Shown here one piece after another: positions 1-64,000 of a DNA stretch of 64,000 nucleotides. The translations under genes were made by a program, and so were the position numbers. Each line of letters begins with the position of its first letter. Position 1 is the stretch's first letter. Where the stretch lies: contig CANJMY010000002.1 of the NCBI GenBank assembly GCA_947475315.1, forward strand, positions 1 through 64,000. Direction: 5' to 3'. The notes below the pieces were generated by a model. It was not told where the DNA came from and ran no database searches. It saw only the letters and a list, made by a program, of their open reading frames with translations. The DNA comes from Pseudomonadota bacterium. GTDB taxonomy: Bacteria > Myxococcota_A > UBA796 > GCA-2862545.

Positions 1-103
1 CGAGCCCGGTTGGATCACGCTGGGCCGCGGCTTCGAGGATCTGCTGGAGCGCGAGTCGGGCTGGCTGGCGGCGGAACGGTGGATGGCGAAGGGGCGGCCG
101 TGA
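1..103 (+). CDS. IS4-family transposase, C-terminal fragment (cut by window edge)
   Basis: The last 33 residues match the C-terminus of the complete transposase encoded at 24060-25472 exactly. The visible part begins EPGWITLGRGF and ends KGRP before TGA at 101-103. The catalytic residues lie upstream, outside the window, so activity of this copy cannot be judged. Confidence 0.9.
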   Translation, partial: EPGWITLGRGFEDLLERESGWLAAERWMAKGRP

Positions 104-146
104 GCCAGGTTCTACGATCGCAATTCGACTTGTGATCGATGCTCAG
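1..146 (+). mobile_element. Right end of an IS4-family insertion sequence (copy 1, left part outside window)
   Basis: These 146 bases are identical to 25370-25515, the right end of the complete element in this window. Identity stops abruptly after GCTCAG in both places, which fixes the right end at 146. The last bases are the inverted complement of the left terminal repeat CTGAG.ATC...CACA seen at 23928. The copy is in the same orientation as the complete one, so the two bracket about 24 kb as direct repeats. Identity over the visible part suggests recent transposition or gene conversion. Confidence 0.93.
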
Positions 147-223
147 GCGCGGGGTGGGGTCGCCAGTTGACGAGGGACGGCGTGGAAACTACGTCAGCTC
201 CTTCAGGAGATCGGAGAGATCCC

Positions 224-460
224 ATGAGCACGATCCGCATCCGCCTTCCCGAGTCTCTTCACGAGGGCATCCGCGAGGCAGCCCGCAGGGAGGGCATCTC
301 CATCAACCAGTTCATCGCCAGCGCGGCGGGCGAGAAGCTCGCGGCGTGGGCGACCGAGTCGTACCTCGCGGAGCGCGCGCGCCGCGGAGATCGGTCGAAG
401 TTCGAGGCCGCGCTGGGTCGCGTGTCCGACAAGCAGCCCGAGCCGGGTGACGAGCTCTGA
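224..460 (+). CDS. Ribbon-helix-helix (HicB/Arc-like) antitoxin, no toxin partner visible
   Basis: A 78-residue protein that begins with a beta strand STIRIRLPESLH, followed by GIREAARREGISINQFI and a helical tail with an acidic C-terminus. This is the ribbon-helix-helix pattern of HicB-like and Arc/MetJ-type antitoxins, which dimerise and bind their own operator. The ATG at 224 has GGAGAG 5 nt upstream and places the strand at the N-terminus; an upstream in-frame ATG at 167 lacks this. No toxin gene follows (the next gene is on the other strand) and upstream is the IS end at 146, so the gene looks orphaned. The family is well supported; the exact antitoxin class is not. Confidence 0.7.
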   Translation: MSTIRIRLPESLHEGIREAARREGISINQFIASAAGEKLAAWATESYLAERARRGDRSKFEAALGRVSDKQPEPGDEL

Positions 461-520
461 GGGCGCTCGGCTCGAATCACGTCCCGACACCTCCCCGGCG
501 CACGCGCACCCCGTGCGGCC

Positions 521-1120
521 TCACCCCCGCAACAGCGCCTCCAGCCGCCGCCGCGGCACACGATCGATGGGCTTGGCGTCGATGCTGCTGAAGCGCGTGA
601 CGAAGAGCTCGCCGGGCTCGTAGACCGACAGCTCCACCTCGGATCCGCGGATCTCGAAGTGGTAGTGCACGTAACGGCCTAGGAGGCCGTCCTTCACGAC
701 CTCGTGCTCCATGCGCTCCGCGGCGTGGCCATGCCTGCGCAGCGCCTGCTCTAAGCGGTCGTGGCCTTCGCAGAAGAGCTGGATGTCGATGTCGCTGTTT
801 CGGTGGATGTTTCCCGTCGCGACAGACCCGATCAGCCGCGGCTCGAAGGCCTCGAGCTGCACCATCACCTCTAGGGCCACCCGCCGCATGTCGTCGAGGC
901 GCGCCCGGTGGCCCGCGGCGTCGAGCATCCGTGCGCGCGCGACGATGGCGTCCCGGATCTCCCCGTTCGAGGGGAGGGCGGCGTTGAAGCCCACCCGCAT
1001 CCCAAGCAGGTTGTCCGCCGCCATGCGCTTGGCTTCGATGTACTCGCGGACGTCCTCGTCCACCATCAGCCGGGCGGCCTCCTCCGCGATGGCGCGGCGC
1101 TGCCCCGGACGGCGACTCAA
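521..1120 (-). CDS. Nucleotidyltransferase-domain protein
   Basis: A 199-residue protein whose centre carries the nucleotidyltransferase signature GSVATGNIHRNSDIDIQLF, that is GS...TG.....SD.D with both metal-binding aspartates. The N-terminal ~90 residues are helical with a deamidase-free, basic composition; the C-terminal half is beta-rich. It overlaps the preceding HD-domain gene by 4 nt (ATGA), so the two are translated together. The pairing recalls tRNA nucleotidyltransferase / poly(A) polymerase enzymes, where NT and HD domains lie in one chain, but the tRNA-binding domains are missing here. Substrate unknown; a small-molecule or RNA nucleotidyltransferase is the reasonable range. Confidence 0.72.
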   Translation of the reverse strand: MSRRPGQRRAIAEEAARLMVDEDVREYIEAKRMAADNLLGMRVGFNAALPSNGEIRDAIVARARMLDAAGHRARLDDMRRVALEVMVQLEAFEPRLIGSVATGNIHRNSDIDIQLFCEGHDRLEQALRRHGHAAERMEHEVVKDGLLGRYVHYHFEIRGSEVELSVYEPGELFVTRFSSIDAKPIDRVPRRRLEALLRG

Positions 1121-1584
1121 GCGTGCACCCGGAGGGTGACCTCCAACACCACGTCCACGGCCTCATCGACCGAGCAGACGAGCGCATCCGGGTCACGGCC
1201 AGCGACGTCCCAGCGCCGCAGGGCCTCCAGGTCACGCAGGCGATCGGTGCCGCGCAGCCTTCGCCGGGCGCGCGCCGGGTCGCGCAGGAGGTCGAGGTGG
1301 TGGAGCACGAGCCACCGCACGCGCTCGGGCACCAGCTCACAGAGCAGCGCCGCCCCCTCCACCGCGTGGTCGCCACCCAGGCCCTTCCCGACGTCATGGA
1401 GCAGGGCGGTCGCCCACAGCTCCGGGTCATCCGTCCCTGTGCGGGCGTGCTGGTACACCTGCAGGGAGTGGTAGAGCGCGTCTCCCTCGGGATGCCAGCG
1501 GGCGTCCTGCTCCACGCCGTCGAGGCCCCAGAGGAGGTCCAGGAGATCCCGTCGGCGGGACTCCACAAGCTGCGATGTCGACAC
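1117..1584 (-). CDS. HD-domain phosphohydrolase resembling the CCA-enzyme HD domain
   Basis: A 155-residue protein with the full HD metal ligand set: H31 in WHPEGDALYHS, H39, H63-D64 in ALLHDVGKG and H73. The string RWHPEGD followed by H and ALLHDVGK is characteristic of the HD domain of bacterial tRNA nucleotidyltransferases, which has phosphodiesterase or phosphatase activity. It is the first gene of a two-gene operon; its stop overlaps the start of the nucleotidyltransferase gene. The start is GTG at 1584; a TTG a few codons later is possible. Upstream (1585-1854) there is no gene, only the hairpin described separately. Confidence 0.75.
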   Translation of the reverse strand: MSTSQLVESRRRDLLDLLWGLDGVEQDARWHPEGDALYHSLQVYQHARTGTDDPELWATALLHDVGKGLGGDHAVEGAALLCELVPERVRWLVLHHLDLLRDPARARRRLRGTDRLRDLEALRRWDVAGRDPDALVCSVDEAVDVVLEVTLRVHA

Positions 1585-1750
1585 TCGTCACCGCGAGCGG
1601 GCATCAAGCGTGTGCCCGTCGCTGGACGCGTGCGCTATGCGCGCGGGCCGACCCTCGTCAAATCCCGCTCACCCCGTCGCCCGCGCGTACCACGCCTCCA
1701 CGACGTCCCCGCGGCCGGCGCCGCGTGCGCAGCGCGCCCTGTCCAGCCGC

Positions 1751-1772
1751 AAGTAGGCATCGTGGCCTACTT
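1751..1772. repeat. Perfect inverted repeat in gene-free stretch
   Basis: Arms AAGTAGGC and GCCTACTT (8 bp) enclose a 6-nt loop; with one bulged C the stem can extend to CCG/CGG for 11 bp. It sits in the 270-bp gap between the HD gene and the PIN remnant. There is no T-run on either strand, so it is not a classical terminator. It could be an operator, a REP-like element or a scar. Nothing else was recognised in 1585-1854. Confidence 0.5.
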
Positions 1773-1854
1773 CGGGCGTCCGACACGCCGCCCGGACGGG
1801 ATGACGAGCGCTGAGGGCCGGATCGGGCTCGCGATGACCACGGGAACCGGCAAA

Positions 1855-1965
1855 CTACTCCGGCTCGGTCCAGATCACGACGCCCGGGAAAGTCGCCTCG
1901 ACACGGATTCGCACCTCGCGGTCGAACGCCGCCACAAACACGGAGGCGTCAAGCACCGCATTCAA
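1855..1965 (-). pseudogene. PIN-domain toxin remnant with internal deletion
   Basis: A 36-residue frame starts at a TTG that overlaps the antitoxin stop (TTGA), the usual coupling in VapBC-like pairs. It begins NAVLDASVFVAAFD, the first strand of a PIN nuclease with the first acidic residue, and ends ATFPGVVIWTEPE, which resembles a PIN C-terminus. PIN toxins are usually about 120-140 residues, so roughly 100 residues carrying the remaining catalytic acids are missing. I infer an in-frame internal deletion and loss of nuclease activity. The rival reading is chance similarity of the last residues. Confidence 0.55.
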
Positions 1966-2222
1966 CGCCGCCCCTCGCCGACAAGCTCCAACGCATCGAA
2001 CTCGGACGACGCGCGCTCGACGCGCTGGAGACTGCTCCACAGCGCCCGAGCGACCGAGACCTCCGCGTCCGTCAGCGTACGGGGCGCGGACTGAATCGGC
2101 ACGACGCGCACAGCGGGCTCACCGTCCACCGTGATGATGGTGTCCGTGCCGCTCAGGCGGACCTTGCGCACCAGCTCCGCCAGCTTGGCCTTGGCCTCTG
2201 CGAGGCTCACGACGTCGCTCAC
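1962..2222 (-). CDS. Phd/YefM-family antitoxin
   Basis: An 86-residue protein with the Phd/YefM N-terminal pattern SLAEAKAKLAELVRKV, then TDTIITVDGEPAVRVVPI, the strand-turn-strand that ends the DNA-binding part. The C-terminal region would neutralise a toxin. I chose GTG at 2222 because GGAGGT lies 4 nt upstream; earlier in-frame starts would put the promoter inside the gene. The partner is the deleted PIN gene immediately downstream, so this antitoxin now has no functional cognate toxin at its own locus. A good promoter is visible at 2240-2269. Confidence 0.82.
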   Translation of the reverse strand: MSDVVSLAEAKAKLAELVRKVRLSGTDTIITVDGEPAVRVVPIQSAPRTLTDAEVSVARALWSSLQRVERASSEFDALELVGEGRR

Positions 2223-2239
2223 GGCCACCTCCGTCGACC

Positions 2240-2269
2240 AGTATAGGCGACCCCCGCTCACCTTGTCGC
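2240..2269 (-). promoter_or_regulatory. Sigma-70-type promoter of the antitoxin operon
   Basis: On the minus strand GCGACA and TATACT are separated by 18 nt, a good -35/-10 pair, about 18 nt before the GTG start of the Phd-like gene. It is one of the few near-consensus promoters in this GC-rich window. The -35 overlaps the 3' end of the methyltransferase gene. Autoregulation by the antitoxin is expected from the family but no clear palindrome is visible. Confidence 0.6.
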
Positions 2270-2935
2270 CCCCGCGTACCACCCCACGACCCGGTCGCCG
2301 CGGTCATCGACGACCTCGACCGCAGCCTCACCCATCCCCTTCCGCAGCTCCACGATCACCCGCCGCACCCCGACCCTCACCACCCGCGCCGCGTGAAACC
2401 CCGTCGGCACCGCGGCGAGCAAGTCCCCCTCCCGCTCGACCGGCACCACGAACCACGCGCTCCCGACCGGCGACAGCCGCCCGCACGCCACGCCGACGAA
2501 CGCCCCCACCGTCGCCGTCGACTCAAACCGCGCCGTCGACCGCCACCCGTCCTGTGGCGCCGGCCCCGACCCCGCCGCAAAGAACGGCGGGTTCGACACC
2601 ACGCAGTCCACCGACGGACCGACCGCCACGTCCCGCACGTCGGCCGTCCGGAAGTCGACGCTCCCCGCCAGCGCGCTCTCGGCGACCGCCACGTCCCAAC
2701 CCGCGCGCCACTCCGGTCGCACGTCGACCGCCTCCACGTTCGCGCCAAGACGCGCGAGCAGCAGCGCCATGATCCCCGACCCGGTGCCCAGGTCGAGCGC
2801 GGTCGCCGGGACGCCGTCCTCAGTCGCCAGCCCCACCAGCCAGAACGCCTCCGACCCGTAGCGGAAGCCCTTGCGCGGCTGCGGCACGACCAGCCCCGGC
2901 GCCGGGGTGTCGCGCGTCCAGTCGCCCTGGGTCAC
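2258..2935 (-). CDS. TrmN6-like class I SAM methyltransferase
   Basis: A 225-residue Rossmann methyltransferase. After an N-terminal part ending QPRKGFRYGSEAFWL it shows motif I LDLGTGSGIMALLLA, an acidic residue after strand 2 (VDVRPEW) and the catalytic motif VSNPPFF. NPPF together with the upstream R.G.....WL element is typical of tRNA1(Val) adenine-37 N6-methyltransferases of the TrmN/YfiC group, so a nucleic-acid adenine target is likely. The GTG start at 2935 overlaps the stop of the lipoprotein gene (GTGA). It is the last gene of the kinase-DUF2058-lipoprotein run. The exact target RNA is not proven. Confidence 0.78.
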   Translation of the reverse strand: MTQGDWTRDTPAPGLVVPQPRKGFRYGSEAFWLVGLATEDGVPATALDLGTGSGIMALLLARLGANVEAVDVRPEWRAGWDVAVAESALAGSVDFRTADVRDVAVGPSVDCVVSNPPFFAAGSGPAPQDGWRSTARFESTATVGAFVGVACGRLSPVGSAWFVVPVEREGDLLAAVPTGFHAARVVRVGVRRVIVELRKGMGEAAVEVVDDRGDRVVGWYAGATR

Positions 2936-3384
2936 GGGCCGTCGAGCGGGAGCGAGTCGACCACCTGCACCTGCAGCGTGCCGTCGATGAAGCCCTCGAT
3001 CAGGACCGCGCGGCCGATCTCGTCCCACAGCACGTCGGCGCCGTCGCCTTTGAGCGTCAGGCGGACGTGGTTCTCGGCGTCGTCGAGCGCGATGCCGTGC
3101 TCGGTCCGCGCGACGGAGCCCACCCACACGCTCATGCCGTGCAGGCCCTCGAGCACCCGCCACGACGTGACCCGGATGGCGCCCTTGTGCGTCACGCCCT
3201 CCAGCTCCACCGTGTAGCCATCCAGCCGGGCGAGCGCGGCGCTCGGGCCGTTGAGCTCCAGCGGGCGCGACTTGCCGTTGGTCGACGCCACGATCAGGGC
3301 GTCGCCGTCGCGCTGCAGTGAGCCGGTCGCGCGGACCGCGTAGGCGCAGCCGGACAGCATGAGCGAGAGGATCAGGAACCTCAC
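2932..3384 (-). CDS. Small lipoprotein of unknown function
   Basis: A 150-residue protein that starts RFLILSLMLSGC, a short type II signal peptide with a lipobox cysteine at residue 12. The mature part is predominantly beta with the text TVELEGVTHKGAIRVTSW and a repeat of VWVGSVARTEHG, suggesting a small OB-like or beta-barrel domain that handles a property called ELEG/VEVQVVDS; no catalytic motif is visible. Starts and stops overlap both neighbours by GTGA, so it is translationally locked between DUF2058 and the methyltransferase. Likely attached to the inner face of the outer membrane or to the periplasmic side of the inner membrane. Confidence 0.75.
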   Translation of the reverse strand: MRFLILSLMLSGCAYAVRATGSLQRDGDALIVASTNGKSRPLELNGPSAALARLDGYTVELEGVTHKGAIRVTSWRVLEGLHGMSVWVGSVARTEHGIALDDAENHVRLTLKGDGADVLWDEIGRAVLIEGFIDGTLQVQVVDSLPLDGP

Positions 3385-3965
3385 GGCGCCTCCCGGACGC
3401 GGTGCGGGCGCAGCGACGTCTCCCACTCCCGCCGCATCAGCGACTGAGACGGATCCGAGAAGTGCTCGGAGTCGGTCACCCAGTGGACCAGCGCCGCGGG
3501 CGCCACCTCGGCCAGCTTCTGCGCGGCGCGCTCGGTGACCACGAAGTGCTCCGCGCTGCCGTCCTCGCGCCTGTAGCCCGCGATGCCAAGGCGACCGGCG
3601 CGCAGGTCGCGGGCGGCGCCCTCCGACAGCCACAGCAGGCCGATGCCCGGCCCGTCGACGCGCTTGTGGTGGAACGGGATCGGCCCCTTGGCCCCGACCC
3701 GGTTGGCCTGCACGATCTGCCGCACGCGCAGGACGGACTCGCGGGCCTCGATCTCGGCCTGGGCCACGCGGCGGGCCTCCAGGCGGGCGGCGAGTGCTGT
3801 GGCGGCGGACTCCTCGCGGGCCTTGGCCTCCTCCGCCTCGCGCACGCGCTTGGCGTCGCGGCTGGACTGGTCGGACTTGCGCTCGTCCTTGAGCTCGCGG
3901 GCGATCTGCTTCGCGCGCTTCTCGGACACCAGACCCTTGGCCAGCAGCTGGTCGCGCAGCGACAC
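3381..3965 (-). CDS. DUF2058 (YaiL-like) protein
   Basis: A 194-residue, highly charged protein. The N-terminus SLRDQLLAKGLVSEKRAKQ and the long basic coiled stretch of K, R and E up to about residue 75, followed by a conserved globular end, match DUF2058 (E. coli YaiL), a nucleoprotein/polysome-associated family of unclear role. The GTG at 3965 follows GGGGGAG at good spacing. It sits 50 nt after the kinase stop and overlaps the lipoprotein start by GTGA. In the C-terminal part HFVVTERAAQKLAEVAPAAL probably forms the conserved domain. Confidence 0.78.
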   Translation of the reverse strand: MSLRDQLLAKGLVSEKRAKQIARELKDERKSDQSSRDAKRVREAEEAKAREESAATALAARLEARRVAQAEIEARESVLRVRQIVQANRVGAKGPIPFHHKRVDGPGIGLLWLSEGAARDLRAGRLGIAGYRREDGSAEHFVVTERAAQKLAEVAPAALVHWVTDSEHFSDPSQSLMRREWETSLRPHRVREAP

Positions 3966-4015
3966 GTCGACTCCCCCGGTGCAAGGCGTGCGGCCGCGGA
4001 GGCCCGCGGCGCGGT

Positions 4016-5491
4016 TCAGGCGATCTCGGCGATCCCGATGGCGCGGCCCTCTTCGATCGCCACGTGGCCGATGCGCTGGGCGCCCACGCCCGGCACCGCC
4101 GACGAGGCCACCGCGGACATGACGATCTTGCCGCGATGCGAGGACAGGTTCATCATCCAGCGGGCCAGGAAGAAGGGCCCCGCCAGCTCCCACGCGCGGC
4201 CGGGGCGGCGCGTGTCGGCGAAGATGCGGGCCTTGCCAGGTGCCAGGCCCACGGCCAGCTTGCCGCCGCGCTCCTTGGTGGACTGACGGACCCGGCGCAG
4301 CGCGTCGAGCGCCTTCTCCACCGACGCCGCGAGGGTGTCCTCCACCGACCAGACCGCCAGCACGCTGCCGCCCTCGCGCTCCCAGATCTGCGCGCCCTGG
4401 CGGACCAGCTCGTCGCCCACGGCCTCGGCCGCCTGCGAGATGTCGTCCACCGCCAGCGGGTGCGCGCCGGAGCCGACCTCGAGCGAGGCCACCACCAGCG
4501 TCTCGACCGTGCTCTTGACCTTGGGCAGCGGCGCCGCCTCGCCCTCCGGGCCCATGCCCTGCAGGAACGCGGCGAGGTCGTTGTTGGTGACGCGGTGGCC
4601 CTCACGCACCATCAACATGCCGATCGCGTCGAGCATCTCGGAGGCGGACTGGTAGCGCTGGCCGGACTGCCTCGCGAGCGACTTGAGGATGACGCCCTCA
4701 AGCTCCTCGGAGATCTGCGCGCGGTACAGGCGCGGCGACGGGACCTCAGCGCGCTTGACGCGGGTGAGCGTCTCGTCCTTGTTCTTGCCCTTGAACAGGC
4801 GGCGGCCGGTCAGGACCTCCCACAGCAGGATGCCCAGCGAGAACAGATCCGAGCGGCCGTCGACCGCCTGGTTGTCGATCTGCTCGGGGCTCATGTAGGC
4901 GTACTTGCCGCGCACCGTGTCGTGCAGGGACGCCATCTGGAAGGCCGCGCGGCTGATGCCGAAGTCGGTGATCTTCACCTCACCGGCGTGGCTGATCAGC
5001 ACGTTGTGGGGCGAGATGTCGCAGTGGACGATGGCGAGCGGCGCGCCCTGCTCGTCCTTGCGCTCGTGGGCGAAGCGCAGGGCCTTGAGGACCTCGCTCG
5101 CGATGAACAGCGCCAGCCCGACCGGGAACGGCTCCTGCTCCTGCACCCGCTTGACCAGGCGCGAGAGGTCCGTGCCCTGCACGTACTCCATGGCCATGTA
5201 CAGGGTGCCTTCGGCCGTGCCGAGGTCGAACACCTGCACGATGTTCTGGTGCTGCAGCAGCACCGCGATCCGCGCCTCGTCGATGAAGAGCTTCACGAAC
5301 TCCTCGTCGCGAGCGAGCTCGGCGAGGATCTTCTTGATGACAAGGGTCTTCTCGAACCCGGCGAGGCCGTACGCCCGGGCCATCCAGACCTCGGCCATAC
5401 CGCCCACCGCGATCTGTTCGATGAGGTGATACTCCCCGAACTGCTGGGGTGCGCCCTCGTTCGCCAACCGCCCTCCCGACACCGGGGGCAT
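4016..5491 (-). CDS. Ser/Thr protein kinase (non-RD) with degenerate cyclase-like C-terminal domain
   Basis: A 491-residue cytoplasmic kinase. Visible are the Gly-rich loop AVGGMAEVW (28-36), the ATP lysine K53 in LVIKK, the helix-C glutamate E72, the catalytic loop IVHCDISPHNVLI with D158 and N163, DFG at 177-179 and the APE-equivalent MSPEQ. The loop is HCD rather than HRD, so it is a non-RD kinase not needing classic activation-loop phosphorylation. After ~residue 320 comes a domain ETLVVASLEV...GGKLAVGLAPGKA that resembles a class III nucleotide cyclase fold without its catalytic residues. No membrane segment. It heads the operon to the methyltransferase and is divergent from mazG 39 bp away. 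Confidence 0.88.
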   Translation of the reverse strand: MPPVSGGRLANEGAPQQFGEYHLIEQIAVGGMAEVWMARAYGLAGFEKTLVIKKILAELARDEEFVKLFIDEARIAVLLQHQNIVQVFDLGTAEGTLYMAMEYVQGTDLSRLVKRVQEQEPFPVGLALFIASEVLKALRFAHERKDEQGAPLAIVHCDISPHNVLISHAGEVKITDFGISRAAFQMASLHDTVRGKYAYMSPEQIDNQAVDGRSDLFSLGILLWEVLTGRRLFKGKNKDETLTRVKRAEVPSPRLYRAQISEELEGVILKSLARQSGQRYQSASEMLDAIGMLMVREGHRVTNNDLAAFLQGMGPEGEAAPLPKVKSTVETLVVASLEVGSGAHPLAVDDISQAAEAVGDELVRQGAQIWEREGGSVLAVWSVEDTLAASVEKALDALRRVRQSTKERGGKLAVGLAPGKARIFADTRRPGRAWELAGPFFLARWMMNLSSHRGKIVMSAVASSAVPGVGAQRIGHVAIEEGRAIGIAEIA

Positions 5492-5530
5492 CCTACCCCG
5501 ATCCAGACATCTTGCCGCTACGGAGAACCG

Positions 5531-6292
5531 ATGGAAGCGTTCGACCGCCTGATCGACGTGGTCCGCACCCTACGGGGACCGCGGGGCTGCGACTGGGATC
5601 GCGCCCAGACTCCCGCCACTTTGCGCCCGTACTTGCTGGAAGAAGCCTACGAGGCGTTGGAAGCCATCGACCGCGGCGACGCCCAGGCCACGGCCAAGGA
5701 GCTGGGCGATCTGCTCTTCCTGATCACCTCGATCGGCCTGGCCCACGAGGAGCGCGGCGCGTTCGACCTGTCGGAGATCCCCAAGACCGTCGCCGACAAG
5801 ATGATCCGCCGCCACCCGCACGTCTTCGGCGACGCCGCCGAGCGGCCGCTGTGGGAGGAGACCAAGCAGGAGGAGCGCGCCGCCGAGGGCCGGGACCGCT
5901 CCGTGCTCGAAGGCCTGCCGCGCGCCCTGCCCGCCTTGCTGCGCGCCGCGCGGGTGTCCGCCCGCGCCGCCAGCGTGGGCTTTGACTGGCCCGACCGCGA
6001 CGGCGTGCGCGCCAAGGTGGACGAGGAGCTGGCCGAGCTGGACGAGGCCCTGGCCGACGGCGCCCCCGACGCCATCGCCGAGGAGTTCGGCGACCTGCTG
6101 TTCAGCCTGGTCAACCTGGGCCGGTTCCTGCCCGTCGGCGCCGAAGACGCGCTGCGCATGGGCACCGACAAGTTCGAGCGCCGCTTCCGCGCCATGGAGC
6201 GCGCCCTCTTGGAGGCAGGCGGATCCGTGTCTACGACAGACCCCACCGCGCTGGAAGCCGCGTGGGAGAAGGCCAAGGAGGCCGTCGGATGA
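5531..6292 (+). CDS. mazG: Nucleoside triphosphate pyrophosphohydrolase MazG
   Basis: A 253-residue tandem MazG protein that hydrolyses (d)NTPs to NMP and PPi, sanitising the nucleotide pool. The first domain shows GCDWDRAQTPATLRPYLLEEAYE and the metal-binding EE..E with ELGDLLF; the second repeats EELAELDEAL and EEFGDLLFSLVNLGRF. Length and the hallmark GCPWD-type N-terminus (here GCDWD) fit full-length MazG. ATG at 5531 follows CGGAGA. The stop overlaps the fxsA start by ATGA. The promoter region is the 39-bp gap shared with the divergent kinase. Confidence 0.92.
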   Translation: MEAFDRLIDVVRTLRGPRGCDWDRAQTPATLRPYLLEEAYEALEAIDRGDAQATAKELGDLLFLITSIGLAHEERGAFDLSEIPKTVADKMIRRHPHVFGDAAERPLWEETKQEERAAEGRDRSVLEGLPRALPALLRAARVSARAASVGFDWPDRDGVRAKVDEELAELDEALADGAPDAIAEEFGDLLFSLVNLGRFLPVGAEDALRMGTDKFERRFRAMERALLEAGGSVSTTDPTALEAAWEKAKEAVG

Positions 6293-6780
6293 TCCCGCTG
6301 TTTGTGCTGTTCACGGTGATCCCTGCCCTGGACCTCTGGCTGCTGGTCAAGCTCGGCGGCGCGCTGGGCGCGTGGAACACCGTGTTCCTCACCGTCTTCA
6401 TCAGCCTGACGGGCGCGTCGCTCGCCAAGGCCGAGGGCGCCGTGGTGCTGCGCCAGATGGCCGAAGACGCGGCCAAGGGCGTCCCGCCCGCGGGCAAGAT
6501 GCTGGAGGGCGCCATGGTCTTCGCGGGCGGCCTGTTCCTGTTCACCCCGGGCCTGATCACCGACACCGTCGGCCTGCTCTTCCTGTTCCCGCCCACCCGG
6601 CGCCTGATCGCCCCGCGGATCGGGGGCTGGTTCGCCCGCCGCGTCGCGAACGGCGGCTGGGTCGCCCAGGTCGGCCCCGACATTCGCTACGGGCAGGTCG
6701 ACCCCGAGCCCGCCCCGCGGCAAGAGACGCCGCCCGCCACGCCGCGCCCCACCAAGCGCTTCGACCACCCTGTCGCCTGA
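6289..6780 (+). CDS. fxsA: FxsA family membrane protein
   Basis: A 163-residue integral membrane protein. It begins MIPLFVLFTVIPALDLWLLV, then a second hydrophobic segment NTVFLTVFISLTGASLAKAEG and a third with GGLFLFTPGLITDTVGLLFL, followed by RRLIAP and a cytoplasmic, proline-rich tail. G.L.FTPG..TD..G is the FxsA signature; in E. coli FxsA affects phage exclusion, but its ordinary role is not known. It is translationally coupled to mazG and followed after 11 nt by the TPR gene. Confidence 0.9.
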   Translation: MIPLFVLFTVIPALDLWLLVKLGGALGAWNTVFLTVFISLTGASLAKAEGAVVLRQMAEDAAKGVPPAGKMLEGAMVFAGGLFLFTPGLITDTVGLLFLFPPTRRLIAPRIGGWFARRVANGGWVAQVGPDIRYGQVDPEPAPRQETPPATPRPTKRFDHPVA

Positions 6781-6791
6781 AGGACTCCTCG

Positions 6792-7310
6792 ATGACGTCG
6801 TTTGAAGATCAAGAGCAGTCGGTCCTCGACGACCTCGCCGATCGCTTCATGGCTGCGCTGAACGCCAAGGACCACGGCAACGTGGACAAGGCGGAGGAGC
6901 TGCTGCTCGAAATCCTCAAGATCGAGCCGCGCCTGCCCGAGCCCCACCTGGAGCTGGCCCGCCTGCTGCTGGACACCGAGCGCACCCGCGACGCCGAGCC
7001 CCACGCCCGCGAGGCCATCGCCCACCTGCGCGCCGGCGGTCAGTGGATCGACGAGGTCCCCGAGAACGTGCTGCAGGCGCTCGCCCACGCCACCCTCGCC
7101 GAGATCTTGCGCCGCCAGGCCGACGAGGACGACGTGATCTTCGGCGACCCCGCCGGCTTCAAGGCCTTGGTCGACGAGGCCAAGCTGCACTTCGCGCGCG
7201 CCTCCGAACTGGATCCGTCGGATGCGTACAGCAGCTACCACGCGTACTTCTTGGGCCCCGCCCCTGGTCAGAAGCCGATCGTCCCGGCGATCGAGTCGGA
7301 CGAGGACTAG
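6792..7310 (+). CDS. TPR-repeat protein
   Basis: A 172-residue cytoplasmic helical protein. Residues ~20-80 form TPR-like helix pairs (AEELLLEILKIEPRLPEPHLEL and LLDTERTRDAEPHAREAI), and the C-terminal part adds LHFARASELDPSDAYSSY, another TPR. The C-terminus is Pro/acidic. It is the third gene of the mazG-fxsA run, with start ATG at 6792. No enzyme motif; probably an adaptor. Its stop overlaps the convergent YkgJ-type gene by 4 nt. Confidence 0.75.
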   Translation: MTSFEDQEQSVLDDLADRFMAALNAKDHGNVDKAEELLLEILKIEPRLPEPHLELARLLLDTERTRDAEPHAREAIAHLRAGGQWIDEVPENVLQALAHATLAEILRRQADEDDVIFGDPAGFKALVDEAKLHFARASELDPSDAYSSYHAYFLGPAPGQKPIVPAIESDED

Positions 7311-7669
7311 CGAGCCCAGTCCGCCTCAGTGAGCGGGGGCAAGCCCCACTTGGCGCGGGCTTGGTCGCAGCGCTCGTTCGGCTCGCCGTCCTCACCCGCC
7401 GCGTTGAACTCGCGGCACGGCGTGGGGCGGGTCAGATGGATGGTGCAGGTGGTGAAGCCTCCGACCGCGCCGTCGAGCGCCACGCAGCGCGGGGTCGCGC
7501 AGTTGGTGCCGCGCATGGCGGACCGGCTGGGCGTGAGCGGCTCGGTCAGGTCGGTGGGGACCTCGCCCCAAACACTGTTCAGCTCGGCGTGAGCGAAGCT
7601 CACGCGGAAGGTCGAGCAGCAGGCGCCGCACGGCCGGCACGGGTGGATCCACTCAGGGTTCGCAGACAC
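7307..7669 (-). CDS. YkgJ-type cysteine-cluster protein
   Basis: A ~120-residue protein with a cysteine cluster near the N-terminus, HPCRPCGACCSTFRV, and further cysteines in NCATPRCVAL and TTCTIHLTRPTPCREF. This arrangement is that of the YkgJ/UPF0153 cysteine-cluster (zinc- or iron-chelating) family. The GTG at 7669, after GAGGTG, places the first cluster at residue 10 as is usual. It converges with the TPR gene and is divergent from dnaG. Function of the family is unclear. Confidence 0.78.
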   Translation of the reverse strand: MSANPEWIHPCRPCGACCSTFRVSFAHAELNSVWGEVPTDLTEPLTPSRSAMRGTNCATPRCVALDGAVGGFTTCTIHLTRPTPCREFNAAGEDGEPNERCDQARAKWGLPPLTEADWAR

Positions 7670-7766
7670 GTGCCGCACCTCGTCGGTCAGGATCCGTCCG
7701 GGTCGGGAGGGTGCCTGTGACCCGCCCAGGATAACCGCAACCACCCCTCCCCTGGCACGTCCGACC

Positions 7767-9605
7767 ATGGCCCGCATCGCCCGCGAGATCGTCGAAGCCG
7801 TCCGCGATCGCACCGACATCGTCGAGGTGATCCAGCGCTCCGTGCAGCTCAAGAAGCAGGGAGACAGCTGGGTGGGCCTGTGTCCGTTTCACCAGGAGAA
7901 GTCTCCGTCCTTTCACGTCGTCCCGAAGAAGTCGATGTACCACTGCTTTGGCTGCCAGGCGTCCGGTGACGCCTTCAAGTTCTTGCAGGAGATCTCCGGC
8001 CTCTCGTTCGTCGAGGCGGTGAAGGAGCTGGCCGGGCCCGCCGGCGTCACCATCGAGGAGCGCGAGCTCACCCAGGCCGAGCGCGAATCTCTGAACGCCC
8101 GCCGCACGCTCTACGACGTGATGGAGGAGGCCTGCCTGTTCTTCCAGGCGCAGCTGATGACCGCGCCCGACGCGCAGGTCGCCCGCGACTACGTGTTCAA
8201 GAAGCGCGGCATGACCCAGGAGACGGTGACCGGCGCGCGCCTGGGCTGGGCGCCGGACAGCTGGACGCGCCTGCTCGACCACCTGCACCAGAAGGGCTTT
8301 CGGCCGCAGATGGTGATGGAGGCCGGCCTCGCCAAGAAGCGCGAGCGCGGCGACGGCCACTACGACACCTTCCGCGCCCGCGTCATCGTCCCCATCCGCG
8401 ACGACCGCCAGCGCGTGATCGCGTTTGGTGGCCGAATTTTGGAAGGCGACGGCCCCAAGTACATCAACTCGCCGGAGAACAAGCTCTACAAGAAGCACGA
8501 CGTCCTGTACGGGCTTGAGACGGCGCGCCGCGCCATCGGCCAGAAGGACCGCATCATCCTGGTCGAGGGCTACTTCGACGTGCTCTCCATGCACCAGGCG
8601 GGGTTTCTGGAGGCCGTGGCCACCTGCGGCACCGCGCTCACCAAGGAGCACGTCCACAAGATCCGCACGCTGACGCTCAACGCCGTCGTCCTGACCGACG
8701 CCGACGAGGCCGGCATGAAGGCCGCCGAGAAGACGCTGCCGATGTTCTCCGAGGTGGGCGTGCAGGCGTGGCGCCTGCAGATCCCCGGCGCCAAGGACCC
8801 GGACGAGCTGATCCGCGAAGAGGGCCCTGAGGCCATGACGGCCGCGCTCAACCAGCTCAAGCCCATGCTGACCTGGGTGACGGAGCGCAAGCTGGAAGCC
8901 TACGGCTACGGCGCCACCGCCCGCGAGCGCGCCCGCAACGAGCTCGCCGAGCTGCTGCACGGCCTGACCTCCGCACAGATCTCAGAGGTCGCGCCCATCC
9001 TGCGCCTGGACGAGCGGGAGCTGCTGGTGTGGGCCAAGGCCTTTCGCCCACCGCAGCCCGCGCATGTCGCGCAGCCTGACGCGCCCGAGCCCGCCCGCGC
9101 GGTGTGGAAGCCCACCCGCGACCTGGTCCACCTGCTGTGGCTGGTGATCCACCGCTATGCGTACATCGCAGACCTCGCGGTCCGGATCCACGAGTCGCTG
9201 CTGGTGGATCACGAGCCGATCCTGCCGACCTTCGCGCGGCTGGTGCACGGCGAGCCCGTCGCCGCCGTGTTGGATGACTGCGTGGATCCAGACGTTCGTC
9301 GTGCCCTCTCGCAGATCGTCGCGCGCACCGAGCTCTACACCGCCGACGAGTCCACGCACGCGTTCGCACAGGTGGTGTCCCGCCTGGCCCGCGACCGCAT
9401 GGACGCCGATCTGGCGCGGGCCCAGTCGCGCGCGCAGGCCGCCAGCCAGGAGGGCCGCGCCGCCGACGCGCGCGTCGCGATCACCGCATTACAACTGCTT
9501 CAAGCCAGGAAGCGCGCGCTAAATGAGGCGCTTGCCACCTCCGACTGGAGCCGGGTCGTGGATCTGACCGCGCCCATCGATCCGTCCAGCCCCGCGCCGC
9601 CCTGA
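7767..9605 (+). CDS. dnaG: DNA primase
   Basis: A 612-residue primase that makes RNA primers for replication. The N-terminal zinc ribbon has C39, H42, C60 and C63 (CPFHQEKSPSF and YHCFGCQASGD). The RNA-polymerase-basic motif and TOPRIM domain follow: ILVEGYFDVL near residue 265 with the catalytic Glu, and LTDADEAG with the DxD near 311-313. After ~430 the C-terminal helicase-binding region is Ala/Arg rich. It is followed by rpoD 97 nt downstream, the classical macromolecular-synthesis order without rpsU. dnaB, its partner, lies at 47331. Confidence 0.96.
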   Translation: MARIAREIVEAVRDRTDIVEVIQRSVQLKKQGDSWVGLCPFHQEKSPSFHVVPKKSMYHCFGCQASGDAFKFLQEISGLSFVEAVKELAGPAGVTIEERELTQAERESLNARRTLYDVMEEACLFFQAQLMTAPDAQVARDYVFKKRGMTQETVTGARLGWAPDSWTRLLDHLHQKGFRPQMVMEAGLAKKRERGDGHYDTFRARVIVPIRDDRQRVIAFGGRILEGDGPKYINSPENKLYKKHDVLYGLETARRAIGQKDRIILVEGYFDVLSMHQAGFLEAVATCGTALTKEHVHKIRTLTLNAVVLTDADEAGMKAAEKTLPMFSEVGVQAWRLQIPGAKDPDELIREEGPEAMTAALNQLKPMLTWVTERKLEAYGYGATARERARNELAELLHGLTSAQISEVAPILRLDERELLVWAKAFRPPQPAHVAQPDAPEPARAVWKPTRDLVHLLWLVIHRYAYIADLAVRIHESLLVDHEPILPTFARLVHGEPVAAVLDDCVDPDVRRALSQIVARTELYTADESTHAFAQVVSRLARDRMDADLARAQSRAQAASQEGRAADARVAITALQLLQARKRALNEALATSDWSRVVDLTAPIDPSSPAPP

Positions 9606-9702
9606 CAACTCCCGACAATCGGTGTCGATTGGCGAACGTTGAAGGCCCACGTTACCGCCCAAAGGCAAGCTCGACGCTCGTGCGCCAGGAGACGAAATCT
9701 CG

Positions 9703-11409
<1,707 letters not shown>

Positions 11410-11417
11410 CGAGGCTA

Positions 11418-11454
11418 CCCTCCGCTCGCGCGACGACGCCGCGCGAGCAGAGGG
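11418..11454. terminator. GC-rich hairpin between rpoD and the convergent tRNA
   Basis: Arms GCTCGCGCG (11424-11432) and CGCGCGAGC (11440-11448) pair perfectly around a short loop, extended outward by CCCTC/GAGGG. It lies 9 nt after the rpoD stop and just beyond the 3' end of the tRNA on the other strand. No T-run, so termination is inferred from strength and position only; it could work for both strands. Confidence 0.5.
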
Positions 11455-11457
11455 AGT

Positions 11458-11534
11458 TGGTGGGCCCACTAGGACTTGAACCTAGGACACTCCGGGTATG
11501 AGCCGGGTGCTCTGACCAACTGAGCTATAGGCCC
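11458..11534 (-). tRNA. tRNA with CAU anticodon (elongator Met or Ile2)
   Basis: The minus strand folds as a 77-nt tRNA including an encoded CCA. The acceptor stem GGGCCTA/TGGGCCC pairs (one T-G wobble), the D arm is GCTC..GAGC, the anticodon loop is CTCATAC and the T arm CTAGG-TTCAAGT-CCTAG. G1-C72 excludes the initiator type. One mismatch (C27-A43) tops the anticodon stem. Whether it is elongator Met or lysidine-modified Ile2 cannot be settled by eye. It lies just downstream of rnpB and may be cotranscribed in part. Confidence 0.93.
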
Positions 11535-11565
11535 CCGCGCGCACGTACCGCGTTGGCCTGCTCGG

Positions 11566-11598
11566 GAAAAGGCGACCGCCCCCTTGCGGGGACGGTCG
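11566..11598 (-). terminator. Rho-independent terminator of rnpB
   Basis: On the minus strand CGACCGTCCCC, a GCAA tetraloop and GGGGGCGGTCG form a long GC stem followed by CCTTTTCCC. It begins immediately after the P1 3' strand of the RNase P RNA, the expected position. The T-run is short, so readthrough into the tRNA is possible. Confidence 0.8.
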
Positions 11599-11599
11599 G

Positions 11600-12025
<426 letters not shown>

Positions 12026-12056
12026 CGCCGTCTAACCGGTCCGAGCGCGCCCGGAG

Positions 12057-13397
12057 CTACTTCCACACGCCCGCAGCGCCCGTCGACAGATCAATGCCGT
12101 GGACGGCGTGAGCGGAGTCGCCGATCAGGTCCAGGAACACCTGCTCGTTGGCGGCGCGGACCTCGGGCATGGCGTCGAACGCGCCGGACTTCACGATGGC
12201 GGCCGCGGCCGCGATCAGCTCGCGCTCGGCCAGCGCGACGCTGTCCACGATGTCCTTGTCGGCCGGACCCAGCAGGCCCTCGGCGGCGCCGCGCTGCAGC
12301 GTCTCCAGGTGGTGGCCGACCATCTTGAGCCGCTGCACCAACAGCAGCGACTTGGCCTTGGGCACGCGCACCAGCATGTCGTCGATGATGCCGAGCTCGA
12401 TCGGGAAGCGCCACGCTTGCACATGCAGCGCGTCGACCACCGCCGCGCGGTCCTCGGGCGTACCAAACCCGCGCGACACCGCGTACGACGCGCCCTGGAG
12501 CAGGTGCGCGCCCCCGCAGGTGTACGCGAAGATCCCCTGCTTCTGCTTCTGGAACGTGCCGCCCGACGCCTTGGCCTCACGGAGGAAAGCCGTCTCCAAA
12601 ACAAGCTTCTGCACCACCGCGTGCGTGAACAGGTCGACGGTCATCGCGTGCCCACCGTCGGCGGTCCACGCGTAGGCAGGCGGCGCCCAGGCCGTGATGG
12701 CCTGCAGCGTCCACGGGGTGTCGTTCCAGCTGCCAAGCGACGTGGTGTCACCGTCCACCCAGGTCCCGAGCACGGTGCCGCGCCACAGGTCGCCCACCAT
12801 GGCGGGCGCGCCCTGCACGGTGACGGCGCGGTCGGGCTTCACGCCCATGTCGGTCAGGATCTTGATGGTCAGGCCGCTGTGTGGCTCGACCCGGATGTCG
12901 CCGCGCGCCTTCATGAAGCGCACCACGTCGGCGGCGCCGATCGTCGCCCGCTCCGCGTAGGTCGCGAACAGGAAGTCGACCGCCGAGCCGCCGTCCGGCA
13001 TCTTCCCGTCGGAGCCCAGGCCCTGCAGCGCGTGGCCGATCGCCCACGCGTTGTTCGGGTCAAAGCCCCACTTGGCGACTACGGCGGCGAGCGTCGCCCG
13101 GGTGGCGGCGAGCTCCTTGGAGGCCGGCGCGGCGAGCGGGCTCAACGAGGCGTGATCCGGCACCGCGAGCGCTAAGTCCGGCAGCGCGGGCGCAGGCTTG
13201 GGCGGCGCGACGTCGACCGGCCGAGCGTCGGCGACCGGCGCCACGCCCGACGGCGCCTCAGACGAGCCCGCGCACGCGCCGACGAGGACCAGCCCCGCCA
13301 AGACGCCCCCGCGATGAGCCCGCGCGACGAGCCCAGCCTGCCGACCGACGACCGGGCCCACCCGAAGGGCCCGCGCGCGCGGCGCCAAGGCGCTCAC
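12057..13397 (-). CDS. Large lipoprotein of unknown function
   Basis: A 446-residue protein with an unusually long N-terminal region before the lipobox LVLVGAC, so an internal start near the GTG of GPVVGRQAG is possible; the GTG at 13397 overlaps the preceding stop by GTGA. After the cysteine comes a Pro/Ala linker, then a helical and beta body: TLAAVVAKWGFDPNNAWAIG, FMKARGDIRVEPHSG, GTWVDGDTTSLGSW and GIFAYTCGGAHLLQGASYAV. No motif was recognised. It is the last gene of the tdk to lipoprotein run and converges closely on rnpB: its stop lies 31 nt upstream of the RNA's 5' end, on the same strand, so the rnpB promoter overlaps its 3' end. Confidence 0.8.
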   Translation of the reverse strand: MSALAPRARALRVGPVVGRQAGLVARAHRGGVLAGLVLVGACAGSSEAPSGVAPVADARPVDVAPPKPAPALPDLALAVPDHASLSPLAAPASKELAATRATLAAVVAKWGFDPNNAWAIGHALQGLGSDGKMPDGGSAVDFLFATYAERATIGAADVVRFMKARGDIRVEPHSGLTIKILTDMGVKPDRAVTVQGAPAMVGDLWRGTVLGTWVDGDTTSLGSWNDTPWTLQAITAWAPPAYAWTADGGHAMTVDLFTHAVVQKLVLETAFLREAKASGGTFQKQKQGIFAYTCGGAHLLQGASYAVSRGFGTPEDRAAVVDALHVQAWRFPIELGIIDDMLVRVPKAKSLLLVQRLKMVGHHLETLQRGAAEGLLGPADKDIVDSVALAERELIAAAAAIVKSGAFDAMPEVRAANEQVFLDLIGDSAHAVHGIDLSTGAAGVWK

Positions 13398-15217
13398 TCC
13401 TCGAACTCGTTCTCCGCGCCCTTGCGGGCCGCTTCCCGCAGCTCGAGCACGTCCACCTTCAGGACCTTCCCGTCGGTCGAGACGTAGAGCATGTCCTGGA
13501 AGACGGCGAAGCGCGGCGGCGAGATGCCGACCTTGGAGAAGCTGACGGTGAACTCGGGCTTGCCCGGGCTCTTGAACTTCACGGCATCGCCGCGGTCGGT
13601 CACCGCCCACAGCTTGCCCTTCTCGTCGGTGGCCAGCGACCACGCCTCGTAGCCGTTGGGCAGCTCGTCGCCGTCCAGCAGCACGTGGTGACGGAAGCCC
13701 AGCGTGTCGTACTCGACCGCGCCGCGGTGGAAGCCCAGCGCCAAGCGCCCGTTCTTCAGGACCGCCGCCGCGATCGGCGCGCCGTCCTCGATGTCCCAGC
13801 TGTTCTTGAGCTCGCCGTCGTTGTTGTAGACGTAGCCGCTGGACCCGACGATCGCGACGATGTTGCCGCCGACGACCAGCAGGTGCCCGCCGCCGCCGAC
13901 GCCGGCCTCGGCCGGCTTGCCGTCCACCTTCCAGCCGTGCAGGAATTGCCCGTTGCCGTCGAACCAGGAGATGTGGCCGAGCGCGTCAAGCACCACGACC
14001 TCGTCGGGGTCGTGGCCCGGGACGATCGCCACGGCGATGGGATCCGTGAACCCGCCGTCCGCGGTGGAGGCCGCCATGCCCGCCACGTAGTGACGACGCT
14101 TGCCGCCAAACCAGGTGTCCGTGATGTTCGGATCCCCTTTGCCCCACGCGCTGCGCAGGCGGCCGTCCGGGCCGTAGACGTTCACGCGCTGGTTGGCGGT
14201 GTCGGCCACGTAGACGTCGCCGTACTGGCCGAGCGCCACGCCGGCGGGCTCGCCAAACGTGTGGATCGCGCCCTTCTCCCAGCCCTGCTCACCCCAGGGG
14301 GCGATGACCCGACGGCCGCCGCCCTTGAGCTGAGCGTAGGCCTCGAAGTACGACACCAATCCCTCGTACCGGCGGGCGTCCTTGCCGCGCGAGCGCAGCG
14401 CCGCGAGCTGAATGCCGGGGATGGCGTTCGGGTCCTTCAGCTTGAGCAGCGCGCCGATCGCCTCGGCGTCCGCCGGCAGCGCCTGGAGCCGGTAGCCAAG
14501 GGGCGCCTCCTTCTTCACGCGGTCCCGCAGGTACGGGGCGCCGTCGCCCGCCCAGGCGACAAGCTGCGCGAGCGCGTCACGGTCGCCAAATTCGGCCGCG
14601 GTGAAGCGGTCGAACAGCGTGATGATCTCGTCCTTGTGGGCCACCGCGGCCTTCACACCCGCGTCGCTCGCCACGTAGGCGTCGATCTTGTCGAACGTAG
14701 GCGCCACACCCGCCGAGAAGTTCAGCGCGACCTCGGCGATGTAGGCGTCGTCGTGCAGGTAGCCGTTGTAGACCTCGTCGAGGCGGATGCGGATGCGGTC
14801 CGCGTCGCCCACCACCGTCACGTCCACGCGCTGCGCGCCCGCGCTGCCGACGTCGCGCATGGCGGTCTGGGCGGTCACGGGCTCGCCCTTGCCGATCAGC
14901 TCGACGGTCACCACCTTGGGGCGGCCGTTCTCCTTGGTGGAGCGGTCGTCGCGCGACAGGTCACCCGGCCAGATCGACACGGACTCGATCGCCGTGGTGT
15001 GATCCAGCGTGATCTCAATCCAGGCGCCCTCACCCGGGCCGATGTCGCCCTCGGCCCACGCGGTGGACATCAGGCCGTCGAAGGCCAGCTCCGCGCCGTG
15101 GGTCACGCCCTCGGAGTCCTTGAGCACGCTGGACGCCTTCACCGAAGAGGACGCGGCGAACGCCGACGTCGACAAGGCAAGCGACGCCACGACACACGCG
15201 ATGCGAATGTCCGTCAT
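13394..15217 (-). CDS. Secreted protein with NADase-type glycan-binding/discoidin-like domain and NHL beta-propeller
   Basis: A 607-residue exported protein. A Sec signal ends near AFAASS. Residues ~25-165 show the discoidin-like pattern AELAFDGLMSTAWAEG, ...EGAWIEITLDH, NGRPKVVTVELIG and YNGYLHDDAYIAEVAL, which fits the NADase-type glycan-binding fold. A helical connector follows, then an NHL propeller beginning GEPAGVALGQYGDVYVADTA with NQRVNVYGPDG, and repeats of about 45 residues to the end. NHL propellers bind proteins or carbohydrates; binding partner unknown. It overlaps the following lipoprotein by GTGA. Confidence 0.82.
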   Translation of the reverse strand: MTDIRIACVVASLALSTSAFAASSSVKASSVLKDSEGVTHGAELAFDGLMSTAWAEGDIGPGEGAWIEITLDHTTAIESVSIWPGDLSRDDRSTKENGRPKVVTVELIGKGEPVTAQTAMRDVGSAGAQRVDVTVVGDADRIRIRLDEVYNGYLHDDAYIAEVALNFSAGVAPTFDKIDAYVASDAGVKAAVAHKDEIITLFDRFTAAEFGDRDALAQLVAWAGDGAPYLRDRVKKEAPLGYRLQALPADAEAIGALLKLKDPNAIPGIQLAALRSRGKDARRYEGLVSYFEAYAQLKGGGRRVIAPWGEQGWEKGAIHTFGEPAGVALGQYGDVYVADTANQRVNVYGPDGRLRSAWGKGDPNITDTWFGGKRRHYVAGMAASTADGGFTDPIAVAIVPGHDPDEVVVLDALGHISWFDGNGQFLHGWKVDGKPAEAGVGGGGHLLVVGGNIVAIVGSSGYVYNNDGELKNSWDIEDGAPIAAAVLKNGRLALGFHRGAVEYDTLGFRHHVLLDGDELPNGYEAWSLATDEKGKLWAVTDRGDAVKFKSPGKPEFTVSFSKVGISPPRFAVFQDMLYVSTDGKVLKVDVLELREAARKGAENEFEE

Positions 15218-15237
15218 TCTAGCTCTCCCAGGGCAGC

Positions 15238-15654
15238 TCAGGGCGCGGCTGCGTCCGTGTCATCGCCAGGAACCACGTCCGTGTCTTCGGCGGGCGTGGT
15301 GTCTTCGGAGCCCGCGGGGGGGCAGTCCGTGTAGACTAGGTCGCAGGACGCGGGGCGGTCGGCCAAGGTGCCGGCGGCGGCCGGACACTTGAGCGCGTCC
15401 ATGTCGAGCAGGCACTGGCTGGCGGTGGAGGCCACGTAGCGGCAGCCCGCGCCCCACAGCTGCACGTCATCGATGGTGGCGCCCTCGCAGTCTTCCTGCG
15501 TGAGGATGCCGTCGAAGGTCAGCGTGGCTTGGTCCGAGCAAGCCAGCGTGTGCTTGCAGAGGGCCGTGTTGTACGAGACGAGAAATTCGCCCTCCTGCGG
15601 ACCGCAGGCGACGAACATCAGGGGAAGAAAGGCGAGGGCCAGGAAGCTGCGCAA
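15238..15654 (-). CDS. Small Cys-rich lipoprotein with DTD tail
   Basis: A 138-residue lipoprotein: signal FLALAFLPLMFVAC, then a globular part with conserved cysteines in ALCKHTLACSD, EDCEGAT, AGCRYVASTASQCLLDM and LVYTDCPP, and an acidic tail of repeated DTD. The cysteine spacing and the string CLLDMDAL resemble CLDAMEAL in the lipoprotein at 15736-16062, so the two are probably diverged paralogues. Extracytoplasmic, disulfide-stabilised; no enzymatic motif. It precedes the NHL protein by 20 nt. Confidence 0.78.
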   Translation of the reverse strand: MRSFLALAFLPLMFVACGPQEGEFLVSYNTALCKHTLACSDQATLTFDGILTQEDCEGATIDDVQLWGAGCRYVASTASQCLLDMDALKCPAAAGTLADRPASCDLVYTDCPPAGSEDTTPAEDTDVVPGDDTDAAAP

Positions 15655-15735
15655 GACGACCTCAGGGCGATGGCGCGAACCCTACCCGAAGAACGCGGCG
15701 ACCACAAGAACTAGTCCAACCAACACACGAGGTGT

Positions 15736-16062
15736 TCACGGCGCCGGGTCACACGTGAACGCTTCGGCGCAAGCGTCAGGCAGCGCAAACACCCCAGGCG
15801 AGCCGTCAGGGTCAGCGCAGTCGGCGGCGGTCAACGCCTCCATCGCGTCCAGGCAAGTCCGCCCCTTGGAAGGGTGGAACGCGCACAGGTCGTCCGCCGC
15901 CCGGATGTCGTCGGTGTCCCGAGGGGGCGCGGCGCAGTCGTTGCCGCCGCAGACCTCACACTGGGCCCGCACGTCGGCGTCGAGCGCGTTGCGGAATTCC
16001 GAGGCGCCGAGGCCGCAGCCCGCCAGCCCAAGCAGCGATCCGAGGAGCACGAGTCGCAGCAT
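15736..16062 (-). CDS. Small Cys-rich lipoprotein
   Basis: A 108-residue lipoprotein starting LRLVLLGSLLGLAGC. The mature part has the order AQCEVCGGNDC, DDLCAFHPSKGRTCLDAMEAL, ADCADPDGSPG and AFTCDP. I use the ATG at 16062, after GGGGGA, 2 nt behind the thymidine-kinase stop; a TTG two codons earlier would overlap it. Probably paralogous to the gene at 15238. Function unknown. Confidence 0.75.
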   Translation of the reverse strand: MLRLVLLGSLLGLAGCGLGASEFRNALDADVRAQCEVCGGNDCAAPPRDTDDIRAADDLCAFHPSKGRTCLDAMEALTAADCADPDGSPGVFALPDACAEAFTCDPAP

Positions 16063-16064
16063 GG

Positions 16065-16670
16065 TCAAGATCCCCCTGCGAGCGGGAGGCGTTCCTGCTC
16101 GGCGTCAAAGCGGTCCGGGTTCCAGTGCCGACGGCAGCGAGCCTCGTAGGACTCCTCTGCGCCGAGCAACACAAGCGCGTCGCCGCGGACCAGGCGCTGG
16201 GTGCGGCTGGCCGGCCCCCCGCAGATGGTGCACACCGCGTGGTTCTTGGTGATCACGTCGGCGATCGCCAGCAGCTCCGGCATGGGCTCGAACGGCCGCC
16301 CCCGGTAGTCCTGGTCCAGCCCCGCCACGATCACCCGCCGACCTTCGTCCGCGAGCTTGGTGACCACCAGGGGCAGGTCTGGGCCCAAGAACTGGGCCTC
16401 GTCGATGCCGATCACGTCCGCGTCGCCCGCGAGCGCGAGGATGTCCGTGGCCCGCGCGACCGAGGTGCACGACTGCTGCGCGGCCGAGTGCGCCACGACG
16501 GCGTCCGGAGCGTGCCGCTGGTCGGTCTCTGGCTTGAAGATCAACACGCGCTGCCGACCGATCTGCGCACGCCGGACACGACGGAGCAACTCCTCCGTCT
16601 TTCCGGAGAACATGCAGCCGGTGATCACCTCGATCCATCCGGCGCCGAGCGGGTAGGCGTGCGGCATCAT
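16065..16670 (-). CDS. tdk: Thymidine kinase
   Basis: A 201-residue type II thymidine kinase that phosphorylates thymidine in the salvage pathway. It has the P-loop GCMFSGKT, the DEAQF catalytic/metal segment (VIGIDEAQFL), the GLDQDYRGRPF element and a zinc lobe with CTICGG and the final CRRHW ligands, plus the lasso in ASRTQRL. Length fits the family. The start is one of two tandem ATGs at 16670/16667. It heads a run of minus-strand genes and is divergent from the alpha/beta hydrolase with a short shared upstream region. Confidence 0.94.
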   Translation of the reverse strand: MMPHAYPLGAGWIEVITGCMFSGKTEELLRRVRRAQIGRQRVLIFKPETDQRHAPDAVVAHSAAQQSCTSVARATDILALAGDADVIGIDEAQFLGPDLPLVVTKLADEGRRVIVAGLDQDYRGRPFEPMPELLAIADVITKNHAVCTICGGPASRTQRLVRGDALVLLGAEESYEARCRRHWNPDRFDAEQERLPLAGGS

Positions 16671-16735
16671 CGGCCGTCGTGTAGCATGGCGGGTGTGGGA
16701 TGTCCCGGCACCGCAGCGACCCCATCGAGGCCCCG

Positions 16736-17746
16736 ATGAACGCACAGCATCGACTGGCGATCGAGCACCACACCGTCACCACGCCCGACGGCTGGACACT
16801 GGAGCTGCGCCGCGGCCGCGGGGCGAACGGCCCTGTGAACGGCATGCCGGTGCTGTTCGTGCACGGCTACGGGATGAACGCGCACCTGTTCCACGCCCAC
16901 CCCACCGGGCCGTCCTTCTTCGACGTGCTGATGGAGCACGGGCTCGACCCGTGGGCGGTCGACCTGCGCGGCACCAAGACCAGCGAGGCGCCGCACGCCT
17001 GGAGCGCGGTCCGCTTGGCCGACATCGCGTTCAAGGACGTGCCCGCGTCCATCGACCACGTGCGCGCCGTCACCGGTCGCGACCGCATCCACGCGATCGG
17101 CGTCAGCTTGGGGGGCGGCGCGCTCTACGCGCACGTCGGACGCGACGCGCACCACATCGACCGTCTGGTCACCATGGGCAGCCCGCTCGTGTGGCAGGAT
17201 CGCGGCGCCGTCTTGTGGACCTTCGGGGCCCTGGGGCCCGCGCTCAGTCGCATCCCCCTGCGCGGAACCACCCAAGCCGCGCGCGCCGTCCTCCCCCTCG
17301 CCCGTCGCCTGGGGCCGAAGGCGGTCGGCTTCTACGTGAACCCCGAGATCACCGACACGCTCCACCCCGAGACGCTGCTGCGGACCATCGAAGATCCACA
17401 CCCCGACGTGTCCGCGTCGCTCTCGCGCTGGATCCGGCAGCGACACCTCGTCCTGGCCGGTCACCACGTGACGCACGGGCTCAAGGCCTTCGGCCGCCCC
17501 ACCCTGGCCGTCTACGCCGAGGGCGATGGCGTGTGTCCGCCCGCGGCGGCGCGCGCGGTGCTCGACTACACAGGCGGCCCGGTCGACACGCTGGCGATCG
17601 ACGACGGCCCCAACCGCGTGAGCCACGTCGACCTGTTCGCGGCGCACTTCGCGCCCGAGCGGGTGTTCCCGCCCGTGGCGCGCTGGCTCGCGGGGCCCGA
17701 GCCTACGCTTCAGCCGGCGGCGACGCGTCCCCGCGGATCGCGGTGA
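16736..17746 (+). CDS. Alpha/beta-fold hydrolase
   Basis: A 336-residue hydrolase. Strand-turn PVLFVHGYGMNA, oxyanion-type HGYG, the nucleophile elbow GVSLGGG with Ser, an acid in EGDGVCPPAAA and the catalytic His in RVSHVDLF near the C-terminus. The cap region (residues ~190-250) is helical. Resembles acyltransferase/esterase-like abhydrolases that act on lipids or polyhydroxyalkanoate-type polymers, substrate unknown. The ATG at 16736 follows GAGG; an upstream ATG at 16700 would add 12 residues. Its 3' end overlaps the convergent gene by 44 nt. Confidence 0.82.
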   Translation: MNAQHRLAIEHHTVTTPDGWTLELRRGRGANGPVNGMPVLFVHGYGMNAHLFHAHPTGPSFFDVLMEHGLDPWAVDLRGTKTSEAPHAWSAVRLADIAFKDVPASIDHVRAVTGRDRIHAIGVSLGGGALYAHVGRDAHHIDRLVTMGSPLVWQDRGAVLWTFGALGPALSRIPLRGTTQAARAVLPLARRLGPKAVGFYVNPEITDTLHPETLLRTIEDPHPDVSASLSRWIRQRHLVLAGHHVTHGLKAFGRPTLAVYAEGDGVCPPAAARAVLDYTGGPVDTLAIDDGPNRVSHVDLFAAHFAPERVFPPVARWLAGPEPTLQPAATRPRGSR

Positions 17747-18536
17747 GCAGCGAGCGGATCCGCGCCTCGGCGTCGTCGTCGTCCTCGGGGTCGACCAGCG
17801 TCAGCGCCTCCTCCAGCCGCGCGATCGAGCGCCCGACGCGGCCCGCCTCCCGATCGATTTGAGCGGCGATCCACAGCGCCTGGATGCGCGTGCGCGCGTC
17901 CAGCGCAGACAAGGCCAGCAGCGACTCGACCGCGGGCCCCGCCGCCGCCTCGTCGGCGCCCAGCAGGCGGAAGATCTGCAGCAGACGCACGCGGCCCAGG
18001 TTCTCCTCGTCGTCGAACGGGCCCGCCGCCGACGCCGCCAGCAGCATGTCGACGTGATCGTCCCAGCCGACGTCGCCCGCGACCTCAGCCAGCGCCCACA
18101 GCACCTCGCCGGGCGAGATGTGCGCGCCGGTCGCCGTGCGCGCGAACCCGGCGGCGGACACCTCGGCCGCCCGCGCCAAGCCGTTCCCGGTCACGCCCGT
18201 GCGCAGGCCAGCCAGCTCCAGCACGCACAGCCCGACCCACGCCGGGTGGCGACGCAGCAGGTCTGCGCCGTCCAGCGCGTCCGCCATGAACGAGGAGATC
18301 GCCGCGTCCGCCGCGTCCAGCCAAGGACCACGCTCGGCCGAATCCGGTACCAGGACGGAGAGCAGCCGCAGCGCGCCCGCGCGGACCTGGTCCATACCGG
18401 GGGTCTCGGCGAGCTCGTCGAGCAGCGCGTCCCGGTGTGCGCGAGCCCACGCGACGGCCGCGCGGCCATCCTGTCCGGCGCCCAGCGACGGCAGGAGACC
18501 CAGGAATTCGGCCCTCTCTTCGGACGACAGCGACAC
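17703..18536 (-). CDS. Helical protein of unknown function
   Basis: A 277-residue protein that looks all-helical and Ala/Leu rich, with repeated motifs such as LDAADAAISSFMADAL and LLALSALDARTRIQALWIAA. The central region could be HEAT- or TPR-like. It is acidic near the C-terminus (DPEDDDDAEAR). No signal peptide or membrane segment. Convergent with the hydrolase, divergent from the winged-helix protein. Confidence 0.65.
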   Translation of the reverse strand: MSLSSEERAEFLGLLPSLGAGQDGRAAVAWARAHRDALLDELAETPGMDQVRAGALRLLSVLVPDSAERGPWLDAADAAISSFMADALDGADLLRRHPAWVGLCVLELAGLRTGVTGNGLARAAEVSAAGFARTATGAHISPGEVLWALAEVAGDVGWDDHVDMLLAASAAGPFDDEENLGRVRLLQIFRLLGADEAAAGPAVESLLALSALDARTRIQALWIAAQIDREAGRVGRSIARLEEALTLVDPEDDDDAEARIRSLLTAIRGDASPPAEA

Positions 18537-18677
18537 GGGAACCTCCGAGGCGGCGCCACCTAGCCCATCCGGAAGCGTCGCACCCGCGGGCGCCGCTGCA
18601 CTTCACCCTCAAGGAATCCGCCCGCGTACCGATACGGAACCACGAGGCAGTCCCGCCTCACACCCACGGAGGCCACG

Positions 18678-19178
18678 TTGACCCGCTTCGTCCTGCCCCG
18701 GACGCGACGCGCGACCGGCGCGACCACCGAACTCGACTTAGCGCCGCTCGTCGATCGCACGCTGCGCTTCCTTGAGTCGAGCCCGCGGGGCGCTGCGCGC
18801 AAGGACATCCTCGCCGCGATGAGCCTGCAGCAGGCCGTGTGGCCCGCGCTGCGTGAGGCGCTCGAAGAGACCGGACGGGTCCTGGCCGTCGGTCGCGGCC
18901 CCGGGCTGCGACACGTCCACGTCCGCCACGCCGACGCTATCCCCCGCGACACGATGGAGATCAGCGTGTTCCCGGAGCGCATCCAGCAGCTGGAAGGCGC
19001 CCGGGTGGTGCTGCGCGAGCGCATGCGCCAAGAGATCGAGATGGACAGCCAGCGCGCGCAGACGCTTACGGGCCTCAAGGCGGACCCGGTCCGTCGCCTG
19101 CTGCTTGAGCTCGTCGACGAGGGCCGCGTGGAGCGCTTCGGCAACAAGCGCAGCACTCGGTACCGCTGGGTCGGCTGA
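18678..19178 (+). CDS. Putative winged-helix DNA-binding protein
   Basis: A 166-residue protein starting at TTG (GGAGG 6 nt upstream). Two helix-turn-helix-like regions are visible: VDRTLRFLESSPRGAARKDI...SLQQAVWPALREALEETGRV and a second near KADPVRRLLLELVDEGRVER. It ends RYRWVG, a wing-like strand. No ligand-binding domain. Function is inferred only from the fold-like pattern; a local regulator is possible. Confidence 0.55.
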   Translation: MTRFVLPRTRRATGATTELDLAPLVDRTLRFLESSPRGAARKDILAAMSLQQAVWPALREALEETGRVLAVGRGPGLRHVHVRHADAIPRDTMEISVFPERIQQLEGARVVLRERMRQEIEMDSQRAQTLTGLKADPVRRLLLELVDEGRVERFGNKRSTRYRWVG

Positions 19179-19195
19179 TCGTCGGGCGCACATCG

Positions 19196-19256
19196 CGCGC
19201 GGGCATCCGTTGTCCGGTTGGCGCGGCGTGGTGACGCGCGGGCATCCGTTGTCCGG
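19196..19256 (+). repeat. 22-bp perfect direct repeat, 39 bp apart
   Basis: CGCGCGGGCATCCGTTGTCCGG occurs at 19196-19217 and again at 19235-19256. Both copies lie in the short gap between the winged-helix protein and the small gene at 19278, the second ending 21 nt before that start. The 39-bp period is close to four helical turns, as expected for paired operator sites, but it may also be a local duplication. Confidence 0.8.
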
Positions 19257-19277
19257 GCACGCCGGTACAGTCCGGAC

Positions 19278-19583
19278 ATGCCCAAGCCCATCCACGACTT
19301 CGAGCCCACCGCCTCCTGGTGGTATACCGCCCTCCAAGAACAGCGCGACGACGGCTGGTACGTCTCGCTCGCCGGGATCGAGCCCGTGTGGAGCGCGGGC
19401 CCCCTGCCCAGCGCCGACGCCGCGCGCAGCCTGCTCGCCGAGCAGCTCGCGCGCTGGGTCACGCGCGCCAAAGCCGCCGGGGGCTATGCCGCCGTGCAGT
19501 TCAACGGCGTGCTGGTCACGCTGCCGCGCATGAAGGGCAAGCCGCGCGGCGCGCTGCCTGCGTGGCGCAGGCCCAAGGGCTGA
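19278..19583 (+). CDS. Small protein of unknown function
   Basis: A 101-residue soluble protein, rich in Trp and Ala: WWYTALQEQRDDGWYVSLAG, AARSLLAEQLARWVTRAKAAG and a C-terminus GVLVTLPRMKGKPRGALPAW. The order strand-helix-strand suggests a compact alpha/beta domain, loosely similar to HicB-like RNA-sensing folds, but I would not assign it. Start ATG 19278 lies after the two direct repeats. Tightly followed by the convergent SRPBCC gene. Confidence 0.6.
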   Translation: MPKPIHDFEPTASWWYTALQEQRDDGWYVSLAGIEPVWSAGPLPSADAARSLLAEQLARWVTRAKAAGGYAAVQFNGVLVTLPRMKGKPRGALPAWRRPKG

Positions 19584-19587
19584 CGCC

Positions 19588-20034
19588 TCACAAGGCGCGT
19601 CGCCGCGTGACCTCGGCATTCAGCGCCGCGGCCATGCTCGCAAATCCGCGCTCCAGCGACGCGCCGTAGCGCCAGCGCACGATCGGCAGCAGCGCGCCGC
19701 CGATCTCATCGACCGTCTGGTAGTGCGTGCGCCCGTCCGGCAGCGCAGTGAGCGTCTGCGTGCGACGCGCCCACAGCAGCCAGCGCGGCAGCGTGTCGAG
19801 CGCCCACACGATCTGGCGCGGCGCGTCGAGCACGCGCAGCGTCTCGGTCTGCTCCAGCACGCCCAGCGGCCCCATGTCGACGGTCATCACCACCGGCGTG
19901 CCCAGCACCCCGCTCGTCCGAACCTGACGTGTAAACGGGTTCCACGAGGGGTACGCGTCAAAGTCGACCAGGACCGACCACACGAACTCCGGGCTCGCGT
20001 CCAGCGTGGTTTCGGCGCTCCAAATTGCGTGCAT
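19588..20034 (-). CDS. SRPBCC-family protein
   Basis: A 148-residue START/Bet-v1-fold protein (polyketide cyclase/dehydrase-like). Typical features are the N-terminal strand-helix TTLDASPEFVWSVLVDFDAYPSWNPF, the middle ETLRVLDAPRQIVWALD and the long C-terminal helix with RGFASMAAALN. Such proteins bind hydrophobic ligands. Divergent from the SDR gene. A second SRPBCC protein is at 40332. Confidence 0.82.
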   Translation of the reverse strand: MHAIWSAETTLDASPEFVWSVLVDFDAYPSWNPFTRQVRTSGVLGTPVVMTVDMGPLGVLEQTETLRVLDAPRQIVWALDTLPRWLLWARRTQTLTALPDGRTHYQTVDEIGGALLPIVRWRYGASLERGFASMAAALNAEVTRRRAL

Positions 20035-20102
20035 CGTCGCACCCCGCCCGACGCGCTATCCGGACCATGGACCCCGGGCACTACGGGTCCATGAGGCCTG
20101 CC

Positions 20103-21095
20103 ATGTCCGAGACCCGTCGCCACCAGGGCGCCTTCCTCGCCACCTTCGCCGGCATGATCGACCGCGTGCGCGCGCCGCGCGGCGACGTGTCCCTCGCAGC
20201 CGACGAGCGACTGGACGGCAAGCACGTGCTGGTCACCGGCGCCAGCCGCGGGCTCGGACGAGCGATCGCGCGTGGCCTCGCGCGGCTGGGCGCGAACGTG
20301 CACGTCGCCGTGCGCAGCCTGGCCGAAGAGACGGTCGCGGACGTGCGCGCGCAGGGCGGCCGCGGGACGGTGACCGCGTGGCGTCTGGACCTGGAGCGAC
20401 TCGACTCGGTGGACGCGCTCGCCTCCTCGCTCGCCGCGGCCGACGTTCGTCTAGACGTGCTGGTGCTGAACGCGGGCGTGGTGCCGTTGGCCTCACGCAC
20501 GACGCCCCACGGCCTCGACATGATGCTGCAAGTGAACGCGCTGTCGAACATGCGGCTGGTCGACCGGCTGCTCGCCGAGCGCGTGCTGGTCCCTGACGAC
20601 GTGGCGCCGCGCATCGTGGTCGTCGGCAGCGAGGCGCACCGCTCGTCCGAGCCGATCGACTGGGTCACGCTCGCGACGCCGCGCACCTACACCACCTCGC
20701 AGGTGGTCAGCGAGTACGGCCGCACCAAGCTCGTGCTGCACACCTGGGTGGCCGAGCTCGCCCGTCGCCTCGGCGGGCCAGGCCGACACGTCGAGGTGCA
20801 CCACCTGTGCCCGGGCGCCATCGCCAGCTCGATCGCGCGCGAGGCGCCGGCTTGGGCCAAGCCGCTGCTCGACCTCACCTTCCGCGCCTTCTTCCAGTCG
20901 CCGGAGGTCGCGGCGCGGCCCGTCCTGTACCTGGCGGCCTCGCGCAAGGTCGCCGGTCAGACAGGCGTGTACCTGCACATGACCGTGCGGAAGGACCCGG
21001 CCGCGCTCAGCATGGAGCCCTCGCAGGGCGCCGCCTGCTGGAAGGCCGGCCACGAGGTCCTCGCCCAAGCTGACTTCACGTCCCAAAGGAGCTGA
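20103..21095 (+). CDS. Short-chain dehydrogenase/reductase
   Basis: A 330-residue NAD(P)-dependent oxidoreductase. Cofactor motif TGASRGLGRAIARGL, structural NAG (VLVLNAGVV), catalytic Ser in VVGSEAHRSS and Y-x3-K in YGRTK. An extended N-terminus and a C-terminal SLMEPSQGAACWKAG-type region differ from short SDRs. It resembles retinol dehydrogenase-like SDRs. It is followed after only 3 nt by the sulfotransferase, suggesting a shared modification pathway of a lipid or secondary metabolite. Confidence 0.87.
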   Translation: MSETRRHQGAFLATFAGMIDRVRAPRGDVSLAADERLDGKHVLVTGASRGLGRAIARGLARLGANVHVAVRSLAEETVADVRAQGGRGTVTAWRLDLERLDSVDALASSLAAADVRLDVLVLNAGVVPLASRTTPHGLDMMLQVNALSNMRLVDRLLAERVLVPDDVAPRIVVVGSEAHRSSEPIDWVTLATPRTYTTSQVVSEYGRTKLVLHTWVAELARRLGGPGRHVEVHHLCPGAIASSIAREAPAWAKPLLDLTFRAFFQSPEVAARPVLYLAASRKVAGQTGVYLHMTVRKDPAALSMEPSQGAACWKAGHEVLAQADFTSQRS

Positions 21096-21098
21096 CGC

Positions 21099-22358
21099 AT
21101 GGTTCAGGGCCCGGCCAAGCCGCAAGGCACGTCGCGCGAGTACAGCCGCCCGTACCGCCCCACCGCGCTCAAGGTGGGGCACGGCCTCGCGCGCGCGCTG
21201 CGCCTGGACGGCATGCCGTCGCTGGATCCGGACCGCCTCATCGCCCGCGCCCGACGCGCCGAAGGGCTAAACGATCTGGGCGAGCCCGACCTGGAGCCGC
21301 TGCGCGTGCTGGTGCGCTCCATCGAGGCTGAGGCGCAGCTGCACCCGCTCGGCCGCGTCGCCACCGCCGGCCGGCTGATCCAGACGCTGCGCAACCGCCT
21401 ACGCGCGGTCGCTGAGTTCGAGCGCGACCCGACGATCCTCACGCGCCCCCTGCCCTCGCCGATCGTGATCAGCGGCCTGCAGCGCACCGGCACCACCCTG
21501 CTCCACCGCCTGCTCGCGTCCGACCCACGCCTGCGCGCGCTGCGATCGTGGGAGGCGCTGAACCCCGCCGCGCTCCGCGGCGCGCCGCGCGGCGACAAGG
21601 ACCCGCGCCGCGTGCAGGCCGCCCGCGCCGAGGCCGGCCTGAAGTGGCTCTCGCCCGACTTCTTCGCGGTGCACCCGGTGGAGGCGAGCGCGCCCGAGGA
21701 GGAGGTGCTGCTGCTCGACCACAGCTTCCTCTCCACCGTGCCCGAGGCCACGCTGCGCGTCCCGACCTACTCCGCGTGGCTGGAACAACAGGACCAGACG
21801 CAGGCCTACACCATGCTGCGTCGCCTGCTTCAGCTGCTGACCTCACAAGAGGGTCCGGACCGCTGGGTGCTCAAGACGCCGCACCATCTGGAGTGGTTGG
21901 ACACGCTCTGGAACGTCTTCCCCGACGCGACCGTGGTGATGACGCATCGTGATCCTGTGGTGACCGTCGGCTCCTTCTGCAGCATGGTCGCGCACGGGCG
22001 CGGCGTGATGTCGGACGTGGTCGACCCCAAGGAGATCGGCCGCGACTGGCTGGAGAAGGTCGGTCGTATGATGGATCGCGCGCTCGCCTCGCGCGACGCC
22101 CGCGGGGACCGCGGCGTGATCGACGTGCAGTACGCGGACCTGATGCGCGACCCGCTCGGCGAGATCGCGCGGATCCGCGCCGCCGCCTCGCTCGAACCCG
22201 ACGCTGCGGCAGACGCTGCGGTCGCCGCCGCGCTCGCGTCGATGCCCAAGGATCGGCACGGCAGCCACTCGTATGATCTCGCCGACTTTGGGCTCACGTC
22301 GACGATGGTCGCGGATCGGTTCGCCGCGTACCGCGAGCGGTTCACGCCGAAGCGCTGA
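21099..22358 (+). CDS. Sulfotransferase family protein
   Basis: A 419-residue sulfotransferase. The 5'-phosphosulfate-binding loop is ISGLQRTGTTLLHRLLASDP, followed by LKTPHHLEWLDTLWNVFPDA and THRDPVVTVGSF, the 3'-phosphate motif. It belongs to the large PAPS-dependent family that sulfates small molecules or lipids. The stop codon lies within a 35-bp tandem repeat. Operon with the SDR. Confidence 0.87.
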   Translation: MVQGPAKPQGTSREYSRPYRPTALKVGHGLARALRLDGMPSLDPDRLIARARRAEGLNDLGEPDLEPLRVLVRSIEAEAQLHPLGRVATAGRLIQTLRNRLRAVAEFERDPTILTRPLPSPIVISGLQRTGTTLLHRLLASDPRLRALRSWEALNPAALRGAPRGDKDPRRVQAARAEAGLKWLSPDFFAVHPVEASAPEEEVLLLDHSFLSTVPEATLRVPTYSAWLEQQDQTQAYTMLRRLLQLLTSQEGPDRWVLKTPHHLEWLDTLWNVFPDATVVMTHRDPVVTVGSFCSMVAHGRGVMSDVVDPKEIGRDWLEKVGRMMDRALASRDARGDRGVIDVQYADLMRDPLGEIARIRAAASLEPDAAADAAVAAALASMPKDRHGSHSYDLADFGLTSTMVADRFAAYRERFTPKR

Positions 22359-22456
22359 GGTCTCGGCGCGGCGCGGTCCGCGCGCGGTGCTGAGGTCAGG
22401 GCGCGGCGCGGTCCGCGCGCGGCGCTGAGGTCAGGGCGCAGCGCGGTCTACTCGCG
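22352..22456 (+). repeat. Three tandem 35-bp repeats at the end of the sulfotransferase gene
   Basis: Units at 22352-22386, 22387-22421 and 22422-22456 share GCTGAGGTC..GGCGCGGCGCG with a few changes. The first unit includes the last codons and the TGA of the sulfotransferase; later units are non-coding. This is a local duplication of the gene end; each carries the stop in the same place. Confidence 0.85.
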
Positions 22457-22491
22457 GCGCCGCGGCGCTGAGCGCGCCGTGCGGCGCCGCG
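22453..22491. terminator. Strong hairpin between converging sulfotransferase and serpin genes
   Basis: CGCGGCGCCGC (22453-22463) and GCGGCGCCGCG (22481-22491) form a perfect 11-bp stem around a GC-rich loop. It follows the tandem repeats and lies 12 nt before the serpin stop on the other strand. It has no T-run; a bidirectional terminator is plausible. Confidence 0.45.
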
Positions 22492-22502
22492 AGGACTCAG
22501 CC

Positions 22503-23942
22503 CTAGGTCGGATCCACCGTGCGGCCCATGAACAGGATCAGGCCGGTCAGCTCGTCGCGCAGCACGAACAGGAAGGGGCGATCGACGCGGAGCTCCGGCG
22601 GCGGTGCGCTGGCGGTGTCCGTCACAAAGGCGACCCCGGTGGCCGCCGCCGCGCGCAGCCCCCGCTCGTCGAACACGATCACCGCCTGGTGAGCGATCTG
22701 GCTGACCCACAGCGGGTCAGCCGCGTCGGTCATGCCGCTCAGGTTGGCCTGGAGGCTGTCGAACAAGGTGCTCACGCCCATCGCCTGCAGCGGCGCCACC
22801 ATGTCCTTCGTGGTCCGCTGCTGGAACTTGGGGAAGAACAGATCGACCCGGGTCTGGGTCGCCGCCGCGGTCCAGCCCGCGAACGCGGACGGCGTCCAGG
22901 CTGCCTCGATCGCGGGCAGGCCGTCGGCGGCGTCCGGCACGATCACCCAGAAGCCGAGCTCCTCGCCGTCGAGCGGCAACTGCGCGACGGTGAACGAGCC
23001 GGGCCGCGTGGACGCCAGCGTCAGCTCCGCGTTCATGAACTCGACGCTACGCGTACCGCCGCCCGCGAGGTGGAAGTCGCCGCTGGCGGTGGCGCTCTCG
23101 TCGAACACCGTGCTCCAGTCGGCCTCGACCAGCAGCGCGTTCGCCAGCACCAGCGGCGTGTCCGGCGAGAGCGCGCCCTGCGCGAACAGGCTGGGGATGA
23201 GCCCACACGTCTGACGCCGCGCCCAGTCGTTGATCTGCAGGCGGGCCGGGTCCGGGTCCGGCGCGAAGCTCAGCGCGCGGAACGGCGCGCCCCAGTCGTC
23301 ACGACAGCGGTCCGTGAAGTCCTTTCGCCACCCGAACGACGCGTCCCCAAAGAGCTGGTTCGCCAGGTTGACGTGGGCGCCCGTCGTCCGGCTGGTGCCC
23401 TCCACATCGGCGAGCAGGTCCACCAGGCTGGTACGCCAGTCCGCCGCGGGGATGGTGATGCCGAGCGCGTTTGCGAGCTCCGTCTCGGTCGCGCCCTCAG
23501 CGCCCTCCCAGGTCATCGCCAGCGCCACCGACACCGAAAGCGGCGAGATCACCGTGTTGGCGGACGGGTTGGTCTGCGCGAACAGCCGGAAGTCGAACGC
23601 CGAGAGCCCGTCGATCACCGCGAGCGTGTCACCCGTGGCGGACGTGATCGTACGCGGCAGCGCCGGCTCCCCTGCCCCGCCGACGTCGGTGTCGCCCGCA
23701 GGCGCCGGGCAGAACGCCGGCAGGCCGACGCCGAGCGCCGCGGTGTCCGTCCCGTCCGTGTCGGCCCGGTCCGTGTCGGCAACGTCCGTATCGTTCGCGT
23801 CCGTGTCCGCGCGGTCGGTGTCGGCGACGAGGTCCGTGTCCCCGGTGTCGCCCGGCAGCAGCGCGTCGTCCGCGACCTCGGACTTCCCGCCCGAAGCGCA
23901 CCCCGCCACGACCAGACCACACAATGCCTGAGGATCCCACAC
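22503..23942 (-). CDS. Serpin lipoprotein, 5' end cut by IS insertion
   Basis: A ~479-residue serpin (protease inhibitor). The reading frame enters from the IS end: native codons begin ALCGLVVAGC, a lipobox with cysteine, then a linker of DTD repeats, then a full serpin body with SPLSVSVALAMTWEGAEG, FWVIVPDA, the hinge DERGLRAAAATG and the final strand RPFLFVLRD..TGLILFMGR. P15 Gly and P12-P9 AAAA fit an inhibitory serpin; P14 is Leu, not the usual Thr/Ser. The reactive bond lies in a TDTASAPP-type loop; P1 cannot be fixed. Native start and signal-peptide n-region are lost. A GTG at 23942 inside the IS end could restore a short start with poor signal. Whether it is still made is open. Confidence 0.85.
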   Translation of the reverse strand: MWDPQALCGLVVAGCASGGKSEVADDALLPGDTGDTDLVADTDRADTDANDTDVADTDRADTDGTDTAALGVGLPAFCPAPAGDTDVGGAGEPALPRTITSATGDTLAVIDGLSAFDFRLFAQTNPSANTVISPLSVSVALAMTWEGAEGATETELANALGITIPAADWRTSLVDLLADVEGTSRTTGAHVNLANQLFGDASFGWRKDFTDRCRDDWGAPFRALSFAPDPDPARLQINDWARRQTCGLIPSLFAQGALSPDTPLVLANALLVEADWSTVFDESATASGDFHLAGGGTRSVEFMNAELTLASTRPGSFTVAQLPLDGEELGFWVIVPDAADGLPAIEAAWTPSAFAGWTAAATQTRVDLFFPKFQQRTTKDMVAPLQAMGVSTLFDSLQANLSGMTDAADPLWVSQIAHQAVIVFDERGLRAAAATGVAFVTDTASAPPPELRVDRPFLFVLRDELTGLILFMGRTVDPT

Positions 23943-25515
23943 ATCTCGCCAGGACCTGATCCTGGCCGATCTCCTGGCTTCCCCACGTCGCCTCACGGCC
24001 AATAACTGGTGCGGTCGTGGCGTCCGTGCGATCGGGTGCCACCTGCCCCGGACTCCCACATGTGCGCCGCCCGAAATCCCGTCTACGACCACGATCTCGC
24101 CGATGTCGACCTCGGAGACGCGCGACTGGACCGGCGTGCCTGCTTGATCCTCGCGGCGATCCTGCTCCGCCCAAACGACAGCTTCCCCCAAGTCTTCGAC
24201 ACCAACGCGGAGTTGGAAGCGTACTACCGCTTCACGAACAACCCGAAGGTCCGCGCCGGCGCGCTGCTCCACAGCCACTCGGCCGCGTCATGGCGGCGCG
24301 CGACGATGTGTGGGAACACGGTCCTGCTGCTGCATGACACCACCGAGCACACCTTCGACGGCGACGAGACGCGCATCGGCCTCTCCAAGCGCGGCAAGCA
24401 CCAGTCGTTCTGGAGTCATGTGACGCTGGCTGTCGCGGAGACAAATGCGCCGCAGGCGTTTGGCGTCGTCGGGCTGCGCGCGTACCTGTGCGACGACGGC
24501 GTGTGGACCTGGGCGCGCAGCGATGGCTCCGGCGAGCCCATCAGGAAGGGCTCGGACCGTTGGATCGACGGGTTCCACGAGGTCGTCGGGACGACGCCCG
24601 CGGGGCTCGATGTCATCCACGTCGCCGACCGCGAAGGCGACGCCTACCCGATGTTTTGCGCGTTGAGTTCGCTGAACCAGGCCTTCGTGATCCGAGCGGC
24701 CCACAACCGCACGCTGGCCGACGACGCGGGCAAGGTGAAGGACGCGCTGGCTGGCGTGCAGCATTGCGTGGTCCGCGAGGTGGAGCTGGCCAGCCGGACC
24801 GACCGCCGCCCGCCGAAGACCAAGGCCACGCACCCGACGCGAGATACCCGCCCGGCAAAGCTGGCGATGCGCGCGACGGCAGCGACGGTGAAGCGGCCCA
24901 TGGGCTCGGCGGCGGAGCTGCCCGACGCGCTCACCATGAACGTCGTCGAGGTGAACGAGCTGGAGACGCCGGAAGGCTGCTCACCGATCCACTGGATGCT
25001 GTGGACGACGCTGCCGGTGGAGACGCCGGCGCAGATCGAGCGCGTGGTCGACATCTACCGTCGGCGTTGGATCATCGAGGAGTTCTTCCGGAGCCTGAAG
25101 ACGGGCTGCGCGTTCTCGAAGCGCCAGGCGGAGTCGCTGGACGCTCTGCTTCGGACCCAGGCATTGCTGCTTCCGGTCGCAGTCGCGCTTCTGAACCTGC
25201 GCACGCTCGCGCGCACAGACCCGAAGCTGCCGTGGTCGGCGGCGATCTCGGAGCGACAGCTTCGGATCCTTCAAGACGCACAACCCAAGCACAAGCTGAC
25301 GAAGCGGTCGAACGTGCGGGCGGTGATGCTGGCGATCGCGGCGTTCGGCGGTCACATCAAGAACAACGGCGAGCCCGGTTGGATCACGCTGGGCCGCGGC
25401 TTCGAGGATCTGCTGGAGCGCGAGTCGGGCTGGCTGGCGGCGGAACGGTGGATGGCGAAGGGGCGGCCGTGAGCCAGGTTCTACGATCGCAATTCGACTT
25501 GTGATCGATGCTCAG
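23928..25515 (+). mobile_element. Complete IS4-family insertion sequence (ISPepr1/Tn5-like group), copy 2
   Basis: A 1,588-bp element. Ends CTGAGGATCCC at left and its imperfect inverted complement at right (15 of the outer 21 positions match) bound a single transposase gene. No target-site duplication is present: flanks CACACAATGC and CCAGGTCGAC differ although IS4 elements make 9-12 bp repeats. On the left it cuts the serpin gene, on the right a different gene, both on the minus strand. Together this points to an IS-mediated deletion or recombination rather than simple insertion. Confidence 0.9.
24060..25472 (+). CDS. IS4-family transposase
   Basis: A 470-residue DDE transposase with a Tn5-like layout. 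N-terminal DLGDARLDRRA, the SFPQ...ELEAYYRF.N element, first Asp in LLLHDTTEHTF, second Asp in VADREGDAYP, and the C-terminal YREK signature Y-x2-R-x3-E-x6-K in YRRRWIIEEFFRSLK with the catalytic Glu. All catalytic residues are present, so it should be active. ATG 24060 is the likely start; one 17 codons earlier is possible. It cuts and pastes by hairpin-end chemistry like IS50. Confidence 0.93.
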   Translation: MCAARNPVYDHDLADVDLGDARLDRRACLILAAILLRPNDSFPQVFDTNAELEAYYRFTNNPKVRAGALLHSHSAASWRRATMCGNTVLLLHDTTEHTFDGDETRIGLSKRGKHQSFWSHVTLAVAETNAPQAFGVVGLRAYLCDDGVWTWARSDGSGEPIRKGSDRWIDGFHEVVGTTPAGLDVIHVADREGDAYPMFCALSSLNQAFVIRAAHNRTLADDAGKVKDALAGVQHCVVREVELASRTDRRPPKTKATHPTRDTRPAKLAMRATAATVKRPMGSAAELPDALTMNVVEVNELETPEGCSPIHWMLWTTLPVETPAQIERVVDIYRRRWIIEEFFRSLKTGCAFSKRQAESLDALLRTQALLLPVAVALLNLRTLARTDPKLPWSAAISERQLRILQDAQPKHKLTKRSNVRAVMLAIAAFGGHIKNNGEPGWITLGRGFEDLLERESGWLAAERWMAKGRP

Positions 25516-25641
25516 CCAGGTCGACTCCTCCACATCGTCGTAGCTGAACACCTTGCAGCCGGCACTCGCCGATGCTGGGGCGAGCGAGGCGGCCAGGATG
25601 GCAACCAATCCGCGACCGGTAAGTCTGGCGCCAGGATTCAT
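25516..25641 (-). pseudogene. Signal-peptide-bearing protein truncated by the IS
   Basis: From ATG 25641 a frame reads MNPGARLTGRGLVAILAASL then APASASAGCKVFSYDDVEES TW before the IS end at 25515; a chimeric tail of about 43 residues continues into IS sequence to 25384. The N-terminus is a typical export signal with ASA-GC at its end (Sec or lipoprotein). Native downstream codons are missing and are not found on the other side of the IS. It follows the HExxH gene by 10 nt with GAGGG upstream, so it was a translationally linked partner. Confidence 0.7.
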
Positions 25642-25651
25642 GGGGCGGCCC

Positions 25652-26923
25652 TCACGAGTCCGAGAGGAAGTCCGAGTCGCGCTTGAACTGGCTGCACGCA
25701 TGTCGATGGGCCATGCACCACTTGAACATGTGCTGAATGAGGTGGGCGTTAGAGCAAGCGTCGGCGTCGTCTGTCGTGGTCGTGCGGTCGTGGAAGTGCG
25801 TCTCGGTCGCGCAGCAGTGCACGGACTCGTGTAACAGCCACGCCGACATTTCAATCATGGCGCAGACTCGGTCGTTCGCCGAGGCCCCATTCTTGAGCGG
25901 CTCCAGGAATTCGTGGCAGAGGACGCGCGAGTTGATCCGCATGCGGCAACCAGAAGTCTCCTCGAGTGTAACGGCTGCGGTGAATCCAGAAGTCCCGTCG
26001 TCCTTCCCGACAGTTCGCGCCCCCCACGAGCCAACGTCGAGGTGGATCGTGCGATGATCATTCGCGTCCATCAGATAGTCGGCGAGACAGTCGGCTAGCC
26101 GAGGGTCGAGGATGCAGGCCAACCACTGGACGATGTCGAAGTTGGCGCGGATGGTTGCCATCGCTCGTGACAATTCGGCATCAACATCGACGCCTGGACA
26201 GGTGAAGCCAGTTTGGACGACATTGAAGAGTCCGTCGACAGGTTCGCCGTGTGACGAAATGAAGAGGGGTGCGTCCGCGTTTTTGATGGGTGGCGGGCTG
26301 CAGCGGCACATCCTGTCCCAGAAGTCTCTCAGCCGAGAGATCGCGTCGAACTGCGAGACGTCGTCGCCACCATAGGCATGCCAGAATGCCTTGGCTGTGC
26401 CGAACCACAGGGGAGGACGATCCATGCCGTCCAGCAGCAGCGGGATGCAGTCGGCGTTTCCCAGAGGATCACCACCGCTCTCCATGAAGTGAACCCAGAA
26501 GGCGAATGGACCGGAGTCGTCCTTGTTCACGATCGCATCTGCGAACTCGGAGAATCCGGGGTCTCCAGGGCGCGGAGGCGCCGGAATCAAGTCCAGGAAA
26601 GTGTGTCGTCTGCGCGCCCCACCCGCAGACGCGATAACGCCGTTGACACATGTCGGATCGTACGCATTGGCGCCTGGGATGTGGCTTCTTGGCCCTTGCC
26701 CGGGCGGCAGTCCACCATTGTGCGCAGGGTGATGAGCGCCGGTGCCGTCAGTCGTTGAGGTGAGTCCTTGCGGTCCGGTTCCAGACGGGGCGAACAGGAG
26801 GCCGAACGGTCCATCCGGGATCCACTCGCCGGTAAAGATCGGGTGCAACCTCTCAAAAATCGGGCGCACCTCGCGCTGCGCAGTCGAAACGAACAGGTTC
26901 AGGGGTCTCGTGCCTAAGATCAT
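25652..26923 (-). CDS. HExxH-motif protein of unknown family
   Basis: A 423-residue protein with no close family recognised. It begins ILGTRPLNLFVSTAQREV; ATG 26923 has AGGAG 5 nt upstream. The N-terminal third is Gly/Pro rich (GLLFAPSGTGPQG), the middle is Cys-rich (DFWDRMCRCSPPPIKN). Near the C-terminus WLLHESVHCC contains HESVH (residues 365-369), the zinc metalloprotease motif, followed by THFHD and HLIQHMFKWCMAHRH, which could give further ligands. No signal peptide is evident. This stretch is visibly less GC-rich than its surroundings, suggesting transfer. It precedes the exported-protein fragment in one transcript. Protease function is inferred from the motif only. Confidence 0.6.
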   Translation of the reverse strand: MILGTRPLNLFVSTAQREVRPIFERLHPIFTGEWIPDGPFGLLFAPSGTGPQGLTSTTDGTGAHHPAHNGGLPPGQGPRSHIPGANAYDPTCVNGVIASAGGARRRHTFLDLIPAPPRPGDPGFSEFADAIVNKDDSGPFAFWVHFMESGGDPLGNADCIPLLLDGMDRPPLWFGTAKAFWHAYGGDDVSQFDAISRLRDFWDRMCRCSPPPIKNADAPLFISSHGEPVDGLFNVVQTGFTCPGVDVDAELSRAMATIRANFDIVQWLACILDPRLADCLADYLMDANDHRTIHLDVGSWGARTVGKDDGTSGFTAAVTLEETSGCRMRINSRVLCHEFLEPLKNGASANDRVCAMIEMSAWLLHESVHCCATETHFHDRTTTTDDADACSNAHLIQHMFKWCMAHRHACSQFKRDSDFLSDS

Positions 26924-27127
26924 CACTTCTCCTGGTTCCGCCCGCGACGCACTCTTCATTCTGCCGGTATAGTCCGCGCGGTGCAAGCAGAATCTATAGA
27001 GGCGGCAAATCACGGTCTGAAACGAACGTGAGTCGCCAGCGGTTGGTCGGCTATTGCGCGTCCGGGCCGTGCGATCGTTTGGCGCAGTTGCGAGTCCGCG
27101 GTCCGCGAAAACAGACTCCCGAGTCAG

Positions 27128-27189
27128 GCGATCTCTGCGTCCGTCAGGTTGCTCAACCAGTTCGAAAGTCGTCCAGTCAGCCGAGCACC
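27128..27189 (-). repeat. Copy A of a 62-bp sequence flanking the nucleotidyltransferase/winged-helix module
   Basis: This stretch aligns without gaps to 28955-29016 in the same orientation, about three-quarters identical, including a shared 13-bp core AACCAGTTCGAAA. On the minus strand both can read RLSNWLSNLT/RFSNWLSTLT-like peptides, so they may be the ends of two related, decayed genes. The 338-bp gap 26924-27261 holds nothing else recognisable. Confidence 0.7.
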
Positions 27190-27261
27190 CTGCGTCCTCA
27201 CCATTGAACGCCTGTTTTCGCCGGCTGGTATCGTGCAGAGCGTTCCCGCACACGGTTCAAC

Positions 27262-28200
27262 CTAGGCAGTTCGGGTTCGAATCCAGTCGGGGGTATGGGC
27301 GAGAAACGCAGGCGACGTGCCCAGCGCGATGACCTCGATCGCCGCCTCGCTCCACGCCCCGATCACGTCGTACGCGCTTGGATCTCCCCGCACGTCGGCC
27401 GGTCGTTCGAGCCCGAGTCCGTCTGCGAGCACCTTGAAGCGCTCGGCCGCGTTCGCCGCATTCACGCGACGAACGGTGGCGGTCTTGTTGCCCATCGACG
27501 CTAGAACGCGTGCCTCGATCGCGAGATCCAGGAGCAGGTCCCATCGAGGCCATCCGACGTCGCCGACGTTCGCGAGTGTACGCCACGCGTCCGGCTCGGC
27601 GAGCTGGAAGGCGAGCGCGTTTCGGTCGGCGCGCTGCCGGACGACTCCAGCCGCGGCGAGCTCCGTGAGCACCCGCGAGGCGTTTCGCTTGCTGTAGCCA
27701 ACATGGTCCAGGTCGCTCGCGACGAGCCACGTCCCCGGGCGCGCGATCAACTCCGCCAGCACGTCTGCGCGCGCCCCAACACCCGCGATCGCCCGTACGC
27801 GCAACCGCACCATCGACGGTCGGGTGACGCGGAGGTTTGGGTGCTTCGTGGATGGCGCGACGTCCCACGGTGTCGCATCGGCCCCGGCCGGCCATCGGAT
27901 CGATGTGTTCGCTCCGAGCGTCGCCGAGAGCTCCTCGAATGCCGCGCGCACCTCCGGCGGCGCGCGCCGGACCAGCGTCTGCAGGCGGCTCGCCGAGATG
28001 CGATCAGCATGCGCGACGCACCAGCGGTACACCTCGTCTCTGAGTCGCACGTCTTCGCGCGCGAACCACGGCGTCGCGACGAGCAGCGGCTCCGGATCGA
28101 TCGCTGTGTGTCCGTGAAGTTGGTGGACCCCGGGGATGCCCAGCTCGGACCACACGCTCCACATGAGATCCAGGGTGAGCTCGTCCACGCGGCTACTCAC
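27262..28200 (-). CDS. Winged-helix protein paired with a nucleotidyltransferase (AbiE-like arrangement)
   Basis: A 312-residue protein. Residues ~140-200 show a winged helix: RADVLAELIARPGTWLVASD, HVGYSKRNASRVLTELAAAG, VVRQRADRNALAFQL. The N-terminal ~120 residues form a charged helical domain and the C-terminal ~80 residues another helical one. It is translated with the nucleotidyltransferase gene (8-nt overlap), which is the first gene. In AbiE-type (type IV) systems a winged-helix protein is the antitoxin of a nucleotidyltransferase toxin, but there the antitoxin comes first; here the order is reversed. Assignment as antitoxin/repressor is inference. Confidence 0.62.
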   Translation of the reverse strand: MSSRVDELTLDLMWSVWSELGIPGVHQLHGHTAIDPEPLLVATPWFAREDVRLRDEVYRWCVAHADRISASRLQTLVRRAPPEVRAAFEELSATLGANTSIRWPAGADATPWDVAPSTKHPNLRVTRPSMVRLRVRAIAGVGARADVLAELIARPGTWLVASDLDHVGYSKRNASRVLTELAAAGVVRQRADRNALAFQLAEPDAWRTLANVGDVGWPRWDLLLDLAIEARVLASMGNKTATVRRVNAANAAERFKVLADGLGLERPADVRGDPSAYDVIGAWSEAAIEVIALGTSPAFLAHTPDWIRTRTA

Positions 28201-28777
28201 GGGGCACCTCGTCGATGCCGAACTCGGCGAGGACGGGACGAAGGAGCACGTCGCGGAAGCCCTCCGAGACGTCGTGCGTCTGGCACCACAGTGCCGACGC
28301 GATGAGCTCCTCCCGCGTGGGTGCGAGCGCGCGGAGGTCTTGGAGGTGTCGGCTGTTGCTGGGCCAACGGTCCGCGGCCGCGTACAGCTTGAACGCGATC
28401 TGGTCGACCCGCGAGGCGAGGTGGATCGTCAGGCCGCCGAACTCCGCGCGGGTCGTGCGCTCGGCGAATCCCGCCGGCAGCCCCATGTGGAAGAGATCGG
28501 CCGGACCCGCGTTGAGCCAGTCGTGCGCCAGGTCGAGCGCGATCGCGACGTCCTTCACTGCCAAGAGAAGGGCTGCGGGCAGGGGCGTTGCGCTCACCCA
28601 AGCCTGATCCTCGACCCGGGCGACGACGTCGAGGTCCTTGGTGGGGCGCCGGATCAGCCCGACGAGGTTGAGGGCACCGCCGCCGACCAGTACGAGCTCA
28701 AAGTGGTGCCCACGATCCTCGAGGATTTCACCGAGGATCGTCAGGGCTTCGCGGAGGCCGTCGGGTTGCATTGGCAT
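28193..28777 (-). CDS. Nucleotidyltransferase, DUF6036/AbiEii-like
   Basis: A 194-residue protein whose N-terminal part has LVLVGGGALNLVGLIRRPTK and DLDVV: GG at 32-34 and the D-x-D pair at 48/50, the core of DUF6036 and related nucleotidyltransferases. The middle reads RVDQIAFKLYAAADRWPSNS, also typical of this group, with RHLQDLRAL. These proteins act as toxin-like enzymes in some systems. Start is ATG 28777; a second ATG lies 2 codons in. The upstream promoter puts ATG about 8 nt after the -10, so the mRNA may be leaderless. Likely a toxin or stress-related nucleotidyl-modifying enzyme. Confidence 0.7.
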   Translation of the reverse strand: MPMQPDGLREALTILGEILEDRGHHFELVLVGGGALNLVGLIRRPTKDLDVVARVEDQAWVSATPLPAALLLAVKDVAIALDLAHDWLNAGPADLFHMGLPAGFAERTTRAEFGGLTIHLASRVDQIAFKLYAAADRWPSNSRHLQDLRALAPTREELIASALWCQTHDVSEGFRDVLLRPVLAEFGIDEVPRE

Positions 28778-28785
28778 CGAACGAG

Positions 28786-28814
28786 ACGATATCCGACTCG
28801 TATCGAGAAATCAA
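28786..28814 (-). promoter_or_regulatory. Promoter of the nucleotidyltransferase/winged-helix operon, leaderless geometry
   Basis: TTGATT and TATCGT are 17 nt apart on the minus strand and the -10 ends 8 nt before ATG, giving little or no 5' leader; no ribosome-binding site is seen. Arms CGAGACG (28782-28788) and CGTCTCG (28816-28822) enclose the promoter as an inverted repeat, a good candidate for an autoregulatory operator. Confidence 0.6.
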
Positions 28815-28954
28815 CCGTCTCGAATCAAGGCGCGCGCCCGGCCGATTCGAGGGGCGTTGACCACTCCTGATGCGGTCAGGTTGGGCGCGTCGGAACGGCA
28901 CCTTGTGCGCAGGGTGGCGCACAGGGCTTCGGCCGCCAAGGCCGCTTGATCCAA

Positions 28955-29016
28955 GTGATCTCAAGCTCCGTCAGCGTCGACAACCAGTTCGAAAATCGTC
29001 CAGCCGCCCCAGCACC
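28955..29016 (-). repeat. Copy B of the 62-bp flanking sequence
   Basis: Counterpart of 27128-27189 on the other side of the module. It lies in the 432-bp gap 28778-29209 between the module promoter and the 3' end of the MopE-like gene. Apart from the promoter, the inverted repeat and this copy, I see no gene in the gap; a minus-strand reading frame around it is not clearly coding. Confidence 0.7.
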
Positions 29017-29209
29017 ATTTTCCACCCCGCCATGTTTCGGTTTGGGTCGCGTTCGACCCGGCCGACATGGCATGGCTGGAGCTTGTGTCCGGACCTGCCG
29101 AACAAGCGGCCCGGGTCCCGCTGGGGCAACGCGCTCACGTCGGCTGTGAGGGGCGCGCGCGATCGGACGTGAGGGGTGGGTTGGGGCGCCCACGGGTTGC
29201 GCCGTCCGT

Positions 29210-30619
29210 TCAGCAACCCCCGGCGGTGGGGTTGATCTCCGGATCGGTGTCGTCGCAGTCGCCGCCCTCCTCGGTGAAGCCGTCGCCATCGTCGTCGCCG
29301 TAGATCGTGCCTTCGTCCACGCGGCTGTCGCAGTCGTTGTCCGCGTGGTCTGGAAGCTCCGGCGCCGCCGGGGAGCGCGTGACGACGGTGTCGTCGCAGT
29401 CGCCGGGGAGCGCCCCGCGCAAGCAAGTCGCGGCCTCACAGTAGCCGTCGCCGTCGTCGTCCGATGCAGGGGTGTCCTCGTCGATCGTCCTGTCGCAGTC
29501 GTCGTCTGAGCCGTTTGGACGCTCGACAGCGCCGGGGTGAACGCCCGGGTCACCATCGTCGCAGTCTCCCCCGAGCGCACCAAAGCCATCGTGGTCGAAG
29601 TCTTGCGCGCCGGCGTCCACCACGCCGTCGCAGTCGTCGTCGCGCCCGTTCCCGAGCACCTCCACTGCCGCCGGGGCTACGCTGGCATCCAGGTCGTCGC
29701 AGTCGCCCGGTGACGCGGTGCCGGCGCAGACCATGGGACCCTCGCACCAGCCATCCCCATCGTCGTCCACCCGCGCGGTGCCCTCATCCACGCGTCCGTC
29801 GCAGTCGTTGTCTTTCTCGTCCGCGAGCTCCGGACGCCCCGGCGTGGCCGCAGGATCGGCGTCGTCGCAGTCTCCTCCGCAGGCGGACACGCCGTCCTCG
29901 TCCACGTCGTAGGCCTCCGGCGTGCCGCGTTCGCAGTCGTTCGCGCGCACGATGAGCACATCCGGGACGACCGCGGCGCCCGTCGAGAAGGAGACGCGGG
30001 CGGACATTGGCGCGAGGTCGGGCGCCGTGTACTCGACGGTCAGCGAGAAGACGCCGTCGGGTTGGATCGTGAGCGGGAACGCGCCGTGTACGAGCACGTC
30101 GCTGAGTGAGGTGAGGGCGCCGGAGAGCACAACCGCCAGGCTGCCGTCGTTCTGCACTTCGAACCGCGCGTCGCCGGTAGCTCCCTTGGGCACGACGCCA
30201 AGGTCGAGCACCGACGGGGCCACGGTGAGCATGGAGGAGGCGGCGCGGGCGCGGACTTGCACCTCAAGGGTGCCGCTGTCCGTGTTCGTGTCGATCTGCA
30301 CGAGGGCGGACGCGTAGCCGACCTCGGTCGGTCGGAAGGCGATGTCGATCTCCCCGGCGCCGTCCGGGTCGATGGCGAAGGCGGAGGCGCCGTCGAGCGC
30401 GAACCCGGTGCCGAGCGTCGGCAGCAGGTTCACGGCGAGCACCTTCGCCGCGCCGTCATGCGCCGCGATGGAGATGTGCGCGTGTGCCTCCGCGCCCAGC
30501 GGGATCGCCGCCAGATCGATCAGCGCGGGGGCGGCGCTGACCGTCGTCTGGGTTGGCGTCAGGAACTGCTCGTTGCAGCCCACGCACGCGACCAAGGACC
30601 ACAGTACGCGGCGGGTCAT
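29210..30619 (-). CDS. Lipoprotein with HYDIN/ASH-like domains and MopE-type metal-binding repeats
   Basis: A 469-residue lipoprotein: RRVLWSLVACVGC is the signal and lipobox. Residues ~25-230 contain two Ig-like ASH repeats (ALIDLAAIPLGAEAHAHISI, ...PSVLDLGVVPKGATGDARF). The C-terminal half has five or so MopE-type units with the pattern DCDD.DP..P...E..N..DDDCDG.VDE and DDDGDGY, which bind Ca or Cu in related proteins. It is translated after the giant TSP3 protein (ATGA overlap) and probably forms part of the same surface assembly. Confidence 0.85.
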   Translation of the reverse strand: MTRRVLWSLVACVGCNEQFLTPTQTTVSAAPALIDLAAIPLGAEAHAHISIAAHDGAAKVLAVNLLPTLGTGFALDGASAFAIDPDGAGEIDIAFRPTEVGYASALVQIDTNTDSGTLEVQVRARAASSMLTVAPSVLDLGVVPKGATGDARFEVQNDGSLAVVLSGALTSLSDVLVHGAFPLTIQPDGVFSLTVEYTAPDLAPMSARVSFSTGAAVVPDVLIVRANDCERGTPEAYDVDEDGVSACGGDCDDADPAATPGRPELADEKDNDCDGRVDEGTARVDDDGDGWCEGPMVCAGTASPGDCDDLDASVAPAAVEVLGNGRDDDCDGVVDAGAQDFDHDGFGALGGDCDDGDPGVHPGAVERPNGSDDDCDRTIDEDTPASDDDGDGYCEAATCLRGALPGDCDDTVVTRSPAAPELPDHADNDCDSRVDEGTIYGDDDGDGFTEEGGDCDDTDPEINPTAGGC

Positions 30620-33600
30620 GCGCGCCTCCGGCGAGCGAGCAGCGCGACGAGCGCCCCCCACGCGACCAGCGTCGCCGTGTCGACGCGCCCCTGCGCGCAG
30701 CCGCAACCGGCCTCTGGTGTCGGAACCGGGGCTTCGCCGTCGCATCCCTCGTCGATCGTCCCGTCGCAGTTGTTGTCGATGCCGTCGCAGAACTCCTGCG
30801 CGCCAGGCCAGGCCCACCCGTTGGCGTCGTCACAGTCGCCGCGCTCGCTCGCGTAGCCGTCGTCGTCGAGATCGTTGAGGTTCTCGTCGACCTGCCCGTC
30901 GCAGTCGTCGTCGATCCCGTTGGGAAGGTCGATCGCGCCCGGGTGGACATCGGGGGCCGCGTCGTCGCAGTCGCCCGCCCACTCAGAGCGTCCGTCGCCG
31001 TCGTCATCAGACGCGGAGGTGTCCTCGTCCATCTGGCCATCGCAGTTGTTGTCAACGCCGTCGGCGAGCTCCACCCCACCCGGAGCGACGTCGGCTGCCG
31101 TGTCGTTGCAGTCGCCGTCGGCCTCCGAGTAACCGTCGTCGTCGTCGTCGTAGAGCTCCGTATCCTCGTCGATCGTCCCGTCGCAGTCGTCGTCGACGCC
31201 GTTGGGCACCTCCACGGCGTCTGGGTGCATGGACGCGTCCGTCGGCGCACAGTCGCCGGCCTGGGACGCGAACCCGTCGCCGTCCGGGTCGTCGGCGGAC
31301 TGATCGACGCTTCCGTCACAGTCGTCGTCGATGAAGTTGTCCGCGATCTCGGGCTCGGAAGGGCCGATGGCGGCGTCGGCGTCATCGCAGTCGCCGGTCA
31401 ACGCGCCGTCGACGCACGGAGCGGACCCCTCACAGGCGCCGTCGCCGTCGTCGTCGAAACACGCGGTGCCCTCGTCGACCACGCCGTCGCAGTCCTCATC
31501 GACGCCGTCACAGTCCTCGGGCACGCCGGGATGCCGCGACGGGTCATCGTCGTCGCAGTCGCCGCCGAGCTCGGCGTAGCCGTCGCCGTCGTCGTCGAAG
31601 CGGATCGTCGTCTCATCCACGACGCCGTCGCAGTCTTCGTCCACGCCGTCGGGGTTCTCCGTCAGGCTGGGGCCGCGACCGGGATCCGCGTCGTCACAGT
31701 CTCCGGCGCAGGTCGACGCGCCGTCCAGATCGAGGTCGCGGGGGGTGAGCGCTGAATCGGCGTCGTCGCAGTCGAGGCATGCAGGCACGCCGTCGAAGTC
31801 AGCGTCCGCTTCGAACGCCAGGGTGGGGCAGGGGTCGCACGCGTCGGCCACCCGATCGAAGTCGGCGTCAAGCCGATCGTTGCCCGACGGGCACTGATCG
31901 CATCCGTCCGGCACCTGATCCCCGTCCACGTCGAGGCGGTCGTCCCCGCCCGGACACTGGTCGCACGCGTCCGGGCGCGTGTCGCCGTCTTGGTCGCGGC
32001 GGTCGTCTCCCGCGATGCACACGTCGCAGGCGTCAGGCACCCGGTCGGCGTCCGCGTCGAGGCGGTCGTCTGCGCCCGGGCAAGCGTCACATCCGTCCGG
32101 CACGCCGTCCCGGTCGGCATCGAAGGCGTCCACCGCGCCGCTGCACAGGTCACAGCCGTTCGGGACCGAGTCGGCGTCCGAGTCGAGCGCGTCAATGAAC
32201 CCGTCGCACACGTCGCACGCGTCGGCGACGCTGTCGGCGTCGGAGTCGAGGTTGTCGTCGCCTCCGGGGCACGCGTCACAGCCGTCTGCGACGGTGTCGC
32301 GGTCCACGTCCGCTAGGTCATCGTACCCGGCGCATGCATCGCAGCCGTCGGCGACGCCATCACGGTCCGCGTCTGCGAGGTCATCGGCGCCCGGGCACAC
32401 GTCGCATGCGTTGGGTACGCCGTCGTGGTCCACGTCCTCGGCGTCGTTGGCGTTGGGACAAAGGTCACATCCATCCGGCACGGTGTCACCGTCCGCGTCA
32501 GCCGCATCGTTCGCGCCCAGGCAGACGTCGCACTGGTTTGGAACGAGGTCGTGGTCCGAGTCCAGGCGGTCGTCCCCCGAGAGGCAGCGGTCGCAGGCGT
32601 TCGGCACCGTGTCGCTGTCGCTGTCGACGCGATCATCACCGGCCGCGCACACGTCGCACGCGTCGGGCACGGTGTCGTGGTCCGCGTCCGCGCTGTCCGC
32701 GCCGGCCGCGCAGACGTCACAGCCCGTGGGGACGTCGTCGAGATCGGGGTCCACGCGGTCGTCGAACCCCGAGCAAACGTCGCAGCCATCGGACACGCCG
32801 TCCCGATCCGCGTCGGCCCGATCGTCGGCCCCGGTGCAGATGTCGCAGGCGTTCGGGACGCCGTCCTGGTCCGCGTCGAGGCGGTCGTCGCCCGACGGGC
32901 ACAGGTCGCACGCGTCCGGGACCGTGTCGTGATCGGCGTCCAGGGCGTCCGCGCCTGCCGGGCACAGGTCGCAGCCATTCGGCACGCCGTCACGGTCGGC
33001 GTCGAGTCCGTCGTCGAAGCCTGGGCACTCGTCGCATCCGTTCGGGACCAGGTCCAGGTCGGAGTCGAGCCCATCGTCGGCGCCCGCGCACACGTCGCAC
33101 CCATTGGGCACGCCGTCGCGGTCTACGTCGAGGCGATCGTCGGAGTCGGCGCACAGATCGCAATGATCGGGCGTCAGATCCTGATCGGCGTCGAGGGCGT
33201 CGTCTCCGCCTGGGCACAGGTCGCAGGCGTCCGGCACGCCGTCGTGATCCGAGTCGGTGGTCGCGCCGACGCAGGTGTCGCAGCCGTTCGGCACGCCATC
33301 CAGGTCTGCGTCGAGGCGGTCATCGGACCCCGCGCAGAGGTCACACGCGTCGGGCGTGGTGTCTCCGTCGGCGTCGAGCCGGTCGTCACCGCCGGCGCAT
33401 GCGTCGCAGCCATTGGGCACGCTGTCCCGATCCGCGTCGAGGCGATCGTCGGAGCCCGGGCACGTGTCACAACCATCCGGGACGAGGTCTTGGTCCGCGT
33501 CCGCGCCGTCGGGCGCGCCGTTGCACACGTCGCAGCCGTTCGGGACGCCGTCGCGATCGGCGTCGAGACGATCGTCGTAGCCTGGGCACAGATCGCAGCC

Positions 33601-35220
33601 GTTCGGGGTGCCGTCTGCGTCCGCGTCCAGCAAGTCGTTGCTGGCAGGGCACACGTCGCAGCCGTCCGCGACGCCGTCGAGGTCGGCGTCGAGGCGGTCG
33701 TCGTGACCGGCGCAGGCGTCGCAGCCGTTCGGCACGAGGTCGCCGTCCGCGTCGAGGCGGTCGTTCGAGCCGGCGCACACGTCGCAGCCGTTCGCGATGC
33801 CGTCGGCGTCCGCGTCCACGCGATCGTCGAACCCGGCGCACGCATCGCAGCCGTCCGGGACCGAGTCGCGGTCCGCGTCGAGGGTGTCATTGCTCCCGGC
33901 GCACACGTCGCAACCGTTCGGCACGCCGTCGAGGTCCGCGTCGAGCTGGTCGCTGAAGCCGGGGCACACATCGCAGCCGTTCGGCACGCCGTCCGAGTCG
34001 CTGTCGGCGCGGTCGTTGAAGCCGCGGCATGTGTCGCAGCCGTCGGGGATCGTGTCGGCATCGGCGTCTGCGCCGTCGTTGAACCCAGGACAGGTGTCGC
34101 ACCCGTTGGGGACGGTGTCGGCGTCGGCGTCGGACAGATCGCTGAAGCCAGGGCACACGTCGCAGCCGTTCGGCACGGTGTCCAGATCCTGATCCGCGAG
34201 ATCGTTGAACCCCGCGCACACGTCGCACCCATCGGGGACGGAGTCGCGGTCGGCGTCGAGGGCGTCGCTCGCGCCGCGGCAGACGTCGCAGCCGTCGGGG
34301 ACTCCGTCCAAGTCCGCATCGAGCAGATCGTTGTACCCGTCGCACACGTCGCAGTCGTCCGGCACGGCGTCGAGGTCCACGTCGAACGCGTCGTTGCCCC
34401 CCGCACAGACGTCGCAGACGTCGCCGAACCCGTCGCCGTCAGAGTCCGACTGGTTCACATTGGGCGCGGTCTGGCAGTTGTCGCACGTGTCGGGCACCAG
34501 ATCTGCGTCGAGGTCACCCGTGTTGAAGACGGTGTCGTCGCAGTCGTGGCCGCCGCAGGACACGGCGCGGAAGCCGTCCTGGTCGACGTCGCAGGGGTCG
34601 CAGGTGGGGTCTGCGGCGCAGTCTGGATCGGCGCAGTCCGTAAAGCCGTCTCCGTCGTCGTCGTTCTGGTTGCCGCACACCTCGTTGCAGCTGACCTGCA
34701 GGTTGTAGGGCGCGTGGCGGAGCGTGATGCCGATAACGGGGTCGGACGGGCAAGAGTTGGGGTTCTGCTTGAGCTGATAGCCTTCCGCGACGATCCACCG
34801 GACCGCGCCTGCCACGCATGAGACGGTCCCTGACTCGGCCTGGAGCACCGCCCGCACCGAGCCAAGCTGACAGTCCGACTGCGAGCAGCTGTTCAGGACG
34901 AAGAGGTCGATGCCGCAGCCCGTCGGCGTCAGGTCCACGCGAACGTTCCCCGTGTAGGGGCACACGAGCCGCCAAGCGTGCTCGGGTCCGGTTTGGCTGT
35001 ACGTGCCACCGGACGGAATGACGGTGCTGCACGTGTAGGTCGCAAGCGACGTGGGATCCTGCGCGACCCACGCCGAGCCGTTCCACTGCGAGTCCAGCGA
35101 CTCGTGAACCGATTGTCCGCAGATCAGATCGCCAGGCGACCCGGTTGTGCACGTGCTCGCCTCGGCCAAAGGCAGGAGCGCCTGAAGAAGAAAGACAAGC
35201 CCTGCGGACGTCATGGTCAT
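30616..35220 (-). CDS. Giant exported Ca-binding protein: TSP3-like array, MopE repeats, MYXO-CTERM-like tail
   Basis: A 1,534-residue protein. N-terminal signal AGLVFLLQALLPLAEA; then a beta domain with disulfides (TYTCSTVIPSGGTYS, HAWRLVCPYTGNV) to ~200; NQNDDDGDGFTDCADPDC begins the acidic part. From ~270 to ~1130 lie about 42 units of 21 residues, CD.C.G..D..DAD.D.VP.G, each an EF-like DxDxD calcium loop with two cysteines. Then 8 MopE-type units DCDDADP..P..E..DGVDEDCDG with VDE. The end EAGCGCAQGRVDTATL plus a membrane helix and RRRRA resembles MYXO-CTERM, a sorting tail for surface anchoring. Start ATG 35220 overlaps the previous stop by ATGA. Confidence 0.87.
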   Translation of the reverse strand: MTMTSAGLVFLLQALLPLAEASTCTTGSPGDLICGQSVHESLDSQWNGSAWVAQDPTSLATYTCSTVIPSGGTYSQTGPEHAWRLVCPYTGNVRVDLTPTGCGIDLFVLNSCSQSDCQLGSVRAVLQAESGTVSCVAGAVRWIVAEGYQLKQNPNSCPSDPVIGITLRHAPYNLQVSCNEVCGNQNDDDGDGFTDCADPDCAADPTCDPCDVDQDGFRAVSCGGHDCDDTVFNTGDLDADLVPDTCDNCQTAPNVNQSDSDGDGFGDVCDVCAGGNDAFDVDLDAVPDDCDVCDGYNDLLDADLDGVPDGCDVCRGASDALDADRDSVPDGCDVCAGFNDLADQDLDTVPNGCDVCPGFSDLSDADADTVPNGCDTCPGFNDGADADADTIPDGCDTCRGFNDRADSDSDGVPNGCDVCPGFSDQLDADLDGVPNGCDVCAGSNDTLDADRDSVPDGCDACAGFDDRVDADADGIANGCDVCAGSNDRLDADGDLVPNGCDACAGHDDRLDADLDGVADGCDVCPASNDLLDADADGTPNGCDLCPGYDDRLDADRDGVPNGCDVCNGAPDGADADQDLVPDGCDTCPGSDDRLDADRDSVPNGCDACAGGDDRLDADGDTTPDACDLCAGSDDRLDADLDGVPNGCDTCVGATTDSDHDGVPDACDLCPGGDDALDADQDLTPDHCDLCADSDDRLDVDRDGVPNGCDVCAGADDGLDSDLDLVPNGCDECPGFDDGLDADRDGVPNGCDLCPAGADALDADHDTVPDACDLCPSGDDRLDADQDGVPNACDICTGADDRADADRDGVSDGCDVCSGFDDRVDPDLDDVPTGCDVCAAGADSADADHDTVPDACDVCAAGDDRVDSDSDTVPNACDRCLSGDDRLDSDHDLVPNQCDVCLGANDAADADGDTVPDGCDLCPNANDAEDVDHDGVPNACDVCPGADDLADADRDGVADGCDACAGYDDLADVDRDTVADGCDACPGGDDNLDSDADSVADACDVCDGFIDALDSDADSVPNGCDLCSGAVDAFDADRDGVPDGCDACPGADDRLDADADRVPDACDVCIAGDDRRDQDGDTRPDACDQCPGGDDRLDVDGDQVPDGCDQCPSGNDRLDADFDRVADACDPCPTLAFEADADFDGVPACLDCDDADSALTPRDLDLDGASTCAGDCDDADPGRGPSLTENPDGVDEDCDGVVDETTIRFDDDGDGYAELGGDCDDDDPSRHPGVPEDCDGVDEDCDGVVDEGTACFDDDGDGACEGSAPCVDGALTGDCDDADAAIGPSEPEIADNFIDDDCDGSVDQSADDPDGDGFASQAGDCAPTDASMHPDAVEVPNGVDDDCDGTIDEDTELYDDDDDGYSEADGDCNDTAADVAPGGVELADGVDNNCDGQMDEDTSASDDDGDGRSEWAGDCDDAAPDVHPGAIDLPNGIDDDCDGQVDENLNDLDDDGYASERGDCDDANGWAWPGAQEFCDGIDNNCDGTIDEGCDGEAPVPTPEAGCGCAQGRVDTATLVAWGALVALLARRRRA
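31834..34410 (-). repeat. 63-bp tandem repeat array encoding the TSP3-like units
   Basis: Counting protein units, 41 consecutive 63-bp repeats (one 57 bp) plus a first, longer one give a nearly perfect period of 21 codons. Codon choice varies, so the DNA is less alike than the protein, implying long-term selection, but many neighbouring units share G-x-D-R-L-D-A-D and copy number change by slippage is expected. Confidence 0.9.
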
Positions 35221-35915
35221 GGCCCCAAGATCAGGTACTGATCCACCGCGTCTGCGGTGAACGAGATCGTGCAACCACGCGGCGGGCTTACGGCCGGGCC
35301 TGCGTTGGACGTCGCCTGCCATCGCGGCGCGCCCGATGTGTCGGCGGGCGGCGAGAAGACCGTGGCGCCCGCAGGGAGCTCACCGATCGCCGCGTCGTCG
35401 AAGTCGAAGTCCAAGAGGTCGCACAGCGGATCCGACACGCCTGACTGCGTGGAGACGCATACGTCGTCGAGGGTCCAGGTGTCGGCGTTCGCGCCGACAT
35501 AGTGGAACGCGAGCCGGAATGACGTCCAGCCCTTCGCGGTGAGCGTCGGAGCGAGGTCGACGGATGTGTTCTTCCAGGCGCGGTCTGCTGCGGCGTCGTG
35601 CGCGGCGGCCTTGTCCAGCACGACGACCCACGAGGCGTCGGTGGGCACGGAGTCGTCGGCCGGCCCGACCAGCACCTCGTGTCCGCCGTGCTGCTCGTAC
35701 GACGTCCAGAACGACACAAGCTGGTAGAAGGTCAGCGTCACGTCGCCGCCCCCCGAGTGCGTGTCGGAGTCTGCCCCGTCGGTCGCGACGTCCGTGTCTT
35801 GGATGTCAGCGCCGTCTTGGGTCGGAGCGGGAAACGCGACCAGCGACGAACAGCCAGTGACCAGCATCATGGTGAGCACGGCCAACTTGTTCAAGGAGGA
35901 CCTCCACGTGAGCAT
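35217..35915 (-). CDS. Lipoprotein preceding the TSP3 protein
   Basis: A 232-residue lipoprotein with signal NKLAVLTMMLVTGC, then DIQDTDVATDGADSDTHSGG, a DTD-rich linker. The mature domain is a beta sandwich-like: GDVTLTFYQLVSFWTSYEQH, DASWVVVLDKAAAHD, WTLDDVCVSTQSG, ending with the jelly-roll-like FDFDDAAIGELPAG. The pattern SFW..YEQH..HE and TDWTLDDVCV fits an LamG/CBM-like lectin fold; carbohydrate binding is a guess. First of the three-gene surface operon. Confidence 0.72.
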   Translation of the reverse strand: MLTWRSSLNKLAVLTMMLVTGCSSLVAFPAPTQDGADIQDTDVATDGADSDTHSGGGDVTLTFYQLVSFWTSYEQHGGHEVLVGPADDSVPTDASWVVVLDKAAAHDAAADRAWKNTSVDLAPTLTAKGWTSFRLAFHYVGANADTWTLDDVCVSTQSGVSDPLCDLLDFDFDDAAIGELPAGATVFSPPADTSGAPRWQATSNAGPAVSPPRGCTISFTADAVDQYLILGP

Positions 35916-36062
35916 GCGAGGCTTGATGACGCAACGTGGCCCGGGGAGTCCGGCGCCACGAGGGTCAGCCGCACATCCTACCGAAACGGCGAGCACCTGA
36001 GGTCTCCTGCTTTGTAGGCCGTCGCATCGCGTTGTGTTTGCGATAAATATTGGGCCTACTAG

Positions 36063-36074
36063 CGAATATATTCG
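36063..36074. promoter_or_regulatory. Perfect 12-bp AT-rich palindrome CGAATATATTCG
   Basis: It sits in the 186-bp gap between the gene ending at 36102 and the operon starting at 35915, within the most AT-rich stretch seen in the window (with CGATAAATATTGG nearby). It may be a regulator-binding site or part of the promoter of the surface operon. No -35/-10 pair of good quality could be fixed. Confidence 0.45.
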
Positions 36075-36101
36075 ACTGTCGACATTACTCATCGGAAGGT
36101 A

Positions 36102-36689
36102 TCACCCCGCACACACCACCTTCTGGCCGCCATCGGTCTTGCTCTTCACGCAAGACCGGTCGCCCGCGCAGCTCGCGCCCACGCCAGCGTCGGTCTGATC
36201 CGGGCACAAGGGTACGCAGGTCTTCGCGCCGTCGGTCGTGATGGCCGCCTCACCGTCGATGCAGGTGATGGCCGCGTCCCACACCAAGTATTGGCCGGTT
36301 TGGTCGGGACCGAGATGCCCAGGCACGCACACGCCGACGCCATCGAAGCCCACGCAGAACCCGAGGTAGCGCTCGGTCCCAGTGGGGCCATCATCCCAGC
36401 ATGCGGACGCGGGCTGCCCAGACCGCGGAGGATTGTTGCACGAGGTCGTGCGATTGAGCGCTGCCTGCAGCCCGTCGATGGGGTTGTTGAGGAAGTGGTC
36501 GCACGTGGGCGACGCCGTCGGGTACCCGGACACGGGACAGTCGCCTTGCCCGCCTCCGGAGGCGAGGTCGGTGTCATTTGTCGCGTCCGTGTCGGTGATG
36601 CCGTCTTTGGACGTGGGCGCCCCGCCGCAGGCCATCAGCGTCGCAAAGGCAAGAAAGCGGTGTCGGGCAAAAATGGAAGGTTGGGTCAC
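36102..36689 (-). CDS. Cys-rich lipoprotein
   Basis: A 195-residue lipoprotein: signal RFLAFATLMAC, linker TDTDATNDTDLASGGG, then a disulfide-rich domain with GDCPVSGYPTASPTC, TTSCNNPP, ACWDDGPTGTERYLGFCVG, GVCVPGHLG, TCIDGE, TCVPLCPDQTDAG and SCAGDRSCVKSK. The spacing recalls the small Cys-rich lipoprotein clusters of Myxococcota but the order is different from the pair at 15-16 kb. Promoter candidate at 36818-36847. Exported, unknown function. Confidence 0.78.
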   Translation of the reverse strand: MTQPSIFARHRFLAFATLMACGGAPTSKDGITDTDATNDTDLASGGGQGDCPVSGYPTASPTCDHFLNNPIDGLQAALNRTTSCNNPPRSGQPASACWDDGPTGTERYLGFCVGFDGVGVCVPGHLGPDQTGQYLVWDAAITCIDGEAAITTDGAKTCVPLCPDQTDAGVGASCAGDRSCVKSKTDGGQKVVCAG

Positions 36690-36817
36690 GTCGGCCTCCG
36701 GAGACCTAGTCGGGTCAGGCGGACGCTAGCGCGAACCTCGCGCGAGACTCGTGCGCAGGTGGGGAAGTGGTTGACATCGAGTCCGAGTGCGCGTCGTTAG
36801 TGGAGTAGGCACGATGT

Positions 36818-36847
36818 CTATTACGCGATTGAGGTTACATTAGACAA
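36818..36847 (-). promoter_or_regulatory. Promoter candidate for the Cys-rich lipoprotein
   Basis: TTGTCT and TAATAG lie 18 nt apart on the minus strand. The same stretch has an inverted repeat TGTCTA (36815-36820) / TAGACA (36841-36846) whose arms cover both boxes, so a repressor could occupy the promoter. A leader of about 120 nt would precede the gene start at 36689. Confidence 0.45.
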
Positions 36848-36881
36848 CATGAGGTGTCGCCGAGTTGCCGCAGCCCCAGAA

Positions 36882-38429
36882 TCAGCGGGACGTCGGCGTT
36901 CCTTCGAGAACGCGGACCGGAACGTCCGGGTTCCACCGGTACCGCCCAGCCGCGCCTGCGCCGTCCTGCCGAACCGTCAGGATCAGGATGTGGCCAGGCT
37001 CGGTCAGCTCGCGCGTTCGCGTCACCAGCACGCGCAAGCGGCCTAGGGCGGCCGTCCCTGGGCGCTCTCCGCGCCACAGGCGGCGACAGAGGTGGGTTGT
37101 CGTCAGCCCTGCCGGCTTGGCCTCCGACAGCAGCAGCAGCAGCCGGAAGGGGAGCGTCCTCGGTCCGAGGTGAAAGCGTTCGCCGTCGAGTTGGACGACC
37201 CCGACCTCCGGAAAGAGCGACGCGCCGGCGCCGACGCTGGGCGTGTCCCAACCTCGCGCACGGGCCCACGTCGCGGCGGCCGCCTGCCCATGGGTCGCCG
37301 AGAGGAGCACCGCATCCCGGACCTCTGGTTCCTCGGGGAAGACCACGCCCAACGAGGCTGCCCGGCGGCACGTTCGGCCAATGCGCTCGACCGCAGTGGC
37401 GGTGCGGCCGACGCCGGATTCCCAGGCGCCGAGCGAGAGCTGGAGCCGCAGGTGGTGCCACGCCGATCCCAGCTCCTCGAACAGAGCGCTCGCCTCGCCG
37501 AGCGCGACGATCGCCGGCTCGAGGCTGCCGTGCGCGTGCAGCCGTCGGGCGCGCGCCTCGGCCGCCATCGCGACCAGGGTCGGCTCCTGCCGACCTGCCT
37601 CCGCCATTCGCACCGCTGCCTTGTCCTCGAGCGAGTCCGCGAGCCCATGATCTCCTTGGCGCCGCGCGACCATCGCGCGCTGCAGCGCGATCTCGCACCA
37701 CAGAACGGCGTCTCCCGATGCGGCCGCGCGGTCGAGCGGAAGGTCCCACGCATCGGCGCCGCTCCCTCGGGCGGCCTCGATGAGCGCGCGGACGGCGAGC
37801 GAATTGGCGAACGGGCCGAGCGGCGCACCCGGGCGGCTCCGATCCGTCAGCGCGGCGTCGATCCAGCGTGAGGCCTCGTCCCACACGCCGCGCATGTAGA
37901 AGCTCATGGCGAGGTTGGACTGAAGGCGCGCCACCGAGTCGGACTCGGTGTGCGGATCGAGCAGGTCGAGAGCCAGCCGGTAGTGCGAGGCCGCCGCCCC
38001 AGGCCTGCCCCGTCGAGCCGCTAGCGCGCCGAGGAGGCTGTGGAAGCGCGCCGCAAATGCGCCTGGGGGCGATCGCACCATGTCGAGGCCAGCCATGAGC
38101 ATTCGATCAGCCGCCGCATCCGCGCCCTGCTCGATCGCCTGCGTGGCCTCGGCGAGCACCACCTCAGGCTCCAGACTGCGGCGCGCGTCTGGCTCCATCG
38201 CGTCGAGCGCCCGCCGTGCGTCCCGCACCCAGGTCCGCGCGTCCCTGGGCGTACCGCGTCGACGCGCGAGCTCCGCGCCGGCGAGCGCGCAGCGCACCAG
38301 GCGCTCCCCACCCGTCGCCCGCGCGAGTTGAACGCGCAGCTCGGATCCTGCGCGCTCCAGATCGCCGCCGTCTAGGTAGCGGCGGAAGGACAGCAGGGCA
38401 GTCGTCTCGTCGGACTTCGTTGTTGTCAT
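36882..38429 (-). CDS. TPR/winged-helix protein, probable transcription regulator
   Basis: A 515-residue protein. An N-terminal acidic stretch is followed by many TPR-like helix pairs (residues ~20-380): AADRMLMAGLDMV, FHSLLGALAARRGRPGAAASHY, DEASRWIDAALTD, EPAIVALGEASALFEELG. The C-terminal ~100 residues contain a winged helix like that of OmpR- or SARP-type regulators: LGPRTLPFRLLLLLSEAKPA...TTTHLCRRLWRGERPG...LGRLRVLVTRTREL. This order, TPR first and DNA-binding last, is unlike SARPs. No kinase-receiver. Divergent from the vWA lipoprotein gene. Confidence 0.72.
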   Translation of the reverse strand: MTTTKSDETTALLSFRRYLDGGDLERAGSELRVQLARATGGERLVRCALAGAELARRRGTPRDARTWVRDARRALDAMEPDARRSLEPEVVLAEATQAIEQGADAAADRMLMAGLDMVRSPPGAFAARFHSLLGALAARRGRPGAAASHYRLALDLLDPHTESDSVARLQSNLAMSFYMRGVWDEASRWIDAALTDRSRPGAPLGPFANSLAVRALIEAARGSGADAWDLPLDRAAASGDAVLWCEIALQRAMVARRQGDHGLADSLEDKAAVRMAEAGRQEPTLVAMAAEARARRLHAHGSLEPAIVALGEASALFEELGSAWHHLRLQLSLGAWESGVGRTATAVERIGRTCRRAASLGVVFPEEPEVRDAVLLSATHGQAAAATWARARGWDTPSVGAGASLFPEVGVVQLDGERFHLGPRTLPFRLLLLLSEAKPAGLTTTHLCRRLWRGERPGTAALGRLRVLVTRTRELTEPGHILILTVRQDGAGAAGRYRWNPDVPVRVLEGTPTSR

Positions 38430-38436
38430 CCGGTGT

Positions 38437-38465
38437 AATGTATGTCGTCGCTTACAGGGCGGCAA
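38437..38465 (-). promoter_or_regulatory. Promoter of the TPR/winged-helix gene, leaderless geometry
   Basis: TTGCCG and TACATT are 17 nt apart on the minus strand, and the -10 ends 7 nt before ATG at 38429, so transcription may start at or near the A of ATG. No ribosome-binding site is seen. A plus-strand TATATT at 38485-38490 may serve the divergent vWA gene, but its -35 is weak. Confidence 0.55.
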
Positions 38466-38570
38466 ACCAACCGTATCATCACCTTATATTGGCGACGTGA
38501 CGTCGCGTCGCCTCGCGTCGAGGCGCGCCACGGCCGCCGCCGCTACTTCGGCCCCATCGAGGAATGCCCG

Positions 38571-39620
38571 ATGTCGAGTATGACCGTTCGTTTGTCCCTG
38601 GTGATCGGTCTGGCCTCGTCGGCGTGCCGGCGGGATGTGTTCCTGGAGTCGCTCGCCAAGACCGACGTGTTCTCGCAGCGCGCGCCGTCGGAGGTCGACG
38701 TCCTCCTGGTGGTCGACAACTCCTTCTCGATGGCGCCCTTTCAGGCTCAGCTGTCGAGCGGCTTCGAGCCGCTCGTCGGACAGTTTCGCGACGCGGACGT
38801 CGACCTGCACCTAGGGGTCGTGACGACCTCGGTCGCGCCCGCGTTCCGCAGCGCGGAGAACGGCTGCACGGCACAGGACGTCATCGAGTCGCCCGCGCCG
38901 TTCACGCTCGCGGGGGACACCTTCCTCACCCTCGAGACGCCGGACGTGAACAGCGCCTTTGCTGACCTCGTGAAGGTTGGCGTGTGCGGTGACGGATCCG
39001 AGATGGGCATGCACGCGGCGTGGAAGCTGCTGACGAGCCCGGAGGCCAAGAGTTCGGGCTTCCTGCGGGATGAGGCCGCGCTGTCGGTCCTGGTTGTCTC
39101 CGACGAGGACGACTCGTCGCCGCTGTCCTCCGCTTGGTACGTGGACGACCTCCGAAAGCTTAAGGGCTCCGGTCGGCGCGACGGGGTCCTGTTCTCGTCG
39201 CTCACGACCGTGGACCCCGCGAACTGCAAGGATGGCCAGGGCGACAACGCCACGGTGGGCGCCCGCTACGCGCTCGCGGTCGGCGCGACGGGGGGCGTGG
39301 CCGGAGACATCTGCGCCGCTGACTACAGCCAGACGCTCGGCGATCTGTCCCGGCTCTCGTCCCGCCTGTACGACACCTTCTTCCTCTCGCAGGAACCAAA
39401 CGCGGCGAGCTTCAAGGTGACCGTCGACGAGGTCGAACAGCCCTGCGACTCGGGCGTCTGGAGCTTTCAGCGGGTCCCAGTCGAGGGCGTAGAGCAGCCT
39501 GCGATCGTGTTCGCGCCCGGACACATGCCGCACGCCGACAGCACGATCGTCATCCGCTACGACTTCGGGACGGGCGACCCCGCCGACTTCTGCCCGAGCG
39601 CGCAAGGGGACACGCCATGA
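38571..39620 (+). CDS. vWA-domain lipoprotein
   Basis: A 349-residue protein starting SSMTVRLSLVIGLASSAC, a lipobox with cysteine. The vWA domain has the MIDAS motif DNSFSM (DxSxS) in DVLLVVDNSFSMAPF, later T in GVVTTSVAP and the Asp of VSDEDDSSP. An internal disulfide-like pair lies in VGVCGDGSE and TVDPANCKDG. ATG 38571 follows GAGG. Its stop overlaps the next gene by ATGA. vWA domains bind protein ligands through metal; likely a cell-surface adhesion partner. Confidence 0.85.
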   Translation: MSSMTVRLSLVIGLASSACRRDVFLESLAKTDVFSQRAPSEVDVLLVVDNSFSMAPFQAQLSSGFEPLVGQFRDADVDLHLGVVTTSVAPAFRSAENGCTAQDVIESPAPFTLAGDTFLTLETPDVNSAFADLVKVGVCGDGSEMGMHAAWKLLTSPEAKSSGFLRDEAALSVLVVSDEDDSSPLSSAWYVDDLRKLKGSGRRDGVLFSSLTTVDPANCKDGQGDNATVGARYALAVGATGGVAGDICAADYSQTLGDLSRLSSRLYDTFFLSQEPNAASFKVTVDEVEQPCDSGVWSFQRVPVEGVEQPAIVFAPGHMPHADSTIVIRYDFGTGDPADFCPSAQGDTP

Positions 39621-40207
39621 CCCGCAACGTGTGGATCCTGACCCTTTTCTTGGCGAGCTGCGCCACCCGGCCTGCGACCCAAGGACCACCCGCCGACGCC
39701 GAGTGCGTGGACAATGCCGGTTGCGACATTGGCCAGGTGTGTGACGAGGCCTGGACCTGCCAGAACGTCGGGTGCCTCGCCTCTGACGACTGCTCGTTCG
39801 ATTCGGTGTGCGATGTCACCACCTTCGAGTGCGTGACTGGGTGCGCTCGTGATGCGGACTGCCTCGCGTCAGAGGCATGCGACCTCGCCACCAGCACCTG
39901 CGTCGCCCGCGGCTGCTCCGACACGCACCGCGACTGCGCTGTGGGGGAGATTTGCCAGGCGGGCGCGTGCATCACGGCGCCGGGCGATTGGTGCACGGAG
40001 TGCACCGGACGGCCCCTCGCCTGCGGTGCTTCACAGCACTGCGTCGCGTTCGATGGATCGAGCGGCTCGTTCTGCTTCAACGGCTGCCGCAACGACGGTG
40101 ACTGCCCCTCCGGCTTTGAGTGCCTGCAGATCGACCTGCAGCCCGGTGGTCCGACCAAGATGTGCTACGCGAACTGCGGCTTCCTGTCGGAGGGAGGGTT
40201 CTTCTAG
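39617..40207 (+). CDS. Cys-rich EGF-like lipoprotein
   Basis: A 196-residue lipoprotein with signal ILTLFLASC. The mature part is a series of Cys-rich units such as CVDNAGCDIGQVCDEAWTC, CLASDDCSFDSVCDVTTFEC and CARDADCLASEACDLATSTC, each with C.....C.....C.....C, like the Dickkopf/EGF-type units common in myxobacterial surface proteins. A longer unit RNDGDCPSGFECLQIDL is at the end. Overlaps the vWA gene by ATGA; the two are made together. Confidence 0.82.
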   Translation: MTRNVWILTLFLASCATRPATQGPPADAECVDNAGCDIGQVCDEAWTCQNVGCLASDDCSFDSVCDVTTFECVTGCARDADCLASEACDLATSTCVARGCSDTHRDCAVGEICQAGACITAPGDWCTECTGRPLACGASQHCVAFDGSSGSFCFNGCRNDGDCPSGFECLQIDLQPGGPTKMCYANCGFLSEGGFF

Positions 40208-40331
40208 TCTAGTGTCGCCGCGGGCTGCCACGCGCACCGTGGGCGCCGCCGTGGGTTCGACAGTCCTCCACGGCGCTCCCGCGCTTTCAGCTCGGCGCCA
40301 GAGTCGCCCGAGACCGATGTCGACCCGGCGC

Positions 40332-40793
40332 TCAGGCCACGAGCTTCGGCCCGGCGAGCACCCGGTCGTGCAGGCCGTTCAGCACGACCATGAAGACCTT
40401 GCCCATCATCATGCGCATCATCGTCTGACCGAGCAGCCAGCCGAACACGCCGTACTTCACCTGGTACTGCATGCTCATCCGCAGGCGCGCGCGGTCCGCG
40501 CCGAGCGGCGTGACGCCGAGCGTGGCGACCGCCTTCTTCAGGGGCAGCGTGAAGCCGGAGAGCTCGAAGGTGTAGGACTCTCCGTCCTGCCAGCCGACGA
40601 CCTCCTCCACCGCCGACGAGCCGTCCTTGAACGTGCACTTGCGGCGCGCGCCGACGCCCGTCTGGGCCTCGGAGAGGGCCTCGACCTTGTCGATGCGCGG
40701 GTGGAACTCGTCGATGTGCATGAAGCGTCCGAGCACGGACCAAACCTTGGCGCTGGCGGCGTTCACTTCGAGCGTCTTCTCAACCTGGATCAT
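40332..40793 (-). CDS. SRPBCC-family protein
   Basis: A 153-residue START-like fold protein: strand-helix EKTLEVNAASAKVWSVLGRF, then TGVGARRKCTFKDGSSAVEE and GESYTFELSGFTLPL, ending with a helix GQTMMRMMMGKVFMVVLNGL. It binds a hydrophobic ligand. It follows the DUF1330 gene by 42 nt and is probably part of the TetR-regulated operon. Confidence 0.82.
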   Translation of the reverse strand: MIQVEKTLEVNAASAKVWSVLGRFMHIDEFHPRIDKVEALSEAQTGVGARRKCTFKDGSSAVEEVVGWQDGESYTFELSGFTLPLKKAVATLGVTPLGADRARLRMSMQYQVKYGVFGWLLGQTMMRMMMGKVFMVVLNGLHDRVLAGPKLVA

Positions 40794-40835
40794 GGGTCTT
40801 CCTGTGGATGCGTGGGGGGAGCGAGGACGATGCGG

Positions 40836-41171
40836 CTACGACCCGGCCTGGATCAGCGGCATCGGATCGAAGTCCGCCGCGATCGCGATGTGCAGCGTGG
40901 GGAACGCGAGCGAGCGGAAGGGGATGAGCGCGACGTAGGCCGGGTCCGCCAAGCAGGCGCGGATCGCGTCGGCGGACGGGAACTCCATGACGATCACGTG
41001 GGTCGTGTCGGCCGATCCGACGAGCGTGGAGGCGACGGCGTACTGCCCGGCGGGCTTGCCGCCATAGGCGGCGAACAGCGGACGGGCGTTCCCGACGTAC
41101 TGCTTGAAGGCGCCGGCCTGGGCGGCGTCGATCTTGCAGGTGACCAGCATGTAGGCGCGTTCGGCGGACAT
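40836..41171 (-). CDS. DUF1330 family protein
   Basis: A 111-residue alpha+beta ferredoxin-like protein: YMLVTCKIDAAQAGAFKQYV, GGKPAGQYAVAS and HVIVMEFPSADAIRACLADP. DUF1330 is a small dimeric family, often near oxidoreductases and ligand-binding proteins. First gene of the operon next to the TetR gene; the operator at 41202-41219 lies 30 nt upstream of its start. Confidence 0.87.
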   Translation of the reverse strand: MSAERAYMLVTCKIDAAQAGAFKQYVGNARPLFAAYGGKPAGQYAVASTLVGSADTTHVIVMEFPSADAIRACLADPAYVALIPFRSLAFPTLHIAIAADFDPMPLIQAGS

Positions 41172-41201
41172 CGGAGCTCCAAAGCGGTGGTGTGCGAAGT
41201 T

Positions 41202-41219
41202 TCAAACCGTTCGGTTTGA
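41202..41219. promoter_or_regulatory. TetR operator 1
   Basis: TCAAACCGTTCGGTTTGA, arms TCAAACCG/CGGTTTGA, 30 nt upstream of the DUF1330 start, so its occupancy should block that promoter. The same arms recur in site 2, 59 bp away centre to centre. Confidence 0.88.
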
Positions 41220-41257
41220 TACCGGGCGAAGAGGTCGGCGTCAACGGCGATGTCTCA

Positions 41258-41281
41258 TTTTCAAACCGATTGGTTTGAAAA
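41258..41281. promoter_or_regulatory. TetR operator 2
   Basis: TTTTCAAACC - GATT - GGTTTGAAAA, perfect 10-bp arms, 62 nt upstream of the regulator start, so it fits autoregulation. Shared core: TCAAACC..N..GGTTTGA. Confidence 0.88.
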
Positions 41282-41343
41282 GCGCTGAAGTCGTGGCGGC
41301 GTGGCCGATTCTCGGGCAAGAGCAGGCCGGGCGGACGAACACG

Positions 41344-41946
41344 ATGGGCAGACCCAAGTCCTACGACCGAGAGGAGATCCTGGAGAGGGCGATGCTCCTC
41401 TTCTGGCGCAAGGGCTATGAAGCCACGTCCACGGCGGACCTGGAAGCGGGCATGGGCGTGAACCGCTGCAGCCTGTACGCCGAGTTCGACAGCAAGCACG
41501 GGCTCTATCAGGCCGCGCTCGACCGCTACCTGACGTGCGTGGTGCCTGGCTTCCTGGGCGAACTGTACGCGCCCGATGCTGGGCCGGACGCGATCGCCGC
41601 CGTGCTGGGGCGCTTCGCCGACGCGGCCGGCGAGCCGGGCACGGAGCGAGGCTGCATGATCTGCAACGCGGCCACGGAGTCGTCGCCGGACGATCCCGAG
41701 ACGCGGTCGAGAGTGGAGCGCTACGTCGTGTTCCTCCGCGGCGGCTTCGAGCGGGCGCTCGTCAACGCCGTTGCGAGCGGCGCGCTACGCTCCGACGTGG
41801 ACGTCGACGCGTGGTCTGCGCGGCTCGCCACCACGCTCCTTGGCGTCTTCGTCCTAATCCGCTCGCAGCTCGACGGCTCCGTCGCCCGCCAAGCTGTGCA
41901 CTCTACGTTGACCGAACTGCTCCGGGGTGCGCCATCGCGTGCCTGA
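41344..41946 (+). CDS. TetR-family transcriptional regulator
   Basis: A 200-residue repressor. The N-terminus MGRPKSYDREEILERAMLLFW, then RKGYEATSTADLEAGMGVNRCSLYAEF and SKHGLYQAALDRY, is the TetR helix-turn-helix. The C-terminal helical ligand domain has ERGCMICNAATESS, as in the TetR subgroup with C-terminal domain TetR_C_16/33-like. Start ATG 41344. Two operators in the 172-bp divergent region imply control of itself and of DUF1330-SRPBCC. Confidence 0.9.
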   Translation: MGRPKSYDREEILERAMLLFWRKGYEATSTADLEAGMGVNRCSLYAEFDSKHGLYQAALDRYLTCVVPGFLGELYAPDAGPDAIAAVLGRFADAAGEPGTERGCMICNAATESSPDDPETRSRVERYVVFLRGGFERALVNAVASGALRSDVDVDAWSARLATTLLGVFVLIRSQLDGSVARQAVHSTLTELLRGAPSRA

Positions 41947-42030
41947 CGCGGTCCGGTGGTGTCGAGCGCCCGCGGTCGGCGTAGAGGGGCCACGAGATCC
42001 GACCTTGATGGATCTTAGTGTGGAGCCCTG

Positions 42031-43749
42031 ATGTCGAGTTCGATCCGCGCGCAGGGGAGCGTGGCCGTTGTCCTGGCGGCGCTCGTGGCTTGTACTGCTC
42101 AGCCTCCCGAGGCGGCCACGGCGGAGGCGCCGGCCGCGCCGTCTACGCCAACTGGCTTCCCGGGCGGCGCGGTCTCCACGCACGTACCGGTCGAGCTGGC
42201 CTTCCTGCTGTCCGGCGTGGACCTGGTGACGCTGTGGGCGAACGGCGGCGCGGACACCCACATGGGCACGCAGCTCGGCGATCGGGACCTCGGCTTCAAG
42301 CTGGTCCCCGGCGACGACTTCGCCGAGCAGCTCAAGCGCTACCAGAGTGGGCAGACCCCGTACCTGCGAGCCACCTGGGGCGCGGTCGGCTCCGTCTACG
42401 AGCAGCTGTGCCCGTCGCAGGAGGTCCCGACCTGCCCGCAGCTGGTGCTCGGCATGGGCGCGTCCAAGGACGACGAGCTGCTGGTTCGCGGCGACATCAA
42501 GACGGCCGCAGACCTCAAGGGCAAGCTGATCTCGCTGCAGCGCGGCGGCCCGCACCTGGAGGCGATGTTCTCGCTGCTCCGGGACTCGGGCGTGGCTTGG
42601 TCGGACGTGCGCATCCTCTGGAAGGAGCGGCTGATCGGGCCGGGCAGCGCCGCCGAAGCGTTCAGCGTCGACACCAATCTGACCGGCGCGTGGGCGCTGT
42701 CGCGGGACGTGCCGCCCCTGCTCAAGCCGACTGTCTCGGAGGGGGAGGCGCTCGCGCCAGCCCACGTTCTGACCACGTCGGCGGAGCACCCGGACCTCAT
42801 CCTGGACTGTCTCTTTGTACGCCAGGACTACCTGGCGGCCCACCCGGACGAGGTCGAACACCTGCGCGCGGGCTGGCTGCATGCCTCCGAGCAGGTCAAG
42901 GCGCTCCGCCCCGGCTCGCCCGAGTCCGACGCGTTTCTGACGGCGGTCGCCGGCGTCTACGGCCCCGGAGTGGTCACCGACCCGCCCGCTGCCCTGGCGC
43001 TGCTGGAGGGAGCGACGCTCTACGGCCTCGCGGACAATGTCCGGCTGAGCGGCGACTCGCCGGATCTGACCGATCACGTCGACCTCTCCGAGCGCAGCCG
43101 TGCCTTCGCGGAAGCGTCCGGGCGGCCCGTGTGGACCTGGACGATGGGCGTCGCGCCGACGCACTGGGGCGGCGCGGACTTCGCGGACCTTCCTCAGGAG
43201 GCCGCAGCCAGCGATCAGCGCGTGATCGTGCCGCTCAGCTCGGACGCCACGGCCTTTGACCCGGCGCCGTACGCGGCCGACCTCGACGGCGTCCTCGCCG
43301 CGCTCGCGACGGAGGGGACGGTCCTGCGCGTGCGCGGTCACGTCGATCCGCAGCGCGCCTTTGCGGCCGCGCTCAAGGCGGGGCTGGACAGCGGGAAGGT
43401 CGTGCGCGGCGGCACCGACGCGGCGCCCACCTACACGATCGACGGCAAGGTGCTCGACGTGACCGACGGCAAGGAGCTGGTGGCGGCGCTGCCGGTGCCT
43501 GCGGACGTCGCGCGTGAGGCTCGACTGGTGGCCACGACGCGCGCGCAGGCGGTCCGTGACGGCGTGCTCGCGTACGCGACCGCGCACGGGGGCGCGCTGG
43601 ACGCGGCGCGGGTGCAGGTTGAGGGTGTCGGCGTCGACGAGCCGCTCGTCGGGCTCACCGCCGTGGCGGAGCAGTCCGCCAAGAACCGTCGCGTCGAGCT
43701 GATCGTGGTGTCTGCGGGCCAGGCCGGCCCGACTGCGGGCGGCTGGTAG
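42031..43749 (+). CDS. Lipoprotein fusing an ABC substrate-binding-like region to an OmpA-like domain
   Basis: A 572-residue lipoprotein: signal VLAALVAC. Residues ~45-300 match periplasmic solute-binding proteins of the SsuA/NMT1 type (DLVTLWANGGADTHMG, ...RGDIKTAADLKGKLISLQRG, AEAFSVDTNLTGAWAL). After ~400 comes VIVPLSSDATAFDPAPYAAD, ...LRVRGHVDPQ, a ~60-residue insert, then TTRAQAVRDGVLAYA and NRRVELIVVS, an OmpA C-terminal peptidoglycan-binding fold with the NRRVE hallmark. So a solute-binding module is tethered by lipid and possibly to the cell wall. No transporter permease or ATPase gene adjoins. Confidence 0.8.
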   Translation: MSSSIRAQGSVAVVLAALVACTAQPPEAATAEAPAAPSTPTGFPGGAVSTHVPVELAFLLSGVDLVTLWANGGADTHMGTQLGDRDLGFKLVPGDDFAEQLKRYQSGQTPYLRATWGAVGSVYEQLCPSQEVPTCPQLVLGMGASKDDELLVRGDIKTAADLKGKLISLQRGGPHLEAMFSLLRDSGVAWSDVRILWKERLIGPGSAAEAFSVDTNLTGAWALSRDVPPLLKPTVSEGEALAPAHVLTTSAEHPDLILDCLFVRQDYLAAHPDEVEHLRAGWLHASEQVKALRPGSPESDAFLTAVAGVYGPGVVTDPPAALALLEGATLYGLADNVRLSGDSPDLTDHVDLSERSRAFAEASGRPVWTWTMGVAPTHWGGADFADLPQEAAASDQRVIVPLSSDATAFDPAPYAADLDGVLAALATEGTVLRVRGHVDPQRAFAAALKAGLDSGKVVRGGTDAAPTYTIDGKVLDVTDGKELVAALPVPADVAREARLVATTRAQAVRDGVLAYATAHGGALDAARVQVEGVGVDEPLVGLTAVAEQSAKNRRVELIVVSAGQAGPTAGGW

Positions 43750-43900
43750 GCGTCTGCCCGGCGGGCGCTCGGGGATCCGGACCCGGGCGCGCCGGAGGCA
43801 GGGCAGGGCAGGGGCGTCGACCGAGTACGGTCATCGCGCTGCAGACCCTCGACGCCGAGTCGTCACACGGCTAATCGGCCGCCCCATCCGAGGGTGCCCC

Positions 43901-44854
43901 ATGTACGGCGACATGACGCTGTTGACTGGCAACTCCAACCGCGCGCTCGCTGCGCGCATCTCGGAGGCCTTGGGCGTGCCCCTGGGTGACGCCCGCGTGA
44001 GCCGCTTCTCGGACGGCGAGATCCGCGTGGAGATCCACGAGAACGTCCGCGGTCGCGACGTGTTCATCGTGCAGTCCACCTGCGCGCCGTCGAATGACCA
44101 TCTCATGGAGCTGCTGATCATGGCGGACGCGTGCAAGCGCGCCAGCGCCGGTCGCATCACCGCGGTCATCCCGTACTTCGGCTACGCCCGTCAGGACCGC
44201 AAGGTCCAGGCCCGCGCGCCCATCACCGCCAAGCTCATCGCGGATCTCATCCACGCGGCGGGCATCGAGCGCGTCCTGACCATGGACCTGCACGCAGGCC
44301 AGATCCAGGGCTTCTTCAACCTGCCCGTGGACAACCTCTACGCGCAGCCGCTGCTGTACCGTCACCTTGAGGCCGAGCTCGCGGGCAAGCCGTCGGTCAT
44401 GGTGTCGCCGGACGCGGGCGGCGTGGAGCGCGCGCGCAGCTACGCCAAGCGCCTCGAGACCACGCTCGCCATCATCGACAAGCGCCGCAGCAAGCCCAAC
44501 GAGGCTGAAGTCAGCCACATCATCGGCGACGTGCGCGAGCGCACCGCCGTGCTGATCGACGACATGATCGACACCGCGGGCACCCTGGCCAAGGGCGGCC
44601 AGGCGGTCGCGGGGGCAGGGGCCGCGAGCGTCATGGCCGTCGCCACGCACGCGGTGCTCTCCGGACCCGCCGTGGAGCGCATCGCGGGCTCGGTGTTCGA
44701 CAAGGTGATCGTCACCGACACCATCCCGCTCTCTGCCGAGGCCCAGGCCTGCGGCAAGATCCAGCAGGTCTCGGTCGCGCCGCTGTTCGCCAACGCCATC
44801 CAGGCGATCCATGCGAACGACTCCATCTCGCGGCTGTTCCTCGAAGAGTCCTGA
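43901..44854 (+). CDS. prs: Ribose-phosphate pyrophosphokinase
   Basis: A 317-residue PRPP synthetase that makes PRPP from ribose 5-phosphate and ATP. N-terminal FSDGEIRVEIHENVRG, the flexible loop RQDRKVQARAPITAKLIAD, the phosphate-binding VLIDDMIDTAGTLAKGGQ and LHAGQIQGFFNLPVDN are all present. Start ATG 43901 is likely; a second ATG 4 codons on is possible. Precedes rplY and pth, a common bacterial order. Confidence 0.96.
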   Translation: MYGDMTLLTGNSNRALAARISEALGVPLGDARVSRFSDGEIRVEIHENVRGRDVFIVQSTCAPSNDHLMELLIMADACKRASAGRITAVIPYFGYARQDRKVQARAPITAKLIADLIHAAGIERVLTMDLHAGQIQGFFNLPVDNLYAQPLLYRHLEAELAGKPSVMVSPDAGGVERARSYAKRLETTLAIIDKRRSKPNEAEVSHIIGDVRERTAVLIDDMIDTAGTLAKGGQAVAGAGAASVMAVATHAVLSGPAVERIAGSVFDKVIVTDTIPLSAEAQACGKIQQVSVAPLFANAIQAIHANDSISRLFLEES

Positions 44855-44919
44855 TCCGGGCCTCCGCCCGTGATCCGGCTTGACGGGGACGCCGTGCGCC
44901 GATAAGCGCGCCGGGCCGT

Positions 44920-44942
44920 CTGGGTTCCTTTTGGAATCCCAG
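44920..44942 (+). terminator. Hairpin downstream of prs
   Basis: CTGGGTTCC-TTTT-GGAATCCCAG pairs with one bulge and a T-rich loop in the 232-bp gap to rplY. No 3' T-run, so termination strength is uncertain. Confidence 0.4.
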
Positions 44943-45046
44943 CAGCAATCCTCTTCATCCGGCTCCATCCCGGTCGTGCGCGTCACGGCCCTTGTCCATG
45001 GGATCAAGCCGCGGCAGCTTGTCTGTCCGCGTGCTCCTGTGGCAAA

Positions 45047-45066
45047 GGTCTAGCGGCATCTAGACC
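45047..45066 (+). promoter_or_regulatory. Hairpin in the rplY leader
   Basis: GGTCTAG-CGGCAT-CTAGACC, a perfect 7-bp stem, ends 21 nt before the rplY start. It could be a protein-binding RNA structure or a DNA operator. L25 binds 5S rRNA loop E, but I see no clear loop-E mimic. Confidence 0.45.
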
Positions 45067-45087
45067 GGGCCAGCCCCAGGAACAGCG

Positions 45088-45645
45088 ATGGACACGAACC
45101 TCTCCGTCGAACTTCGTACCGGCCTCGGCAAGGGCGCAGCTCGCAAGATCCGCGCCTCCGGCCAGGTGCCCGCCGTGCTTTACGCGGACGGCGCCGCCGC
45201 GGTGCAGGTCTCGGTCGACCCGACCCGTCTGCTTGAGATCTTCCGCAAGTCGCAGAACCGCAACACGGTCCTTCAGCTCGCTGTGGGCGGTGAGACGGTG
45301 TCGGCCCTCGTGAAGGACGCGCAGCGGCACCCTGTGTCGCGCGCTCTCCTCCACGTCGACTTCTACAAGCTGTCGGCCGACAAGACCGTCATCGTCGACG
45401 TCCCGGTCAAGACCTCGGGCAAGGCCGTTGGCGCCGCGCTCGGTGGTCGCATCGAGATCCTGCGCCGCACCGTCAAGGCGCGCTGCGCGGTCGACGCGAT
45501 CCCCGAGGCCTTTGTCCTCGACGTCACCGCGCTCGAGATCAGCGGCGTGATCATGGCCTCGGAGCTGCCCTCCTCGGACAAGGTCAAGCCTGTCGTGGAC
45601 CGCGACTTCAAGGTTGTGGCCTGCCTGCCCAAGCTCAAGGGCTAA
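45088..45645 (+). CDS. rplY: Ribosomal protein bL25 (Ctc-type)
   Basis: A 185-residue 5S-rRNA-binding protein with the long, two-domain (Ctc) form. N-terminal RTGLGKGAARKIRASGQVPA plus VLYADG, then QLAVGGETVSALVKDAQRHP, and the C-terminal TL5 beta domain VDVPVKTSGKAVGAALGG. Followed by pth after 8 nt. Confidence 0.95.
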   Translation: MDTNLSVELRTGLGKGAARKIRASGQVPAVLYADGAAAVQVSVDPTRLLEIFRKSQNRNTVLQLAVGGETVSALVKDAQRHPVSRALLHVDFYKLSADKTVIVDVPVKTSGKAVGAALGGRIEILRRTVKARCAVDAIPEAFVLDVTALEISGVIMASELPSSDKVKPVVDRDFKVVACLPKLKG

Positions 45646-45653
45646 GCTGACCG

Positions 45654-46307
45654 ATGTTCCTCGTCGTCGGCCTCGGCAACCCCGGCCCCCGCTACGCGGA
45701 CACCCGACACAACGTCGGGTTCCTCGTCGTGGACGTGCTCGCGCGGCGTGCCATGGCTTCGATGGACAAGGAGCAGTCCGGCGCCAAGGCCGTCAAGGCC
45801 GTGGTGGCGGGTCAGCCTGCGGTGCTCGCCAAGCCGATGCAGTTCATGAACGTGTCCGGCGGCCCCACGGCTGCGCTCGCCACGTTCTACAAGCTGGATC
45901 GCGACCAGGTGATCGCTGTGCATGACGACATGGACCTCCCGTTCGGCGACGTTCGGGTCAAGGTCGGCGGCGGACACGGTGGCCACAACGGCCTCCGCGA
46001 CCTGCACGCCAAACTCGGCGGTGACGGCTACGTGCGTGTGCGCGTCGGCGTCTCCCGCCCTCCGGAAGGCTGGGATCCAGCCGACTATGTCCTGGGCCGC
46101 TGGTCGGACCAGGAGACCCCCCGCCTTGAAGACGTCGTCGGCTTGGCCGCAGACGCCGTCGAGGCGGTCATTCGTGACGGTGCCACCACCGCCATGAATC
46201 GCTTCAACACGCGCCCTGAAAAGGGTGCTTTACCCTTGCCGCCTCGCCGTCCTGGCGGCGGCCTTGGCACCGAGGGGAATTCTCCCCGACGCGCCGCGGC
46301 ACTCTGA
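45654..46307 (+). CDS. pth: Peptidyl-tRNA hydrolase
   Basis: A 217-residue enzyme that frees tRNA from stalled peptidyl-tRNA. N-terminal LVVGLGNPGPRYADTRHNVG with the catalytic His, KPMQFMNVSGG with Asn, VIAVHDDMDLPFGDVRVK with Asp, GGHGGHNGLRDL. A ~30-residue Pro/Arg-rich tail extends beyond the usual end. Operon with rplY. Confidence 0.95.
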   Translation: MFLVVGLGNPGPRYADTRHNVGFLVVDVLARRAMASMDKEQSGAKAVKAVVAGQPAVLAKPMQFMNVSGGPTAALATFYKLDRDQVIAVHDDMDLPFGDVRVKVGGGHGGHNGLRDLHAKLGGDGYVRVRVGVSRPPEGWDPADYVLGRWSDQETPRLEDVVGLAADAVEAVIRDGATTAMNRFNTRPEKGALPLPPRRPGGGLGTEGNSPRRAAAL

Positions 46308-46360
46308 ACCTCCGCGGGGGCGGCGAGCCGTCCCCCACCACGCCCAAGTGGAGGAATCCA

Positions 46361-46801
46361 ATGGTCCATGAGTACGAGATCGTCTACATCATCCGCCCGG
46401 ATCTGGACGACGCTGACACCAACGCCCTCATCGAGCGCATCGAAGGCTCCGTCACGGAGACCGGCGGCACGCTGATCGACAAGGAAGACTGGGGCAAGCG
46501 CAAGCTCGCGTACCCCATCCTCAAGCACCAGAAGGGCCACTACGTCCTCCTGCGCGTCGCCAGCGCCGCCGACCAGATCCTCGAGATCGAGCGTCGCCTC
46601 CGCCTGGACGACCGCGTCATCCGCTTCATCACGGTGTTCGTCGCCGAGACCGTCGACATCGAGCTCCGCAAGCAGCAGGCCGTCGAGCGTCGCGCCCGCG
46701 CCGCCGAGGAAGCCAAGCGCCGCGCGGCCGAGACCGAGCTGGACGACTCCCGCTACGACGATGACGAAGACGACGGCGGCTACGACGCCTCGTTGGACTA
46801 A
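46361..46801 (+). CDS. rpsF: Ribosomal protein bS6
   Basis: A 146-residue 30S protein: VHEYEIVYIIRPDLDD, GKRKLAYPILKHQKGHYVLL, then an Arg/Ala/Glu-rich C-terminal extension ending in acidic DDDEDDGGYDASLD, which is longer than in E. coli. rpsR is missing from its usual place between rpsF and rplI. Confidence 0.95.
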   Translation: MVHEYEIVYIIRPDLDDADTNALIERIEGSVTETGGTLIDKEDWGKRKLAYPILKHQKGHYVLLRVASAADQILEIERRLRLDDRVIRFITVFVAETVDIELRKQQAVERRARAAEEAKRRAAETELDDSRYDDDEDDGGYDASLD

Positions 46802-46866
46802 TCCCTTTCCATCCGGAAACGTCCAGCGTTGCCTGAACGGCCTCGCTGGATCCCTTGGAGACTCTC

Positions 46867-47310
46867 ATGCTCGTGATCCTCAAGAAGGAAGTCCACAACC
46901 TGGGTGACACCGGCGACGTGGTCCGTGTGAAGGCTGGCTACGGCCGGAACTTCCTCATCCCCCAGGGCTTCGCGGCCCCGGCCAACGAGTCGAACGTCAA
47001 CGTCCTCGAGCACCAGAAGCGGGTGGCTGACGCCCTCCGCCGCAAGGAGCTCGTGGTGTCGGAAGAGCTGTCGAAGAAGATCGCCGAAACGGCGATCACC
47101 ATTCGTCGCGAGGCCGGCGAGGACGACAAGCTGTTCGGTTCGGTCACCAACCGGGACATCGCGGAAGCGCTCGCCGAGCGCGGCATCGTGGTGGACAAGC
47201 GCGCCGTCCAGCTCGCGGATCCCATCCGCAGCATCGGCCTGTTCCCTGTGGGCATCCGCCTCCACCGCTCGGTCACCGCTGAGCTGCGCGTCTTCGTGAT
47301 GCGCGCCTGA
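46867..47310 (+). CDS. rplI: Ribosomal protein bL9
   Basis: A 147-residue L9 with the standard LVILKKEVHNLGDTGDVVRV, KAGYGRNFLIPQGFA and the central helix leading to a C-terminal domain ending VELRVFVM-like. The start is ATG 46867 after GGAG; the frame runs four codons further upstream. dnaB follows 20 nt downstream. Confidence 0.95.
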   Translation: MLVILKKEVHNLGDTGDVVRVKAGYGRNFLIPQGFAAPANESNVNVLEHQKRVADALRRKELVVSEELSKKIAETAITIRREAGEDDKLFGSVTNRDIAEALAERGIVVDKRAVQLADPIRSIGLFPVGIRLHRSVTAELRVFVMRA

Positions 47311-47330
47311 TTCGGGATTAGGGGCGGGGG

Positions 47331-48665
<1,335 letters not shown>

Positions 48666-48827
48666 GGACACGTTCTTGTCGACGACTCGCAAGCACCTTT
48701 TCCGCGCCCACGGCATCGGCTATGCTCGGGGCGCTCGACGGGGCTTCCCTTCGTGGGGAATTTCCGTCTCCAGGTTTCTTGACTTCGAACGAATTTGTTT
48801 GACCCACAGCTGATGAGGGGCGTCCCG

Positions 48828-49877
48828 ATGGACAAGCGCGAATTGTTGGCCGAGTTCAACAAGCAGCTCGACGAGCTCGACAAGTTTCAGACCTTCATCG
48901 AGAAGGCCTCGGCGTCCACCAAGTTCAGCGCCACGGTCGTCGCCAAGGTTGTCGCCGACAACACGGCCAAGATCAAGGGCGTGGTGGACGTTCTCGAGCC
49001 TCTCGTCGGGCAGCTCAAGGACGGTATCACCTCGCTGAAGAGCGATCGCTCGGTGGTCGAGGAGACGGCCGGTGTCGCCCGCCTCGGCCTCGAAGAGCTG
49101 GAGCTCCGCAAGGAGATCGGCGAGATCGACGACGGCGAGTTCGGCAAGGAGTCGGTCGGCTTCAAGTCTGAGCTCGAGAACGCGGCCAGCATGATGACCG
49201 AGATCGACAGCGACCTGTCGGCTCTCCAGGCCACGCTGGACCGTTGGCTGGCGGCCCGCCCGGGTCAGGCTCCTGCCGCAGCGCCCGCCGCCGCGTCCGC
49301 TTCGGTGGTCGCGGCCCCGCCCGTCCAGGAGACGGAGCTTGAGTACGACGACGAGCCCGTGGCCGATGACGACGACGCGTTTGCGGACGTGGGTCGCGGC
49401 AGCGGCGTGCACGCCGAGCGCGTGTCCGTCCGTGACGACGTGAGCATGGTGTTCGAGACCGCCGAAGAGAGCGGCTCCATCGAGGCGGCCGGGGAAGAGT
49501 CTGGTCTCGCGTTCGGCGAAGACGAGCTCGGCGACCTCGGCGAGGACCTCCAGTCCGAAGCGGGCCCTTCGCCCGTGGCCGGCGAGGCGGTCGTTGTGCA
49601 GAACGACGGCACCCGTGACGAGATCATCTACCGCTTCGCGGGCGACGTCATCTCGCTCGGCCGCGGCCGAGACAACACCGTGCAGGTGAAGAACGACTCC
49701 AAGGTGTCGCGTTACCACTGCAAGGTCTTCCGCCGCGACGGCGCCTACTACATCGAGGACAACAAGTCCGCGAACGGCACCCTCGTGGACGGCGAGCTCA
49801 TCACCGAGAAGCGCCTCCTCGGTGGTGAAGAACTGGTGGTCGGCGAGACCTTCTTCAAGTTCCGCCTCCGCGGCTGA
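48828..49877 (+). CDS. FHA-domain protein
   Basis: A 349-residue cytoplasmic protein. N-terminal ~150 residues are coiled (AEFNKQLDELDKFQTFIEKA...LKSDRSVVEE), then an Ala/Pro and acidic linker. The C-terminal FHA domain reads FAGDVISLGRGRDNTVQVK, KVSRYHCKVFRRDGAYYIED and NKSANGTLVDGE with the Arg, Ser and Asn phosphothreonine-binding residues. A likely reader for kinases such as that at 4016. ATG 48828 after AGGGG. Confidence 0.88.
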   Translation: MDKRELLAEFNKQLDELDKFQTFIEKASASTKFSATVVAKVVADNTAKIKGVVDVLEPLVGQLKDGITSLKSDRSVVEETAGVARLGLEELELRKEIGEIDDGEFGKESVGFKSELENAASMMTEIDSDLSALQATLDRWLAARPGQAPAAAPAAASASVVAAPPVQETELEYDDEPVADDDDAFADVGRGSGVHAERVSVRDDVSMVFETAEESGSIEAAGEESGLAFGEDELGDLGEDLQSEAGPSPVAGEAVVVQNDGTRDEIIYRFAGDVISLGRGRDNTVQVKNDSKVSRYHCKVFRRDGAYYIEDNKSANGTLVDGELITEKRLLGGEELVVGETFFKFRLRG

Positions 49878-49897
49878 GCCTCACCGGGCTCACGCCC

Positions 49898-49933
49898 ACG
49901 GCGCCGGCGTCCCTTCGGGGGCCCCGGCGCCGT
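49898..49933 (+). terminator. Strong hairpin after the FHA gene
   Basis: ACGGCGCCGG (49898-49907) and CCGGCGCCGT (49924-49933) pair perfectly, with an inner CCCTTCGGGG mini-hairpin. It starts 20 nt after the stop and is followed by GTCGCTTTCTG. Confidence 0.6.
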
Positions 49934-50053
49934 GTCGCTTTCTGGGGTGCGTGAGGAGCGTGAGTCAGGCGGAAGTCACAGGGCGCTGGTCCAACGTCGC
50001 CGTGGGCGTGCCGTCCGCTCCGGGTTCCAGGGGAGGGACGAGGACCCCTGGAG

Positions 50054-50719
50054 ATGACCGGCTTCATCCTGCGAGCGCTGCTCCCGTGGTCCGCCCCTGT
50101 GTGGGCGGCCGAGCCTTGCCTGGCCGATCCTTCCGCACTGCTCGACGCAGTCCGCGCCGACGACCGGGACGCCGCCGACGCGCTCCTGCGTGAGCTGGGG
50201 CGGTCCGATTGCGACGTGGACGCGGTCCTTGGCGCGCCTGCGCTCGTCCCCTCGGTCGAGGTCCTGCGCGACGCGCTCCCGAGCGGCGAGCGGTCGCAGC
50301 GTTGGGTCCCGGCGCTCGCCCTCTCCGCAGAACTCTCGCCCGGCGGGTCGGGGACGAGTCGGCTGGACGCCGGCCGAGCCGGGCACACGGGCGTGAGGTG
50401 GTCCGTGGGCCTTGGGCTCACGTTCGCTCGGCGACCGTCGCTCCCACCTGAAGACGCGACGCTCTCGCGTGGTGAGGTCAGAAGCTGGGCGGTCGGCGTG
50501 GAGCGGCAGGCCTCGGCGCGTGGGACGACGTCCGCGGGCTGGCGGGTGGACGCGTTCGCCCGCTGGGTCGGCGCGCGGCTCACGGCGGCCCTGGGTGACG
50601 CGACGCTCCACGAAAGGTCCGACGAAGCTTTCGACTTGCGTGGCCGCGTGCTCCGCGTCCTGGAGCGCCAAGAGGATCTGGCGAGGCTCACGGCCTGGCT
50701 CGGCGCGGGGCCGGCCTGA
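50054..50719 (+). CDS. Exported protein of unknown function
   Basis: A 221-residue protein beginning TGFILRALLPWSAPVWAAEP, a signal peptide cut near WAA. The mature part is beta-rich near 120-200 (SVGLGLTFARRPSLPPEDAT, GWRVDAFARWVGARL), with helical parts before. It overlaps the next gene by ATGA. No family known; possibly outer-membrane associated. Confidence 0.65.
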   Translation: MTGFILRALLPWSAPVWAAEPCLADPSALLDAVRADDRDAADALLRELGRSDCDVDAVLGAPALVPSVEVLRDALPSGERSQRWVPALALSAELSPGGSGTSRLDAGRAGHTGVRWSVGLGLTFARRPSLPPEDATLSRGEVRSWAVGVERQASARGTTSAGWRVDAFARWVGARLTAALGDATLHERSDEAFDLRGRVLRVLERQEDLARLTAWLGAGPA

Positions 50720-51636
50720 TGAAGCCTCGTTCGTTTTGGCGCCCGCATGTCTGCGCTTGGATCGCTGTGGGCGCGATCGTGCCTCAGCCTGCGCTTGCGT
50801 CGGCGACCGAGTCACGACGCGGTGGTCCGCGCGTGGCCCCGGTGTGTCCGGTCGATCCGCCGACGGCGAGCGGGCCCGCCGCGCCCGCCGCGCCCGCCGC
50901 GCCCGCCGCGCCCGCCGCGCCCGAGTTTCCCCCCGCGCCAGAGTCGCCCGCGGCGCCAGGGGCGCACGCGGGCGGTGCGAGCTTGGCCAAACCTGTCACG
51001 CCCGATGGCCTCGACCCGAACCCGCTGCAGCCCGTCCCCGATCCCGTGCGCGACCAGGATCCGCCGCCGTCGTCCGACGTCGACGTGATCCTCGCGCGTT
51101 TTCAGCGTGAGCCGACGATTGACCAGGTCCAGTCGTGGGCCGCCTCGGTCGCGCGCGTCGACCCCCGCTCGGTCGGGCGTTGGCTCTCGGACGCCCGCCG
51201 GTTCGCCGCGCTCCCGGAGGTGCGTCTGGAGTACGGGTTCGGGGACGACTGGTCGAGCGACTACGACAGCTACGATGCGTTCGGGAACCCGCCAACGACC
51301 GAGGAGGCCGCGACCGAGCAGGTTCGGACCAGCGCCGGGACGGGTCGCAGCCAGGACCTGGGGGTGAAGGCGACCTGGGACCTTCCCAGCCTGTTGATGT
51401 CCTCGGAGCGGCTGCGCGCGATCGACCAGGCCATCGACGCCGCGAAGCTCCGCGGCACACTGCTGGAAGAGGTGACGCGGCTGTACTTCGCGCGCCGCAG
51501 GCTCCAGGTCGACATGCTGCTCGCGCCGCGCTTGGACGCGCAAGGGCGGGTCGAGGACGCGCTCAAGCTGGAAGAGCTGACAGCCCAGCTCGCCGCGTTC
51601 ACCGGTGGCCGCTTCCGTGAGGCGATCTCACGCTGA
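50719..51636 (+). CDS. Exported Pro/Ala-linker protein of unknown function
   Basis: A 305-residue protein with signal CAWIAVGAIVPQPALASA, then the PAAPAAPAAPAAPAAPE tract and further Pro-rich text, probably a spacer through the periplasm. The C-terminal ~180 residues contain VDVILARFQREPTIDQVQSW and VTRLYFARRRLQVDMLLAPR, helical and resembling the TolC-type partner protein family in its last part. Overlaps the preceding gene. Confidence 0.65.
   Translation: MKPRSFWRPHVCAWIAVGAIVPQPALASATESRRGGPRVAPVCPVDPPTASGPAAPAAPAAPAAPAAPEFPPAPESPAAPGAHAGGASLAKPVTPDGLDPNPLQPVPDPVRDQDPPPSSDVDVILARFQREPTIDQVQSWAASVARVDPRSVGRWLSDARRFAALPEVRLEYGFGDDWSSDYDSYDAFGNPPTTEEAATEQVRTSAGTGRSQDLGVKATWDLPSLLMSSERLRAIDQAIDAAKLRGTLLEEVTRLYFARRRLQVDMLLAPRLDAQGRVEDALKLEELTAQLAAFTGGRFREAISR
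50874..50924 (+). repeat. 9-bp repeat tract encoding PAA units
   Basis: Five copies of the nine-base unit GCGCCCGCC in the linker of the exported protein. A length-variable microsatellite; each unit adds three residues. Confidence 0.85.
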
Positions 51637-51646
51637 CTACTGCGAT

Positions 51647-52453
51647 TCAGGACTCGCGCAGCCAGGCCGCGGCCTCGTCTTCCAGCGCCCAGGTGAGCTC
51701 GTCGAGCGCTTCCTCGTAGCTGGGCATGTGCTCGAGGTTGCCGCGGAACACCAGCAGCGCGGTCGGGCGCTCAGGGTCCTCAGGCAGCGCGGGGGGGAGC
51801 CCCTTGTAGAGGGCCACGACGCGCGGCGAGAGCGGCGGCGCGGCGGCGCGCAGCGTGGCCATGTCCGGGAACAAATGCACCTGACGCGGCACCCCGCGCC
51901 AAAAGCGACGAACCGAGGGCGTGGTGGCGCGGAACGCGGCCGCGAGCAGGGTGTGCACGGCCTCGTCGTCGAGCGTGAGCGGGTACGGGTGGGCGATCGG
52001 GTCGAGCCCATGGGCCGTGTCGAGCGCGTCCCAGGCCTTGGCGCGGCCCTCACGGCGCTCGATGACCTCGGCGAGCACCGCCCAGGCGGCCGCCTGGGTG
52101 TCGTCCTTCGCGACGGCCTTGGAGGCCTCGGCGTGGGCCGCATCCAGATCGGCGAGCGCGAACGAGGTGAGCGCGGCTTGTGTCCACACCCAGGCCTGGT
52201 CCTGACCGTGCCGGATCAGCGTGCGCCACACCTCGCGGGTGACGGGCAGGTCGCGCAGGTCGGAGCACGCCTCGGCGAGCGCGCCCAGCGCGGCGACGTC
52301 GTCGGGCGTCTCATCGAGCAGCTCTTCGAGCTCGACGATCGCGCGCGCGGGATCTCGGCGCCGGAGCGCCTCACGGGCGACCTGTAGGCGCAGCGCGCGC
52401 CCGGCAGCGGGGGCCAGGGACCACCCGCCGACTACCTCGTCATCCTGATCCAC
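51647..52453 (-). CDS. TPR-repeat protein with a degenerate C-terminal peptidase-like domain
   Basis: A 268-residue protein. TPR helices lie at residues ~30-150 (PARAIVELEELLDETPDDVA, AHAEASKAVAKDDTQAAAWA). The C-terminal ~80 residues PRVVALYKGLPPALPE...LLVFRGNLEHMPSYEEALD resemble the small zinc-peptidase family near TTHA0227, but the HExxH is replaced, so it would be inactive. The gene overlaps the neighbour on its 5' side by 14 nt. Confidence 0.6.
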   Translation of the reverse strand: MDQDDEVVGGWSLAPAAGRALRLQVAREALRRRDPARAIVELEELLDETPDDVAALGALAEACSDLRDLPVTREVWRTLIRHGQDQAWVWTQAALTSFALADLDAAHAEASKAVAKDDTQAAAWAVLAEVIERREGRAKAWDALDTAHGLDPIAHPYPLTLDDEAVHTLLAAAFRATTPSVRRFWRGVPRQVHLFPDMATLRAAAPPLSPRVVALYKGLPPALPEDPERPTALLVFRGNLEHMPSYEEALDELTWALEDEAAAWLRES

Positions 52454-53429
52454 CTGACATCATCCAGTAGATGCCCACGAGTACCACCGCGACCACCACC
52501 ATGGCCACCGCGAGGAAGGCCACGTTGGACTGCGCGCCAGCGGGCTGGTCGTCGTTGACCTGGACCCGACCGGTGGGCGGCGGGGGAGGACGCACGACCG
52601 CCTTGAGGCCGGCGGTGGACACGTGCTCGACGGGGCGAATGGGTGCTGAGGGCTGCGGCGCAGGCGCGGGGGCGGCCTCGGCGCGCTTGGCGGCGGCCGG
52701 GAGCGGCGCGGGCTCGGCCGGGGCCTGGGAGACGGCCTGGCGGACACGACCCGCGGCGGGGATCTCGCCGGGCAAGCCGCCGCGCAGCGCGATCGCGAAG
52801 TGCGCGAACTCGGCGACATCCTGGCAGACCTCGACGTCGGCCAGCATGTACAGCTCAAACGTGGTGTCCTCGGCCTCGTTCGCGAGCCGGCCGGCCTCGT
52901 AGAGCACCATGGGCGCGCAGTCCGGGTCGGGCTTGTTGGGCAGCACCTTGAACGGCAGATCCAGGTGGGTGCGCAGCCAGTTCTTCACCTGGTAGCGGGC
53001 GTTGAGGACCTGCTGCAGGTCGGCGACCGGACGGCCCAAGTACGCGTTCTCGAGCAGGTGCATCTCGTGGGGCAACGCGGCGCGCGCCTTGAGCAGGATC
53101 TGCTTGGGCGAGGCCTTGCGCGAGAAGTTGTTCGACAAGTCGCCGTCGCCGACGCGGCCGGTGGCGGTGGTGGCGTGGATCTGCTTGACGGCGATGCCGT
53201 GCGCCCAGCCCAGCAGGCGGCGCGCGTCGTCGACGGAGGCTACGCCCTTGCTGAACTTCTTGCAGGCGGCGCGGAAGGGGACGTCGCCCGCCTCTTCACC
53301 CAGTCGGGTGGAGGCGATGGCGAAGTACCAGTCCGTGAATCGCTGCGCGAGCGCCTGTCCCGCGCTGGCGTCGCCCTTGCGCCAGTGGTGGTACAAGGTC
53401 TCTGGGCTGCTGTGCGTGGCCTTGGGCAT
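52440..53429 (-). CDS. Single-pass membrane protein of unknown function
   Basis: A 329-residue protein. The N-terminal ~200 residues are helical and soluble (ETLYHHWRKGDASAGQALAQ, FKVLPNKPDPDCAPMVLYEA), then a Pro/Ala linker and one membrane helix VAFLAVAMVVVAVVLVGIYW at the very end: a tail anchor. The start region resembles a sigma-factor-like helical bundle, but I cannot name it. First gene of the pair with the TPR protein. Confidence 0.6.
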   Translation of the reverse strand: MPKATHSSPETLYHHWRKGDASAGQALAQRFTDWYFAIASTRLGEEAGDVPFRAACKKFSKGVASVDDARRLLGWAHGIAVKQIHATTATGRVGDGDLSNNFSRKASPKQILLKARAALPHEMHLLENAYLGRPVADLQQVLNARYQVKNWLRTHLDLPFKVLPNKPDPDCAPMVLYEAGRLANEAEDTTFELYMLADVEVCQDVAEFAHFAIALRGGLPGEIPAAGRVRQAVSQAPAEPAPLPAAAKRAEAAPAPAPQPSAPIRPVEHVSTAGLKAVVRPPPPPTGRVQVNDDQPAGAQSNVAFLAVAMVVVAVVLVGIYWMMSGGSG

Positions 53430-53482
53430 GCCTTTCCTGGGGAGCTTGGTACGCGGACTCTACCGCGATCAGGTGCTTGTCG

Positions 53483-54193
53483 TCAGGCCCTTCGGATTCG
53501 AACCGAGGTGAGGACCCGACCCTCCAGCCACTGGAACCGACCCTCGATCGCGAACGGACCCTCGCCCTGGGCGAGGTCGAGCGTGATCTCGGCGGTGCCT
53601 TCCAGGGTTGGATGGATGGAGGCCTCGTGGAAGCCGACGTAGCGGCGGACGTAGGGGTCGAGCGCCTTGTAGATCGACTCTTTCATCGAGAACCTGAGGA
53701 CGGTCGCGTTCCAAACCAGGTGCGGAGGCAGGGACGACACCGCCTCGACCTCTTCCGGGCGCAGGACCTTGTCCGTCACCGACAGGCGCTCGGGCAGAAG
53801 ATCCTCCAGATCCACGCCGAGCGTGCCGTCCACGTCGCGCGCGACCATGGCGACCGCGAGCGTGCGCTTGTGCGACACGGAACCCACCCACCCGCGGCTC
53901 AGGACCGGCGTGCCGCGCGGATCCGGGAGCACCGCGTCCAGCGGCGCGCCGACCATTCGACGCGCGGCGCGCAGCGCGAGCCGACCGCCGACGAAAGACA
54001 CCTGGACGTAGCCCCCGAGCGTGGCGGCGTACGCGGCCTCTTCCGGCGCCAGCTCAGCGAGCACGGCGGGATCCACGGGGGCCGGGCTGTCTGGAAGATG
54101 AAACGCCGCGACCACGCCATGCGGGGTGCCGAGGTGGAACGCGGGGGTGAAAGGTTGCACGTCTGGAATGCGCCGAGGAGGTCGGCGGTGCAT
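53483..54193 (-). CDS. 4'-phosphopantetheinyl transferase
   Basis: A 236-residue EntD/Sfp-like enzyme that moves phosphopantetheine from CoA onto carrier proteins. Key strings: WVGSVSHKRTLAVAMVA (SHK), LGVDLEDL with the metal Asp and Glu, and RFSMKESIYKAL. The start is ATG 54193. Such enzymes activate polyketide, peptide or fatty-acid carrier proteins; no such cluster is in the window. Divergent from the topoisomerase gene. Confidence 0.87.
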   Translation of the reverse strand: MHRRPPRRIPDVQPFTPAFHLGTPHGVVAAFHLPDSPAPVDPAVLAELAPEEAAYAATLGGYVQVSFVGGRLALRAARRMVGAPLDAVLPDPRGTPVLSRGWVGSVSHKRTLAVAMVARDVDGTLGVDLEDLLPERLSVTDKVLRPEEVEAVSSLPPHLVWNATVLRFSMKESIYKALDPYVRRYVGFHEASIHPTLEGTAEITLDLAQGEGPFAIEGRFQWLEGRVLTSVRIRRA

Positions 54194-54305
54194 AGCACGT
54201 CGGCGGTCCGCAGCCCTAGCCAGTTGAAGCACCGTCCTTGACGCGTCACCCCTCGCCCCTGTAGGGACAGCGGCAATCTTTCGACCGTCATTCCAGGGGA
54301 TCCGC

Positions 54306-57194
54306 GTGGGCAAGCGCCTCGTCATCACCGAGAAGCCGAGCGTGGCACGCGACATCTGCGAGGCCCTCGGGGGTTTCGAGGACCATGTCGAGTACCAGGA
54401 GAACGACGACTTCGTCGTGACCTGGGCCGTGGGCCACCTGCTCGAGCTGGCGGCGCCTGAAGACTACGACAAGGCCCTGAAGAGCTGGACTCTTCAGACC
54501 CTCCCGATCATCCCGGAGACCTTTCAGATCCGTCCCCGCGAGGGGCAGAAGAAGCGCCTCGATCTGATCGAGAAGCTGGGCGAGCGCAAGGACGTGTCCA
54601 GCCTGATCGACGCGTGTGACGCCGGCCGCGAAGGTGAGATCATCTTCCGCCGGATCACCGAATTCACCGGCTTGGACAAGCGCCCGCACGAGCGGCTGTG
54701 GCTTCAGTCCATGACCAAGGAGGCCATCCGCGAGGCCTTCGTCAAGCTCGCCCCGGGCGAGCGCTACGACAACCTCGGCGCCGCCGCCTGGCTGCGCGGT
54801 GTCGGCGACTGGCTGATCGGAATGAACGCGACGCGCGCGCTCACGCGCCGCCTCAAGGGCCGCAACGAGAAGGAGGCGTGGAGCGCCGGTCGCGTGCAGA
54901 CGCCCACGCTCAACCTGCTGGTCGCCCGTGAGCGAGAGATCCTGGCGCACGACCCGCGCACCTACTGGGAGATCACCGCGGCCTTCGGGTTGGGTGAGGC
55001 GCTCTGGGAGGGCCGCTACCACGACGCGACGATCGTCAACGAGGACGACAACCGCGACATCAAGGCGAGCCGCATCTTCGACCGCGTCCGCGTCGACGCC
55101 GTGCTGGCCGCCGCGCACGCGCAGCCCAACGGCGTGGCGAGCGAGCGCCGTCGCAAGAGCAAGCAGAACCCACCGTTGCTCTTCGACCTCACGTCGTTGC
55201 AGCGTGAGGCGAACAAGCGCTTCCGGCTGTCGGCCAAGCGCACGCTCAACGCGGCGCAGCGCCTGTACGAGCAGCACAAGGTGCTGACCTATCCGCGTAC
55301 CGACTCGCGTCACCTGCCGAGCGACTACGCCGAGACGGTGCACACCATCCTTGAGGCGCTCACGGCCGACGTCGCGTACCGCGATCTGGCCAGCACGGTG
55401 CTCACGAACGGCGAGCAGAACCTCGACAAGATCCTCGACGGCACCAAGGTCTCGGACCATTTCGCGATCGTGCCGACGGGTGCCGAGCCCCCCGCCGATC
55501 TGTCGGGTGACGACGCCCGCGTCTACGAGTTGGTCGTGCGCCAGTTCCTCGCCGCGCTGATGGGCCCCGCCACCTGGGCGGTCGTGGAGCGCGAAGTCAA
55601 GCTCGACGTCCCGTCGGGCGAGCCCGCGATCTTCCGGACCAACGCTAAGGCGCTGGAAGTCCCCGGCTTCCTGGCCGCGCTCGGTCAGGAAGAGGGCAGC
55701 GGCACCGAGCTCCCGGCGCTCGTGGCCGACAAGGACGAGGTCGACGGCGTGGCCGTGTCCGTCGCCGAGATCCAGGATGAGCAGAAGGACACGCGCCCTC
55801 CGCCCCGCCTGAACGAATCGCAGATGCTGCGCCTGATGGAGACCGCCGGCGAGCGCGTGGAGGACGAGGAGCACTCGGCCGCCATGCGCGGTCGTGGCCT
55901 CGGCACGCCCGCCACCCGCGCGGACATCATCGAGCGCCTGCTTCAGACCGGCTACGCGCGCCGCGTGGACGACAAGATCGGCGCGACGCCCAAGGGCATG
56001 CGCCTGATGGACATCCTTGAGCGCGCGGAGGTGCCGGTGTTGGCGTCACCGCAGCTCACCGGCCGGTGGGAGCACACGCTCCAGCAGGTCGAGGACGGCG
56101 AGGTCAAGCGTGACGCGGCGCTCGCCGGGCTCACGGAATTCACGCGCGGTGTGACCGACGCGCTCAAGGGCTTCGACTTCGACACGCTCTACGCCAAGGA
56201 GGCCAACCTCGGCCGCTGTCCGTCGTGCGGGCAGGGCGACGTGGTCGAGAGCGCCTGGGGCTACCGCTGCACGCGCAACACGCGCGACGAAGAGGGCGAC
56301 GCGCCCTGCAAGTTCATCCTGTGGAAGGACCGCGGCGGCCGCTTCGTCGACCGCAAGCTCGCCGGTCGACTGGTGCGTGAGCGCACCGCGACGGGCGTCG
56401 TCGGCTTCGTCGATCGCTTCGGCCGTGCGCTCGAAGGCTCGATCTTCCTTGAGCCTGAGGACGACACGCAGGGCGGCAAGTGGACGATGCGCATCGTCTA
56501 CGGCGACTCGGCGGCGGCGGACGCGGACGGCGGCGGCGGTGGGGCTGAGGTCCGCGGCGACGTGGTCTTCCCGTGCCCCTGTGGCGACGGGTCGTGCGCG
56601 GGCGTGGTCGAGACCTCGCACCGCTTCATCTGCCAGCGCTTCCTCGACGGCGCCGCGAAGAGCGGCCCAGTGCTCCCCAAGATCGTCTGCCAGCGTCCGA
56701 TCGAGCTGGAGGAGGCGTCGTCCTTCTTCGCCGAGGACGCCAAGACCCCCTTCATCGAGGGATTCACCAGCAAGCGCGGCAAGCCGTTCACCGGCATGCT
56801 GGTCCGCAAGGCCACCGGCAAGCACGGGTTCGAGTTCCCGCCGCGCCCCGGTCGACCGCAGCGTGGCGCCGCGGCGGGCGACGACGCCAAGCCGGCCGCC
56901 AAGAAGAAGGCCCCCGCCAAGAAGGCCGGCGCCAAGAAGACCCCTGCGAAGAAGGCGGACGCGGCTGACGGCGAAGCGAAGACGCCGGCGGCCAAGAAGG
57001 CGACGGCCAAGAAGCCCGCGGCCAAGAAGCCCGCGGCCAAGAAGCCCGCAGCGAAGAAGGCGGACGCTGAGGCGACGCCCGCCAAGAAGCCTGCCGCCAA
57101 GAAGGCGACGGAAGCGGCGCCGGCCAAGAAGCCCGCGGCGAAGAAGAAGGTCGTGAAGAAGAAGGCCGCCGCCAAGAAGAAGCCCGTGGCGTGA
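54306..57194 (+). CDS. Type IA DNA topoisomerase (TopB-like) with lysine-rich tail
   Basis: A 962-residue topoisomerase. TOPRIM domain [17 protein letters not shown] and [13 protein letters not shown] (1-150), catalytic Tyr Y329 in LTYPRTDSR, then domains through ~640 with the zinc-ribbon C...C in [15 protein letters not shown] and CTRN..... CKF; a C-terminal repeat domain with TCQR.. and from ~860 an AKKAPAKK-type Lys/Ala tail like histone H1. GTG 54306 is the start. Removes negative supercoils and decatenates. Overlaps the next gene by GTGA. Confidence 0.92.
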
Positions 57195-60091
57195 GCATGA
57201 CGCGCGACTCCTCTGTCGGTACGGGGGCGGTCGCGCGGGTGCTCCGTCAGGACCGTCCCGGCGACGTGGACGGCGTGGTGGTACTCCAGGCGGTGGACGC
57301 GAGCGGCGCGCCTGTCCCTGGTCCTCGCGTGGCGATCGTCGGCGCGACGCACGGCAACGAGCGCGTCGGCATCGACGTCCTCGCGCGGCTGCAGGAGCGC
57401 GCGGACGCGGCCTTGAGACGCGGCGCGCTGGTGCTGGTGCTCTCCAACCTGGACGCGATGGCGATCGATCGTCGGCACACGCCGGACGGCGTCGACATGA
57501 ACCGGCTGTGGGACGCGGACCGCCTGGCACGCCTCGCCGCGACCGACGACGAGGTACTCTGCTCGGAGGAGCGGCGCGTGCGAAGGCTCGCGCCCTTGCT
57601 GCTCGGGTGTGACGCGATCCTGGATCTGCACAGCACCTCGCGCCCCTCGCCGCCGCACCTGATCTTCCGAGACGATCTCGCGCACGCGCGCATCGCCGCG
57701 CGCCTCGGCGTGGCGCGGCTGGTCACCGGCGTGCTGGAGAACGACGTCCTCGACGGCGGCATCCTGGCGAACATTGGCCTGCGCGCGGGCGAGCGTGGCG
57801 CGCGGTTGGGCTTCACGCTGGAGGCGGGGCAGCACGGCAACCCCGCGAACCTCGCGGCGGCGTGGCGCGTGACGCTGCGCCTGCTCGATGAGCTCGGCGT
57901 GTGGGTGGACCCCGAAGCGGCGTGGGAGCCCGTCGACTACGAGGTCTACGACATCTTGATCCGCATCAAGCAGGCGCCACGCGACGGCGCGCCTTGGCGC
58001 TTCGCGGGCTTCGATCTCGAGCCCGCGGGCGCGCGCCTGGGGCCTGCGCGTGCGCTCGCCTCGTTCGAGGAGGTGGAGGCGGACGAGGTCATCCTGCGCC
58101 GCGAGCCGGGCGATGTGTGGCGCGCGTCGGGGCCGTTCACGATGCTGATGCCCGCGCCCACCGCGGGGCCTGGCGAGGATCTCTTCTTCATCACGCAGCG
58201 GCGGCACAGCGCGCTGGTGGAGCGGTCGGACGATCCGTCGCTGGCGGTCGCCGAGGCGCGCGCGATCGAGCGCATGCTCGACCTTCAGGCGTGGGACGAG
58301 GCGCAGCGCGGTGTGCTCCAGGTGACGTTCGATCCGGTGCGCGCGCTCGACCTGGCCGCCGATCTGGTCGCGCGCACGACGCGGCTCCCGGCGTGCCACC
58401 CGCACCGACGGATCACGGTCGTCGGGCGCGGCGGCGGCGCGGACGAAGGCGAGGCGCGCGCCGCGTCCCGGTGGCACGCGGCGATCACGCGCGCGCTCGA
58501 CGAAGGCGTGGACGTCAGCCGGATCCAGCTCGTGCGCGGGGCCTCGCTGGACTGGCTGCGGCGCGCCTTGGACGGCGAGCTGGCGTCGCACGTCAGCGTG
58601 TCGACCGCGCGCTCGACGACGCTGAGCCTGGTGGTGGTCGGCGATCCTGAGCTGGCGCTCTCCACCGGCGAGCTTCGCCACGTCGGCGTCGCCTGGTTGA
58701 TCGAGGCGTCGAGCGTGGAGGCGGACGGCGACGAGGTGACGCTGCGGACGGCGCGCGCGGCGCTGGTGGGAGCCCGCCCTGCGCTGGTGCGCGCGTCGGC
58801 GGCGATGGTGCGCGCGCTCCGTCATGAGCACGAGCTGGGCTTGGAAGACCTGCGCGACGTGGAGTCACCGAAGCAGGCGCTCACCGCGCGGGTGCTCTCG
58901 GCGCAGGTGGCAGCTTGGCGTGAAGCGCTGGCGACCGTGGTGACGCGACGCGTAGAGGTCCCGAAGGGCGCGCTCGGCGCGTGGCTCGCGCGCGTGATCA
59001 CCGAGACAGGCGTGTTCGATCCGGACACGCTCCGGCGCTGGCTGGTCGAGCCCACGCCGACCGGCTGGCTGGTCGATCCCGAGCGGCTCCGACGCGATCC
59101 GCCGACGCGCGTCCACGCGATCGCGGCGCGTGGTGGCGCGCCGGTGCTGGTCGCGCGCGACGTGGACGCGGACTCGCTGGAGCGCTGGATCGGCTGGAAG
59201 CGCACGCTGCGTGAAGTGCAGGCGCTGCCGGGCATGGTCGGTCGTGACGTGCGCTTAAGCTTTGACGGCGCGGCGATCCGCAGGCGGCTCACCAGCTGGC
59301 TCGACGACGTGCTGGAGCGCGCGGCGTCCGAGCCCGGGCGCTGGCTGGTCGTGATCACCGGCGACGGCCTCGCGCCGGGGCGCGACGGCGACGCGCCTGG
59401 TCTCGCGCTCGCGGCGGCGCACGCGCGCGTGCTGCGCGACGGGCGCGTGCGCGTGCTCCGCGTGCAGCACGTCCCGGGGCTGCACCTTTCGTGGTGGCGC
59501 TCAGTGATCGGCGCGGCGTCGTCGCGCAGCGGCGGGTCGGCGCCGGTCGCGCTCGGGTGGGAGTCGGAGCACGGCGGATCGGTGCAGACCGCGATCATCG
59601 CGCGGCGCGACGACGACGAGGCGATCACGCCATGGTCGCTTGAGCCGTGGACGGTGGAGCGCTGCTTGGTGCTGGTGACGGATCCGGTGCACGACGTGTT
59701 CGTGTCGATGCTCACCGAGCGCAAGCGCGAGAGCGCGCCGAGCTCCGAGCTGGTCCACTTCGCGCGCACGCACGTGGAGCGGCTGGTGCGTCAGACCACG
59801 TCGCGGATTTCGGTGACGGCGGGGCCGTTCGCGCGGGTGGGGCTGGACGGCGCGGCGACGCAGCTGATCGGCGATCGGGTCGCGCGGGCGCGGGTCGGCG
59901 CGGAGGCGCTCGCGAGCGTGCCGGAAGCCCTGCGCGCCGGGTGGCTGCGCGCGCGCCTGGGGCTGGCCGACCCGGCCTTCGCCGAAGGGCTGGCGAGCGC
60001 GGCGCTGACCGATGAGCCGACTGAGGCCGCGGCGCGCCGGATCTGGTCGTCGATCCCGGAGTGGCCACCCGAGTCAACCCACAAGCGCTGA
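57191..60091 (+). CDS. 966-residue protein with an N-terminal aspartoacylase/M14-like domain
   Basis: A large protein. The N-terminal ~230 residues are a zinc carboxypeptidase-like (succinylglutamate desuccinylase/aspartoacylase) domain: [12 protein letters not shown] with H54 and E57, ILDLHSTS with H147, and TLEAGQHG with E211 as the general acid/base. The remaining ~700 residues are not recognised: Ala/Arg/Val-rich, with a helical core and repeats of the type [20 protein letters not shown]. Starts GTG 57191, overlapping the topoisomerase stop; an ATG two codons later is an alternative. A deacylase for an unknown acyl-amino compound is the best guess. Confidence 0.78.
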
Positions 60092-60117
60092 TCCGTTCGC
60101 CGCGGGCTGGGGCGCGG

Positions 60118-60453
60118 TCAGGTGCGCGCGGACTGATCCAGCTCGACCGCGTTGAGCGCCTCTTCAGCGGCGCCGTGCGCGCGCGCGATCTCGCGCATCG
60201 TGAGCCGCTCGTCATCGACCAAGGGGCCGTCGACCAGGGCGATCGCCATCATCCAGCCGAGCAGCGCGCGCACGTCGTCCGCGTGGTTGAAGCGGACGTT
60301 GGTCGGCAGCAGCTCGTCGGTCATCGCGTCGCGGAACTCATTGAGCAGGGCGCGCTCGCGCGGGTCGAAGTCCCCGTCGGCCAGGGCGACCGACGTCATC
60401 GCAGCCAGGATGGCGGAGGCGACGCGGGCCTCAAGGTCCGCAGGCGACCTCAA
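60118..60453 (-). CDS. TerB-like protein
   Basis: A 111-residue helical protein: VASAILAAMTSVALADGDFD, PRERALLNEFRDAM, LLGWMMAIALVDGPLVDDERLT, MREIARAHG. The repeated A.ADG.....E element is the TerB/DjlA-N fold. TTG at 60453 overlaps the preceding stop (TTGA), so coupled to the next gene upstream. Role in metal or envelope stress is family inference. Confidence 0.7.
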   Translation of the reverse strand: MRSPADLEARVASAILAAMTSVALADGDFDPRERALLNEFRDAMTDELLPTNVRFNHADDVRALLGWMMAIALVDGPLVDDERLTMREIARAHGAAEEALNAVELDQSART

Positions 60454-61178
60454 GCGCGCGGATCCGCCGCGCGGATCTCGTCGCCGCGCTGCACCAGGAC
60501 GCCGTGCTCCAGATTCCACGCCAGGCAGAAGCGGGCATGGGCCAGGCCGCACAGGGTCAGGCGGATGCCCAGGCCGGTCTCGACGACCTCGGTGGCGAGC
60601 ATGCCGTCCACGCCGCGCTCGGCGAGCTCACGGCGGGTGAGGTAGCCAAACGTCACCGGGTGCGGGCGGCCGTGGGCGGCGCGCAGCGAGCGGTGCTGGC
60701 CGGTGCCGGAGGTGTCGAGCACGCCGATGCCCTCCAGGGCGCCCAGCAACACGGTGCGCGTCTTGCGGCGCGACTCTGCGGAGCCGGTGGACAGGTGCTC
60801 GGCGACCAGCGCCTCGACGTCGTCCAGCGGGATGTCGGGCTCGCCGCAGTCCAGCGCGGGCGCGACCAGCCGCTCGGCGGCGATCAGCGATAGCGGGTGC
60901 GTCAGCGCCCACTGGGTCCGGACTAGGTCGATCTGCGCGCTGGCGGGGGACGCCGAGTAGACTCGCAGGAACAGGCCGTTCGCGATCCGGCCCTGGCCGT
61001 CGAGATCCAGGTAGCCATCGCGCAGCATGCGCACGAGCTCGCGCCGGCGCGGCATGGACAGCGCAGGCAGCTCGGCGTGGCAAGCCTCGGCCCAGTCCTC
61101 CAGGTCACGCCCGGGCGTGGCCATGGCCAGCAGGGTGTGTGCATCGTCGAGGTTGAGCGTACGGGTCCAACTCTTCAC
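60450..61178 (-). CDS. Conserved protein of unknown function, possibly DUF1819-like
   Basis: A 242-residue helical protein. Strings MPRRRELVRMLRDGYLDLDG, GLFLRVYSASPASAQIDLV, TQWALTHPLSLIAAERLVAP, and SAESRRKTRTVLLGALEGIG. The last looks like a winged-helix turn. The pattern recalls BrxA/DUF1819, a BREX-associated family, but no other BREX gene is nearby. First of the pair with the TerB-like gene. Confidence 0.5.
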   Translation of the reverse strand: MKSWTRTLNLDDAHTLLAMATPGRDLEDWAEACHAELPALSMPRRRELVRMLRDGYLDLDGQGRIANGLFLRVYSASPASAQIDLVRTQWALTHPLSLIAAERLVAPALDCGEPDIPLDDVEALVAEHLSTGSAESRRKTRTVLLGALEGIGVLDTSGTGQHRSLRAAHGRPHPVTFGYLTRRELAERGVDGMLATEVVETGLGIRLTLCGLAHARFCLAWNLEHGVLVQRGDEIRAADPRA

Positions 61179-61287
61179 GTAGTCCCCAGCGTTGCGGCGG
61201 CACGGATCGGTTGGCGTAGTAGCATCGCAGCGGCTCGGCGGACAGGGTGCGCGTGCGTACGACCTCCCCTCCCGATAGGGCGGCGGG

Positions 61288-62076
61288 ATGCAGCGTATAC
61301 CCCCTCCTGGTGAGGCCCCCGGGCCAGATGAAACCCTCGATCAGCTCGTGGGTGATTGTTGGATCTTCCAGCTGAGGGGAGGGCATCGGTTCTCGACCGA
61401 CGACCTGCTGACGGCGTGGAGGGCCGCGGTGGACCGGCCGAACGTGTGCCGCTCGCTGGATCTCGGATCCGGCATCGGATCCGTCGGGCTCTACTTGCTT
61501 GGCCTGGTCGGGCGCGAGGACATGGAGCTGGTGGGCCTGGAGGCGCAGGAGGTCAGCCACAAGCTGGCGGTCCGCACGGTGGCGCGCAACGGCCTGGCGC
61601 ACCGCGTGACCATGCTGCACGGCGACCTGCGCGATCCGGACGCCATCCCCAACCACGAGAAGTTCGAGCTGATTACCGGCTCGCCGCCCTACATGCCGAT
61701 CGGCAAGGGCGTGATGTCGCCGCATCCGCAGCGCGCCCACTGCCGGATGGAGCTGCGCGGCTCGATCTTCGACTACAGCGAGGCGGCTCGCCGCTGGGCG
61801 GCGCCAGGCGCCCGCTTCGTGTTCGTGATGTCGGCCCGCGATGACCGCACCGAGCAGGGCCCCGCCGCCGCCGGCTGGACCGTACTCGAACGCATGGACG
61901 TCGTCTTCCGCGAGGGCGAGACCCCGATGATCGCGGTGCTCACCTGCGCGCTCAACGAGGACGGCCCGCACCCGCCTCGGCGCGAAGAGCAGCTGACGAT
62001 CCGCATGAAGACGGGGCGGATGTCGCCGGAGTACCGGGCGTTGCGCCAGCAGTTCGGCTTCTATGTCGACGAGTAG
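61288..62076 (+). CDS. Class I SAM-dependent methyltransferase with SPPY motif
   Basis: A 262-residue TrmN6-like methyltransferase. FSTDDLLTAWRAA element, motif I LDLGSGIGSVGLYLLGL, E in VGLEAQEVSH, and ITGSPPYMPIGKG in place of NPPY. SPPY is used by a minority of adenine or glutamine methyltransferases. Second of its type in the window; the one at 2258 has NPPF. The 153-bp gap 62077-62229 to mqnD holds nothing recognisable. Confidence 0.82.
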   Translation: MQRIPPPGEAPGPDETLDQLVGDCWIFQLRGGHRFSTDDLLTAWRAAVDRPNVCRSLDLGSGIGSVGLYLLGLVGREDMELVGLEAQEVSHKLAVRTVARNGLAHRVTMLHGDLRDPDAIPNHEKFELITGSPPYMPIGKGVMSPHPQRAHCRMELRGSIFDYSEAARRWAAPGARFVFVMSARDDRTEQGPAAAGWTVLERMDVVFREGETPMIAVLTCALNEDGPHPPRREEQLTIRMKTGRMSPEYRALRQQFGFYVDE

Positions 62077-62229
62077 CTCAACTGCCGCGACGCCCGGCGC
62101 GCCCGCTGACTTCGTCGGCCGGCCCGGCCGCTCGGGTCACGTGCAGTGGCACGCTCCCCTCGCTTCCGGACTCGCCCTCCTCGTGATCGGACGCGCCGGA
62201 CGCCGCGGGGCGGTGTTGGTAGGGGCTCT

Positions 62230-63066
62230 TTACGGCGCGAAGTCGACGTCGACCTCGGGCCACAGGCCGAGGGCGGCGCCCTGCTCCAGGAGCACGGCGA
62301 TGCCGGCGCGGCCTTCGACGCCCCAGTCCAGGGTGCGCGCGTTGGCGTAGAGATCCAGGTAGTGCGACACCTGCTCGCGGGTGGTGAGCGCGCCGCGGCG
62401 GGCGAGGAGCCACGTGATGGCGTTCTCGCGGTCGTCCAGGGCGTCCTGGATGCTGGCGCGCAGCAGGCGGCTGACGTCTTCGATGACCTCATCGCCCAGG
62501 CTGCGGCGGATGGCGTTGCCGCCCAAGGGCAGGGGCAGGCCGCCGGTGATGCGCTCCCACCACACGCCCAGGTCGGCCACCAGCACGAAGCCCTCGGCCT
62601 CGAACGTGAGGCGGCCCTCGTGGATCACCAGGCCCGCGTCGATCCGGCCCTCGCGCAGCGCATCGAACACCAGCGAGTAGGGAGAGATGGGCGTCATGAC
62701 CGGCTCGACCGGCACCATCATCTGCAGCACCGCGTAGGCGGTGGTGGTCAGGCCGGGGATGCCGACGCGCTTGCCGGACAGGTCGTCGAGCGTCATCGGC
62801 TGCGGCGCGATGACGACGGGGCCGTAGCCTTCGCCCGCGCTGCCGCCGTGCGGGAGCAGCTGCCAGCGGTCGGCCAGCTTGGGGTACGCGGCGACGGAGA
62901 TGGCCGACACGTCGAAGTCGTCGGTCTCAGCGGCGCGGTTGAGCTCGTCGGTGGGGAGGTGTGTGACGTGAAAGCGGTAGCGCCCGGTGTCCAGGCGGCC
63001 CTCGATCAGGGCACGCATCATGAAGAGATCGTCAGCGTCCGGGCTGCAGGCGACGCGGATGTCCAT
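62230..63066 (-). CDS. mqnD: 1,4-dihydroxy-6-naphthoate synthase
   Basis: A 278-residue enzyme of the futalosine menaquinone pathway that converts cyclic dehypoxanthinyl futalosine into 1,4-dihydroxy-6-naphthoate. Typical N-terminus IRVACSPDADDLFMM, then FDVSAISVAAYPKLADRW and HGGSAGEGYGPVVIA, VGIPGLTTTAYAVLQMM. Fold is a periplasmic-binding-like two-lobe protein without a signal. ATG 63066 overlaps the preceding stop by one base (TGATG). Confidence 0.9.
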   Translation of the reverse strand: MDIRVACSPDADDLFMMRALIEGRLDTGRYRFHVTHLPTDELNRAAETDDFDVSAISVAAYPKLADRWQLLPHGGSAGEGYGPVVIAPQPMTLDDLSGKRVGIPGLTTTAYAVLQMMVPVEPVMTPISPYSLVFDALREGRIDAGLVIHEGRLTFEAEGFVLVADLGVWWERITGGLPLPLGGNAIRRSLGDEVIEDVSRLLRASIQDALDDRENAITWLLARRGALTTREQVSHYLDLYANARTLDWGVEGRAGIAVLLEQGAALGLWPEVDVDFAP

Positions 63067-64000
63067 CAGGTGGTCTCCGCGTGGGCGGCGAGCTCGTTGG
63101 CGCGGCGCAGGCGCTTGCCCAGCGTGGCGACCAGCTTCCACAGGATGCGATTGCCCACGCTCGGCTCCATGGTGCAGTAGGCACGGAGCGCGTCGCGCTC
63201 GATGCACAGCAGGTTGCCTCCGGACGCCGCCACGATGGAGGCGGAGCGCGGGGACTCGTCGACCAGGCTGAGCTCGCCGAAGTGCTCACCCTCGGACAGC
63301 GACGCGACCTTCACGCCGTCGACCAGCACGTCGAAGCGGCCGTGCACGACCACGTAGAGCGTGTCGCCGGTCTCGCCTTGGGCGACGATGGTGTCGCCCG
63401 CGACCACCGGGCGGTCGGACACGATGCGGCCGACGCGGATGCGCGCCTGGTAGGGCAGGTCCTCGAACAGGAAGAGAGACTCCATGACCCGCGCGCGCGC
63501 CGCGACCGCGCCAGAGTCCAGCGTGGCCTCAGGGGCGATGGCGATGGCCGTGATGTTGTCGCGCCCGCCGCCGCGAAGCGCGGCCTCGACCAGGGCCTCG
63601 GTGGCGTCGGTGATGTCGGGCTTGCGGAGCAGCTCGGCCATCTCGTCGGTCTCGATCATGTCGGACAGGCCGTCGGAGCACAGCAGCAGGCGGTCGCCGG
63701 GCGCGAGCTCGACCGCGAGCGTGTCGGCCACGACGTTCGGGTACAGGCCGATCGCGCGGGTGATCACGTTGCGGAAGCGGCTGGTGTCAGCCTCCTCCGG
63801 CTGCAGGCTGCCGTTGCGGACCATCTCGTTGACGAGGCTGTGGTCCTCGGTCAGCTGACGCAGCTGGCCGTCACGGAGCAGGTAGATGCGGCTGTCGCCC
63901 ACGTGCACGACGAACGCGACGCCGCCGCCGACCACCGCGGCCGCGAGTGTGCTGGTCATGCCTTGTCGGCCGGTGCCTTCGGCCGTCTCATACACGCGGT
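63066..64000 (-). CDS. PP2C phosphatase fused to a cyclic-nucleotide-binding domain (5' end outside window)
   Basis: The visible ~310 residues lack the N-terminus. PP2C motifs: FVVHVGDSRIYLLRDG, LLLCSDGLSDMI and GGGRDNITAIAI with metal-binding Asps. From ~200 a cNMP-binding domain RPVVAGDTIVAQGETGDT and EHFGELSLVDESPRSASI, the latter the phosphate-binding cassette. Dephosphorylates Ser/Thr phosphoproteins, possibly under cyclic-nucleotide control, and could oppose kinases such as that at 4016. Operon with mqnD. Confidence 0.88.
   Translation of the reverse strand, partial: RVYETAEGTGRQGMTSTLAAAVVGGGVAFVVHVGDSRIYLLRDGQLRQLTEDHSLVNEMVRNGSLQPEEADTSRFRNVITRAIGLYPNVVADTLAVELAPGDRLLLCSDGLSDMIETDEMAELLRKPDITDATEALVEAALRGGGRDNITAIAIAPEATLDSGAVAARARVMESLFLFEDLPYQARIRVGRIVSDRPVVAGDTIVAQGETGDTLYVVVHGRFDVLVDGVKVASLSEGEHFGELSLVDESPRSASIVAASGGNLLCIERDALRAYCTMEPSVGNRILWKLVATLGKRLRRANELAAHAETT

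Follow-up and report, generated by a model that had tools for sequence, protein, structure and literature searches.

A solute-binding/OmpA-like fusion protein is a probable orphan of a transporter-linked family

What does a solute-binding protein (SBP) that carries an OmpA-like domain do where no transporter is encoded beside it? The question is raised by a gene at positions 42031–43749 of a 64,000-nucleotide window (the whole stretch of DNA analysed), present in one copy in its own genome (G000). An earlier note on this DNA had described the product, here called the query, as a lipidated SsuA/NMT1-like region joined to an OmpA-type domain with the motif NRRVEL and a ~60-residue insert, and had called the fusion, with neither permease nor ATPase nearby, a little-described arrangement. 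The gene, its parts and its immediate neighbours are listed below.

41275–41946, + strand: TetR-family regulator (Pfam TetR_N, TetR_C_13), 84 bp upstream of the SBP-OmpA gene; context only
42022–42025, + strand: Shine-Dalgarno-like GGAG, 5' of the ATG (sequence)
42031–43749, + strand: SBP-OmpA gene for a predicted lipoprotein, an open reading frame of 572 amino acids (orthologue L002/P0003 94% identical)
42031–42093, + strand: predicted lipoprotein signal peptide, lipobox LVAC with Cys21 (sequence; kept in P0003)
42166–43020, + strand: SsuA/TauA/NMT1-type solute-binding domain, residues about 46–330 (TIGR01728, Foldseek, model)
43021–43215, + strand: linker, residues 331–395 (pLDDT below 50, low model confidence)
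43216–43716, + strand: OmpA-like domain, predicted to bind peptidoglycan, residues 396–562 (weak TssL/MotB/YfiB matches; alignment with OmpA-domain relatives)
43345–43347, + strand: Asp439, equivalent of AbOmpA Asp271 in GHxD (alignments)
43348–43521, + strand: stretch inserted in this family between Asp439 and Arg504; the model shows a helix, a beta-hairpin and a helix (Asp-Arg spacing; model)
43540–43542, + strand: Arg504, equivalent of AbOmpA Arg286 (xxRA) (alignments)
43684–43701, + strand: NRRVEL C-terminal OmpA motif, residues 552–557 (sequence)
43901–44854, + strand: ribose-phosphate pyrophosphokinase (Pfam), downstream housekeeping neighbour; context only

Further upstream, the window contains a lipoprotein-like open reading frame at 38442–39620 (+ strand) with a VWA-like DNSFSM motif and no Pfam match, followed by a cysteine-rich reading frame at 39617–40207.

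The same gene occurs in the same place in a second genome of the genus (G001), where it is 94% identical and lies within about 13 kb of conserved synteny. Comparison of the query with this single orthologue gave a dN/dS of 0.23 (NG86) or 0.09 (YN00), and third codon positions hold 62 of the 98 differences. The SBP-OmpA gene is under purifying selection; dN/dS and the conserved synteny together rule out a pseudogene or a chance reading frame. Elsewhere in G001, a secreted reading frame (L085:2088–3083) has a terminal GCGCAQ...RRRRRG tail similar to MYXO-CTERM, which suggests that the genus belongs to the Myxococcota.

The query begins with a lipobox (L18-V-A-C21) that is conserved in the same-genus orthologue, and lipoboxes are also present in the relatives from G041 and G295; lipidation of Cys21 is predicted from this motif. 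The domains that follow are weak on sequence alone, since a Pfam search of the query protein matched no family (PF09084 and PF00691 included) and every NCBIfam match fell below its cut-off. The match to TIGR01728 (SsuA_fam) had an E-value of 1.4e-6 and 27.7 bits, below the curated cut-off of 163.5. An AlphaFold model built from a seven-sequence alignment was of moderate quality (mean pLDDT 59, mostly 50–85 across residues 100–310). In a Foldseek search this model matched SsuA, TauA and Thi5 with E-values of 7e-10 to 1e-7 and a probability of 1.0; the matches to SsuA and TauA (7e-10 to 1e-8) identify a type II periplasmic-binding fold, within the limits of a moderate model. P0002, from a genome of the same order (G041), is a homologue with about 30% identity to the query over its full length; it exceeds the Pfam cut-offs for NMT1 as well as OmpA (the latter with 28.6 against 27.2 bits). 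Because P0002 clears both cut-offs and the query model matches SsuA, TauA and Thi5, the domain assignment is sound, and the reading of a lipidated SsuA/NMT1-like region agrees with the lipobox, the sub-cut-off TIGR01728 match and the structural matches, with lipidation as a prediction. The query thus resembles SsuA and TauA (TIGR01728; PDB 2x26, 3uif, 6ssy) in its SBP fold, with a weak sequence match far below the family cut-off; unlike the query, these proteins have no OmpA domain and no wall anchor and are part of a complete transporter.

The C-terminal part is of OmpA type, as had been proposed: NRRVEL occupies residues 552–557, P0002 clears the Pfam OmpA cut-off, and the NCBIfam families TssL, MotB and YfiB match this region weakly. 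In alignments, D439 (GHVD) and R504 (TRAQAV) are in register with the diaminopimelate-contacting Asp and Arg of canonical OmpA domains. In Acinetobacter OmpA these are Asp271 and Arg286, which bind diaminopimelate (PMC5974059). The earlier note had named this residue pair in advance as the point on which its anchor could fail, and both residues are present. The OmpA-like domain of the query is predicted, from its sequence, to tether the protein to peptidoglycan. The query shares the diaminopimelate-contacting Asp and Arg and the NRR motif with the OmpA domains of Pal, OprF, AbOmpA and PA0833, but differs from them in a net insert of about 50 residues, in the SBP domain in front and in missing the Pfam cut-off. 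The spacing between D439 and R504 is 65 residues, compared with 15 in canonical domains; it is 75–81 in close chromosomal and phage relatives (a net insert of 60–61) and 15–19 in a more distant set. The insert is thus a feature of the clade, and the ~60 residues first estimated come close to the query value and equal that of its close relatives. In the query the insert is modelled as a helix, a beta-hairpin and a second helix. A Zorya-like anti-phage defence role was also considered; it is ruled out by PADLOC, in which the query matched no Zorya (ZorB) or other anti-phage defence model, and the relatives gave only weak ZorB matches, in the OmpA region.

We searched 379 genomes of the phylum with a profile and found relatives in 45. 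The flanks of 20 regions, along with six earlier ones, were then searched with proteins of a Vibrio plasmid cluster (see below). An ABC permease and ATPase cluster with the SBP-OmpA gene, usually directly downstream, at all 20 loci with enough flank, and Pfam confirms both components in the clusters of sampled relatives. Outside these 20 stand two loci that end at a contig edge yet retain a VWA gene (L054, L055), one very weak match with nothing found in its flanks (L071), an SBP without an OmpA part (L015) and two matches in the OmpA part only (L017, L018). In the closest clade (G041, G130, G224), a larger set of SBP-OmpA, VWA and second SBP-OmpA genes is shared with the Vibrio plasmids, and contigs that extend far enough also hold the permease and ATPase. 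Many more distant members start with an N-terminal transmembrane (TM) anchor that appears uncleaved, consistent with an SBP held at the inner membrane. Three-gene operons of SBP-OmpA, ABC permease and ATPase are widespread on chromosomes of this phylum (L056–L070 and L072).

Outside the phylum, three Vibrio plasmids (L019, L020, L021) carry SBP-OmpA beside an ABC permease and ATPase. Their locus, at about 10380–19770, encodes an ABC ATPase, SBP-OmpA, VWA, a second SBP-OmpA, TelA, a urea-type SBP (over the TIGR03427 cut-off) and a permease, and lies near an RctB-type replication gene. Two Vibrio plasmid proteins, WP_176703825.1 and WP_126605899.1 (annotated 'Nitrate ABC transporter substrate-binding protein' / 'OmpA family protein'), have the domain order of the query and are homologous to P0002 over their full length (31–32% identity over 93–96%), with GHxD and xxRA conserved; a neighbour in the plasmids is annotated 'phosphate ABC transporter substrate-binding/OmpA family protein'. 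In contrast to the query, the Vibrio SBP-OmpA lacks a lipobox, has a shorter insert, keeps the family SBP motifs intact and is encoded with an ABC ATPase, permease, VWA, TelA and urea-type SBP.

The same cluster is present in a 595-kb phage genome (LR756511), in huge-phage contigs (494 kb and 436 kb) and on smaller fragments; its genes run SBP-OmpA, VWA, second SBP-OmpA, membrane protein, coiled coil, SBP, permease, ATPase. These eight genes lie at L075:14911–23473, L087:10001–18012 and L090:10001–19606, and also at L089, L091 and L092. The SBP-OmpA proteins of LR756511 and IMG/VR are homologous fusions with the same insert as the query; unlike it, they are phage-encoded and adjoin an ABC ATPase and permease. 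A more distant SBP-OmpA occurs in 15 Lak phage records, beside an ATPase (Pfam ABC_tran); in the one record examined, the SBP-OmpA exceeds the Pfam cut-offs for NMT1 and OmpA. At the permease position the Lak phages encode a predicted membrane protein that is permease-like but not recognised by Pfam. In Prevotella phage Lak-B1 (L076:10180–16646, TAG read as Q), a TM-anchored SBP-OmpA with canonical OmpA spacing is followed by the permease-like protein and the ABC ATPase.

With permease and ATPase clustered at 20 of 20 loci in the phylum, on three Vibrio plasmids and on several huge-phage contigs, the SBP-OmpA architecture is a transporter-linked kind, and the gene at 42031–43749 is an orphan of it. 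The fusion without a transporter is thus a local condition and does not hold as an arrangement of the family. A transporter linked to the gene in relatives was the other finding that the earlier note had named in advance as speaking against its reading. In the phylogenetic tree, the query and its orthologue group with the G041 and G295 proteins (support 96/97), and this group falls within the transporter-linked clade. The stem shared by the query and its orthologue, at 2.13 changes per column, is the longest in that clade, a length that calls for caution; nesting in a transporter-linked clade on its longest branch again marks the query as an orphan.

Divergence along this branch was assessed against the family-invariant residues of eight linked members, each of which was itself scored on the invariants of the other seven. 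Linked members keep 82–100% of these residues; the query retains 23 of the 40 in its SBP domain and 13 of the 23 in its OmpA domain, a loss of ~40%. Among the residues kept are D439, R504, N552, R554 and GH. In the SBP domain, WGGD has become SGVD and SxGD has become SKDD, and the TPD(M/A)..LTGG..GxGAE stretch has been lost, with a deletion. The pattern of motifs fits an anchor that was retained and a ligand that may have been changed or lost.

The absence of partners extends beyond the locus. A tblastn search of the whole window detected neither a permease nor an ATPase of the cluster type, which bears out the statement that neither is nearby. Profiles for the cognate permease, which score 318 bits in control genomes, reached at most 46 in G000 and G001; the second SBP-OmpA reached at most 59 (OmpA part only) against 720–728 in controls, and the VWA protein at most 45 against 277–302. 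No TelA was found in G000. The permease, VWA protein and second SBP-OmpA are absent from the two genomes of the genus, an absence that is not absolute because the genomes are 85% (G000) and 96% (G001) complete; for the ATPase a genome-wide search is uninformative, as generic ABC ATPases would match too. That the transporter exists and merely fell outside the assemblies is highly improbable. The query's own genome is indeed a fragmented bin of 151 contigs, 85% complete, but local synteny is conserved in two species, so the transporter is not adjacent, and the permease, second SBP-OmpA and VWA protein went undetected in both genomes, including the one that is 96% complete.

SBPs can serve unlinked transporters, and the query could in principle act in trans, still delivering a ligand to an ABC transporter whose genes lie at another locus. 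An intact SBP fold under purifying selection is compatible with such use, and G001 has a separate NMT1-like ABC operon (L085). This operon, however, already encodes a lipoprotein SBP, and its permease reaches 46 bits, compared with the 318 of cognate permeases; the query's own genome yielded no comparable permease, and SBP motifs invariant in the family are eroded in the query. We consider delivery in trans unlikely.

A little less likely still is the role suggested in the earlier note, sensing or storing a ligand at the cell wall with no transport involved; the adjacent TetR gene might then take part in the response. The SBP fold, lipobox and peptidoglycan-contacting residues have all been kept, no cognate transporter was detected in the genus, and the TetR gene lies 84 bp upstream on the same strand. 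Against this, the gene's neighbours include neither a sensor kinase nor a chemoreceptor nor any further signalling partner, the family SBP motifs are lost, the relatives are linked to transporters, and a TetR neighbour is weak evidence.

We favour, with moderate confidence, the reading that the query is an orphaned, fast-diverged SBP-OmpA of an ABC-importer family whose partners were lost while the gene was kept and repurposed as a tethered envelope lipoprotein. In linked members, the binding protein probably does not diffuse freely but is kept on peptidoglycan, close to its permease, by the OmpA domain. The genus would have lost the permease, ATPase, VWA protein and second SBP-OmpA, with purifying selection retaining the SBP-OmpA gene. 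The query would now most likely bridge the membrane, through a lipid on Cys21, and the wall, through D439 and R504, and its SBP domain may have been repurposed with its ligand changed or lost.

Each domain by itself is a classical one, and SBP-OmpA proteins of this kind already have names at NCBI. A search of openly available papers found none on the fusion family or its clusters, and a word search of open papers on huge phages and Lak phages found OmpA, permease and ABC transporter unmentioned. It is conceivable, at somewhat less than even chances, that peptidoglycan-anchored ABC importers form an undescribed class with members on Myxococcota-like chromosomes, on Vibrio plasmids and in huge phages (Lak megaphages among them), and that here the anchored SBP persisted after the loss of its transporter and acquired a new function in the envelope.

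As an orphan of a transporter-linked family, the query amounts to a natural loss experiment on the purpose of the wall anchor. The broader and more interesting lead is an ABC system that has received little study, has its binding protein anchored to the wall and is intact on huge phages and Vibrio plasmids. For a phage whose ABC importer cluster includes peptidoglycan tethers, the question is what is imported, or how the host envelope is altered, during infection.
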